DNA of 64,000 nucleotides from Nymphaea colorata (Eukaryota; Streptophyta; Magnoliopsida; Nymphaeales; Nymphaeaceae): assembly GCF_008831285.2 (NCBI RefSeq), contig NC_045147.1:20774581-20838580 (forward strand), written 5' to 3'. The notes beneath the pieces are model-generated. The model was given only the letters and a program-made list of their open reading frames with translations. It ran no database searches and was not told the DNA's origin. This document shows positions 1 to 64,000 of this stretch, one piece after another; positions within the stretch are counted from its first letter, which is position 1; each line of letters opens with the position of its first letter. The position numbers were made by a program, and so were the translations under genes.

Positions 1-454
1 CGCGGTAGTTATTAATTGGGAACGTCAACCTCATTCGAGAACATACTTCATTCTCAAGCAATTGGTAACACGAAGTTCCAAATATGTAGTGCAACAGCGC
101 GATCACCAATAACTAACAACCAAAAACGAGATCAAATTTCTTCCACACAAAAGAAAAGAAAAGCTGAAAAAGGCACTAATGCAAAAGATGCAAGCCATGA
201 AAACATTTCATTTGATCAAACACACAATTTCATCGCTCAAAAGAAAGATTTGGTTCAGGAATAGGGCAATGGATTCTCTGTTTGTAGAGAAAACAAGAAC
301 ATGGCACCAACTTGAAGGTTAAAGACTCGATCATCAAAAAGGAATGCTCTAGAAATACGACATCACTAACTAAAGAACCAATTCTATTTCTTCAAATGAA
401 GACAAGAACCAATACCAATATCAGGAAAGCGTGTCAAGAGAAACAGATATGTAC

Positions 455-875
455 CTCTCTCGGTGATAATCCCTGCAAGAGTCTTCTGCTCCCCTGGTTT
501 CACCACCAACAGAGCACCCACATTGTTTTGTGTCATCTGCAAGAGCAGGCACCATCAAATCCATCCCGGCGTCCCCCTCCATTGAAAACGAGGCGAAGAA
601 GCCGGATTGCTTACCGATTTGACGGCCTCATAGACGGTATCTTGGGTGGTGCACCAGAGCCAAGAACCGTCGGCGCCCTTGCCCTTGGCTTTGAGGATAT
701 CTGCGATGGTGGTGCTCTCGAATTCCTTTTCCTCCAACCGACCTGAAGTGAGGGAACTCGACTGCGAGAGGAGAGCCGGAGGACGGACGGCTGGCTGGAG
801 AAGACGCACGTGACTGAGAACCGCAAGCCTGAGAACAGACCCATGGGATTGAACCGCTCTGATCACTCCCTGCAT
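455..875 (-). CDS. CBSX3: CBSX3, CBS-domain protein of mitochondria (5' exons, partial)
   Basis: Two coding exons are visible: 615-875 (87 codons, starting MQGVIRAVQSHGSVLR) and 455-536 (starting MTQNNVGALLVVKPGEQ and ending IITER plus the first base of the next codon). Both junctions fit GT-AG on the minus strand (donors at 614 and 454, acceptor at 537-538). The reading matches plant CBSX3: an Arg/Ser-rich mitochondrial targeting N-terminus, then LEEKEFESTTIADILKAKGK and SWLWCTTQDTVYEAVKS, the start of the first CBS domain. CBSX proteins are known to bind adenosine nucleotides and regulate thioredoxins; CBSX3 acts on mitochondrial thioredoxin-o. The next exon (expected DYLRKII...) is not in 1-454, so that stretch is intron and the gene continues off the left edge. 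An in-frame ATG lies three codons upstream (882-884), but MQGV is the family's usual start. Confidence 0.9.
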
Positions 876-1620
876 TTTGGGCAACGCTCCTCTTGGCGGA
901 AACTACCAAGCAAAGAAGGAAACCATTAGAGGAAGAAAGAGAGATGAGAAGTCCACATGACAACAAACGATCAGAATTTTCGGGAACACGAGATACAGAG
1001 GAACCAACGAGTGCACACACACGCACAGAAATCCATGTATCACCAAACTACCAGAATGCTCAGACTCAAGATCCAGAAAGCCCCCACGGACGCACGCACA
1101 CAGATGCTTCCCGAATTAAACACGTTCATAGAACAGAATGCAGGCAGAGAGAGGCACAGAAGATGCTGATGACAATGAGAGACAGAGAGAGAAAGAGGGA
1201 GTGGGGGAGAATAACTGCTTCTTGATCACATAGAAGAGTTGCGTTTCTGGTTAATGGTTCCTTATACAGCTATGCTGCATCATCTTTATCAAGACAAATG
1301 CAGACAGACAGATAGTAAGATGACGGCGCAGACACGAGAGAGAGAGAGAGAGAGAGACAGAAGCTCACTCTATAAGAGCTCGAGATCGTTTCGCGGTGAA
1401 AACCAGACACTCGGGTTCGGCCGCCGCCAAGAGAAAGACAGAGAGAGAGAGAGAGAGATAAAGATACGGTGGAGCTCCAGGAGGGTGAACAAGGCTGTGT
1501 AGAGAGAGAACAAGAAGAAGGATGTGTAGAGAGAGAGAGAGAGAGAGAGAAAGCGGATAGGGTTTGTTATATATCTATATATATATAATACGAAAAGTGG
1601 GCTTCTTTTTTCTTTAATTT
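876..1620 (-). promoter_or_regulatory. CBSX3 5' leader and promoter, CT-rich
   Basis: Read on the minus strand this region is pyrimidine-rich, with four (CT/GA)n runs near 1337-1357, 1440-1459, 1528-1551 and 1677-1694. An AT-rich TATA-like block lies at 1567-1589. A TGGGCT 'site II' motif lies at 1598-1603; this motif is common upstream of nuclear genes for mitochondrial proteins. A good acceptor (pyrimidine tract then TTGGTAG, near 904-910) sits about 30 bases before the start codon, suggesting a 5' UTR intron. The transcription start is inferred, not seen. Confidence 0.45.
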
Positions 1621-3764
1621 CATGCAAGTTGCAAGTATCAACGAGAGTTGAGCCCGTCCAAAGCCAGGAATTCAGGAGAGAGAGAGAGAGAGAGCGGAAG
1701 AGAGAGATAACCTAATCACTATCCTTATCCTTCTATATAATTGTTATTATTATTTTATTATCATTATTATTATTACCAGTCAATTGCTATTAATATTAGG
1801 AATATTTTAATTCAGCAATGCAACAGCAATAATTCCTATATTGTCCAATTAGAGATCTCCTCGTGATATCTGGATCTGCCTGCGTCTCAACCGTTGGATC
1901 AGCCACGCGTTTTCATCTGGATCCAAGTCTACGAAGAAACGCGTAGATCCGGACCCATGGGCTTCGGATGTCTGACCTTGTCAACAGATCCGAGTGAGTA
2001 GCGAGATTTTTCATTTTTAGGGCCACCCGGTTTTTTTATCTTATTCGAAAAAACCAAACAAAAATATTTTTTTTTTTCAAAAAACGCAAAGGATATGTCG
2101 TCTCCTTTATCTTGAATTTTTATCAGAAGATGACAGAGTCACAGAGCTTTATTGTTTGTTCTGGGCATTTTTAGGGAAGCCTAACACGTCGGAAATTTTT
2201 GAAAGTATGAGGCAGCATCTGCAATTAGAGCTTAGCAGTTGGGACTAAAAAAGAAAGTGCTTGCGTGGCAGACAGATCCCGGATCGAAGTGATTTCACTG
2301 ATTTTGATGTTCTCGGAAACAAACAAATGCTTATACACAGAGAAAGTCGAATGTAACTACGATGGACGGTCGATAATGGAGCCATACCGTAGCGATTTCA
2401 GTAACAGATGTAAATGTATAGGATATTATATCTAAAACAAAAATATGATCACTAATCTGCATGGGATATAGCTAGGTTCAAATTCTTCTAATTAAGATTT
2501 AGTAGGGAAAATTCAAATATGGTTACTAATCTTATTCAAATCCAGTATGGAGTTTTATGACTGAATCCATAACCAAACTAGATATCGGATCGAGATCCGA
2601 AAAAAATATGGGGCTGGCCAGAACATACAAGTTGGATTTCGTGCTAGTAAGAACCACGCTCGGTTTTGGAAAAATGGCGTCAAAGTCGGATCCAACCTGA
2701 ATGCCAACTGTTTAGCCATGGCTCCGTCGGAACTTCGACGAGCTTCGAGCCTTCGAATTGCCGGACAATTTCTTGGTTGTTTGTAAAAGTAATACAGAAC
2801 AAAAGAACGGCTAAGAATAGTTTGCGGTTATTCTCTATGGCTTTGTGAAATGTTTAGGAAACTTACAAAAGTTTGTACTGGGGAATATCCAACAAAGCGT
2901 AAAATTGCGATGCTGATACAAAATACAAAAGAGATGAAATCAAGCCAGACTAGAGAAAAGCGAATGGATTGAAGGATCATGCATTGCTAATTAAAGCACG
3001 AGACCACCTAATCTTTCTCAGTTAAGAACTTCAAGCTAATCCCTTTGAAGTTTTCAAACACCACACCAAATTTACGCTTCAGTGATTAAGAATTAGAAAT
3101 TCCATGTAAGTTTCCTAACTTGGGAAGTAACTGAACACAAATAAGAGCCCCCACGTGATTTCACACACCGGCTCGAGCCGGTGGTTGGTAAGCGACTGGT
3201 CCATGGTTCGAGTGGCATGTGTGCCAAACTTTACTTTTGCTGATGTGTCTTTATAACCCTTGAGGCAGGGGAGTAGCCTTGGGCTTTTACACACCGAGCC
3301 AGAGACAATGTTTCTTGACAAACTAGAGTAAGAAACCAAGAAAACTTTCTTAGATGCTGGTGGCCGCAATCACCCAAGCATGAGTACAGTCGGCTTTGGA
3401 GTCGTGAAAGGATTACATCGTCAAGTGATTCAAACTTAAGGAAGGTCTGAAATGTACTAACCAAACATTGGTTATCATAGAAATAACTGCAGAAGCCAGA
3501 AAATCCGATTCCATAAGCATCATTACGAAAGCAGAATGAAGGATAATAGAAACACATGAATCCTCTGAATTTTATGCAACTATAGAAGAAAAAAGAAAAA
3601 TCCAATACAAATCACACCAGTATGCTTATTTACCTAGAGCATGATTTAATACGTCGACTGTCAGACCAGCACGTCTGACTTTGGTATTAGATCAATATCA
3701 GGAATGGGGATAAAACAAGCAAACACTGGCTTCCTCGTTCTCGATAAAGCATGCACAATTACTC
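1621..3764. other. Intergenic, between CBSX3 promoter and RING gene 3' end
   Basis: AT-rich sequence with stop codons in all frames and no recognisable coding stretch. The portion next to 3764 should contain the 3' UTR of the RING gene (minus strand). A second TGGGCT motif occurs near 1958. A self-complementary patch around 3169-3183 (CCGGCTCGAGCCGG) is present, but I cannot assign it a role. Confidence 0.4.
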
Positions 3765-5549
3765 CTAGAAGAAAGACCACCAACTCCTGTTCCTGTTTCC
3801 GACATTCAGAAGCCCAGTTGAGCCTCCAGAAGATCCATTAAGCTGCTGTTGATCATGCTGCCTGATGCTCCTATTGAGCCTCCCTTCAATCAAAGGGTTT
3901 CCAAACCATAAAACTAGGACTATGCCCATGATACTGACAATGGGGGCAGCTGCAAAGAGAAACCACCCTCCTCTTGACCTGCCGCCTGTAGCAGTGTCGT
4001 CAGATACACAAGCTTCATTAGTGAAATTTGTTTCATTGGCATTTTGATCCGTTATTTCACTCTCAATTTGCTCGTCATCATTTTCTAGAAGTTGAAGCCC
4101 ACCAATTCGGAGAAACCACTGAGAACTGCTTCTCCTTTCCTCCCCATCTTCATCATCTGATGTATCAGAGGAACTATCCCCACTTGATTCCATCTGATGA
4201 AGTTCGTTACCAGCTGTCCTGTTTGTGTTCCGCTTTCCCTCCTCATAATCCTTGTCATCTGTTAGGAGTTCATATCGGCAAACAGGGCATGAATTCCTAG
4301 CACTCAGCCACGGCAAAATACAGGAAGGGTGGTAGAGATGCGAACATGGAAGTTGAGTTGCCTCAGTTCCGATGACGAGAGGATCTTTACATACAGCACA
4401 TATAACAATCCCATGCTCTTCGTGTACCTTACTAATAATTACACGAGGTAAACTACTCACAACTGATCCTGCTGCAGGAGGAGCGCCTCGTGTCAAGCTA
4501 TCAGTTTCAGCAAGCTGAATAAGCAATTCTTCGAATCCTCTCTCGTCAAGATAATCACCAGAATCGCCAACAAAAGGTTGAACCTCTGTTCTCAAGTTTA
4601 CAAATAAATCAGACATGTATGCATGTCTATACATTGAAAGATTATGGGCAGAATCATCTCTTCTCCAAATATCACCACGCCTGCTTCCTGCAGAATGCCT
4701 AACCTGTTCCCGATCAGAAGGCTCACTACCCTCACCAGTGCTTCTAACACCCGTGTGCCGATTATTGGATTCCTCAACTACTTCCAAGGCATCAGCGTCT
4801 TCCCACACTCCATCTTCATCATCTTCTTCTCCATCATCATCTGAATTCCAGTGGCTGATACCAGCATGCATTGGGTCAATATCTGTATCACTGCCAATAT
4901 GGCTCTCATTCCATTGCATAAACATTTCTCGGTCTGCAAGACTATGCCTATCTAGAGATGCATCTGAATTCAAACCATAACCATTGAATGAGACAGCATC
5001 ACTATCTGCCAGAAAAGCACCATAACCGCTAATGCTGGCATTTGTATCACTCTCACCAATAATAGAATCCACGTCACTATCATTATCAGAATGCACCCTT
5101 TGCCTCCCGTGAAGTCTACCACGAACAGTATATGGACTAGCATCCGGGGGCACCATGCCAGCAATATCATTATCACGTGAGTGTCCATGCTCTGAGCCAG
5201 AAACAGAAGTGTTAGAAAGATTTTGCCTCATTTGGTTAATTAACTGCGAGAACTGATGAGAGAATATCTCTTCAACTGAACCAGAGCTCCGACGATTCCT
5301 GGCTCTTCTCCTATGGTTCCTTCTCCGATGAGAATGCCGTACTTCTGGATGAATATTTTCAAGGAATACAAGTTTACAATCAAGACAAAGACATAATGTT
5401 TCATATCCCTCAAATATTTCACTATCTTCTGTAAAGACTCGCCTACAGAGAACACAGCGTGCCTCTGTCTGGGCAAATTGATGATTGGTACTGCTTTCAT
5501 TATGCAAATCAGTGATCCCTTGAGAATCCCATCTTGATGGGGAATCCAT
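3765..5549 (-). CDS. RING-H2 E3 ubiquitin ligase with C-terminal membrane anchor
   Basis: Single coding exon of 594 residues from the ATG at 5549 (MDSPSRWDSQG). The frame is open upstream to 5633, but an acceptor (TTGTACCCAG) lies just before 5549, so the upstream part is probably intron and UTR. Near the N-terminus is a Cys cluster (C32, C35, C53, C55, C58) resembling a small zinc ribbon, followed by a basic tract HRRRNHRRRARNRR. A long acidic Ser-rich middle follows (DDDGEEDDEDGVWEDAD). The RING-H2 domain is complete: C384, C387, C402, H404, H407, C410, C421, C424, with the conserved PW in ILPWL. Near the C-terminus, about 529-550 (FAAAPIVSIMGIVLVLWF) is one hydrophobic segment. The RING implies E2-dependent ubiquitin transfer; the single helix suggests tail-type anchoring with the RING facing the cytosol. 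Substrate unknown. The core resembles the RING1/CIP8/RDUF class. Confidence 0.85.
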   Translation of the reverse strand: MDSPSRWDSQGITDLHNESSTNHQFAQTEARCVLCRRVFTEDSEIFEGYETLCLCLDCKLVFLENIHPEVRHSHRRRNHRRRARNRRSSGSVEEIFSHQFSQLINQMRQNLSNTSVSGSEHGHSRDNDIAGMVPPDASPYTVRGRLHGRQRVHSDNDSDVDSIIGESDTNASISGYGAFLADSDAVSFNGYGLNSDASLDRHSLADREMFMQWNESHIGSDTDIDPMHAGISHWNSDDDGEEDDEDGVWEDADALEVVEESNNRHTGVRSTGEGSEPSDREQVRHSAGSRRGDIWRRDDSAHNLSMYRHAYMSDLFVNLRTEVQPFVGDSGDYLDERGFEELLIQLAETDSLTRGAPPAAGSVVSSLPRVIISKVHEEHGIVICAVCKDPLVIGTEATQLPCSHLYHPSCILPWLSARNSCPVCRYELLTDDKDYEEGKRNTNRTAGNELHQMESSGDSSSDTSDDEDGEERRSSSQWFLRIGGLQLLENDDEQIESEITDQNANETNFTNEACVSDDTATGGRSRGGWFLFAAAPIVSIMGIVLVLWFGNPLIEGRLNRSIRQHDQQQLNGSSGGSTGLLNVGNRNRSWWSFF

Positions 5550-7620
5550 CTGGAACTGGGTACAACCAGAAAACAGGTGAGTGAGAGAAAGTCCAGATGA
5601 TACCTGGGATTCAGTTCTGTAGCAAGTATTCACCCTAGTACAAATGCTCTAATCTTCAAGTAAAATAGGTTTAAGATTCATAGGTAGTTGTTGCCTGTGC
5701 AAGGAAAAACTTGCATATTTATAAGGCCTAAAGATTTGTGAAAGATTGCATACGATCAAGCAACAAACTGAAATTTTTATGTAGAGCACTTTAGGCATGC
5801 ATAGATATATCTTCTAATTTCTATGACCCTCCCGATGAGTTAAACAATCATATTGGCACACTTGTAGAAGGAAACAAAAAATGGTAACATCAGAATGTCC
5901 AGCTTTATATCCAGTTCCAAATGAAATCCGAATTTATATGACTGTAGAAATACAAATAAACTGCTATTTCCTACATGCACATCTTCCCAACTAGCTTCAT
6001 GTTTTCTTCTTTTACGCATTAGTGTCTTGCTTCTTCTTTTATGCAATCTTTCCCCACTGTCTGCTAGTGTGCTTTCCCTGGAGACTTATGACAACTATAG
6101 TTGAGTTGCTCAGTTGGTTATCTCACTTTATATGCCTCATGGACATAGTAACCCAAACGAAGGCACTGAAAGATCCAGGTCACAAACATTTCCATAAGAA
6201 GAGCAAAAAAAAAAAGATATTCTTTTGCATGTCCATCAATTATAATTTTATAAGGTTTTTCCTAAGCAACACTAGAATGTTAGGGGTACATATTGATGTC
6301 ATCAAAGAGATTAAACAAACATAGATGACCAAACATACTCCAAGAAAATAAGTTAATTGTTAATACTGCAAAGAGATACATCAGTAGGGCTGAGTACAAG
6401 TCATGTGAGTGCATGGTCATTAACTCCACATCAAAGGATTTTCTTATCTCAAACGACCAGTTAATGATTCGGTTAATCCAAGGCTAAATGCCTCTTCGAT
6501 CATTCTCAAGCCACAATACACAGTATCATATAAAATTAAAATTGAATAAATGGTTTCTTGCCCTCAGAATGCCCGTTCTTGTGGATAAACTAGCACTCGC
6601 CTAGGGAAACCATTGACAACCAGGCCGATTTCAACCCTAAATCATGACACCATTCACGTTTACAGAATGTTAAACAACCTTCAAAATTAGAACCTTTACA
6701 ACCTTCGGAGAGGTCACTCACTTGTAAGATATCTCTAACAGAAATGCAAATAACTCAAAACCATTTTTGAAATAAAATAAGAAGTACAACAAGTCCATAA
6801 TTCTTTTTCCTGCCATCAGTTTAGGAAAAACAGTAGAAAGACTTCTACATTTAGGTGCTCAGTCGGCTTAACTCATTGCCTAGGGAGCGCGTAAGTGCTT
6901 TCGACATCATAATTGCAAAGCATATAATACCACAGTTCAACTTTGAGTTCGCCATTCCTAGGTAGTTTTTTTTTTTTTTTGGTACAGGTATTGAAACATA
7001 CTTGCACGCATCAAATTTGCTTCAGTAAAGAAGACATGAAAGAGCGACTGAAGAAGATGAAAATGATAAAAACTTAAGAATCGTCATCCAGGAAAAAAAT
7101 GACCAGTAACACCAGAACATGAACACAAATTGACCAAAAATGTTGAGAAATAATGCAGCGAGCAACCACCCACCAAGCAGCCCCAGAAAAAAAAATTCCC
7201 GACGATTGACGCTCTAGAACTGGTCAAACTAAAATCAACCGAAGTACTCGCTACATATTCTTGCATCAACTAACAGGAAAAACATCGAATTTTCAAATAA
7301 ACAAAAGCCCGAATAAGAACGATAAAATGTGCGCACCAATTTAGAGATACACGGGAAGCCGAGGTTGGTGAAAAGTACCTCAAAATTGCACAGGAATACT
7401 TCGTTCCCAGCGGTAAACAGCCGATTGAACGATGAAGAGGCCGAGAGAGAGCAAAATGAGATCTCTTAGAACATGGATTAAAATTCTAGGGCTCCATTGG
7501 GCCGATTGGAAGAGCAGACAAAGAGATTGGGATGAGGATCTACCAAAGAAGCGAGAGAAGAAGGAAAAAAGAAAGAGGAACACAAAAGCGCCTTTGTCTT
7601 GCAGCGACAATGACTATGAC
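5550..7620 (-). other. 5' UTR intron and leader exon of the RING gene
   Basis: A minus-strand donor (CAATTTTGAG followed by GTACTT) ends a candidate non-coding first exon at about 7377, and the matching acceptor lies near 5556-5565, giving an intron of about 1.8 kb. The candidate leader exon runs from about 7377 to 7600. No coding frame of interest lies within the intron. It holds two degenerate tRNA-like stretches, near 6105-6160 (A-box-like TTGCTCAGTTGGTT) and 6857-6910 (GGTGCTCAGTCGGCTTA), both possibly old SINE fragments. Confidence 0.45.
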
Positions 7621-8627
7621 TTCCTCTCTCTTGTCTAAAATTGACGAGGGTATCCCCTTCCCCTCTTGGTTGGATATGGAGCCCCCTTCCCTGATATTCA
7701 TATCCGTCCGGGTCTGGATCTGGACGTGCAAGAGACCGTTATCTAGTTCCGTTACTGCACTGCAAAATTTAGGCCTGCTCCAAAACGGGGTTCTCGGGTC
7801 TGATACCAAGAGAATGAGTCTGACTGGGTATCGTTTTGGATCCTGCAAGTCCATTCTGAGTGAGATCCAAGATCCAAACAAATGTGATTGAGTAATAATT
7901 CACAAGTAAATGACTTTGGACGATCCAAAGATGGCTGTCGGTAGAGTTCTTTACCCTTCATTTTTTTATTGGAAATTACCATGATCCACAAATTTTATCC
8001 TGACCTGAATCCAAATCCTTACATATTTTTAAAATATTTATTTAAGAAAACCACCTTTCATGTAAAACGTCATATTATAGTCGTACTCCTACGCCTATAA
8101 TAAAAAAGGAAAAAAAAAAAACGCCAACTAATTTCTCGCTAGAAGTTCGATGGGATCCAAAATTGCTGTCCAGATCTGAAAATTCGTCAATTTAGGCGGC
8201 TCCAAATTCATTCTCATTATGGATATGGGTTTTATTTTGATATTGAATTGTGCGTTTGTATTAGATGGACTCGATCCATTTTCTGCCATTGATTCGTTGA
8301 CCAGCCTACCGCCATTGATTCGTTGACCAGCCAACCAACGACTGGGCCGGACTATGTCCTTGCTTCTAAATAGTCTGGACTTCGGTTTTAGGTTCTAGAA
8401 CATGGACACGGATTGGATTTGAATTAGATGTCTCACTAAACCGCTTTAAATAAAGTTAATGTGAAAAAAAAAACACCCAAAAAAAGGTTTATATAGATTT
8501 GAACTTAAGAAATGGCATTCGCTTGGTTTTAGATTTAGTTTACAATAAATATCCAAATCAATAACAAGCATCAGTATGACCAATTTGCTTTTAGATATTC
8601 AATGTCTATGCATTCTCAAAGTATATT

Positions 8628-8734
<107 letters not shown>

Positions 8735-8775
8735 TTGGATTGTCAAAATTGTGACTTTAAAATTCATATTCACAA

Positions 8776-8964
8776 GGGGTGGTAGCGCATTGGGTGGCAA
8801 GGTGATCAGGCTCCTCTAATGGTTTGGTTCGAATCATTGAAGCGACTACTGTCACGTAGCGCGCGCCACAACCCGACGCAGCTCTGTAAAAACCCTGAAA
8901 GACGGGCACAAAGGAGGGCCGAAGGGCTCTCTTAAAATTGGTGGCAATTAACCGCTCATCCCTA

Positions 8965-8967
<3 letters not shown>
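8776..8967 (+). mobile_element. tRNA-derived SINE-like element
   Basis: A polymerase III type internal promoter is visible: an A-box-like GGTGGTAGCGCATTGGGTGG at 8778-8797 and a strong B box GGTTCGAATCATTG at 8826-8839, with tRNA-like spacing of about 29 bases. A tRNA-unrelated body continues to about 8967 and runs into an AT-rich simple-repeat tail. SINEs of this kind are non-coding and depend on LINE enzymes for movement. Target-site duplications were not identified, so the exact ends are approximate. Confidence 0.5.

Positions 8968-9018
<51 letters not shown>
8968..9018. repeat. (AT)n microsatellite, about 25 units
   Basis: AT run directly after the SINE-like body, possibly grown from the element's A-rich tail. 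Confidence 0.95.
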
Positions 9019-9019
<1 letters not shown>

Positions 9020-9909
9020 CACAATGAAACTGAGTTGGTATGCGTCAAACAAATAGCGCCACCGGGACTCCAACTAAAAAACAAAGCCTCGACGCGCGTA
9101 GGCCCAAGACTGATCTGTAAACCGAGTCGGTAGCACACGAATCCGACTATCTTCATCATATCTCATGAAACTAAATCGGATTTTTAAAATCCCAACTCGA
9201 ACTCTGAATTCAGGATTGAAGCGTAACAACAGCTTCTAAGTCTGGACGGGATCCAAACTCTACCCCATTCCTAGTCGTCAGCTAGCTTGTGAAACAGCCG
9301 AGAAAGCTCCGCGAGAAAATCAGAGAAGTCGCGGTCAATATCACGATTCCCAAAGTTCCTGGTGTACCGTCCTGCCATGGAAGAAACTGCCACGAAAACT
9401 GGACAAGAAACTGGAAGAAGTCGCGGCTTAGACCATGATTTTGAAAGTTCCTGGTCTGCGTTGTAATTTTGAAAGTTTGAATTTAAACGTCGTGGGATGA
9501 AATTATTGTGATCTTCCTTTCAAATTGCAGCTTGTATTATTGTGACGACAAGGAACAGTTCGAACTCTAGAAGCCAGAAACTGCCTTTGATAGTTTCGGA
9601 TCTCAGCAAGCTGACAAACAGTAGACTCTCAAATCTGTGTTACCTTGCCACAGACAGTGGCGTAGCCATGGTGTGTGGGCAGTTGCTCGCACCAGCCTCT
9701 TAAAATATTTTTATTTTTAAATAGAAATCTTATATATATATATATATATATGCTCCAACATATTTGAATTTGTTTAAACAAGTGTCATTCCAACAAATTT
9801 TTCTAACTCGGCTTCACCCTGTGGCCCACTGGTGACAAAGTTTAGGGCCACAGATTTAAGATTTAAAAGAGATTCAAATCTATCAAACACAATCTTAGTG
9901 AACCCGCCT

Positions 9910-9990
9910 TTGGAGGTGGCATACAGCTGGCTGGTTAGGTATTTGAAGCACAAGACCTTGCATTCAAATACAATATATACCAATCTGCCT
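9910..9990 (+). mobile_element. tRNA-derived SINE-like fragment
   Basis: A box CTGGCTGGTTAGG at 9927-9939 and B-box-like GCATTCAAATAC at 9960-9971 have tRNA spacing. The surrounding sequence does not fold as a functional tRNA that I can see, so a SINE head or a tRNA pseudogene is likelier than a gene. Confidence 0.35.
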
Positions 9991-10423
9991 GCTTAAACCA
10001 ACCAACCTGATTACAGTAAGGTTTTTTTTTTTTCTCTTTCTCTTAACGATAATAAAGTTTTAATTTATGTTTTTATTCGTTGTATGTAATTTTATAAGAA
10101 AATAACGACAATAGCACTTAAAATATTGATACGTGTGTGTTGTGTGTGTGTTGTGTGTGCGTGCACTCATGTGAACTTAGGTGAATAAAACAATTGTTCT
10201 GAAAAAAGGAGAAAAGTTGAAAAGGGATTTTATAATAAAGAGGACTGTAGGGAAATTTTGTGTCCATTATTATTGATAAATATTAAACTCTTAAACTTCT
10301 TCCATGGCAGAGCAAAAAAAAATCATATTATATTTCAGTGGGCACCTACACATATATAAGAGGACAAATGTTTACAGATGCCTATTTAAAAATAAATAAA
10401 TTTTAAAAGACTAGTCGGACGAT

Positions 10424-10690
10424 GCCTGTAACCTAAGCTCGGGTTCGGGTACGATATATGATACCTGAGCCCAGACTCAATTAGGCCCGGCTCAATTAAA
10501 ATAAAAAAATATATTTTTAAAATATAAAATAAAACTTTTTTAATATAATTATATCTTAAATAATAAATTGTGTATTATTATTAAATAAAAATAGTAATAC
10601 AATTTAAAAAATTGTAAATTGAGCTGAATCGACCAACCCGAACCGACTTTTCGAGCCCGGGCCCGATCGGGTCAGGTACGGGTTTCCGAC
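10424..10690. repeat. Dispersed repeat with GC-rich ends and AT core
   Basis: GC-rich termini built from GCTCGGGTTCGGGTA and CGAGCCCGGGCCCGATCGGG flank a very AT-rich core of about 130 bases. The ends are partly complementary, so the unit could fold back. Related sequence occurs near 38895-39125 and 42366-42930. Non-autonomous DNA transposons of plants often look like this; no coding capacity is present. Confidence 0.4.
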
Positions 10691-12136
10691 CAGTTGCCCA
10701 GCATAATGAAAGCAAAACAACAATTCCATGCGATTTTTTTTCCCTCACAATCCTTCAACTGCCACACAAGCGAGTTTGTGCATATGTATAGTTGTGAAGG
10801 CTTTATTTTACTAGCAGAGCCAAAAAAATTTCCAAAAGCCACTCATTCAATATCTTTAATTTGTTTATGTTTATATATATAACAATCAAACATATCCAAG
10901 TATATTAAACAAACTTTATGAGAGTGGCACTACATGGCTCCGTCACGGCTTTAATTATTGTGGACAAGACAATTTAATAATAACAATTCCCTTGAAGCAA
11001 CAAGGAGAAATAATATAATTCAGTACATTGTTTTCACTCATAAATTTATAAATCAAGGAAGCTTAGATATTATTACCAGCAATATTCGAACATGAGTTAG
11101 GTTGAGTTTGGATGATACCCCTTGAAAACTAAGTTGTTTAGATGACGGTTTAAAAGTAGGTATGGGAGGCATAGCACTGGGTATTGTGGGTGAGCTTTGG
11201 CATCCGGCTGACTCAACTTGATAAGGAGTTGGGCTCAAGCCAGCGCAACACCTGAAACCCCGGCTTGGCTTGACATCTGAAACCTAAGCCCGGGCTTGAA
11301 TTAAAATTTAAATTTAAATTTAAATTTTACCAATAGTTGAGACTCAATTTGGGGACTTAATAAATGTCTTATGAGGGATCTAAATAACGAGTGAAGTGAT
11401 ACAAAAAAGAAAATCTTTTTTTATTTTGTCAGTCATATTCCTATCCATAAATAAGAAGAGAGCATATGAAAAATCTAACTGATTTTTTCGTTTTTTGGGG
11501 TCACAGGCATCCACCGGGAGTTTCGGGTTTAATACCGATATTTTAAGAACAAATCTAATAAATTTAAGCTTGGTGTATTGATCTTTTTTGGAAAGAAAGT
11601 GTGTGAGAGTTGTGTATTTCAAGAATAGGTTGAAACCGACTAGCTGTATAATAAAGAAAGGTTCACGATATCAACAAATTACTTCTAAATAAATCAATGT
11701 TCTACATAAGAACCATGATTCGTTGGTAAATTGAATTCTCTATTAAGACCGTTTAATAAAACAAAAATTAAAATTTTAGAATTGATGAATTAAATAAAAC
11801 AACGATGGCATTTGCCCTAAAGCGATATTAATAAAAAATTAAAATTCTTGAATCATAATTCTAACCTTAAGGTAAAATCACAATTCTAAAATTATTTGTT
11901 TGATACAATTTCCATTTCATCAAAGATGAAAACTTTAGTTATAAAAGTCTACAATTTTGACCTCGTCAAACACACCTTTAAAGGTTTGATTTTTTTTTTT
12001 AAATTTTACGACATTTTAATTATGGTGTAGAAGTTTATGCCAAGAAAAAATGGTGAAAAGTATAACAATATTCTTGATGAGAGAGAAAAAGAAGAAGGGC
12101 GAACAAGAACCGGTCCATTAATACAATTAGGATAAC

Positions 12137-12200
12137 ACTTCACAGGATTCGAATTGAAGACGTTAGCACACTATGCCATCCAAATCCAACCGGTTGTACT
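12137..12200 (-). mobile_element. tRNA-like SINE head, minus strand
   Basis: Read on the minus strand, CCGGTTGGATTTGGATGGCA (A-box region) is followed about 30 bases later by TTCAATTCGAATCCTGTG, a B-box-like motif. Only the tRNA-related head is recognisable, close to the bromodomain gene promoter. Confidence 0.3.
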
Positions 12201-12757
12201 AAGAAGTGAGAGGGAGAAAAGAGATGAAGAAAGAGAGCATATCCTCGCGAGGGGGAGAGCCACTGAGGAATTACCGCGATCTTCAATAAAAAACGAGGGA
12301 AAAAAAAACATCGAAGGCAAAAACAAGAGTGTTGGGAAAGCGAGAGGACGAAAAAGAAAAGGAAAAAAAAAAAAAAAAAGGCATCAGCATCTCAATCTCT
12401 ATCTCTTCTCTGTACCATCCATCAATCCAGCGTCGTCTCCACTCCTCGTTTGTCCGTGCGACCACCTCCTTCCCACATCGACATTCTCCTGCGCGCTTTC
12501 TTTTGCCGCATCTCTCTCGCTGTCAACGCCAAGAAAAAAGGAAGAAAATCGTGAAATAGCCGAACGGGAACGTGCCCACATCACCACCACCACGGTTTCT
12601 GATCTTTACCGTTGATGTGTAACTACAGTGCAGTTGATCCCTCCTCCTAGTTTCTTGGGTCGTTTTGGATTTTTTTTTTTCGGAGGCTTTCTTGGGATTT
12701 CCCGGCTTTTGGCGCCTGGGTTTGGGCGGGGAAAAAGATAAAAAAGATGCGGTGAAA
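12200..12757 (+). promoter_or_regulatory. Promoter and 5' leader of the bromodomain gene
   Basis: Purine-rich sequence changes to a CT-rich leader (about 12385-12540), typical of plant 5' UTRs, ending at the start context AAAATGGCG at 12758. No clear TATA box was found. An in-frame ATG at 12665 would add 31 residues (MDFFFSEAFLGF...), but their composition is not coding-like, so I place the start at 12758. Confidence 0.4.
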
Positions 12758-15700
12758 ATGGCGGAGGGGCGGCAGAGGAGAAGCGAGAGGATATCTGCCT
12801 TGGACACGTGGAGATTCACTGAGTTGACACGAGCCAGCGGCGCCCCCAGGGGGAGGCGGGGGCCCTCCTCGTCCTACTCCTCTCCCGTCCCGCTAGCCAC
12901 GGTCCGTGGCCGGAAACGAGGTCGAAAGAAGCGGCGGTTGAAGGCGGTCGTGGAGGTCGTCGATTGCTTCCCAAGCAGCAATCGCCAAGCCGGAAGCGGG
13001 AGCAACGACGACGACGGCAATGGCAGTGACGAAGATGATCGCCTTCGCTGCCTAGAACAGAAAGAAGGGTGCGGGAAAGAGGAGGTCAAGCACGTAGAAA
13101 AGGCGGGCTCTCTCTTCCTCTGCATTTTTGTTTCTTCTTCTTGCTTCCCGTATATATTGTCAACGCAATTATTAGTTTAAAGGAATCTGCCAGTAGTTGG
13201 TGGTGTTCGCAATAGTGCAGTCCGTAACTTTTTCGAACATTTCGTATTAACGTCCTTTTGACAATGATGACGATGATTGCCATGGTTGTCCCCTCTTGTC
13301 TTACTCATCTTTTGCACGAAATGGCTGCACGGTCGTCGTGGTTTCTGCATGTCAGGTAGTGAAGTGGATGGATATGTTCTGACGCTAATTGGATGTGTTT
13401 TCTCTTGTGGTTAGGAGGTCAAATAGAAAACTATGGGGAATGGACTTCCTGGTCTTTTGGGGTCGGTGATTCTTTGAGTCTTTTTCTTGGAGTAATGGCG
13501 AGCGACTGACGTTTTATGGAGGATTTCTGTAATGGCGTATGGTGAAAGTGGGATGTTTGTAGTATTGCAAAGGACGATTCGTATTATTGGTGGCGATTTT
13601 TGATTTCGAAAGTCAACTAGTTCGACGGCGGTGACTGGAGCTGTCGAATCAGTTTAGGCGGGTGCAAAGAATTTATGACTTAACGTGTGCTTTTAGGGAA
13701 AGGATCTTCTGGGAAGTCTTCTTGTTTATGGGTCTATGAGGTGAGAAGTCGCATGTGATAGGTCATCTTTGGGAAAAATATGCGTGCCAAGATTTGTAGT
13801 CATCTCAGTAGGTCAGTGATTTTTCTAAGAATGTTGTTTCTTAGTTTGTATGTACGGGTTCTTGGTTTTTTTTCTTTTCAAGATTTTGCACTATCCTGAC
13901 TCGTGCAATTATTTGAATGATGTCTGCTGTGTGCGTTTTGGCTTATTTCTACCGAACAAGTATACATAGACTGGTAATGGTGTCAGTCTGTCGTCGTACA
14001 CTGATGGACACCACAGAAAAAGTTTGTCGTTCTTCTTGTGGTCATGTGTCAATAAGCGGGTAGTGGCAATGTGGTTATTATCAATATCATCTGGTGGTTC
14101 ACTTGGTTTGAGCACTGCAGAAAGATGTTTAAATTGCACTCTTTTCATGCAGCCACCTGTTTACCACCAATAGGCTATCCAATACGCTGTTCTGTGACAA
14201 TTTCTTCTATAACCATTGCAACATTATGTTTGGTCTTATTCTTTCCTTGTCTATCCTGTCGCGATGACTCATTGGCACCTCTTCTTGACAATTCTTCTGC
14301 TTCTTTTTCATCTGAGAAGCCCATGAGTCATATCTTTATATGTTGAATTTGGTCCATAAGCATCCCCACGTTATTAGGAGTAGAGTAATCCCTTTGTAAC
14401 TGAATAAGACAGTGCAAGTCAAAGTCAGGCATATGAAATGATGCTGAATGCGGTAGGCTTCTAGTTAGGTTAAAATGTCTCAATTAAGCTACTTATAAGT
14501 GCATAGATGGCAAAGCACCAGGCATGCTGCCTCCATGTGTGCAGGCTCATTGACTCTATTCTTGCAGGACGAATTTCTGTTTGTGTCCACCTGTAAAGTG
14601 TAAACGGGATCCTAATTAGTTTGGCATGGCTATGCGGGGGATATTCTGACCCATATATGTAGGTTGTGAATTTGTGAGGGAAAATTGTCTTCCACAATAG
14701 AACGCTTCTACTTGGGTTAACAATTTTCATGTATTCGTTTTACTCTGCTAGCATTTTGATGTATGGTAAAACTTCTTGCTTCCTGTTTCATCCTTAGTTT
14801 AAACTCGAATTGAACTTTTCAGTGGAGCAAGATGAAAGCTGTCATTCTTTGTGATGCTTTTGATCTATTTTTTCATCATGCTATCTCTATTTGGTGCATT
14901 AACTGCCCAGTTTCTTGCCGGATGTTTTCCTCTAAGGTTTTCACTTCTCTTTGCAGGAAGCACAAGCTTTAAATCAAGATGATGATTTGGGTGGTACTGG
15001 TTAGTTCATTTCCTGAATGGTTACAGCCTTTCACATACTTAGCAAAAAATTTAAGTTTTTAAGTTCAAGACCTCTTGAAAGGGTTCAGTTGACTGAGTTG
15101 AGCATTTTCTATTACAGACCGACAACCAAGGTGCTCATCAGTGCCTTGGATTCCTGATAATAGAACACTTGAGCTTATCCTTGATATATTGCAGAAGTAA
15201 GTAGTAATCGAGTTTTTATTTAGTTATTGCTTCTGAGAATTCTCATGCTTTTATGTAACACAGATATATATTTAAGATAGGTCTGCATCTCCATTCTGCA
15301 TTTTCTACTTCAATCACTTGCCTTAATTTTAGTCTTTGACTATGTATTTCATGTCAGGAAAGATATACATGAAATATTTGCTGAACCAGTTGACGCTGAG
15401 GAGGTGAGTATCCAAAATAGATTGAGAGGTCGGTAATCTTAATTATCTCATTGTTATTTGGTAATATTTATTCTGGCAGGTGGAAGGATACTATGAAATA
15501 ATTAAAGAACCAATGGATTTTGCAACTATGAGGGCAAAACTCCAGGAAGGAATGTATGCAACTTTGGAGCAATTTGAGGTTCTCATCATTTTTCCCGTAC
15601 TCTGTACATCTCTACATCTCAGTCTGTGTTTTCTTATTTGACTCATGAAAATATGCTAATTGTAAAGATTGTTGACCTATAAATACTATTTGTTGGAGGG

Positions 15701-18700
15701 AGCATAGTCTGCATTCTACTTGCACATCTGGTTCATGTAGAATAATTAGTACACATTTATAGGTGTCCAAGATTTGAACCACTTGAAGTTTATAGTTTAT
15801 TTCTATTTCCCTACACATATCTTTCACATGCTGTTCAGCCGGTTTTCTCTGACCGACTTTAGCCTTCTTTCTTGATTGAGTGTTCTTTTTGTTGAGCACT
15901 AAAGGCCTCTTTTATCTTATGCTTCAAATTTTCCAAATTCAAGTCTGAGTCAATCAATGGATGTAGAATAGCTGATCCTTAATTTCTCAACTGCAGAGGG
16001 ATGTTTTTCTGATATTCAGCAACGCCATGAACTTCAATTCCACAAGTACCATATACTACAGACAGGTTAGGTTCTATCACTGCTGATCTTGGCTTCAGAA
16101 TATTGTGTTGAGGACTTCTGCATTTTTTATTGAAGTAGCTAGTCAATGAAAAGATACTAGCTGCTTTTTAATTGAATAGAAGACTGCTGGATTTTCTAGG
16201 CTCGTGCTATCCAAGAATTAGCAAAGAAGACCTTACATAGGCTGAAAACTGATCCTGAGAACTTTGTATTGGATCATGTTACAAGAAAAACCAAATTCGG
16301 TGACAACTTAAAGGAGGCTTCAAGAGTTGCTGGAAATGCAAAGGGCCAAGTTGAATCTAGAAGCTCAGATGGCTCAGCATCCACTAATAAAAGACAGAGG
16401 AATTCTGTTCCTGATGTCACAAACGAGAAACCTGGTTTGATTTCAGGAAGAAACCACCAACGCACTTTCGTAGTTCATGGTTCAAGTCCTCCAGCTGATT
16501 GTAAAAGAGATCGGGATGAAGGTGTTTTAGGTGAGGATATGAAACTTCTGAAGAATGTTTACCAGATTACATCTCTTGAAGTAGTCTGGTGAAGGCAAAG
16601 GCATTGGAAGGTCCGCCGTCCTAATGGCGGAGCCCTCATCAATACTTCTTGATCTTTCTTCAGAAATTTATTTGATGAATTTGCGTGTGTTCATCATCAT
16701 TGTTCTTTCAGTAACTATTTTTCGATTTACTAGGATGTCTAAAGAATGGTTGGAGACCTTTCTCTGAGGAAGAACGCCGTTCAACATATAAATCTTCAAA
16801 CCCTTCTTCCTGCGGAAGTGATCAAATGCTTTCACCTCTATGTGGAGGCTTGAGGGAACTTGCTTATGTGAGTGTTCTATTTGACTAAAAGTAGAAGTGG
16901 ATTTTGTCCCTTTTGTGGATGTTCTTTTCTAATAATTAGTTGTGGATATTTCTCTAATTCTGTAAGCATATTAAACTATGACTAAGAAGAATGGGGGGAT
17001 ATTAAAATGACTACATATGTCAAAAGCAGAAAGAAGGGCAAAAGCAGAATAACCTGATAGGTAGGCCTATTTTAGCCTTGGCTTGCTGTGTTCAGTGATT
17101 GCTTCTCAATTTCTTTCCTCTAATCTCATGGCAAATGACTTCATTTATATTGATACCTGTTAAAAAAAACTATATGTGTGCCTATTTATTTAGATATTTA
17201 TATCATATAAAATAGTTCATAAAGCTCTTAATCAGCGTGAGTTAATTTTATTCAACTAGCTGAGCCTTAAACAGTTTCCTAGTATTGGTCCATGACAAGA
17301 ATTGTAGTCTGAGCTTTAACTTTTCATGGCTAGCTTGCCCTGTGCTTCTGTTTACATCATAAACGGTGAGCCTAGGAAACAGAATGTGTTTGGATTTCTC
17401 ATGTATTTTAAAGAACCTGCAGTTCATATCGTTTGGATTCTTGCATATTCGTTCACTTCAGCCCTACAGGAGGTCTGCTTGTTTCTTTTTGACTAATTCA
17501 AAATGAAAACCTTAAACCTAGGTTTTACTTGTCCTAATTTGTGGTGGTTGAGCTTGCTGCTCCACACCTATTGCATGTTTGTTTCCTTGAATTATATATC
17601 GGGCTTAAATTTTGAAATTGCTGCTCCCTGGTACTGATATTTTGCTTGAGATATGTATTTTGAGTTTTTTATGCATGCATACTGGTGTTATGAAATCAAT
17701 TTCATCAACATGGTCTGTCAAAGCTTGTTTCCAAGCGATTTCTATTTTGGTTGTCTGAGCGATTCATTAAATATTTTGTTTAATAAGAAAACCATTTCAT
17801 GTCAAATATCTGTTCTCAAAGGTGTTAAGGCTCTCTTTTTCCTTTTCTTCTTCTCTCCCTCACTGAAAAAAATATTTGCAGGTGGTCTCTGCATTTTCAA
17901 GTTATTTCTGGAATATCTGAAATTTTTATGCCAACTGAAATGCTAGTGAACAGTATTTTAAGTTGGTTTATTTATTAAAAAAAATTCAGGTTAACCAAGG
18001 GGATTTTGGGTATGTGGAAAGTCTTGCCCATTTCGCTGCCAAACTAGGACCTACTGCACTAATGGTGGCTCAACGCAAAATAGAGAGGTGCAAGCTGGTG
18101 GAAGCAGCAAATGCCTTCGTTTCCTCTCCAGCAGCAACAGGATTGAAAGTTTCATGGGGTAATACGAGGAATACTTGTACTACATCAATCAGTGATTCTG
18201 CTACTGCCATGAACATCACTGCTGATAAGGCTCCATGGGGTCGACCTGGTTCCGCTGCCCATGCTAGTGTAGTTGGATTACCAGACTCACATATTGCTGT
18301 TGATAGACCATTGTCCTTGCATTCAACAACTCAGCCTGATTCTAGTCGCTTGGTGGCATCTCGATCTGAACGGCCTCCATTTGTTAATCAATCAAAGCTT
18401 CTTGAGATTGTATCGGGAAATGGTAATGCTTGTGTTTCTGGAAATGAGGGAGCTGATAGAGATGCAAGATGCCTGGCGTATTGCCATGACAAGGCTCCTG
18501 CACGGTCTGTACTGGCCAACTGCAGTTCAAGGACAACGTTGGCTGGAGGACCAAGTCAAGTGTTCAGCTCAACAAGGAATGGTTTATGGCCTCAGTCGCA
18601 GCCTCCATCTCTTTCTCAGGAGTATAAGCAGCCTGCGGTCATTGACATGTCTTTTGTTCAGGCTCGCTTGGGTGGTCTGAGTTCATGCCCTGATCAGCAG

Positions 18701-18856
18701 TGGCGAGGGCCTAAACCGTTGGAGCTTCATGTTGAGATGCCAGCGCCAAACACAGCTGATGCGTGGAAACTGGCTCCGAGACTAAGAAACCAAGCTGGGC
18801 CGCCATTACAACCCAGTTCAGATAGTCATCAGCCGGACTTGGCACTTCAACTTTGA
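12758..18856 (+). CDS. Bromodomain protein, BRD1/2/13 type (SWI/SNF-associated)
   Basis: Nine coding exons: 12758-13084 (end uncertain), 14957-14999, 15118-15196, 15358-15403, 15480-15578, 15997-16065, 16200-16530, 16734-16867, 17990-18856. All joins keep frame and give about 664 residues. The N-terminus is basic and Ser-rich with an acidic run. The bromodomain spans about 134-235: WIPDNRTLELIL, then EPMDFATMRAKL of the ZA region, and NAMNFNSTSTIYYRQA carrying the acetyl-lysine-binding Asn (N212). A second family block is GYVESLAHFAAKLGP at about 383, found in plant BRD1, BRD2 and BRD13. Those proteins are subunits of BRAHMA-associated SWI/SNF complexes and read acetylated histones in the nucleus. 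Exon 1 could end at 13084 (GAG then GTCAAG, a weak donor) or at 13093 (CAC then GTAGAA); both keep frame. Retention of the intron after exon 7 would give an early stop at 16590-16592. Confidence 0.85.
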
Positions 18857-19742
18857 TCATCATTTCCTTCTGCAGAATATTGTCTTCATTCTCTTCCAGT
18901 GTACAGTTAAGCATATTTTAAAGCTGAAATTTCACCGCCTCCTCCCTCAACTGACCAAGACAAACAGTTCTCCTTTAGACGACGTAAGTCCAAGTTACAT
19001 TCCGGCCAATCCAATCGAGCGTACATCTGGGTGCGCATATATAACAGAGAGAGAAAGAGAGAGAGAGAGAGAGTTCTAAAATGAGGGTATTTTCAATTTT
19101 CAAGTCGCTTTTCCACCTCAGAACTCAGAGGACGGTCATGAGAAAAATAGTAAGTGAAAGACAAAAATTGAGGGGGGAAGAAGGAAAAGGAAGTTTGGCG
19201 TTCTTGATTATTGAATTAGTTCATCACCAACGGTTGCGGCGAGGAACAAACCTGATCTATGACCTTGCCAGTTGGCAGGTTAGGCATCAGTTAAGCAAAT
19301 AGCTTATGAGGATGAAGTATATAAGCAACAAACGCAGATATACTGTGATGCAAACCTATTGGTGCAGTTTCCTTGAGAAAATTCTAAATTAATAAAAAAT
19401 TGTTATTATAGATTAAAACCATGATTATAATGGTCGAGAGACAACTTTGATGCATCTTAGCTGCAAATATTGCTGTTTTTTTTAAAACCATCCTGCTCAT
19501 TCAGAAAATACAGTAATAATTTTTCTTTTCTGAACTTACGTAAGCATGATAAAAAACACTTGTTGCTGTTTACTTTAAATTGGTACACGCAAGAGTTCAT
19601 ATGCAGGAGTGTTTCATCCTATCCTCTGGCTGAAAGTGGAAGCCCTCATCCTTCCTTTATCTTACTTGACATGGAAATCACTGTCACTGATGTGAGGTTA
19701 GGGTAAAAAATAGGTACTAATTTATAAAACCATTCCAATGAA
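18857..19742 (+). other. 3' region of the bromodomain gene and intergenic
   Basis: The 3' UTR probably ends within the first 200-500 bases after the stop. A (GA)n run lies at 19050-19075. No convincing coding sequence; the 73-codon frame at 19081-19302 has no recognisable motif. Confidence 0.35.
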
Positions 19743-19848
19743 GTGGTATTTTGCATATATTCCATAAGCCATGGACTATTCTGCAAGAATGCCATGTTCT
19801 TTTTTGGCGGGATCCAACCCGTTTGGCTCTTTCCGCCGCTCGCACGCT

Positions 19849-19856
19849 TATATAAG
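19849..19856 (+). promoter_or_regulatory. TATA box of an unassigned transcript
   Basis: TATATAAG in a locally GC-rich setting (GCACGCTTATATAAGGCCC), followed about 30 bases later by a CT-rich leader. This is the best-looking TATA box in the window, but no full gene follows it. Confidence 0.5.
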
Positions 19857-19976
19857 GCCCGGCGTTTTCCCTCCATCTCTGTTCATATTTTTCAGACGCG
19901 TCTGTTCTCTTTCGAGTTGGTTCCTTCTCTCCGTCTCAAAGTCGAGGAGGAGTTTGGGTCGACTCGCAGGCAATGG

Positions 19977-20104
19977 ATGTCCGACCGCAACGAAGAAATG
20001 GAGTCAGTCGGCAAGAGGAAGTTTGAATTCTCGCGATCGTCCAAACGGGGTCTATGAAGGATGGAACCTCAGCGACGTCTCTAGCTCAAGTGGTGGGTTT
20101 TTGT
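19977..20104 (+). other. Possible orphan first exon, unknown
   Basis: Downstream of the TATA box the sequence turns GC-rich and exon-like. One frame reads MSDRNEEMESVGKRKFEF and stops after 26 residues; another frame runs open to 20104 with SSSSGGFL at its end. A possible donor (AAGTG then GTGGGT) lies near 20092. I recognise no protein family. It could be a non-coding transcript, the first exon of a broken gene, or a captured promoter. Confidence 0.2.
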
Positions 20105-20106
20105 GA

Positions 20107-20911
20107 TTCCGGGGGACGATAGGCGAGTTCACCGTTTTAATCCTTTCGATCTATCGCCTCTTAGTATTTTTTGTTCTTTCTTTCGTCCTTAATTGTTATG
20201 TTTTTTATGTTCCTTCGATTTTGTCTCGGTTTTCACGTGCTTTCTTGTGTGGATCAGAAGATGATTCTCCAGATCTCTGTTTCTTGCTTTCCGTATTCTG
20301 GTTCGTCGACTTTGTTCTTTTGGTCATAATCTTCACGACTGATACTCTTAATCGTCGACGATTGGACATAGGCAATGGGACGAGGCAAGGGATAAATTGG
20401 AAACAGAATCGTCTTCCTAATTGTAGAAAGCTTGTCGATGTCTGAGCTTATCATGGAGGGTTGATTGGAAACAAAATCGTTTTTGTTCGGTATCGTTTCT
20501 CAGACCTTCTCTCTCTCTCCATTTTCAGTGTCTTTTATTCATTCCACGATACATTTTCAGTCCGGCTCATTGTTCATTTTGTTGCCTTCTTTTTTTCGGA
20601 TGCAATTGCTCAAGTTTTATTTCCATTCTTTCGCAGTTTCCCCGATTTTGTAAGTTAAGACAACAGGAGGACCAAGGAGCTCTCTCTAATCACTCCTTAT
20701 GAAGCGGGATAATCTCCTTAAAAATTTCATAAATTATAATAATTAAATAAAAATAAGATCATTCTAGTCGAGATGATTTACAGAACTAAAAGGACTTTTG
20801 GGAAAAGATACTCTAGATCTGATAGATAATATTTATATCCAAAACGCTTTTTAAAATTAACAAATCCAAGAACTTGTTAACACTAACAGCCCATAATAAA
20901 TTTGTTCATTG
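20107..20911. other. Intergenic, no gene seen
   Basis: T-rich sequence without coding signals, possibly intron or 3' part of the transcript starting near 19880. Confidence 0.35.
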
Positions 20912-20919
20912 TATATAAG
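20912..20919 (+). promoter_or_regulatory. Candidate TATA box for the quinone oxidoreductase gene
   Basis: TATATAAG about 360 bases upstream of the start codon at 21280. It would give a 5' UTR of about 330 bases, long but possible, especially with an unrecognised leader intron. Confidence 0.3.
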
Positions 20920-21279
20920 AAAGGAGATTCATTTGTGAAAAAGGCATTACAAAATGTTACAACTCTCGCGCCTTAACTGCGCCTTTTACAATTTGGATGG
21001 AGTAATTTTAAATTTTAACAATTTCTACCTTATACAGGCCGTATTTCCCTCGAAGGCTCTAACAAGGAGGGGATGCAATATATACTCTAGAGAGTCTTGG
21101 AGGAACTCCCGGGTTGTCGGAAGCACGTTTAATTTGGAGGTAACGATCGGGCGGAGCCAAAAAACCAAATTTACCAGGCGACCGAATCAGAAGGAAAAAT
21201 AAAAAGGACTTTTCAAAGCCTTCGACCTTCGTTCCGCTGCTCTTGCTCCTGTCTTTCTTGTTGTCTCTGGCGCTCTTCC

Positions 21280-24200
21280 ATGGAAGCTCTCATCTGCAGA
21301 GAACTTGGCGATCCTACCCTCCCAATCTCTGATTCCTCTCCTCTTCGCCTCTCTAGCGACCACCCGATTCCCGAACTCTCCTCCCCAACCTCCGTTAGGA
21401 TAAGGGTGAGGGCGACAAGCCTCAACTACGCCAATTACCTCCAGATTTTGGGTAAATACCAAGAGAAGTTCCCGCTTCCCTTCATCCCTGGTTCTGATTA
21501 CTCCGGTGTCGTCGAGTCCGTCGGTTCCGGCGTCCGAAAGTTCAAAGTCGGCGATCGTGTCTGCTCGTTAGCTCTCGTGGGCAGTTTCGCGGCGCTCATC
21601 GTCGCTGAAGAGCGAGATCTGTGAGTAATTCATTTCCGAAGTAGCGTCTTTTTTCCTCCTCGGTTTATCGTGGGATTTTTTGTTTTCTTTGGAATCTGTT
21701 ACAGGTTTTATATACTTGTTTTCCTGCTGAGCATTCGTGGGGTTATGCCATTGGTAGTAACTAGCAGAGAAGAATGGCCTTCTGTGAAGGAATTTTGCCT
21801 CAGTTTGTGGCCAGATATTCGGCCTAAGTCTCTTCAAATGAGCGTTTAGTTTTCGTCTTCTCATTCCCGTGAGACAAGTTTATGTGTTTTATTAGTTCAC
21901 AAGTGAACGCGGATGTTCTTCAAATTTCAAAGGCGTGAACGTGAAGAAGTTATTTTTAACACTTCAGTGAATCTGAAGAGTCAGGTTTAAAATTCCCCCT
22001 CATTTGTCTGCATTACGTCAAAAATGATTACTTTAATAAATCAAAATTTGACCAGGTCCATCATGGTTTTGGTGTAGCTGGCTATTGACCCCTATTTGCG
22101 ATTCTCTGCTTGTCTCCATCCTTCTTACTTCTAATGATGGACCCTCAAGTTTCTCTTTCGGCGATGACCAACTGACAACGTTTTTCTGCTATGGGTTCTG
22201 TTCGTAACTAGAGTCCCACGTCCTCCACTTTCCCAAGGTCTACTTTGGTTCCAAAAGTTCCGTTCGGGACACTGAGGAACATGTTTAGTTCGCTGTTCCT
22301 GCAACTGGACGTTCTCCTCGCCGCTAACAAACATAATTTGAGGAGCAGGGCCAACGTTCTTCGAGTTACAAGATCTGTCCGTTCTCCAGCATTCCACCCC
22401 TTACCATGAAACACTGGAGGATGTTCAATTTGGAATGTCGTGGTGGTAAGTTCTGCCTGTTCTGCGTCTGTTGTTTGCTTCCATTTTGATGGAACGGAAT
22501 TACAGTGACTTGTTCTAGGATTCTAGCGCTGGAACAAAGAATAGAACATAGTCGGAGAACTTTTATCAAACCATAAAGCGCAGGATGTTTAGCGTGTTCT
22601 AGAAATTTACTAATATAGGAATTGAGGGGAACTACTGTCCTCATTGCTAAAACTTGTCCTTTTTTTTTGCATGATTTGGTACGGATTTGACATGTAGGAG
22701 CCATTCTTTGTCGTCCCACTCCATTTTCACTATGAACATGTGTCAGGTCAGGATTCATTGACGAGTTTCTCTGAATGATTGTCCCATATTCAACGTTCTT
22801 TCGTCTTTCTAGTCATATTCTAGGATTGGGCATCCTGTTCTCTTATTCATAGCACACATAAAATAAATTATTAAAATTAAAACGTTGAAAAAGTGAAACC
22901 TGTTTGTGGCATAAGATTTTAATAAGCATTTCTTCTAGTGCCGTAGATAATGTCTTCTAGTTCTCATGTCTCATGCCCTTGGATTTTCTGTGGCGCAGCT
23001 ACATCATGTCTCTGATGACCTTGCTTAGCTTTTGTTCAATCACGGAAGTGATTGAACTTTTCTTGTTCCTGAATCAGGACAGCTTGAAGTCCAAAGAGAT
23101 TTTTTTTAGGAGGACGTCATCGTTCTAATGCAATCTTGTTGGATATTGTAAAGGTATTTGGTTCCTGATGGTTGTGATCTAGTTGCTGCAAGTGCACTTC
23201 CTGTTGCGTTTGGTACTTCACATGTGGCACTTGTTCATAGAGCCAACCTTACCGCAGGTCAGGTATTGGTTTTCTATCCTTCTACCTCCATTTATGGATA
23301 GAAATTTGGTTTATTGTTTCTGGTGAATTAGTTTCAAAATTAAAGTAAGTCCCAGACATAAGTTGACAAGAATGCCAGCGATTTGAGTATAAATATGAAA
23401 TAGGAAAGACCAACAATGATGTTCTCTTTTACTTGTATAGGATGTCTGGAAAAATGTAAGACATGCCCTTCAAGCAACAGAATCTTGAAGGATCATGAAG
23501 AATCTCTTTGCTAGTTCATTGTGCATATTACTTCCAAATAATACTTAGGTGATTACTTACTGGAGTCTGGAGGGAATAATTTGGGTGACTATTAAGTATT
23601 AAAGTTTTAAACTATAAACGCATATTAGGTCTCTTTGGTATGCTAAAGCAGAATGCACTATCACTGTATGAAAGTGTAATAGATTTTCTCTTGAGAAAGG
23701 ATGTTGTACATCTTGGACTTAAAGAATTGTATGATGGATTATGCTTATTAGATTCTCATTCTAGGTGCGTACTGCTTTCTCCCTAGGTAAGATATTCTCT
23801 GTATCGGGAAACAACTCACAATGCGAGCCATTCACATTTATGTGCATGCTCACTTTTTTGGAGAAAGAAGGGTCGAATTTGATCAATGGATTGTTAGTGT
23901 CCCACTATCTTAACTAAGGATGTTATTCCAAGATATATAGGTGCCAGCCACACAGACCAATGGTCACACGCAGAGGCACACATGGGTCATTCATCTTCAC
24001 TGTCCATTGACCGACAATTTTCCTTTTATTTAGCAAAATTATTGTAGTTTTCTTGGATTCAAAAAGTGATATCGTACCAAAACAAACAACGCCAATGTGA
24101 GAAACCTTCTAGATGTTAGCTGAACATTATGGTTTAGACTTCTTGTAACATGGCATGACTTGTAGCATTATATCTATCTAGGATTCTCCATACATTGATC

Positions 24201-27200
24201 AGTGATATTCTAAACATGATATTGTCCATATTTTAGTATGTTAAATTCCCTTTGTTGTAGGTTCTCTGTTCTTGGAAAAATTTAGTCTAGAGACTAAATA
24301 AGTACAAGGAAATTAAACTGAATGAGTACAGAGAAAATCTGAATAAAAGCTCAAGCTGAAGCAAACTTACATATATGAATACACAACAATTAAATGGCTA
24401 GAATAAAGATGACACTTCCAATAGTGAAATTCCTTTTTCTGGTCTGTTCATCTGAAGACAACCAAGAGTAATCTGATGATGAGATGGCTTACAAATTGAA
24501 TGAAGGCTAAGGACACATCGATGCTATATGCAGAGGTCAGGGTGATGACAAGTGCATGGCTGCAAGGTCTAAAAGAGAATTGCTTAATTATGCATCAAAT
24601 TTTCATAGGCATTCCTTCCCCCCCACACCTCCCCCTCTTCTCCACACCCCCTGCCCCCCACCAAAACCCCCTTTCCTTCCTGCTTTGTTCCCTGATATGA
24701 TGTAAAAGTTATCAACATCGTTCAGAAAGTGATTGCTTAGTTCAGGCATAGAATTTTTCTTTTCAACCATATCTGCTTATACAGAAATATAATAGAAATT
24801 TCTTAAGAAAGACTGTTTATCTGTATTTTCAGCCATATCCATGTGACATTGCTTAATATCATGATATCATATATACGGAAGGATGTCTACAGGTACACTG
24901 GCTGAGAGTTTTCCTTGGCATGGAACTGGGGAAACTCTTACACCCAATTAGATGGCACCACAGTTACAAGTATCTTCAATATTTTGAAATATCATTGTAT
25001 TGTGACTATTTTGAAATTTTCAGAAGGAAATCTTTTTCTTTTATATTCTTAAGCATTCAATTTGTTTCCTTTTTGTTTTTTATATTTTCAAAAGCTTTTC
25101 CTGCTTTTACTGTTTACTTTTGAAAGAAAAATTTTAGAAAAATGTTATTTTTTATTGTTCTTCATATTTTCAAGTTTTAACAATTTCAAGATTATCCCAA
25201 TACTGTCCTAAGAAAATTACATTTCATGAAAACTAAGAAACGAGAAAATCATTGCAGATAATGACAATGGTGACAATGCACGACATTAGAACCATGTCAG
25301 GAATGACAATGCACTACATTAGAACCATGTCAGGAACTATGTAACACAAACACTTCTGAAAGGTAAAAGTACCCGTGTCAATGCAACACCAAATGATGCT
25401 GGTACTGGACGTAGCTTGGACATGACAGACTTAATTTTTTGTAATTTTTAATATATTTTTCTATTTTTTATATTTTTAAATTCTATTTTAGTATCTTTTG
25501 TGCAGTAATATATATTTTATAAATATAAACAATGAAATTATGAATTTATGTGTTTATTTGCTTACAATATGATTATATATGTACATGCATACATGTATGC
25601 ATACATACATGCATACATGTATGATTATGTCCCCGTACCCAAGTTTTTTAAAAGTACCTTGCACCACCTGTACCTGTATTGCACCCATATCCGTACCCAT
25701 GTGACATAGGCCGTAAAATTTTTTTTGGCCTCCAAAGATTATTTGAAACCAATTTTAATGCTAAAACCTGGTTTTCAACATTTTTAACTTATAGCATCAT
25801 CCAAACTTGCCATTAATGGAAAAAGCAATTCCATATTTGATGCTCTCTCTGTAATTATCGGCTGGTGGTCCCCAACATGCCCCCTAGCAACTTTGATTCT
25901 AGCCTGCAAAAGGCTAGGAACCAGGACAATCAATCACTTAACAACCTCCTTTTTAAGTCCCCCAAGATTTTTCAGTCTTAAATACAAGACTAAACTTTTG
26001 GGTAGTACACTCTCTCTCTTCTTTTTTCTTTGATATATTTTTAATGGAGATCTTAGAAAATGACTAGTCTCCTCTTTCTTGTTTTTGACAATTGCTGCTT
26101 CTGCCATTTTAAGAATTCAATACTAGGTTATCCAATGTGTGCATGTCGACAAGAAAGGTACCTCTGTATCTTTGTACCTTTTGTTTCTAGACTGCACATA
26201 ATTTTTTAGATAGTAGCCCTTTAGTCGATATATATTTGCCAAATTCTCGCTTATGCATATTCTAGGGTCTTAATTTAGAATGTACATCTCTGATCCCTTT
26301 GTGTCTTGCGTCTAGCTGAAGCTTTTTTCTGTTCCAACAAATCTTCAACGATAATCCGAAAGGCCACTAACTCTATTTTCTGAGTCTTTGAGTATGATAG
26401 ATTTATTCTGTTAACATGTATTTACAGGTTTTACTTGTCCTTGGTGCTGCTGGTGGTGTGGGTCTGTCAGCTGTTCAGATAGGAAAGGTCTGTGGGGCTA
26501 CCGTCATTGCAGTAGCAAGGTACTTTAGTGCAATTGAATTTCCTATGTTGGTTAATCATCAAACTTTTTCAGTTGACATACTGTTACTTGAGACATTGTT
26601 GATTTTGGGAACTTCCCTTTTATGCCTGAGTTATGTCCTTTGACTATTTACTAGCAGAGAAATGACACAAATATCTGCATTCTGTGGTTCAGAGGGCCCG
26701 ACAAGGTGCAGTTTCTCAAGAGATTGGGTGCTGATCATGTCATAGACACTAATAGTGAGAGCATAATAGAAAGTGCGAGAAGATTCCTGAAGGGTAGAAG
26801 ACTTAAAGGCATTGATGTTCTGTATGATCCTGTTGGTGGCAAACCTCTGAAAGAAAGCTTGAAGCTTTTGAACTGGGGAGCAAAAATTTTGGTTATTGGA
26901 TTTGCCAGTGGGGAAGTACCTGTGATCCCAGCGAATATTGCACTTGTCAAGGTAGATTTAATATCATCTCCTGCTGGTACATTAGAATTTTCTGAATTTG
27001 GGTCTGAGGACATACTGGCAGACTTAATTTTCCCTGATAGAAGTGATTTCGTTTCTTGCTTATTCTTGGTTCGTTTAGTGCATCCAAGTCCCACAAGTAA
27101 CCTATCATGACCTATGTCACATGGGTACAGGTGCGGGTACATGTGTGAACAAAATTCAAAATCACGGGTATGGCTGGTCGTACATATAATATATACAAAG

Positions 27201-28198
27201 TATACATATATACACACACATATATACATACACAATATGGAAAAATACATTCATTAAGATTGCAATCCAATGCAATGCATATAATTATATTGTAGTGTAT
27301 TGAATATATAAATTCTATGTTGTATATTGAACATATAATTACAGGTACAGCAATACATGGGTGCGCCTGTGCACCTGAAGTGTCGGAGGTGTGTCCATAC
27401 CCACACCCGTGTCCAGGCGAGTCGACACTGACACTTCAGGTGCACAGGCGCACGCGTGTATCGGAGATGATGACCAACTTATCAGACCTAGTCTGGGTGA
27501 GCTACGACCAGTTTATCATTGTGAACTTGTCCTTATCAAGCTTAGATGTGTCATTTCTTCTTCAGATCAATCTTCATTTGGAGCAAAATTCATGACTGAG
27601 GCTCTGGTAGAGAGTTGGTGTCTTCTGAGCTATCTGCATTAGTTGCAGATTGCATGGACTGTTGTTTTAAGCTGCCGTTTGCATGGTGCCGTGCTGAACT
27701 AGGCTCTTGAATTTCATAAAAGAGCTCACAGATGACTGACAATTTCCTATGCAGAACTGGACAATACATGGGCTGTACTGGGGAAGCTATAACATTCATC
27801 AACCAGGAGTTCTCAGAGAATCCCTCTATGAGCTGCTTTCTTGGCTTGCTAAGGGCATGATAGGGGTGCACATTTCTCATAGTTTTCGACTTTCAGAGGT
27901 TGGTTTTTATCTTACACTTGCTGTTTCCTCAAACTAAGAGTGCTTTCCCATATATGCTTTTGTGATCTTTCTTTAATTCATGATCTCTGTTGTCGTGCTA
28001 CATTATTCTCACCTTTAAGCATGCCCCAAATAACGTTTATTTGAAGTTAGAATATGAATAAGTAGCAAGTCAGCTCAGCTTTGAATGATTTTATTTTGGC
28101 AGGCCAATCTTGCATTTTCTGCCATCAAAGAGAGGAAAGCGATCGGAAAGGTCATAATCAAGTTCGATGATGTGACCACCATGAAATCCAGACTTTGA
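21280..28198 (+). CDS. Quinone oxidoreductase-like protein (zeta-crystallin/MDR family)
   Basis: Six exons: 21280-21620, 23154-23262, 26428-26519, 26693-26951, 27755-27898, 28103-28198. They join in frame to 346 residues, the usual length of this family. Residues about 30-120 form the GroES-like N-terminal fold (SVRIRVRATSLNYANYLQI, FIPGSDYSGVVESVGSGV). The Rossmann NAD(P)H-binding motif is VLGAAGGVGLSAVQIGK, with GAAGGVG at about 155-161; DVLYDPVGG and LVIGFASGEVP follow. No structural-zinc cysteine cluster is present, as expected for the zinc-free quinone oxidoreductase branch. The closest relative I recognise is Arabidopsis At3g56460. The expected activity is NADPH-dependent reduction of quinones or reactive enones, probably cytosolic or peroxisomal; the C-terminal SRL is a plausible peroxisomal targeting signal type 1. 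Intron 2 is about 3.2 kb and introns 2 and 4 carry repeats. Confidence 0.9.
25272..25337. repeat. 33-bp tandem duplication in intron 2
   Basis: Two copies of a 33-base unit starting GACAATGCACGACATTAGAA, differing at only a couple of positions, at 25272-25304 and 25305-25337. Confidence 0.85.
25370..25712 (-). repeat. Dispersed repeat in intron 2 (CCTATGTCACATGGGTAC family)
   Basis: An AT-rich body with a (CATA)n palindromic stretch at about 25578-25622 ends in a GTACCCATGTGACATAGG block near 25694-25711. The reverse complement of that block occurs in intron 4 (about 27109), so the two insertions lie in opposite orientation in one gene. Confidence 0.5.
27090..27460 (+). repeat. Dispersed repeat in intron 4 ending in a perfect foldback
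   Basis: Begins near CCTATGTCACATGGGTACAG (27109), passes through AT-rich sequence, and ends in a perfect 24-base inverted repeat (arms about 27361-27384 and 27430-27453) separated by about 45 bases. The arms read GCGCCTGTGCACCTGAAGTG and its complement. No coding sequence. Confidence 0.6.
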
Positions 28199-30341
28199 TG
28201 CCTAAAGTAAATCCACACCAAGCATCAGGAGGCAAGTTTGTTATCTTTTGATATTAGTCAAATAATGATGTACTCTTAAGACTGGATAAGTCTCCTGGTT
28301 GTTTCGCGACAGTAAAAGCTCAAATTACAAGAATTTATTTCCGACCTCATGACTTAGAAATATAATCATGAAACCCTGGGTTATGGCAAGTTATAGAATC
28401 CATCGATAGTATATGATGCACAAATCTACTTGAATCATCATAAAACTTGACGTGGTACAGGCATAGATTTTGGGGCTTCTGAAATTGATCGAACTGGCTA
28501 GAATTTACTGGTTCTAGTTGCCCTCTATTTTTCTGAGACGTTCTTTTTTCTGTTGCCTACCCATATCGCTCACTACAGGCTGCAGAACCATTTCTCTCCT
28601 GTCATTGGACATTCTCCTCTCTCTTTCTCTCGTGTGCTTGTAGGTTTCCTCACGGCTTTGCTTTTTGAGAGTTGATCGAATATTGACTCTTCAAGTATGC
28701 ACAAATAATGCCATTTAGCATAGTATCTGTTGTGAGGTCGCATCAAGGATCTTGATATTGCAGTGCAAAACCTTGAACGACAGGGTGAAGTACCCTGCCA
28801 TGGCGAGGGATCATCGAGGTCCTCAGCATGAGCGAGCCCTTTGATTGTGCAGGCAAGTACAAGATTATGTGGGTTTTTTTTTATGAATTTGAGCCTTTTG
28901 CTTATTTTACTTTAGTTATTTTCTTGACTAGAGCATCTCTTATCATCTGCCAAATTCATATTTAAAAAGAATATAAAGTTTAGACCCTTCAATTAACGAC
29001 TTGGAGGCGTCTAGCCATTTTTATACATATTCAGATTTTATTATAACTAATTTGGCTACTCTTAAGTATGCGGGCAGCCAACTATCAGACCAAACTAAAT
29101 CTTGTAAGTCTAAATCCAGGCGGATTGTCGTAATCTGTTTCAGATTTAGGTTGCTTGCTGTATCAATGTTTTGTGAGGTTTAGATCACGTCTTCATTCTT
29201 TTCCCCTCTTGAACGCGTCTAAGGGAAACGCGGACCTGAACCCTCGTAGGAGCAGAGGTAAAAAACCACTTTGGATTGCATTTTTTCGACTTCTGGGGAT
29301 ATACCTTACTTCACATTGAACAAAGGCATTGACGCCCATAGGGATCAAACTTGTTTGAGGCTTTCACTATGCCGACCCCTTTGCGTCTCGTCTTCCTTCT
29401 TTTTAAGTGTGATTTAAGCTTTAAAGATGCAAATCTTTCTTAGACCGATCTACCATCGTGTATTTCTTTACCCAGATTCAAATTAGTTCTGTTCAGAAAG
29501 GTAGTGGGTTGGACTAAGGAACTTCAATTGCAGAAATTGGAGTTCGTTTTTCAAGTTGGCCTCTTTCGGCATCACCTGGTACTCCACCAACACTGAAATT
29601 GCTGAATAGGAAAAAGGTTCATAAGGTGCGTTTGATGAGTGGAGAACGTTCGAGGAAGAACATCCGAAACATTTTCTCCCATCTTTTCTGTTCACCAATG
29701 TGGTAGATTGGCCCATATATACCGTTTGTCTATCAGCCCACATCACCTGATTTTCCTATTTTTTGAATTTAAAATAAAAAATTAAAATTATTTAAACTGA
29801 CTTTACAAATAAAACATACAAAAAATATAAGCTTGTACCACATTAGCAAAGGACTGATACAATATGTATTGCTTGATATGCGCCTATACATATCGACTTT
29901 TACACTACCGCCGAAATCCTTTACCGTGTTTTTTATGGGGAGTATTTGTCTTAAAAAAGTTCACACCCTTCAGAAACTCTTTACAAGATCTGATGAAAAA
30001 TGGTGTGCTCTACGTCTTCCGCAACGAAGACGTAGAAACTGTTTCTGGGTATAGCAAGCATAATGAATCAGTATGTTACATTTCAAATTGGTATAAAAAG
30101 CTTTTAATCTTCCTTGCTCAGGCAGGTGATACACTAGAGGTGAAAGCGACTGCCCCTTCCTTCCATCTCCAAGGTCGAAGGCTGTTTCAAGACTTTGGTC
30201 CTATGGTACACTTTTTTAACTTGAGTGCCTTGCATACCGCTCTTTACCGTTCAAAGAAATAACATTCATGGGAATCAAACTGTTGATACGTCATTTGCAT
30301 GACCCTCAAGTCGACCAGCCATATACTACACCCCTTGAGGC
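28199..30341. other. Intergenic, including 3' UTR of the oxidoreductase gene
   Basis: The first few hundred bases should be the 3' UTR. The remainder has no recognisable gene. A perfect hairpin (10-base arms CTACGTCTTC, 6-base loop) lies at 30010-30035. The short open frames at 29483-29746 and 29833-30262 show no motifs. Confidence 0.4.
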
Positions 30342-30532
30342 CAGGGGCGGAGGGAGGGGTGGCCGCCCAGGCCATGGCTCGGGTGAACGCAGGGAAAAAA
30401 AAATGTATATTGAAAAAATCAATTTTTTTTTAGTTTGGCCCGACCCGTCGTTCCTCTTGGCCCTACCCGTCGCTCCTCTTAGCCCTACTCGCTCCTTTTG
30501 GCCCGACCTGCAGATTGTTTGGCCCGCCCCTG
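30342..30532. mobile_element. Small foldback element with internal 22-bp repeats
   Basis: Starts CAGGGGCGG and ends CCGCCCCTG, a 9-base terminal inverted repeat. Its 3' half (about 30433-30530) is built of degenerate units of about 22 bases resembling TTGGCCCGACCCGTCGTTCC, three to five times. It ends about 170 bases 3' of the PPR stop codon, so it may lie inside or next to that gene's 3' UTR. A related 3' part appears at about 59285-59455. Confidence 0.5.
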
Positions 30533-30701
30533 AAAAAAATCCTGGCTCTTCTCCTGCTTGAAGCCTTCACATTCCTTCACCAAAGAAGCAAATCGCAGGA
30601 AATAATTCCAGTAAAAATAGCACCAATGGACGAACATATCAATCTCCACCCTTAAGCAAGAACCCAACAACTCTGGCGAGTCTGCCAGCTCGGGTATGCC
30701 A

Positions 30702-32546
30702 TCATGTTCCTGTAATTGCAACACCCACATCCGGCTCGTAACCATGTTCCCGCAACATCCCCATTAATACATGCAAAAGTTCGTAGATCTGATCAGATCC
30801 AGGATTTGCACGAAGACCAGTAATAAAAGCATGCACCCCATGATCGAGTTCAATCCAACTACAGCCAGGCATTTTCTTCACTCCTCGACTCTTCATCTCC
30901 CTCCGGACTTCACTCACTTCTTCATAGCGGCCTGCGTCACTGTAGATGTTGGATAGCAACACATAGTTCCCACAGTGCTCAGGGTCGAGCTCTAACAGAC
31001 GGCGAGCAGCCACCTCTCCCAAAGTTGTTTCCCCGTGCAGTCTACATGCACCAAGAAATGCCCTCCAAACCACCGGATTGGGCTCAATATGCATGTCTTG
31101 CAGGATAGAGTAAGCCTCATGCAAGCGGCCAGCACGACCAAGCATGTCAACTGTGCAGGCGTAGTGCTCCACTGTTGGCACCACTCCATGCTTAGACTGC
31201 ATCTGCCTGTACAACTCAACGCCACAATCAAAGAAACCAGCATGGCTACATGCAGATAACACACCAACGAAAGTGATCTCATCCGGCATCATGCCAGCCA
31301 TCTGCATTCCCTCAAACATTTCCAGCGCTTCCTTGACATAACCATGCATGCCATACCCAGTGATCATGATGTTCCAAGATACCAGATCCTTTTCAGGGAT
31401 GTTATCGAATACTAACTGTGCATCTCTCAAGCTCCCACATTTCACATACATGTCCATGATAGCATTCTGGGCAAAGACATCATCCCTCCCCATGGCATTC
31501 ATCATGGTATAGCCATGAATCTCCCGTCCGTGTTTGAGTGCTGCTAAATGAGCACAGCTTGGCAAGACTGCAGTAATCGTAACAGCATCTGGTCTAAAGC
31601 CACTTGCCCTCATCTCATCAAACAGGAGCAGAGTCTCATCATGATAGACAGACTGTGAATAACAAGAAATAATGGAGTTCCACGAAACCATATCTCTCTG
31701 CGGCATTTCATCAAACACTTGCCTAGCCTCTTCCAAGCTCTTGCATTTCCCATACATATCTATCAAGGAGTTGCATACCACAACATCGTCATGGAATCTA
31801 TGGTCCCTAACATAACTATGAATCTTTCTGCCTCTTTCAACGTCCCCCATTGCTGCTAAGACTGACAGAATCCCGGTGGCCGTATACTTGCTGAGTTCGA
31901 TTCCTTCTTCTTCCATCAGCCGAAACACCTCCAAAGCTTCAACATATCTACCACTTTGCGCATACCCGCTAATCATCGAGTTCCACAATACAACGTCTCG
32001 CTCAGTCATTTTATCAAACAGTTGGCGTGCATCATCTGGGGCATCAAATTTCAAGTAGAAATTGATCAGGGAAGCAGAAATGAAAGCATCCAAATGCAAC
32101 CCTCCCTTAAACAGGCCAGCATGGACTTTCTTGCCTTCCCAAGAGTCCTGCAGATTGGTACAAGCCTTAAGCACGCATGGGTAGGTGAACTTGTCTCCAC
32201 GTACATGGCTGGCTTTCATCTCGTGATAGAAACCAACTGCATCAGAGAAGTAATGGCCGTGAACGAGGCCAGCAATGAGGGCGTTCCATGCGAACACATT
32301 TGGTTCAATTGTGTGACGGAAAACCTTAACAGCTTCCCATGGCTGGTGGCACTTCGAGTACATATTGATAAGGCTGGTGACCAAGAAAGGGATCTGCTGT
32401 AAGCCGTTGATGATAATCCATGAGTGAGCCTGCTGTCCACGGTTGACAGCTTCGTTGAAGGCACACGATTGAAGAAGAGAGACGCATCTGCTGACATTGC
32501 TATTGGGTGGTTGTGAGACTAAAGATCTCAGAATGGTGGAACTCAT
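30702..32546 (-). CDS. Pentatricopeptide repeat protein, PLS class with E motif (At3g14730-like)
   Basis: Intronless frame of 614 residues, complete from MSSTILRSLVSQPP to TGT. PPR motifs run from about residue 50 to 490, with the typical S/L/P signatures: SLINMYSKC, VFAWNALIAGLVHG, VVLWNSMISGYAQSGR, LIDMYGKC, MVSWNSIISCYSQS, IMDMYVKCGSLRDA and LVSWNIMITGYGMHG. From about 495 an E domain follows (LLELDPEHCGNYVLLSNIYSDAGRY... MPGCSWIELDHGVHAF), without a DYW deaminase end. The architecture and many segments match Arabidopsis At3g14730. PLS-E proteins bind organelle RNA, usually to specify a C-to-U editing site together with a deaminase partner supplied in trans. A clear targeting peptide is not obvious; the Ser/Arg-rich first 20 residues could serve. 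No frameshift or stop interrupts it. Confidence 0.92.
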   Translation of the reverse strand: MSSTILRSLVSQPPNSNVSRCVSLLQSCAFNEAVNRGQQAHSWIIINGLQQIPFLVTSLINMYSKCHQPWEAVKVFRHTIEPNVFAWNALIAGLVHGHYFSDAVGFYHEMKASHVRGDKFTYPCVLKACTNLQDSWEGKKVHAGLFKGGLHLDAFISASLINFYLKFDAPDDARQLFDKMTERDVVLWNSMISGYAQSGRYVEALEVFRLMEEEGIELSKYTATGILSVLAAMGDVERGRKIHSYVRDHRFHDDVVVCNSLIDMYGKCKSLEEARQVFDEMPQRDMVSWNSIISCYSQSVYHDETLLLFDEMRASGFRPDAVTITAVLPSCAHLAALKHGREIHGYTMMNAMGRDDVFAQNAIMDMYVKCGSLRDAQLVFDNIPEKDLVSWNIMITGYGMHGYVKEALEMFEGMQMAGMMPDEITFVGVLSACSHAGFFDCGVELYRQMQSKHGVVPTVEHYACTVDMLGRAGRLHEAYSILQDMHIEPNPVVWRAFLGACRLHGETTLGEVAARRLLELDPEHCGNYVLLSNIYSDAGRYEEVSEVRREMKSRGVKKMPGCSWIELDHGVHAFITGLRANPGSDQIYELLHVLMGMLREHGYEPDVGVAITGT

Positions 32547-33433
32547 CCAGAGATCAGTCGCATCTTTGAGCGCCGAAGGCAGGAGGGCTTAATATGGAGT
32601 GGCCTTGGAAGAGAATATAGGCAATTGATTTGCTGCTTACTCATGTTACTTGTCACATCGTCGTATCCGCATCTCAGACGGCGATACCCGAACGCTCCAA
32701 GTGCTCTTTTATCACAGCAGACGGTGGGGTAAACGGTTGGGGTTGGGATAAATACGCCAGGGATGGTTCCGGCGAGAAACGGACGAAAGCTCTAGCTCAG
32801 CAGCCTAATTGACCCTTCCATTCACGGAAACCAGAAAAATTCGAAGGGCAAGAGGTAATAACATTTTAAAATATACATACTGAAATGAAACACTTCGAAA
32901 TTTCGGGCTTTTGAAATTTCATAGGGTGAATTTATACATTAAAATGACCGTCTTGAAGAATTTGGTTTGTTAGGATTTCATATATTAAAATTCACTATGA
33001 ATCTTTAAATATGTAGATAGAGTAAATAGAAAGGTTATGAAAAATGATTATGAGTCAACTCATCTATTTATTATTAGTTCATGGTGTGCTAAATGATTTT
33101 ACGCTTTGCGGAGACAATATAATATAGGAGCTGAAACGGTTTCAGTTTTTCTGTTTTAATTAAATTAAATAATTTAAACTACTTTTTACAATATTTTGGT
33201 TTTTCATATTTACGTTGTCCACACATCTCTATTCATGAATATGTAAACTAAATACAAAAGACCTGGATCGAATGAGTTGTTAATTTAATTGGAACGATGG
33301 TTTATAAAATGCTGCATATAAAATTGTAGTCTTAGAGAGGTTAATAAGAAGTAATATTGTGACTTAAAAATAAATTTTGAGACAAGTTTCTCAAATGGTA
33401 TGTGTGCATATATATATATATATATACCATTTC

Positions 33434-33472
<39 letters not shown>

Positions 33473-34312
33473 GAAGAGGAGCGGGAGGGAGCATTCAAAA
33501 CCCACCTGCTGGTTGCCAGTAATCGTGATCTGGTCCTAAGACACTTTAATGTGTCTGAGCTTTAATACATTTTGCTGTTTCCTTGCAATCCTCCTTTGCA
33601 GGACAAAATAACAGCACATGTTTTTCTATTGTATGGCGGTTGAAATTTTTAGAGCAAGAAAATCGAAGACGGCTGTTCGGAACGAAAAAAAATAGCACAG
33701 TTTTCATGCTAAAAAAAAGTCATGAATTTTTTTTTCAGTGCTTAATGCAAGGGCGTACGATAGAGATAAACTCCAACAGAGCACACGTTAAAAACTTTTC
33801 TCCTGCTCACCAAGAACAAAAATCCTTCATACACAAAGACTGTGAGCAGGGCACCTAAGAATATCAAGCATCCTCTCGTCAACACAAAGAGACTGGCAAG
33901 GAGATCTAGCATGAATGACTAATCTTAGCAATCAAACGAAAAAAATGAACTCGCATATAAACTGCTTATCAAATGGTTCTGCAAACGGCTTTCATTTTAA
34001 TGTCTTCCACCTTCACGTTGCTAGTCCCTTACACCGCAACGAAAAAAAGGCATCGTGGTGTGTGTGTGTGTGCCGGGGGGGCGTGGCGGAGCAGAGAATA
34101 TATTGTAGTACTATATATGACCTTGATGAGCGTTGAAGCATTCGCACATTTCAGAACCTTACAGACAATGGGAGAAAACCCAATTGAATGCCAAGAGAAT
34201 ATAAAAGAGAAAGCATGCTAATTTCATGTCTGGTGCAATATGGCGTGACACTATGCACACGTTTACAGATTAGTCATATTTACAGACAAGGGAAACAGAG
34301 AATAAGGAGAGA
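32547..34312. other. Intergenic: PPR promoter and ATG18 3' side
   Basis: The region above 32546 must contain the PPR promoter (minus strand), but I saw no TATA box. The middle is AT-rich and contains an (AT)n / (GA)n microsatellite pair. The last few hundred bases before 34313 should be the ATG18 3' UTR. Confidence 0.4.
33407..33467. repeat. (AT)n and (GA)n compound microsatellite
   Basis: An AT run (about 33407-33426) is followed 12 bases later by a GA run (about 33437-33467). The same AT-then-GA order recurs at 48175 and 55397. Confidence 0.9.
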
Positions 34313-37300
34313 TCAGCCCCCTTTATGTTTGCTGTCAGATTTTAGAAACCGGAAATACTCCTGCTGCAACATCTCCCCACCGTTCACCGCATCAAAGGTG
34401 CACCTATAGAAGCTGTCACAAGGAAAGATCCAGGTAAACAGAGATTACATAAAAACAATGGCATATCTGTAGGATCACAGCACAGAAAAAAGAACGTCAT
34501 GATAAGAGCACCACAACATTGGTCTGTGACTCCAAAGATTAGGACTTAGTTCGATTACATGACTCTTGAATGCACGTATGTGCTGGCAAATGAATACTTT
34601 TATGATTTTATCTGAATTAAAACCTTCTTGCCGGAAAAGACAGAAATTTTTTCTTAAGGAAACATATAGAAAGGAAAAGTTTTCATGCCTTCAACATGGC
34701 TAACAAAAGAATTTCCAAATGTCCTGCACCAAAATATAGCATTAGGTAATAAATTTTTTAACTTCCATGGACCTTGCCCTGAGATGCACATCCAACTCCT
34801 TCCTCACATTTCATCATGGACCCTTAATCGCTATGCGCATTTGAAGAAGCTTCTTTCATTAAAGTTATTTAACAGGGTATAGGTAAGCAGCTAGACAAGC
34901 AAAATTAGGAAGGAGAGAAGCATGAAATAGTCCGGAAAAAGAGGATGACATGCAACCCTTCACTTTGTCCATCTTGAAGACATACAAAATGATCATTTAT
35001 TCAATACAAAGTTAGTGATGTCGCATTAATGAAATTTCACTATGAAGCATAGGTGATAAATAAAGCCACTAGGAAATTGGAGACATATGGAGGTTGGATC
35101 TCATCCTACTAGTTCTTGAAATGAGTTTGACGTCAACCACACGAGCCACATGAAATTGAAACTACACATATTCACAGTAATCAAACAACCATGCCCAGGG
35201 CATTGGAGTCCTGAAAGTCCTTCATGGGAACAACTTGTATCAGTTACTTTTATCACATTAAATAAGAGAATTCACTAACACCATCTTCATGTTATGATGT
35301 GTGACAAAATTGTGAAGGGTTGGGCAAAAGTAACATGTGGATGCATCCCACCTGTAGAATCACTCTGTACAGAGCATCACAAACACGAGAAACATATAGA
35401 TCAAAACTAGCTAATCCTCAAAGAACATCACAGCTGTACGTATGACTATTCTAATACAAAGAAAAAGATGAAAGCCATCAAATATTAGAACTAACTAATC
35501 CTGAAAAAACTTCATACTGTAGGTATCAATCTATGCAATACAAAGAATCATTGCCCCCCCCCAAAAAAAAAAAAATGAAGGAAACAATGAACTCTTTCGG
35601 TGAAACATGAACAGTTAAGAATAAACCAAATCTTACCTCCCATCCATGCCAACAACAATCACGGAATTTTGAGCACCAAATGCAACAAGAAAACGTGTGT
35701 CTTCTCGCAAATGAAACTGAGCAAAAGACCACTCTGAACTAAAATATTTTGGTAGGACTCCTGTCAAAATGGAAATTTGTCCAGATATTTACATTCGAGA
35801 TCTTCCATAGATACATGAATAAAAATCAATACATCTTTAGAAAGCAATATCTCAATATATGCATATGGATGCCTGGAAAGTAATAGCCTAACCAATCATG
35901 CAAAATATACTAGTTAGTTCTCTACTAACAGGTCCTCAGAATGACCGCTCCATCTGAAGATCTACTAACTCACAACCCTTAATCTTCACCATGTTTTTGG
36001 AAACAGCAGTATAAGACTTTACTATAGAATGTGCCCACCAAAGCAAGCTACTAGCGAGTTTTCTTAGACCCTAGTACACATTATAGAGACCTTTGCCGTG
36101 CTATCTGGACAATTGCAGCACTAATATATAAAAAAATTATACAATCTCCCAATTATACAGCTCCATTAAGGATGTGCATGCTTCATCTACCAATTCAGTT
36201 AACATGCCAAAGACACAGATTTAATCATTCAAAGCTCGTCCACATGGAAATGCATAAAACCAGTGAGCTGCAAGGTCATCTATCTTGTATCTTACAGCAA
36301 TAGTCAACACGTCTTTTATTTCATTTGATTTGGAAAATAAATTTCAGTAGATATTATTCTCTCACCTTTCATGAAGGACAATGATGAGCTAGGATTTGCA
36401 CCTGTATTTGGTGCAATAAGGGCATCAAGAGAAGAAGAAGAGTTCTGATGTGTAACCAATGGTGCTTGTGCAGCATTAGTATGAGTAGCAGAATCTTCAC
36501 CCACAACCCTCACCCTGAGACCGAATACATGAACGGTTCCCTTGTCACTAGACACAGCGAGCCACTGAATGGATGGAGAAAGGGCAATGCTGTAAATGTC
36601 TGCTCTGTCCACTCCCCTACGAACCTGAACCAAAATAGCTTGACGTTAATGATTCTTTAACAACTGTAACTGCATAAAGCGGCAGATGATTATAAACACA
36701 GCCAAGTAGGAACGCAACCCTTCCTCCGTGTTGATTCTCCCGCACGAGCAGGTGCACAACCCCTCCCCTGCTCCAATTCTCCTTTTCGTGTGCACTATGT
36801 ATGGAAGAAAAGGAAATTAATTGGACACCAGGGCTTCTTTCATACCAACATATTTTACCATCCTAGATCAAGCGCCACATAATCCCTCGCTTTGGAGAAA
36901 AATAAAATGCCTTGAAGCATGCTTTTTAACAATTTTTTTTTTTAATAGGAAAAAACTTTACTGCTACCACATAATTCTTAATTCTGGTGATGCTTTTCAC
37001 ATTCGTAATATTAACTAGAGCAGGGACCATATCTCATCTGTAAGTCAAGCTCGTTGATTGAAAAATACCTCTTGCAAACGTGTTCCATCCATCGTGTTGA
37101 AAATCCTGATCAAGGTACCCTTCGTACTAGCAGTTGCAAGGAGAAGGCCATCGTTTGTCAGAGTGAAGCACGCAATATTTGAATCATGTGCATTAATGAA
37201 TTTTGTCATCTTCAACCCAAAGTGCTCAATTCGAACCTGCCCGCGATGCAGTCCAGGGCAAGCCAGCACAGATGTATTCTGCTGATGTGACAAAACACAC

Positions 37301-37857
37301 AAGCCCCTGGGATTAGCAAGCGTCTCTATCTGCTTCAGGAGTTCTAGATCTGAAAAATTATACACGTATATCTTGTGCTCAAGAACCACGACAATCCTGT
37401 CCCGTCTCAATTTCACAGCACGAACTTCAGACCGAAAGGCAAGCTCGCCAATGCACCGACTCTGATGGTCATCCCATATCATAACTTTATTAGGAGGATA
37501 TTGCGGGTTCTCACCACCACCAACAAGTGCCAATATATTGCAGCGGAAAAGCATCTCAACTATTCCAAATCCACCGTTCTTGAAATCCCTTTTGAATGTT
37601 TCCTTGAAAGGATCACAATTATAGATTCGGAACCCGTGGTTAGTGCCAGCAGAGAAGCATCCGTAATCTTGATTCCAAGAAACAGACAGCAGTTCAGTGT
37701 CGTCGCCATTGCTAGACTCGGGGCCAAACGGTGTGTGCAAGGCTGTAGAGGCTTGAGAACGAGGAGACGATGATTCACTTCCACTAAGCCCCATTGGTGA
37801 ATGAACTCCTTGAGGCGTGGAGGCTGTAGAACTAACGGACGGCAAGATCGTAGTCAT
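34313..37857 (-). CDS. ATG18: ATG18 family autophagy protein (PROPPIN, ATG18a-like)
   Basis: Four coding exons on the minus strand: 37069-37857, 36366-36624, 35637-35760 and 34313-34412. All junctions are GT-AG and in frame, giving 423 residues, close to Arabidopsis ATG18a. A Ser/Pro-rich N-terminus is followed by a seven-bladed WD40-like propeller: [76 protein letters not shown]. The phosphoinositide-binding RRG motif spans the first exon junction (V264-R265-R266-G267). The propeller closes with [27 protein letters not shown] and SFYRCTFD. PROPPINs bind PI3P on the phagophore and recruit ATG2; plant ATG18a is needed for stress- and starvation-induced autophagy. The 5' UTR contains an intron of about 600 bases. 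Confidence 0.93.
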
Positions 37858-38626
37858 TACAGCTTGCAGATATCAACTGCTATTAGAAATAAACACCCTC
37901 AGCTGAACCACCACATGTTTGTATCTAACAATAACAAAAATAAAGCAAAATAAGAGGAAAATTTTAAAGAAGAAGCACGAAACATGCCCACGATCAAATA
38001 ATCCATTTTTGCCGTAGAATAAACAACAGATCCAAAAAGGGAAAAATCGGAAGCGGAAAAAAGAAAAAGCCGATCGAATGAAATTTGCGGCGGCAATTCG
38101 CCCGAAAAATTGATATGGATCCGCCAAAGGTTACGACATCCAAGCAGAAACCCGGGAAAATATCCCAGATTTACCATGCTTACCAGATCCAGCATCTGTT
38201 CGTAGAATTCTACCGCAGATCTCCATGGATTTTCACGACAAACAGCCCGTTCGCAAAGAGAAACCCTAGAAATATCTACCGGATCGACCTCCCCGCCGTA
38301 CTATATCAAACAGAAGAAGAAATTTTGAGAGGAGAAAAAAAAAAACTCTTTTTTCAACAGTCCTCCTCGCCAGAGGAAGAGGAAAACGATCGATCGACTG
38401 TCGACCGATCCACGCCAATTCACGCACGCAAAAGATGAGAACTACAGGAGAAGGAGATAGAAGCGAAACAGTGAACGCAATACCTTGCTTGGATGCCCTA
38501 GCCTCCGAAAAAGGGAGGTGATTTTCTTCTCTACTTGTTCTTCATCATCTTCTTCGCCTCCACATTTGTCGGCTCTCTCCTTTTCTCCTCTGATTTTTTT
38601 TGTTTTCACCTTTATTCCATTTTATA
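37858..38626 (-). promoter_or_regulatory. ATG18 leader, 5' UTR intron and TATA box
   Basis: The start codon exon continues into UTR to about 37879, where an acceptor (TTTCTAATAG) is seen. The donor (CATCCAAGCAAG then GTATTG) ends a leader exon at 38484. A TATAAAA box on the minus strand lies at 38620-38626, placing the start of transcription near 38590. First introns in plant 5' UTRs often raise expression; that role here is inference. Confidence 0.6.
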
Positions 38627-38869
38627 CAGTCGAGGAAGTCTCCTGTTGCCCAACCGAAGCCTCCTCCTGTCAATTGGTTGGATCTCAACTGGATCCGAGC
38701 CTTTCTCCTTTTCCTTTTTTTCTCAAAAAACAATGCGCCGGTGTCTATCACCCATGTGCATCAACTCTTTACATAAATATTCTTACAATAAAAAACGAAA
38801 AAAAAAAACTTATTTCTTCTATATATCGGCCGATATCATGTTAAAACGGGCTTGTGTGTAAATCGTATG

Positions 38870-39130
38870 AAGCAGATCTAGTTCGATAATAAGAGTCGGG
38901 CCCGGGTTGATTCGATGCTTGAAACTTAAGTTTGGATCCAGTTGATGCTTAAAACTCAAGCTCCAATTTATTAAATAAAAATAAAATAAAAAATAAATCA
39001 GTCCGAATCGAACCCCATCAAGCCGACCTAGGCACGGCCGATTTAGCTCGGGTCAATTTTTTCAAGCCCGAGCCTAAACCCGATCAAATTGAATACCAGG
39101 TACCAGTCGGATACTCAGGCTTAGTACCAC
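38870..39130. repeat. Dispersed GC-ended, AT-cored repeat
   Basis: Contains GTCGGGCCCGGGTTGATTCG near the left end, an A-rich centre, and CAAGCCCGAGCCTAAACCCG near the right. It resembles the unit at 10424-10690 in composition and layout. No coding sequence. Confidence 0.4.
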
Positions 39131-39600
39131 TTACCATATTTGAACCAATGGATTTAAATTCAGATTCTCTTGAGAAGGAGTTTGGTAATAGGAATATTGC
39201 AATTTTTTTTTCTCAAACATGAATACGTCCTTTTTTATGAAAATATCCATAAAACACTGTTTGAAAAGGACACAACATTCCTACAACTAAACGCCTTAGA
39301 AAGTCAAAAAACTTTTTTTGTTTGTCCAAAGGAGTCGGGTCTCCGCCCAGCCCGATCCACCCTAATCTATGGCCTCACACCTTGTTCTAATGAAAACTGA
39401 TTAATGATCTCAACTGGTTTGGATCTTTATTTGTCAACTTCTTTGCTCCGAAGGATGTAACATAGTTGGTCCACTTCATGGCTTGAGTATTTGCTGTTCA
39501 TGTGTTTTCACTATGGGTGCTGCTTTTTATATATTGGAAACAGTTGCATGTGCAATGTTGAGTCTGGACCATAGGAATAAAGGAAGGAGGAGCTTTCGGT

Positions 39601-39990
39601 AGGGCTGCACATGAGACGAGTTTAGCTAACTTGAGCTCGAACTCGATTTCAGTTCTTTATAGCAAGCTCGAGCTTGACTCAATTACATAAAATCAAGCTT
39701 GAACTTGACTCGTTTAACCCATTTAACTCGTTTAGACGTTAACTCTTGTAAGCATAAACTCGTTCAACTCGTGTAAGCGTTAACTTGCGTAACACGTTTA
39801 ACTCATTTAGCTTGTGTAACTTATGAAACAGGTTTTGACAATATTATACATAGTGCCTTTTTGAAAGTCGAGTTCCTAAAACTCGAACTAGACTCGTTTA
39901 TCGTTTTGAGTATCTTGTAAGCTCGAACTTGGTTTGTTTATAAGCGAGTCGACCATCAACAACTTTTTTGGAGCGAGTTTGAGTGGACGT
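39601..39990. repeat. CTCGAACTCGA-family repeat, copy 1
   Basis: Starts AGGGCTGCACATGAGACGAG and carries many short blocks of GAGCTCGAACTCGA and ACTCGTTTAAC. Shares its vocabulary and a similar left end with the units at 40486 and 45824. Confidence 0.5.
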
Positions 39991-40485
39991 CAACACTGTA
40001 TAGCAACACATAGTTCCACTTAAAAATTATTTTAAATGGTTCCAAAATTATTTAAAAATTAAAACAATATAAAATACAATGACACGTGTCAACACTGTAT
40101 TTGGTCTCCGACCTTGTGTTAGGTTGTCGGTTACTATCAGTGCCCCCACCATCTGATCTGATATCCAAAAAAGTTGGCGCCCTTTTGAAAGCTATCAAAT
40201 TTAAAGTTAAATTCTGGGGGGTAATATAGGTTTAAATATGGGCTATTTATCAATGAAGAGCTTTTCAATGCAATTTCAAATAAACATCCCGATTCAATGT
40301 CCGTACATTTTTAATGTCTTTCATCCACATATGAAAATGCAGTTCGAATTGGTTTCGATTCGGTTGTGCATCTACAAGTCAGATTGATATTCAAAATTAA
40401 AGGTAAAATCGAATTTGGATCAAAACTAAATTGTGAATTTAGGGTGGTTTTTGATTGCTTCAGCTTTTAGATTTGAGGCCGAAAC

Positions 40486-40945
40486 TAGGGGTGAACAACG
40501 AGCCAAGCTACTCAAGCTCGACTCGTGAACAAGTTCCAGCAGAGTCATTTGCTTAACGAGTCCAGCTCGAGTTCATAAGTCGATTCGTTCAAATAATCGA
40601 GTCGAGTTCGAATTCATTGAACTCAAACTGTTAAAGTTGGACTTGGCTCGAAAACGATGTGTAGTGATTTTTTAAATATCTGACTCGTTTTTTAATTAAA
40701 AAATTGGTATATTGACGTTAGTTAATTACGTAAGTTTTTACAAAAGCTCATTCAAGTTTGTTGAGCCTTAATTGAGTCGAGATCGATTTATGAGAAAGTA
40801 ATGGTCTGTATATTCAAACAAGTTTATTGAGCTTTAATTGAGTCTAGTTTGAGTTTAATACCCAACTGCCTAGTCGAACTCCAGTTGCTTTTGTCAAGCT
40901 ATTCTTGAACTCGAGCTCGATGTTTCATTAGTCGAGCCGAGTCCC
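40486..40945. repeat. CTCGAACTCGA-family repeat, copy 2
   Basis: Begins AGGGGTGAACAACGAGCCAA, nearly the same as the left end of the element at 45824 (AGGGGTGAACACGAGCCAAG). Interior has CAAGCTCGACTCG and GTCGAGTTCGAATTC blocks. The right end is degraded. Confidence 0.55.
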
Positions 40946-40959
40946 GTAAGTGCAGGTGC

Positions 40960-41160
40960 AGAATCAAGGTAGGGCTCACAAGAGCCATGGCACCACCTCA
41001 AAAATAAATAAATAAATAAAATAAAAATTTACATGTAAAATTTAAAAAATTTCACGTATAAAAAGTTTGAAAAATGATATTTCGGTCAAGATCTAATTTA
41101 AAAACTTTAAGCTGGTCCCCTCATGAAAAATTTCTGGTTTGAGGGTCCTTCAAACCTCTT
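40960..41160 (+). repeat. Relative of the GGGGCGGAG foldback family
   Basis: The interior (TTACATGTAAAATTT ... GTTTGAAAAATGATATTT ... TTTAAAAACTTTAA ... CATGAAAAATTT) matches, in order, the reverse complement of the element at 43721-43893. The terminal GGGGCGGAG motif is not preserved here. Confidence 0.5.
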
Positions 41161-42365
41161 TTTTGAATGGTGGGACGAGTAAATAGTTGGGCTGGGTAGC
41201 CAAACAACATCCGATCCACTGGCAACCCTGATTTCCAATATAATATGATACCTATCCATATCTTATCTCAAACAATACGATCCAGAGGACTTTTTCTAGA
41301 TATCTGGATCTGATTACATGTAAAAATATGGATGTAGTTTTTCTATTTTCTATGTCGAAGTGCTATTACAATTTTGAATAAAATATTTCAGCAATATTCT
41401 AAAAATCTCATAATGGTTGTTCAGGTCAGAATCCTAAAGCGACTGTGAAAACAAGAAAAACGACAGTAACAAATTTCGCCAAAGTTCAGCAATTTGTTTA
41501 GAAAATAAAAAAAAACCTAAAGATCAGAAAACAAATAAAATAAATGAAAAAATAACAATGAAACATGTAAAATAACTTGATAAAATGATAACAATGATGT
41601 TTTAGCAATGATAGAAATGAAGATAAATAATTCAATTCAATTTTATACTTTATAGCAAAAATAACGTAAACGATAGCCTGCTTTAACCCATCACTTCTTC
41701 CTGATTGAACTTGAACCCAAACTTGAAGTTTTCTGCGAAATCCCAGACCCAGTCCAACTTCTGGATCGGGTAGTGTGTTACGATATCGTTGTCCGAGACC
41801 GGTGAGGGAAAGAAGGCATCTATTCGTAGGTTTGGATCCAGGCCAATGCTGGATCGAACCCATTATTTTCCAACCATTGAAATTCAGATTTCCGCATAAA
41901 TGCATGCGTAGATGACCACCATTTTGGGTTTAGATTCCAATATGCTTTTTGAGATCTTTATTCAGATCCACACCAAATCCAAAAGTTACGCAAATTAAGA
42001 CTTGATTTTATCAGTGTTTCCAGAACAAATCGGTACCATGCACAAAATTGAATCCAGATTCATCATTTGCTTCAACAGATTTTAGATCCATGAGCATTCA
42101 GACTTGTCCTGGTGCAACTTGCACCCTCACGTCAGGTCTCAAAGTAGTTAAAACCACGGGACATTACTGGATCTGGAACGGAAGTTCCGGACGATCATGA
42201 CCCAGACTTGATCAGTGGTAGGTCGTTTGTGGTTTCATAATTAAAACAAGAAGTTCCTGACACGATCATCACATCAATATCCAAACAAACCATTAGCAGC
42301 TTTTTATGTCAACTAGAATCATGATTTCAGGGGCCAGGAAAGGCCTAAGTTGGGAAGAAATAAAT

Positions 42366-42930
42366 AAGGGTGGGCACCAGCCATCGGTACCTGATGGGTA
42401 GTTGGGTACCTGGCCGGTGTTGGGTAGGGCTTGGGCAGTTGGGCTGATTTTTTTTTTTTTGGGTCGAGCTGATTAAAAAAATTCACCCGGTCAGGCCGGG
42501 CTGGCGGGAGCTTGACTTGGCCCGGTATATGACACTAGCAATCGGCTTACCTAAAAACTTTTTGGTGCATGTCCAATGACTCCTTTAGATACTCTTCATG
42601 TGTCACTGATGACACCCTTATAAACTATTTGTATGTCGCCGATGACACTCTTACAAGCTCTCAGCACGTCGCTAAGAGTTTTTAGGATATTAAAATATGA
42701 AATATTAAGTGTCTCAAATATGAGTGGACATGACAAACATAAAGTTGGTGGTCGGGCTAGGCTGGATAACCAAGTGGGTTGGGCTCAAACTGGATACATG
42801 ACGACGGTCGGGCCAGGCTGGATAACTAAGTGGTCTGGGCTTGGACCGCCAACAAAGGTTTCGGGGTAGCCCGAACCTGACCTTGTTGAGCCTTGGGCCG
42901 GCCCGGCTTAACCTGATGCCCAACCTTAGA
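42366..42930. mobile_element. Foldback element with imperfect terminal inverted repeats
   Basis: The left end reads TAAGGGTGGGCACCAGCC and the right end, reverse complemented, CTAAGGTTGGGCATCAGG, an imperfect inverted repeat of about 18 bases. The interior has blocks of GTTGGGTACCTGG, GGTCGGGC and AGGCTGGATAACCAAGTGGG (the last nearly duplicated about 60 bases apart). No transposase, so probably a non-autonomous hAT-like element. Confidence 0.45.
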
Positions 42931-43009
42931 CATAAAGTAAGCAACCCTTCTTTTAAGTTGAAACTGCGTTAATACTATTGATCTGTCTTTTTCTAAGTTC
43001 TGTCTGGCT

Positions 43010-43080
43010 CTCTACCAAGCTCGAACCTAGGACCTTTCGTCATACCTAATCAGGTGATACCACAGGGCCAGGTGAGAAGT
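43010..43080 (-). mobile_element. tRNA-derived SINE-like fragment, minus strand
   Basis: On the minus strand an A-box-like CCTGGCCCTGTGGTATCACC (about 43055-43074) is followed about 28 bases later by the B-box-like TCCTAGGTTCGAGCTTGG (about 43013-43030). Confidence 0.4.
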
Positions 43081-43720
43081 GATACTGTTGATCAAGTTAC
43101 ACATATAAACCAGAAAACAACACAAGTTGACGACGTGAGAGTCATCTCAACAAATTAAAGACTTCTTTCATCTTGAAGAACTTATTCCCAGATCTACAGA
43201 GCGTTGAACCGAAAATTTTGGACGCACTTGATAATCTCGTTCCTGATAGCTATTTTCCAATCAATGGAGAGGTGCTAAACTCTGGATCTGGATCATGGCA
43301 AAAGAAGATTCTCATCTGTAAACACTTACTCTAAATCTCACTCATCATGTTCCATGATTCCTCCCCTAATGCCGTTCGCTATGTTTCGGTAATTATGTTT
43401 ACTTCATGGAATTAAAAGTTCCCTTGATCAAACAACTAAAAGCCTGTTACGAACTTCTTTCTGAGCCTAAATAAAGGGAGGGAGCAACATCTCCCAGCAG
43501 CTTTGCGAAGGAACTCGATCAAGGCGAACTCGGGATCTTGAGCGCTCAAGGTAACAGTAGAGTGCTCTCAGAGCCACCTTCTCGCGCTCAAATAAAAGCA
43601 TATAATTTTTGCTAACATGCATGTTAGTTGCATATTCTGTGCAAATCTTATGTGCGAGTGTGAATGACCTTCCAAACCAGGGCAAGGCAAGCATGTCTAT
43701 TACTTGGGAAAGGATAGCTA

Positions 43721-43893
43721 GGGGCGGAGTCATAAAATTTTCATGAAGATGGTTAAATTAAAGTTTTTAAATTTTCACAAGAAACAAAATATCATTTTTC
43801 AAATTTTTTATATAAAAAAATTTACATGCAACTTTTTTTAAAAAAAATTTGAGGGGTACCAGGGCCCTGAGGGCCCCTCCTTGGCTCCGCCCC
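43721..43893. mobile_element. 173-bp MITE with GGGGCGGAG inverted ends and TA duplication
   Basis: Terminal inverted repeats GGGGCGGAG / CTCCGCCCC are perfect over 9 bases and extend to 12 with one mismatch. The element is bounded by TA on both sides (43719-43720 and 43894-43895), the expected target duplication of Tc1/mariner-type elements. The interior is AT-rich and non-coding. A related body in the opposite orientation lies at 40960-41160. Confidence 0.6.
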
Positions 43894-44086
43894 TATGGTA
43901 GCCTTGTGAAACAAGGCCATACCACAAAAAGAAAGATAGAAGAGGATGTGCTTAGTGAACCAATTAGGCGCTGCTTAAGTGCTGCTTGCACGCACGTATG
44001 CACACACACACAGTCTAATAGTAAGTAGTAGTAGGATTTGAGGCTCCAAAATCCAAGCTGAACATGGAGACTTGCACCAAGACTTG

Positions 44087-44640
44087 GATGTTGTTTAATG
44101 GACGCTTACTACCAGGGAACAAAGTGATGAAGCGCAGGAGCCAAATCCTTGCTGTCTGCTTTTGGTTAGAGCTTGATTACTTCATATTTGCTTTAGTAAG
44201 GAGGAGTGAGTGAGGCCTCGGGAGGTGAGCACTTACCCCCCTATAGATCTGGGGTATCACGGGTATATTGCTTTGCGAATCAGCCACTTCGGCAAGTGAA
44301 CGGCAGGAACCCCTCCAAAGCCCATTTGGCAGAGGACACGGTTTTGGGTTACAAGGTCACCTGCGGGCATTGGGCGTAGTTTGTCGCGCTTAAGGATTGT
44401 ATGACAGGATGGTTTGTTATTGTTTGTTGAGAGTTTGATTGTAGTAGGTTAAGCCAAGATTGGAGAAGCCATACTTGTTAATCCTTCACCTAAGAAAAAC
44501 TTTTATGTAATTAATATTTATTCCATTATCGCAGGAATCTCCAAGATCTTGAGAGTGGTTCAATAGCCGAATGAACTATTTCTATTATCATCAAGAACGG
44601 GGACCTACCAGTTGGTATCACAGCGGTTGGAGAGGCACGA
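44087..44640 (+). mobile_element. LTR retrotransposon fragment: LTR plus primer-binding site
   Basis: TTGGTATCACAGCGGTTGG at about 44612-44630 matches the plant LTR-element primer-binding site for initiator Met tRNA (consensus TGGTATCAGAGC) with one mismatch. It directly follows a stretch ending CTACCA, as LTRs end in CA. The LTR would start near TGTTGTTTAATGG at about 44090 and be about 520 bases. No gag, protease, integrase or reverse transcriptase sequence follows, so only the 5' end survives or the body was deleted. Confidence 0.45.
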
Positions 44641-45605
44641 GAACTTGCTGGAATTTCTCTCGGTGAAGTACTCCTTACAGCCGGTTTTCAGCAGATTTGA
44701 TTTCGGCACTTTGGAGGCAGCCTATATTCAGAGGAGCCAAATCCTCTATTTGATCATTTATTTCAACAAAGATCCAGAACCCAGCCGGCTGCCCTGTATT
44801 TAAAAACCATAGCTAAATCGATTATAAACTGTCGGAAAAAATAGCGTAAACCATTGGTAGCCGGTGCTTTCATTGCATAGTATTTTTAGTGACAGTTTTC
44901 GAATCTTTTGCTATCCGATGACGGCCAGCTGATTTCAATTTTCTTAAACATAACAATGTTCTTACTAAAATGACCATTACCTTCTCGATCTAAAACCTAA
45001 GTTAGTGCGTATGTGTTGAGCACGGCAGCCCGACTTTCTGGCTTTTCGGTCATGATTACGCGACGAGGCTCTAAAAGCAGCTGCGCGCCATATTTTAAAA
45101 ACTTTACAAATTTATATGTAAATCTAAACAATTATATATATATATATAACTAAATTTATTTATATTTACATATAAATAAAATTTAAAATTTTCTATTTTC
45201 GCTTGAAACCATAGTTTGATCTTTGCAACAAAAAATTCTCCACTACTGTGTAGTCTAGTTAGGAAAAAGGATCTCAAGGAACTCACATCTTATAAGGACT
45301 ATAATGTGACGGCCATGTGATATTGATAGCGTGCAGATTTTGTCTTGTATTTGAGTAATATTTTTCTGTATATAATCATTCTCCTTCCACTAAGCCATGG
45401 GACTATATGATTGGCTCTTTCCCCCCCTAGTGGGTGTTTAGTTTTCTGCAACTTGCTTTTAAATGTACTTCAATATTCCCTATCTTATGCAACGTGACAT
45501 CCACCCGTATGCACTTAATCACTTTTATGAGACAATATGATTTATAATTATACTTTTGGTCAAAAGCATGATCAATATGGCGAGCTTGTTGAGTGGACGA
45601 TTTTG

Positions 45606-45692
45606 AACTAATATTTTTTTTTGTCTCGGATCTCGCGAATCGAACTCGAGGCTTATTGCTTTGTGCATTTGGCTGTCTGTCAGCATGGAAAC
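45606..45692 (-). mobile_element. SINE-like element, minus strand, with A-rich tail
   Basis: The minus strand has a B box AGTTCGATTCGCGAG (about 45634-45648), upstream tRNA-like sequence (CAGCCAAATGCACAAAGC), and downstream a run of nine A's (45612-45620), consistent with an A-rich SINE tail. Confidence 0.45.
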
Positions 45693-45823
45693 ACGAAGTT
45701 AAAAGATTGCAAAGCTTTATATATATAACTTGTAGTTTTTTATTAAGCATCCGGCAATAACGGTTTAACAACGAATTTTACATGTCTTTTTCTTTCTTAG
45801 CACAATTGGTTGAATTGGATGCA

Positions 45824-46364
45824 GGGGTGAACACGAGCCAAGTTGAGCCCGAGTTCAGTCAGCTCGAACTCGACTCAACTAATGAAACCTCAAGCTTGAG
45901 CTCGACTCGGCAGTTATGTGTTGAGTTCGAGCTCGACTCTATTAAAACTCGACAAACTTGTTTGAATAGAATTGATATTCATTGTTATGTGTTAAGCTCG
46001 AGCTCGACTCGATTAAGGCTTGACAAACTCGTTTGAATAGAATTGATATTCATCGTCATGTGTTGAGCTCGAGCCCGACTCGATTAAGGCTCGACAAACT
46101 CGTTTGAATAAAATTGATATTCATCGTTACGTGTTGAGCTCGAGCTCGACTCGATTAAGGCTCGTCGAATTCGTTTGAATATATTGACTTGATTAAGGCT
46201 CAAGCTCGACTCGGCAGTTACATGTTGAACTCGAACTCAACTCGATTATGTGAACGAGTCGACTCATGAACACGAGCTCGACTCTTTAAGCAAACGACTC
46301 GGCTCGAACTTGTTCACGAGCCGAGCTTTAGCAAGTCGAGCTCGTTGATCACCCCTAGCTCTGA
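45824..46364. mobile_element. TIR element of the CTCGAACTCGA family with internal 71-bp array
   Basis: The left end AGGGGTGAACACGAGCC and the right end, reverse complemented, AGGGGTGATCAACGAGCTC form terminal inverted repeats. Between them are many GAGCTCGAGCTCGACTCGA blocks and, at 45917-46185, a tandem array. I found no clean target-site duplication (hAT elements would give 8 bases). No coding capacity. Confidence 0.6.
45917..46185. repeat. 71-bp tandem array, about 3.7 copies
   Basis: Unit starts lie at 45917, 45988, 46059 and 46130, exactly 71 bases apart. Each unit begins TGTGTTGAGCTCGAGCTCGA (variants) and contains CTCGTTTGAATAGAATTGAT. The last copy degrades after about 55 bases. Confidence 0.93.
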
Positions 46365-46695
46365 CCGTTTGAACCCGGTTTGGTCTGCTTATAACTGCAG
46401 TTTTACTCAACTAATTAATTGACAACTCTACTTTGTTTGTGATGCTTAACCATTCATTGTAACTCCAAAATTCAAGAGGTTTTAATGCATAAAGTTCTTG
46501 ATTTCCAAAAACTTGCGGGGAAAGCAACATAATTAAATGTTAGCAAGTTCACGAAGTACTTATACTACATTAGTATAATAGATCACGTCAAACGCAACCC
46601 AGTTCTTTGTTTTTCAAAAGCGTAGCGGAAAGCAACAGAATTCAAATGTTTTCAAGATCATGAACTACTCGGCATCCAAAGACAACAAAAACAGA

Positions 46696-46829
46696 CTTTG
46701 TATCTAAAATCTATGGAACGAAATTCCCATTTTTCATTGAAAAATCGGGAATTCGTTCGGGTCTTTGGATCAAAATCCATGGAATGTAATCCCGGTTTTT
46801 CATTGCAAAACCGGAAATTCGTTTCCCGT
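46696..46829. repeat. 67-bp tandem pair, each copy a hairpin
   Basis: Two diverged copies start at 46696 and 46763. Each contains a small inverted repeat around TTTTTCATTG, such as ATTCCCATTTTTCATTG followed by AAAAATCGGGAAT. Confidence 0.7.
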
Positions 46830-48293
<1,464 letters not shown>

Positions 48294-48357
48294 TATGGTT
48301 AAAGTCTAGGACTCTGGGTTAACTGAGAAGACGCCGAGAGTGCTGGCAGCAGAATTG

Positions 48358-48425
48358 GGTCACAGGCTCAACAGTGGAGAATCGAACCCGAGAAAGTGTA
48401 CGGTCTTGACTGCGGTCAATGAGCA
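48358..48425 (-). mobile_element. SINE-like head, minus strand
   Basis: On the minus strand TTGACCGCAGTCAAGACC (A-box region, 48402-48419) precedes GGGTTCGATTCTCCACTG (B box, 48372-48389). The compound microsatellite lies about 70-100 bases downstream in the element's sense. Confidence 0.4.
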
Positions 48426-48869
48426 GATGACAAGATTACCCTCGAAACCAAGACCGCTAAGAAAAAGGCTCAATGGTGGGTAAAGTTGTCATTTTATCTT
48501 AAGATCACGTCCGTCTGTTCACCTGATTCTGGTGGCCTCTGCTGCGGTTTGACCGCTGGGAGCTCTGAAGAGTGCTGCCCATCTCCCCTGCACTGGCCAG
48601 CCGATCTTTTGCCGAGTACTCGGTGTACACCCTCGGACTTGGCGCTCTGAGTACGGCGACCGCCCCCTGCGCGGCGACTTTTTCGGAATCTGAAAGTTGA
48701 CGGATAAATTGACACTCAGCTCCTTCCTTCCCGCCCCTTCTTCCTTAAAATCGACCCCTATCTGACCCTTAATTACTAAAATGTCACAAGCAGCCATTTC
48801 TCTCGCTGGTGTTACTAGCATCTGACTCGGAACTGCCGTGATCCGATTCCAGCCCCGCCCAGTCAATGG

Positions 48870-49017
48870 CTCGGTTTTCTGAACCTGAAAACTGGAATTC
48901 TCTCTCTATATATAATCCAAGATTCCAAATAACAAAGTGTAGGCATACTCGGTTTTGGAACCTGAAAGCTGGAATTTTTTCTCTCTAGATAATTCAAGAT
49001 TCCAAAGAACAAAAAAT
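48870..49017. repeat. 78-bp tandem duplication
   Basis: Copies start at 48870 and 48948. Both begin CTCGGTTTT, continue with GAACCTGAAA and CTGGAATT, and end with CAAGATTCCAAA, differing by scattered substitutions. Confidence 0.75.
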
Positions 49018-50635
49018 ACATTGGACGGTGGGGATCAAACCGATCGCAAGCTTATGGCGTAGATGTATTCGATGGATTCTGATTTTGATCTACAAGATCC
49101 AAAAGTGGACTTTGAATCTCTGCATGAAATTGGCCGATTTCCAAAAGTGTCAGATTCTCGCTAAATGCGAGTTTGATAAAGTACTTAGATTCAGATTTTC
49201 TTACTGAATTCCACAATCCGATTTACAATGAAAACCATGTTGAATAAAAATCAAGTCCTTCTACTCTACGTGACTATCGTAAGTAAAAGTCCTATTCAAC
49301 TTTAGCAATACAACTGACTGAATATGGCATTGCTGAGAGACGCAAACATGTGACAAAAAATATGAATTTTATATGTGTGCAAGGCCGATTTTATCTTTAG
49401 TGTTTCATTAGATTAAAGGGCATTTGATAGCCTCTAATATAAGATCCGATGTGCTTGATTTAAGATCTTAATCTATCAAACACACTCGAGAAATGACAAG
49501 ATTGTGTTCCTCATATCAGTGCCCTTCTGCATGTTGAAGAAAGAGCATGTCAGACACCATTTTCAGTAGCAGAGCCGCCGCTAATGTGTCTTTGAAAACG
49601 ATGCCTTCAATGATGTTAAGTTGACGTGAGCTGCACCCGAAGAAGTTTTGAACTTATAGAAAGAGATTGCAGTAAGCAATATGCTTTTTTGTTTACAAAA
49701 TTTTTAAATATCATGTTCCAAGACTAACCAAGGGGACCAATAATTCACTGACCATATGCCTACACGATGTCAGTGATAGTTGTACTAAAGAATATGACCA
49801 CCCATATACTGATCTCCATGAGGGCAGAACCTGAGACTGGAGCAAACAGTGACCCTCACATGACCACATATTGTCTGCAAAAGTAAGGGGAAAATTTGCC
49901 TGCGATGCACAGCAATCATGCATGCTTGAATATACAGCAGAAAGACCTGATCTTCAAATGGTACTATTTTGGTGGATGGGCAAAGGCGTGCAATCGAATC
50001 AAACGCCTGACTGGAATGGGATGGTCAAAGGACAATATTTTTTTACTATAGAACGCTCTTATATGATCTTATATATACTGTTAATTTCTGGAGAATATTT
50101 CTCTTGCAGAATATAAAATAGAATCACCTCTGCTTTTGGAGTTACGGACAAAACTGCGATTAGCCAGGCTTTTACATAACCTTAATTTCCAATTGTCCAC
50201 CCCATAAGCCGTACAGGCCAAATAAAACTATATTAATGAACTGGAAAATTAACTTGCTAGAGTGTGGAACCTCTGTCATGTTTATATTTTATCGTTAACT
50301 TGTGGGTTGCATAACTTTTGTTAGGTGAGTAGGAAGAACATTTAATTCTAGTGCCCAACAAGAAGACTGAAGCCCCTACACTTCCTTCATCCTTACAAGA
50401 TACTAGGCTAGCTTTTGATGTCTCTTGTTATGCTTCAACTTCAACTTGTATATCAGTCACTCTTTTTGTGATAACATAAAAAGTGAACGTCTCAAATATC
50501 TGAAATGGAAACTTATCATATACTACGGCCAACATTCGAGTGGTGTTTTGAAGAAGTGCACCTATGCTGGAATCTGCATTGGCCATGGTGACCTACTATA
50601 ACTGTATCCAATGGCGCGTACACACACACACACAA

Positions 50636-50720
50636 AGTGAGGAAGCCACATGGTCTCTGGTGAGGGCAGTTGCTCAAGCCAGTCTCACAAAGTATATTTA
50701 TTTTTTCATTAATGTTTTTA
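50636..50720. repeat. GGGCAGTTGCTC repeat fragment
   Basis: GGTGAGGGCAGTTGCTCAAG followed by CCAGTCTCACAAAG and an AT-rich run matches the order seen at 9678-9730 (GTGGGCAGTTGCTCGCACC, then AGCCTCTTAAAAT). Confidence 0.45.
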
Positions 50721-50887
50721 TATATCTAATTGTTGATATACATATTGGTACGCTTAAAAACATTAAGTTACTAAATTAGTACCGTGCAACTAAAATTTCT
50801 AGCTCTCCCAATGCACATAACTAAATTGAGTATGCCAGACTTATGTTGCTCTATGTGAAGTTGTATTTTTTCACATGAGTTAAACTG

Positions 50888-50960
50888 CAGGTGTCGCGGT
50901 TGAGTGGTTATAAGCATGTAATTTGACCCTTTTATACATGAGGTTCATAAAATATGTGCA
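50888..50960 (+). mobile_element. tRNA-derived SINE-like fragment
   Basis: GTGTCGCGGTTGAGTGGTTA (50891-50910) is a good A-box region of tRNA-Leu/Ser type. GAGGTTCATAA (50940-50950) is the B-box position, with 30-base spacing. Confidence 0.4.
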
Positions 50961-51249
50961 TAAGAGGACCGTAAAAATTATTAACTGTTAGTCTTTAGTT
51001 CAACCTGATGCACAAGTTGTGACATAAAAATCCATCTTTCCAAAGTCTATTAGCCAGTTCTTCAGCAAATATTTTCATGAGGACGTTGCACGATTGAACT
51101 CATAATCCGCATGGATTCATGATGATATAGATGTCATTTTACCTATTCCCAACCGCTAAGGGCAATTTGGTAAATGAGACCGACCAATCACATCGCACGT
51201 TAACACTAAGCTTTTACCATGACAGCACATAGATTTTTGTCTTAAATAG

Positions 51250-53310
51250 TAAGAAGGGAAGCGCTGCTCCTAGTCAGGAGCGTTAGGTCCTCCCACTTCC
51301 CTCTCTCAGTCCCCCTCTCTGTCTCCCTTCTGTTCATTTAGTAAATGAACCCTTTGTTCGTCGTCGATTTGTTTATCTATTTGCGTTTTTTTACAACGAG
51401 TAGTTCATATTCTTCCTAGATCTGCTGGACGCTCCTTCTCTCTCTCTCCCTCTCTCGCCGACCCTCTAGCTTTCTCTCTCTTCAGTCACTTTCTGCCTGT
51501 GAAAAAAACTCACCCTGATTTCCATGTGAAAGCGACTTAGCTTTTGTTTCCCACCTAGTTTATTTAGGATAATTGCATGAAATATGATCTCATCTCCTAT
51601 AGATTTATGTAGCCCTGTCCTTATTTCCTTTGTGGCACTGCGTTTTTTTTAAAAAAATTTTTTTCTCATCTTGTCTTGTGGGTGAGGGGGAGTCATCTGC
51701 CTTGCCCTTCACTGGTTTGGTAGGGGAAAGAGAGGGAGGATCAGGGTCTGCAGAAGTGGAAAACCATGGAGTTCTGAAGATGGAAAAGATGTGGATGTGG
51801 GTGCTATTTTTACTTTTCCTTCATTGCCTTTTCAGGGTATGTTATTCCTGTTCATTTTGTTTTTGCTAGGTTTTTGATGGGGTTTGGCTTTAGAGCGAGA
51901 GGGACAGAGGCTGAGAGAGATCTGGAAGAGGGGTCTTTTCTCTCTCTCTCTCATGTGTTTAGACTTTGTGGCTTGAAGGATATGGGTTTTACGTGGATTT
52001 AGTTTGTGAGTTAAAGGTGGACAGTTTCTACGTGTACGATGGCTGTTCTCAGAAAGGGATTCGGGATTCGTTTCTCCGACAGCCTTCATGGATCTCCATT
52101 GTAGATTCATGGATGCTTCAGAATGGAGCTGAGTTATAGATCATTGAGATGTATTAGAATGATTGTTATGTTGCTATTGCTAGTTTTATGAGCACAGATT
52201 TGATGGCGGTTCATGGTTTCTAATTAACTCTTGCGTGGGGCAAAATATTGAGGGTGTTTCTGCTAAAAGGAGAGACGAGAGAACCTCAGAAAGTTGATAT
52301 TATGATATGTACCAGTGATTTTCTTTTTCGCATTCTGGTCTTATTTGTTTGATTCAACCCAATGCTATGGCAACTTACCAAAGTCTAGCTAAATCACTGG
52401 CATTCTACTTTGTTTGATAAGGGTTTTTCTTGTACATGAATATAATGAATTGTCCCAAGGGGAGGAGCTAACTAAAGATATTTTATGCGTTAATTTTGTA
52501 GTAATAGCATCAACAGAACAATGCACAGCACACAGGTTACGCTTGTTTCTGTTGTTTTAGGAAATTTTTGGGAATTTTTGTGATCAACTTCATGGTTAAG
52601 TGATTTTGGGCATCCAGAATATGTCTTGAATGTTCAAAACATGGTGCTTGTGATGGCTGTATGTGAAGTCTGTTTAGTCAAGTTGATCTTTGTATGTGGT
52701 GTTGCTTCTCGAGGTTCCTGGTTGATCCGAGACTCTTATATGCCTGTTTGTTTTGTATAATTTATTGATATGATGCCGTCTTCCCATGGTTGGTATTTGG
52801 TTTTTAAAATGATGATACAGAAAGATCCATGTAAATATCATTTATCAGTTTTATGATGGGATGGTTTAGACGAGGATGATCATGAAGGAAGGTTGATGTA
52901 ATATCATACATCATGTTTATGATGGTGGCGGTTTAGATGTTAATGCTAATGCATGATGTTTGACATGGTTTTCTGATGTGTATTTATTTGCCTTGCTTCA
53001 TTTTCTTGGCGATTAAGTCCGCAAGAAAATAATCTTCTGTTCTCAAGGATAATTACTTTCAGTTCTGAACACGAGGAATTTGGGGTGAACGTTGTTTTCT
53101 GACCCTTGGATCAAAAGGATCATACGGTGAGTGGGTTGATTATCACAGAAAAACAAAGAAACCGATGGGCATTGTCTGACTGAAGGAGGGAGGAAGAATG
53201 CTGGGTAATGACATCATGGGGAATGGGAAAACTTTGCTTTCTTCCATTAAACGCTGTGTCCGAGTGAATGAAATGCTTGATTTTGATGTCTTTCAACAAA
53301 GTATTGATGG
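51250..53310 (+). other. Probable 5' part of the MIR319 primary transcript
   Basis: A CT-rich leader-like tract (51290-51480) is followed by non-coding, intron-like T-rich sequence up to the MIR319 hairpin. A short frame at 51780 reads MEKMWMWVLFLLFLHCLF and reaches a good donor (CAGG then GTATGTT at 51837). Extension of the primary transcript this far is inference from composition only. Confidence 0.3.
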
Positions 53311-53539
53311 ATTTAAGGGAGCTCTCTTCAGTCCACTCATGGATGGCAGGGGGATCGAATTATCTGCCGACTCATTCATTCAAATGCCGAGCAGGTAGCA
53401 GCAGCAGTAAAAATAAAGGAAGGGAAAACGAGAAGGGGATGGGAAGATATTGGAGGGTGGTGCACTGCTCGGTGATTGTGTGAATGATGCGGGAGATAAA
53501 TTTCATCCCGTGCTCACCATACTTGGACTGAAGGGAGCT

Positions 53540-53548
<9 letters not shown>
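53311..53548 (+). ncRNA. MIR319: MIR319 precursor
   Basis: The 21-base mature miR319 is present exactly at 53523-53543, beginning TTGGACTGAAGGGAGC. The opposite arm at 53315-53337 (AAGGGAGCTCTCTTCAGTCC) pairs with it. The foldback continues: the block 53362-53393 (ATCTGCCGACTC ... GCCGAGCA) pairs with 53466-53497 (TGCTCGGTGATTG ... GGGAGAT), leaving a terminal loop of about 70 bases. This long stem with a second conserved duplex below the loop is the hallmark of the MIR319/MIR159 family, which is processed from the loop toward the base. The T-T-G-G-A-C start and CTCCCT end distinguish miR319 from miR159. miR319 directs cleavage of class II TCP transcription-factor mRNAs controlling leaf growth and flower organs. 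Confidence 0.95.

Positions 53549-53574
<26 letters not shown>
53549..53574. repeat. (CT)n run directly after the miR319 hairpin
   Basis: A CT repeat begins within a few bases of the mature miRNA's 3' end. A second CT run lies at 53911-53943. Confidence 0.9.
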
Positions 53575-53577
<3 letters not shown>

Positions 53578-53904
53578 CTCTTTTTTCTGTGTTCTTTTTT
53601 CAGGTTGGTTGGTAACCTTTCTTAAATGTCCATGGTGCTTTCCTTTCTCTTTCTCTGTATGTGGGAGAATGTGGAGTCCTTGTGGTGCAGGGACTGGAAC
53701 TAAAACTTTGTCTGTTTTGCTGATGCATATATTCGGATGATTGTGTGTCTGAAATTTCAGGCTGTAAGGCCAAAACCCATCTCTCTTTGTCTCTCTCAAA
53801 GAAACGAGTCTGATAGCCTATAATGGCGTAGGTACTGGGGATTACTATTTGTTCCGTATGAATGTGATCAGACTACTGCAATCTTCTTGACAAATTCAGG
53901 CTAC

Positions 53905-53947
<43 letters not shown>

Positions 53948-55391
53948 GTTTCTGCTGTTCCTCCAGATATGAAAAAGAAAATCAACAGTCTCCACTTGGG
54001 GTCACAACTGATCTCTCTCTGAACATTTCAAATGTCCGGTTCCTTCCCCGTGATTACGAGTTGGCGATGGCGACGGCGACGGAGAGCACCAGAACACCCC
54101 ACATATGCTTTAAGCTTCCTCATCTATCGCTACCAATTTCTTTCTACCTTCTTCAGGTCGAGATTATGGCAGCTGTTTTGCAACAAATCACCGAGCTTTT
54201 TTTTCCTCTTCCATTCTTCTCAGTCACTCAAACTGCCATCTATCGTTAATATTTCTGTGAAGAATTTTGAAACAACAATCGTACCTCACCATCCCCATTA
54301 AGAAAAAGGACCCTCTCTCTCTCTCTCGCTTGGTGCCTTCCCATACAGGAAAAGACAGGTTAAAACTCATTCTTTATTGCTTTTGCACCGATTCCTTTAC
54401 AGTCTGCCCCCTCCCCACCCTCTCTCTCTCTCTCCCCATTTTAATATTACAAGATCCACGAGCACGGATTTTCTCACGGTCACGATTAAAATAAATGAGA
54501 AATTCCTTCGCTCTGTCTGCTTTGTTTCCTTGGGCCTCAGCATCCACCACCAACGGGCGGGAAACTCCATTTCTCTTTTGCTTTTGTTCTTTTTCCTTTT
54601 TCCTCTTCTTCTATTCTTTACTGTTTTTCCTTGTTTGGAATGCGGCGTATGCCAGTCGTGCAAGTGTATGTCAGGGTTTTCCTTTAAATGGAAATCATTT
54701 TCTGGTCCTCAGATGAATTTCCTTCCTGGTTTAGCGCTCAACTGTATATTTTATGTGTATTTTCTGTACTTCCTTTAATTTTTGTGGTTTCTCTTAGTTT
54801 CGTCTTAGCGCTTGGGAGAAACCCCTTGTTTTATTTCCTTTTTCTTCTTTTCTGTTTGTAGATTTCCCCTGTGCAATTCTTTAGGACGTTGCCTCCCTTC
54901 GATCGTTTTTTGGTTCTTAGAAATGTTCGTTACGGTTTTGGTGTTTGAACTTTGAACTTTCGTTTATTCATCTCCAAACGCGTTGGCCTCTCTCTCTCCC
55001 CCCTCCCCCCCATGCATGCGTTTGTTTCCTCTCTCTTCCAGCCATCTGTTGGCGTTCCGTTTTCCTGTTAAATTTTTGCTTTCATTTCCTTCACAACACT
55101 TTAAACCCTCTCTCTTTCTCTCTGGTTCGTCTTTGTCTGTGTTGTCTTGTCAAGTGTGAGCATAACAATGTGAAACGGAGGATATTGTTTCTAATTCTCA
55201 AAAGTAGCATGCCATTCAAATGTCGGTCTCTTTTGCCTACTAGATGGCGTAAAATTTGATTCAATCAGATTTTGAGAAATCCTTTAGTCCGATACAATGC
55301 ATGGGGAGGTGTGTATAATCCACCCTGGATGCAATACATCTTGTATTGGAGGGAGGTGGAAATGGTGGATTTCACGTCCTCTCTCGCTTTC

Positions 55392-55396
<5 letters not shown>
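53575..55396 (+). other. Probable 3' part of the MIR319 transcript and intergenic
   Basis: CT- and T-rich sequence without a recognisable protein. The 120-codon frame at 53887-54249 starts inside a CT repeat and lacks motifs. The end of the transcript is not visible. Confidence 0.3.

Positions 55397-55467
<71 letters not shown>
55397..55467. repeat. (AT)19(GA)16 compound microsatellite
   Basis: AT run to 55434 followed directly by a GA run, the same order as at 33407 and 48175. Confidence 0.96.
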
Positions 55468-55469
<2 letters not shown>

Positions 55470-55510
55470 CGCTTACTGGCTTGGATTGGATGTTTATGCT
55501 TGAATCTTCT

Positions 55511-55738
55511 TCAGCCACCCGACGAATGACCTCCAGCCTGGCTCTGACCTTCTGTGGTTGTCGATTGTGACCAAGAAGCTAGGTTGGCGATGCTCTCTTT
55601 TTCAACAGAGACGTCAATTTTGAAGTTCTCCACATCTTTCGGCCAACTTGCCGTTGCGTCCATCGGTTGAGCTGAACTGCTGTTTTCTCTGTCGGGGGCA
55701 AGTTTTTGCAGGATCTCCTGATCAAGTGAAGAGAGCGA
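55511..55738 (-). CDS. Possible orphan terminal exon, unknown protein
   Basis: A minus-strand frame of about 75 codons reads SLSSLDQEILQKLAPDRENS and later SWPKDVENFKIDVSVEKESI, ending GGHSSGG and a stop at 55511-55513. Its balanced, hydrophilic composition looks coding, unlike the opposite strand. It has no ATG at its start; an acceptor-like CTACTGAG precedes it. I recognise no family and found no companion exons, so it may be the last exon of a lost gene or chance. Confidence 0.25.
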   Translation of the reverse strand, partial: SLSSLDQEILQKLAPDRENSSSAQPMDATASWPKDVENFKIDVSVEKESIANLASWSQSTTTEGQSQAGGHSSGG

Positions 55739-58040
55739 TCACTCAGTAGCATGCACCAGCTAGTGGGTGGCTTTAACTGTTAAATGTGAACATCCATACA
55801 CAGCTCCTTACTCAGAGCCAGCACTCTTCGAATAAGATAAATCACGTATTTTTTTTCTCTTTATGCTGTGATGCTTGTAAAGGCTAGAATAATTCAAAAT
55901 CCAACTCAGTTCATTGGTTAATGTCGTGAAATTGAAGAATTGATGATTTGTTAAGAGAACTAGTTTTCACTCCTACGGGGCATCGTTATGTTTCTTTACT
56001 TAAATGAGTATATAGAAGCATTTGAGTGCTATGTATATAGCTATTTCATGAGTATGGCACAAAGATTGAGGCTGATTAATTGAACATTTTAAAAATTGTT
56101 TTATCAATTTGCCCCAGTGTTTGGGACCTTGTGAGGTCGTTTGACAGTAGACTCTGTGAGTGTCTTGGATTAAGTTAGATTCATGAAACATTAACGTTTC
56201 ATGAATTTATTCAAATGAGACTCTCACATAGAGTGTCATCCCTAAAGGAACATAATCAAAATTTAACAATGCCTCGTTTCAACTTGACTGTAGCTAATAT
56301 TTAACAAAACAAGACTTCTATATAAAAGACAAATAATGGTGCCCATAAAACCAGTTAGTGCTGCTCTTAGTTTCTCGAGTTTGGTCATAGCTCTGGCTAA
56401 GGCTAACATAATTCGATAAGCTTAAGAAACCCGTCTGTATATGAACAAGGATGCCACATCTTGAAGTTACCGGCAAATTAATTGTTACATTAGTAAAAGA
56501 GACAAATCTTTTAAGGTTTCGGAAAAGCATCGGAGAAAGATGGTTTGTACAACAGCAGGTGTGCTTTCCTCCTTCAACCACCAGATGAACACAAAACATT
56601 GATGGGTTCCTTCCAATATTTGGATGTCCTCCTTCTCTCTACTTCCCTCTGGTTGCATCTTGTTGATCCTTGCCATAAGTAGACTCCCACTGGCATAAAA
56701 AAACAAAAAGCAAAGGAAAAAGTGCCTGCCTTCTCATGGAGGATTCACGTACGCATTTATGGACGTTGAACCACGTCAACGTTTTGTTGCCGATCAGCTC
56801 TTCCATGATTGTAGCTCCACTGTCGTCTTTCATTCATTGCTCCTTGCAATGATCGTTATGGTCATCTCTTTGCATGAGAGAGAGTCGTTTCTTGCAATTT
56901 ATTGCAGCAAATTCCCATTTATTGGGTTGCAATTTGCAGCATCTTGCTAAGATATGGATAGATATGTTTCTCGAAATTTATTGCTGCAAATTCTGTCTTT
57001 TTGTGTTGCAAGTTGAGACAGCATATAAATATAAATATGTATATATATTATGCCTGTATGTATGATGAATATGATCAATTGAGTAATTCTATTAGTTCTT
57101 CTGATGTACATCTAATTAACTAATTCATTGAAGGCATCCAGCCGTCCAAAGATTTCTTCGTTAATGAAAAAAGTTGGTTATTATAAGTGAAGAGCAGCTT
57201 ATATTTTTTTTACTTTGAAAAACAACGTTAAAAGTGGCACCTTATATATCATAAACAAAATTGAACAGATAGTTAATAAACAAGTGGTCCCATATTTACT
57301 TAATACATGTATTGCATAAACCCTATACATGTAAAGTATCATTATAACCAATTCCATTTGAGACTCGTATTTTGAAGAAATTAATCGGGCTGGGGAGAAC
57401 AAAGGAAGAACAAAGAGAAAAAAAAAGGTGAAAGAACGTGAGAGAAAGCAAGCAGTAAAGAGAAACCAAATCACATTCTCCCGTATATATGAACTTTGAC
57501 GGCTCAACCTAAAGTCAGTACCATGTTTGGCAGAAATTTTCACTCGCTTTTTGAGGGCAACACATACGTGCATTCAAGGGCAACTTAAGTTTTAATTTTT
57601 CCAATTTTTATTTCCTTCCACTTAGATTCTACATTTTTCTATAATTTTGAGAATTTTTACTGATTATTGTTATATATAATATATAGTCTACCGCATCGGT
57701 GTTTCTTTAAATACCATCTCATACCCACCTCATCATACCGTACCCAAACTCATACCTATGAGTCTGTACTGACCTTTTTCCAAAGCGATGGGGAAATGAC
57801 GAACGGCCTTTGAGGGTGTGTAAACGAGTGCTTTTGAGGTGGGTGTGGTCTTCAAAAAATAAGCGAAGAATTGTCGAGTGTGGCCATCATTATGTGCTAG
57901 CTGCCAAGTGGGATTGGATTTCCATTTTCGAAGAACACTTCTCAGCCTTTTGAATCGCCACCTTCCTCATTTTGCTTTGAGGATTGCAAAATCAAGCTTC
58001 ACGGGTTTTGAGCCTTCTTTTTGAAACATCAGAGCAACTC
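55739..58040. other. Gene-free stretch
   Basis: AT-rich sequence. Only short open frames without motifs. 57700-57780 contains CCCATACC-type phrases reminiscent of the repeat in introns 2 and 4 of the oxidoreductase gene. Confidence 0.4.
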
Positions 58041-58046
58041 CACAAA

Positions 58047-58175
58047 ATGCAGTCATGGCTGTGTTCACTGTCCTCGGCCGTCGGGCATCGCCGGCCAACC
58101 CGACAGGCACCACCGGTGTCCGGAAAAAGAGAGGAAGAGAAAAATGAGAAGTTGATCTCGGACGTCGTAATTTGA
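58047..58175 (+). other. Short GC-rich open frame, unknown
   Basis: Begins MQSWLCSLSSAVGHRRPTRQ and ends after 42 residues at 58175. Locally GC-rich and exon-like, but with no recognised family and no clear continuation. Confidence 0.2.
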
Positions 58176-61170
58176 CGTCCTTGAATGTTTGGTTTAACTA
58201 GAATCAGTGTTCAGAAAACTATATATAAAAAGAGAGAGACAGAGAAAACCCACGGAAACACTAAATTGGAGATTTACATATTAAACCAACAAAGTTTTTC
58301 ACGCATTTGGGATGATTAGTGTTCAATCTCGAACATGACAATTTCTTCTGCCGGTGACTCAAGCTTTTTTGAAAGGAACCCACTAAAGAGCCGGCCTTCC
58401 AAAGGCAGACTCAAGGGTTAATTCATCTCTGAGAGTCTGAATCCAAGCCTCAGTCACCATCCCTTACCAGTCCATCAAGAAAAAGCGTTGGACGCAGTAG
58501 CCATGTTCTGCTTTGACCTGAACTGTTCACCGGACACTTTCCCTTTATGATAAATGATCTGTTCGTTCCAAAATGACCTTACTGTCCGCATTTTCACAGG
58601 CAGTGAGCGCCTTTTACTACTGTTTCTTTTTGCCACCAGTCTGCGCGCTTGGGGAATAACGCAGCTCGTGAGGCAAAGCCGATCGACAGGCGTCAATTGC
58701 TGGTTGAAAACTACTGTTTCCTGACTACCTGCTATCGACCGGAGGCGATGATGTAATGAAAGTTGCAGATGGTGTTGATTTAAAACACATGAGAAGCTTG
58801 TTTTTGCCATTATTGATCACGATTTGACATCCGCGTCCATTTTGTCTCATACCAATGCTTATAAAGGGATTAAGATATTATAAGTTTTTTGTTTAAAAAG
58901 ATTTTTCTTTTTTATCTTTTTAATGCAAGTGGACAAAGTTAAAATGAGCAGATATAAGAAGTTTGTGTCCTCCTTGCTCAAAATAGAGAACCCAGTTACG
59001 ATTAAAGCACTGCAGCATAACAATCAAAGATATATATATATATATACTTCGTTGTGCTAGTAAGTGGGAGAAATACAGAAGTTGAACCTCATGTTTTGCA
59101 TGGCAAACCAGTTTATGAGTGTTTAAGTCTGACCTGATTCTCAATCTGATACACTATAATCAACTCAAGATCCGAATCAAGCAAACTTAACCTTGTTCTA
59201 GGACTCGGTGGTTCGGTAATTTTTTTTGGCTTTGCATCAGAGATCCACACCACCAGATTGCTATTTGAACATATATATACAAGAGGGTTCCACCCCAACC
59301 AAATGAAAAAAATATATATATAGTGTAAAATTTGATTTTTTTTTTTGTTTCTATGTGTTTTTTTAGTGTGAATTAAGTTTGACCCTACCCAAATCCAACC
59401 CACAAAACCGAGCCCCCATTTGGCTCACCTCTGAAGAAAATCTTGGCTCCTTCCCCAATTGTTTTCTTAATGGACACTCTTAATCTAAAAAGGAAACTGT
59501 GGTTGGCCACTAATCAAAGTGACTAAGCAAGCTTAAAGTGCTCGAATTGTCGCATATCGTTGCTTAGAGTCTTGCCAACCTCCTAGGCCAAACCAATAGA
59601 GCTTAAGATTCAAAATTTTGCCAATCAATGAACAAAATGTTCTTCTTCACAAGTGCCTTTTAAGAGATACATCAATCCTATGAGCTTACTAAAAAAGTGG
59701 CATCAACTGGATTCACCTTATAATGTTGGAAAACCACCTTGGTCGTCAGTCCTTTTGGGTTTTTTTAGCTCTCAATATGAATATCTCAATATCAACAAGT
59801 TCATTTTTTCTTCTCTCTTGTATCGTCTAACAAAGAAAGATATCATAGAAAGTTATTTCATGGATCTGAATTAAATAAAGTATATGGGTCCTCTCATTAG
59901 TTAAAAAAATATACCACACCTAAATCTAACTGAGGTAATGTGCAAGAGTTGAGGTGCCTGAGGTAATATGGAGTGGTTCAGGAACTCAACCATAAAAAAG
60001 GAGATTCTAGTTGCAAGTTATCAAATGAAAGAAGTTTGATGTTCATGCACCCATTGTTTGACATATTCGCTTTGGGTGAGTGGATGCTATTCGAAGAAGA
60101 GTTGAAGCCCCTCTTCTTTGTGTCGTCCTCAAAGTTTAAGGCTGCGTCAGGATTTTGGTGGACTAGTAGTACACCTATCAACTAAAGTGCCACAAATTGC
60201 AGCTTAAAAAAGCAACGCTCACAATAGTAAAAACAGACCTCTCACCAGCCCGCCAACCTGACCCACTATGACGTATTTGTCGGGGAATTGTGCCTATTCA
60301 CTTGCTTGCACAGGAAAGTAGAGAAAAAATTGAACTCGGTGGATAAATACATGGAACATCAGCAACTATAAAATAAAAAAATATCCCAACCATTAAATTG
60401 CACCTTTAGATGGTCATCATAAACACAAAACACAAAACATTCTTCGCTATTTTTCCAGGTTTATTATGCAGGTCAATCAAACAGTAGAAAAAGAAGTCTG
60501 GAAAAATTTATCCTGACCATTAAACACAAGATGAATTGGGAATGAAGAAAATAAGTCCACTTCCACCCTATTCAAGAAAATTCTATTCAAGAAAATTCTT
60601 TTTAGGCAAAAAAAATTCTTAATTTTTTTTGCCTGTGGCCATAAAACGGGTCCTAAGGGATTGGATCCGGATAGATGTAACTATTACCGGAACCGACTAT
60701 TCGAGTAAGAGAAAACCTAAGCCATACCGTATTATCTGATTATTAATACGGTTGACAACCCAGCCAGGGATGGTCGGTGCATCTGGTTCCGGATCTTTAT
60801 CCAGACCCTATCAAAGTCGGGTCCGACCCGAACGTGGACGACCACAACGAGGCTCTCCCCCCGGACAACGCGATAGCGCGCGAAACTGTTCCGCAGGATC
60901 GACTTGATTTTTCAATGACCGAAAAGCCCCTGGGTTCTACCGTGTTGCCAAGTCTCTGCCGTGTTCTTCGCTGTCGTCTTTAGAAGGTGGAAATCACCAA
61001 GATTCCCGGATTTGTTTCAGTTTTTCGACGTTCGGGACGTTCTTCCGAAGAGGTCGTAGAGGACGGAACGAGGGAGTCCCTGTTATGTCCTTGACCACAG
61101 AATCAATTGCATTTTCGTCATTTCATATTCTTTTTGTTCATCCTATTTACGTACGAGCCCCCTCGGTTGG
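58176..61170. other. Gene-free stretch with repeat fragments
   Basis: No convincing gene. 59285-59455 shares the A/T core and the tail (CTGAAGAAAATCTTGGCTCC) with the foldback at 30342-30560. The 111-codon minus frame at 58475-58810 and the 68-codon plus frame at 60777-60983 lack recognisable motifs. The last few hundred bases are the promoter of the gene at 61269. Confidence 0.4.
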
Positions 61171-61177
61171 TATAAAC
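61171..61177 (+). promoter_or_regulatory. TATA box of the gene at 61269
   Basis: TATAAAC, followed about 30-45 bases later by a CT-rich leader with a (CT)n run at 61216-61240, ending at the start codon context GGGATGGCG. Confidence 0.5.
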
Positions 61178-61268
61178 AGAATTTGTTATTTGTTGCGTAT
61201 TTTTTGTTCCTCTCTCAGTCTCTCTCTCTCTCTCTCTCTGAAATTCTCCGGCGTCGTCGTCTCCAGGG

Positions 61269-61487
61269 ATGGCGTATCGGAGAAGGCACTCCGCGAAATC
61301 GTATCCAACGTTCGCGGATGACCCTCCGTCGTCGCCCACTGGAGAAGATGGTTCATCGTTGGCCGCGGCGGCGATCCGAGCGTCGGCCCTGCGCCGGGGC
61401 TTGTCTTTATCGTCGGCCCATGGAGGGTCCGTCCTTTCCTCGAGTTACAGGGACTCGCCGGAGCATAGGGCGACCGAAATGCAGCAG
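61269..61487 (+). CDS. First exon of a conserved plant protein, function unknown
   Basis: 73 codons from MAYRRRHSAKSYPTFADD to EMQQ, ending at a donor CAG then GTCAGT. The composition (Ser-rich, with SLAAAAIRASALRRGLSLSS) resembles the N-terminus of a plant family with downstream coiled coils that I know only as uncharacterised, so the assignment is tentative. A well-bounded 44-base candidate second exon lies at 62039-62082 (strong pyrimidine tract and CAG before, GTAAGTAG after). Read after the 61487 donor it gives MLLFIKVRIRLYRI; one frame over gives DAPFYKSAHPTVSDP, which looks more natural but needs a different exon 1 end. Later exons lie beyond the window. Confidence 0.5.
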
Positions 61488-63079
61488 GTCAGTTATCCCT
61501 TTCGTTTCGTTCTTCTGTGTTGAGTCGTGGTCTTTTGCATGGTTTCCGGTGTAATCGGCTGGGATTTTTTAGTGAACGCGTGGATGTAGCCGGTTTTCGA
61601 TGAAGTGCGTCCGGTCTTTGACGAGTTTTGGCGGGAAAGCTGGAGTTACGTCCGATTGTTATAAGGAGCCGGATATGAACCGAGTTTCTTATTCGTTCTT
61701 GGAATGATAAAATGGAAAACTTAAATCTCGCGGTGGTTTTGTTGTGAATCATGACAAGTTTGAAGCAGATAGAATGCGTTCGGCTCTCCTCTCATGCCAT
61801 TTCTTGCTCTCGTATAGATTGGTTGTTTGGATCGTGCATTGGCAGACCTGATTATGTCTTTTCTTCTCATTGAGACAATTTAGATGATCTTGTCGTAGAT
61901 GCTGCACCTACTATACGCAATTAAGCGCCATTCCCGGCTACAACTGATTATCCTTTTTCATTTCGAGGGCAGCGTATTGATTGTTTGATTTTGTGATAGG
62001 TTGACACTTTTCCTTTCTCGTTTTCTTTCTTGCATCAGATGCTCCTTTTTATAAAAGTGCGCATCCGACTGTATCGGATCCCGTAAGTAGATAAATGCAT
62101 ATTTGTGCGTAGATTCATTCCTACGTGTATTATTTTATCAAGGGCATTTGGAGTATGCATCAGTTGCCAAACTTCTTTTCCCCTCTCTGTCATTTGCTTT
62201 TGAGGAATTTTTATTGTGTTCAACACTTTGCCTCAAGTATTCGCTCTTCTAGAGTTGAAATGCGATCTTTACCTAGAACTGCCAAACCAGATTGCAGAAT
62301 GGAATATTTTTACGACATTTAACGTTTGACGTTATGTTGTCATGCCGCAGATACGGTGAATGGCCGGCAAAATGACATGAGATTTATACAGCGGAACATT
62401 TGGCCTCTATTTATTAGGCTGGTAAATAGAGAACGAACTTTAGAACTTAAGCTGTTCCATTGTACTCGTGGCCACTGTAATTACCTGTTCCACTCTCACA
62501 TTTGGTTTGGGCTTTGAGTGTGGCGGAACTCAAGTGGCTCTTTAGCAGTTTTTTAGTTTCAACTTCAAAACAATAAAAACCAGGTCAACTAATCACTTAA
62601 ATAGTCTTCTTATAAGTCACTCAAAATTGTTCTCAATCTTAATTAGAAGACTAAACTTTTTAAAATGGAGCGTCACAGCCACTGTGGAGTGTGGAGTTGA
62701 ACATGAGAATTTTACATGACAACCACCATTTGTGTATTTTTATGATCATTAATTGCTAAAAAAATACATTCGAAAATAAGAGATGGTCAAGGTTGTCAGG
62801 ATGCGGAAGTTAATTGCGTTGCTTATAGAAAGGATGTTTGGAATATGATGTGTATGACGTGGCAAAATCTGGCGTTTTGTTTTGTTTTTCGGGACATGTA
62901 ATTGCGGAAAAATTGTGGGAAGAATATATAATATATGTATTTGTATACATCTTATATATAATTTATATAAAATTCTCCAGCCATCCACCCATCCAGGCCT
63001 CACAGCACCCAACTCAATGATGCATTTGGGCTGCATGCTGTGAGGGCTGGCCAGAAGAATCGAAGATTCTTCTCTCTCT

Positions 63080-63137
<58 letters not shown>

Positions 63138-64000
63138 CTACTATACAGTTTTTTGGGAAGAGATTTGACATGTGTTGTTTTGCAATTCTTTTTTTAGAAG
63201 ATAATTACCATATCATTGACGTTTGTTCATGCAAGGCCTCACATTTAGGTCGGATTAATTCTACAATCTCTATACGATCACATTCATCATAAGCATCTTG
63301 CAATCACTGGAAAATTCAGATAGAATTTTCTGCATCATATATATGTGAGGATTATGTCAACTGATTAACCGTTCAATCAACTTACTTAATGGTTAATAAA
63401 GTATTACCAGCGAACTTATTTTTCCAAAAATATAAATCACATGTATTTTTATTAAAAAAAGTAAATTTTGAAAGTGACTTATTATTAATAATTAATCAAA
63501 TTGATCGAACATTTTGTAAATGAATTCATATAGTCACCATTTTTGTTAATCTACAAAATTCTATAGCTATTGCAGTGGGGATTCCCCCACTAACAGCTGC
63601 CCGGTGCACGTGCGTGAGGGTTCAACTCCTGACTGGTTTTATTACCTCACCTCCCCATCTAACATTTTTCACTAACCTTTTTTTAAGCATCCTTATGAAC
63701 GTACCTGATCTTTGGATATTATCTTTACATGTAAGACATTATGAATATAAAAAAAAATAATATTTATTGATGTCTAAATAAAATTTTATAAGATTTTAGG
63801 TCAATTGTCTGAAGTTTTGTTTATGAAAGTGCTCTTTCATGTCCAGACATAATTTAATTTCAATTTTATTATTTTAAAGATGCAAACCACATCTGCTTGA
63901 TACTTAATAAAAAAAAAAAAAAACCTTACACATAAAAGGTGTGGTAAAACCAATCTCGGGAAGGAATTAGCATAATGTGTTTCCCATATGGTTGCATATT
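61488..64000. other. Probable intron(s) of the gene at 61269, with repeats
   Basis: Apart from the candidate exon at 62039-62082 there is no recognisable coding sequence. It includes a fragment at about 62575-62660 resembling one at 25918-25998, an AT array at 63083-63136, and a B-box-like GGGTTCAACTCCTG at 63618-63631 beside a small hairpin (GTGGGGATTCCCCCAC, 63575-63590). Confidence 0.35.
63083..63136. repeat. (TA)n microsatellite
   Basis: About 27 TA units following a short CT run. Confidence 0.96.

Follow-up and report, generated by a model that had tools for sequence, protein, structure and literature searches.

The window analyzed here, a 64,000-nucleotide stretch of DNA (G000:C10:20774581-20838580) within the 407.8-Mb genome that was searched, almost certainly carries on its plus strand an intact MIR319 gene of type 1 (“bi-duplex”). 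In land plants, MIR319 tunes the TCP transcription factors that govern leaf shape. The features seen at the locus and in its genome are an exact miR319, an unbranched stem, a second duplex, near paralogs, upstream blocks conserved with a copy on contig C5, and matching sites in TCP genes.

The miR319 foldback

The initial annotation had recognized an exact mature miR319 in a long foldback, and both features are present. The mature sequence, TTGGACTGAAGGGAGCTCCCT, occupies positions 53523-53543 (+) on the 3′ arm, and we take it to be miR319 as opposed to miR159, whose sequence is TTTGGATTGAAGGGAGCTCTA. It is letter-identical to ath-miR319a.1/b.1 as given in Table 1 of PMC2945783. The only second match with three or fewer mismatches in the 64-kb window is the opposite-arm complement at 53316-53336 (-), which has two mismatches, and 100 shuffles yielded no match at this threshold.

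By folding and Rfam matching, the foldback (pre-miRNA region) reaches on the plus strand from 53306 to 53552, its outermost predicted pair, such that the boundaries originally assigned (53311-53548) fall a few bases within the paired region. Folding 53300-53560, the check that had been proposed, produces a stable structure of -111.85 kcal/mol (z -5.9; equaled by 0 of 200 shuffles), and the minimum-energy and centroid structures agree on a single stem without a branch between 53306 and 53552. When folded alone, 53307-53554 yields -110.15 kcal/mol, a value reached by none of 2041 non-overlapping 248-nt plus-strand windows. The runner-up, an unrelated window at 61226 with a G+C content of 0.625, lies less than 1 kcal/mol away (-109.4 kcal/mol), and thus folding energy is not decisive by itself and was rejected as sole evidence. 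The Rfam MIR159 model RF00638, which describes MIR159 and MIR319 jointly, matches 53307-53554 (+) across its full length (1-196) with 140.8 bits (cut-off 74; E 4.8e-31). Relative to this model, the window copy has a 52-nt insert in its terminal loop.

Within the predicted stem, position 1 of miR319 (53523) is unpaired, and positions 2-21 (53524-53543) pair with 53335-53316. Pairing of 53541 with 53318 and of 53524 with 53335, combined with a 2-nt 3′ overhang, places the predicted miR319* at 53318-53338 (+) on the 5′ arm. The 3′ end of this predicted product coincides with that of ath-miR319b.1* as printed in PMC2945783. A distance of 184 nt separates miR* from miR (53338 to 53523), and type 1 genes are defined in Table 1 of PMC3118147 by more than 60 nt between the two. 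A CT microsatellite (53538-53574) begins within the end of the miRNA and fills the 3′ flank.

The hairpin had been described as lying outside any protein gene, and neither of the two open reading frames (ORFs) that overlap it has a Pfam match above the curated cut-off. We therefore rejected a protein-coding reading; the one hit is a sub-threshold Atrophin-1 match (16.6 bits vs 29.9) over a stretch that takes in the translated CT repeat. Among the ten ORFs of the window that were scanned, these two included, only a PPR gene at 30705-32588 (-), whose product has an E motif, exceeds its Pfam cut-off. Other features of the window include a sub-threshold match to U4 spliceosomal RNA at 58639-58787 (+), with 33.9 bits against a cut-off of 46 (E 9.9e-5), which is perhaps a degenerate copy, and a strongly folding inverted repeat at 27353-27461 whose 32-nt arms are 94% complementary. 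A 71-bp tandem repeat at 45913-46213 is probably a dispersed repeat, because its units are also present in the 80-kb stretches around the MIR319 loci on contigs C5 and C13.

Paralogs and the bi-duplex pattern

A search of the whole genome with RF00638, in which the best 34 of 75495 first-look candidates were scored so that all counts are lower bounds, listed 20 matches comprising 10 full-length sense loci, 9 antisense matches, and 1 short match. The host genome therefore contains a minimum of ten full-length and one short MIR159/319 hairpin, and 7 of the 10 listed full loci exceed the Rfam cut-off in the sense orientation. The ten other listed places were retrieved for comparison with the window copy. 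Exact miR319 is present in five listed loci (the window, C5:9.97, C13:9.446, C2:3.204, and C11:16.980) and exact miR159 in two (C11:16.971 and C11:1.112), with C2:3.188 one letter off; the three remaining listed loci (C13:9.438, C11:16.085, and the short C2:5.199) carry variants. A tree of the ten full loci places all five miR319 copies on the same side of its midpoint (support 89/98, not starred), but this tree is weakly resolved and disturbed by long branches, with one of seven inner branches starred and three open. The short hairpin (C2:5199778-5199877) carries TTTGGACTGAAGGGAGCTCCT without a long stem and resembles the shortened “type 2” genes of Li et al. (PMC3118147).

Among the matches listed, three pairs of MIR159-type and MIR319 hairpins lie on the same strand approximately 8-17 kb apart. 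The MIR159-type copy is upstream of MIR319 at C2:3188101/3204863 (L013/L014) and C11:16971422/16980111 (L011/L015), whereas MIR319 is upstream of a divergent MIR159-like copy at C13:9446723/9438604 (L010/L016). Permissive Rfam scans of 53600-64000 and 1-53250 revealed no MIR159 match at E ≤1 that could be a partner of the window locus. A narrow literature search, which is no proof of absence, returned no statement on MIR159-MIR319 tandem pairs in the excerpts it covered; these concern miRNA clusters generally and, in maize, a cluster made up of MIR159 alone.

The two nearest paralogs, C5:9971848-9972068 and C13:9446723-9446914, share with the window copy an identical miR319 and an identical loop-proximal block on the 5′ arm (ACR5, 53361-53381, +), together with a near-identical miR* arm and loop-proximal block on the 3′ arm (ACR3, 53479-53499, +). 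In contrast, their spacers differ, and their Rfam match lengths are 221 nt (C5) and 192 nt (C13) compared to 248 nt for the window copy. Block boundaries were set by hand, guided by the Arabidopsis products and by the fold of the window copy. ACR3 begins 44 nt before miR319 and corresponds to the position of Arabidopsis miR319b.2, with which it shares 17 of 21 letters when compared by eye.

Pairwise identities among these three copies are 63/63 for miR319, 57/63 for the miR* arm, 63/63 for ACR5, and 59/63 for ACR3. They drop to 46/72 and 43/69 in the lower spacers, 25/33 and 18/30 in the short stretches between the ACRs and the loop, and 8/27 at the stem base, and to 71/178 and 73/180 in the 60-nt flanks. 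The terminal part (53393-53468, +), with the loop, is variable, with 45/201 identities, and is longer in the window copy than in those on C5 and C13. Thus, both conserved duplex blocks that had been proposed from the window alone are real when judged by paralog comparison.

It had also been proposed, before any copies were compared, that the upper duplex is nearly as conserved as the miRNA duplex. This holds among the three nearest copies, where invariant columns number 40/42 in the loop-proximal duplex, 39/42 in the miRNA duplex, and 22/47 in the lower spacers (Fisher’s test for the loop-proximal duplex, p 4e-7 vs spacers and p 1.0 vs the miRNA duplex, with p values serving only as guides because alignment columns are not independent). 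The parity weakens when all five miR319 copies are aligned: the loop-proximal duplex (23/42) is then less conserved than the miRNA duplex (37/42; p 0.0014), although still more conserved than the spacers (8/47; p 0.0003), and the miR319 21-mer is invariant at 21 of 21 columns. Across the ten full loci, the corresponding counts are 10/42, 20/42, and 3/47.

Li et al. 2011 (PMC3118147) describe a bi-duplex pattern for type 1 MIR159/319 genes, of which they count 231, including candidates, from 71 species. The window copy has the extended stem without a branch and two extra well-conserved sequences between miR* and miR (ACR5 and ACR3; 40/42 columns invariant in the three nearest copies). Judged by sequence, this copy and its two nearest paralogs show the published type 1 pattern. 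Arabidopsis MIR319a/b and the other type 1 genes of Li et al. likewise have the same 21-mer, a long unbranched stem, two conserved duplexes, and a 3′-arm miRNA separated from miR* by more than 60 nt. On these features, we found no difference of kind between the window copy and those genes.

Duplicated neighborhood and predicted targets

Contigs C10 and C5 have an inverted colinear block in common around MIR319. The matches follow one order, from two upstream blocks through the hairpin and an ORF at 61242 to several segments resembling coding sequence at 65-75 kb (C10 scale), which lie past the end of the window. Upstream of 51 kb, the C5 comparison reveals only dispersed or simple repeats and, at 43.7 kb, one short and weak match that breaks the order, which makes the colinearity one-sided, toward the downstream direction. 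Most simply, the C5 copy would be a segmental or whole-genome duplicate. The first upstream block (51159-51306, +; 70% identity with C5 over 150 aligned columns, E 2.9e-9) is a candidate promoter. The second (51437-51566, +; 78% over 130 aligned columns, E 2.2e-23) is possibly a transcribed leader, and its CT-rich part contributes low-complexity similarity. Neither block was found upstream of the C13 copy. A common neighborhood with C13 was rejected, since the matches beyond the hairpin over the 80 kb compared are limited to one of the PPR type (25-33% identity), a few short ones (39.8 and 30.3 kb), and dispersed and simple repeats.

A genome search with PF03634 located 18 TCP places, and the 1.2-1.5 kb downstream from each domain start was cut out and scored against miR319 using a simple, ad hoc plant-style penalty. 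Three of these places (L039, L040, and L041) have a predicted miR319 site with a penalty of 4.5, compared to at least 9.0 for the other 15. The three sites are located past the TCP domain, inside the reading frame, where they encode QRGPLQSS or NRGTLQSN, and the genes that carry them are presumably class II (CIN) TCP genes. As a control, sites with a penalty of 6 or less occur 3 times in the 127960 positions of both strands of the window, all inside the hairpin. The miR319 site pattern GGNNCCCTTCAGTCCA has four matches genome-wide, three of which are the sites in L039, L040, and L041 and the fourth of which is at C10:17972849; the reversed pattern has none. TCP genes with a matching site, as a miR319 regulatory module would include, are therefore present in the same genome as the miRNA.

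Alternative readings and meaning of the locus

It is improbable, in our estimation, that the working strand is minus, or that both strands work, with a miR319-like 21-mer being derived from the 5′-arm complement. The minus strand does score 87.7 bits against RF00638, above the cut-off of 74, its fold has a z of -6.9, lower than the sense value of -5.9, and the 5′-arm complement is miR319 with two mismatches. Moreover, sense and antisense redundant copies of ath-MIR319b are mentioned by Li et al. (PMC3118147). However, 9 of the 10 listed full loci match RF00638 on both strands, with sense stronger each time and 4 of the 9 antisense matches listed above the cut-off. The antisense score thus follows from a near-palindromic stem and is not specific to the locus. 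In addition, the antisense-derived 21-mer has G as its first letter, and its pairing with the TCP sites is poorer (penalty 7.0-7.5 vs 4.5 for miR319). Because the minus strand also passes the cut-off, we base the strand call on the exact 21-mer together with the score being higher in the sense direction. The variant in which both strands work is compatible with a plus-strand MIR319 gene, and it would entail transcription of both strands in some tissue and an antisense hairpin giving rise to a separate miR319-like 21-mer whose targets would be altered, a scenario that we likewise regard as quite unlikely.

We also give little credence to the idea that the window copy is a MIR319 duplicate that has been silenced or is decaying behind an intact-looking sequence. 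The genome has several paralogs, so the window copy could be redundant, and this copy has the longer terminal part as well as the CT microsatellite overlapping the miRNA end and filling the 3′ flank. Among the three nearest copies, however, the miRNA (21/21) and the loop-proximal duplex (40/42) are unchanged, whereas identity is down to 22-64% in the spacers, loop, and flanks, a pattern that argues for selection rather than recent copying, and the upstream blocks are conserved with C5 too. Selection that preceded a recent silencing would leave the same conservation pattern. A chance hairpin or an inverted-repeat transposon is far less probable still, to the point of being scarcely credible: the unrelated plus-strand window at 61226 demonstrates that a comparable folding energy can arise elsewhere, but the exact 21-mer, absent from 100 shuffles, the Rfam E value, and the conservation, block by block, with other copies in this genome all speak against such an origin.

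Criteria for plant miRNA annotation require that both miR and miR* be represented by precise 21-nt small-RNA reads. For the preferred reading, a plus-strand type 1 MIR319 gene, we infer expression and loop-to-base dicing from the behavior of the family. Pol II would transcribe a pri-miRNA from an upstream start, perhaps near 51.2-51.4 kb, and DCL1 would first cut below the loop and then move down the stem in steps of ~21-22 nt. The upper duplex would be released first, followed by the spacer duplex and then by miR319/miR319*, after which miR319 in AGO1 would cleave CIN-class TCP mRNAs. Loop-first sequential dicing was reportedly described by Bologna and by Addo-Quaye in 2009. The layout of the window locus is consistent with such processing, in that the 44 nt between the starts of ACR3 and miR319 would fit two 22-nt steps. 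Loop-to-base processing has been shown for the MIR159/319 family in other plants (PMC6195573, PMC2945783, and PMC8688358).

Taken as a whole, this is an ordinary, apparently intact MIR319 gene, a new member of a known family, and it raises no new question. The initial annotation was correct in what it observed and is supported in its interpretation, and a gene build confined to proteins would miss the locus. The paralog set provides a small, independent, within-genome check of the published bi-duplex constraint on MIR319.
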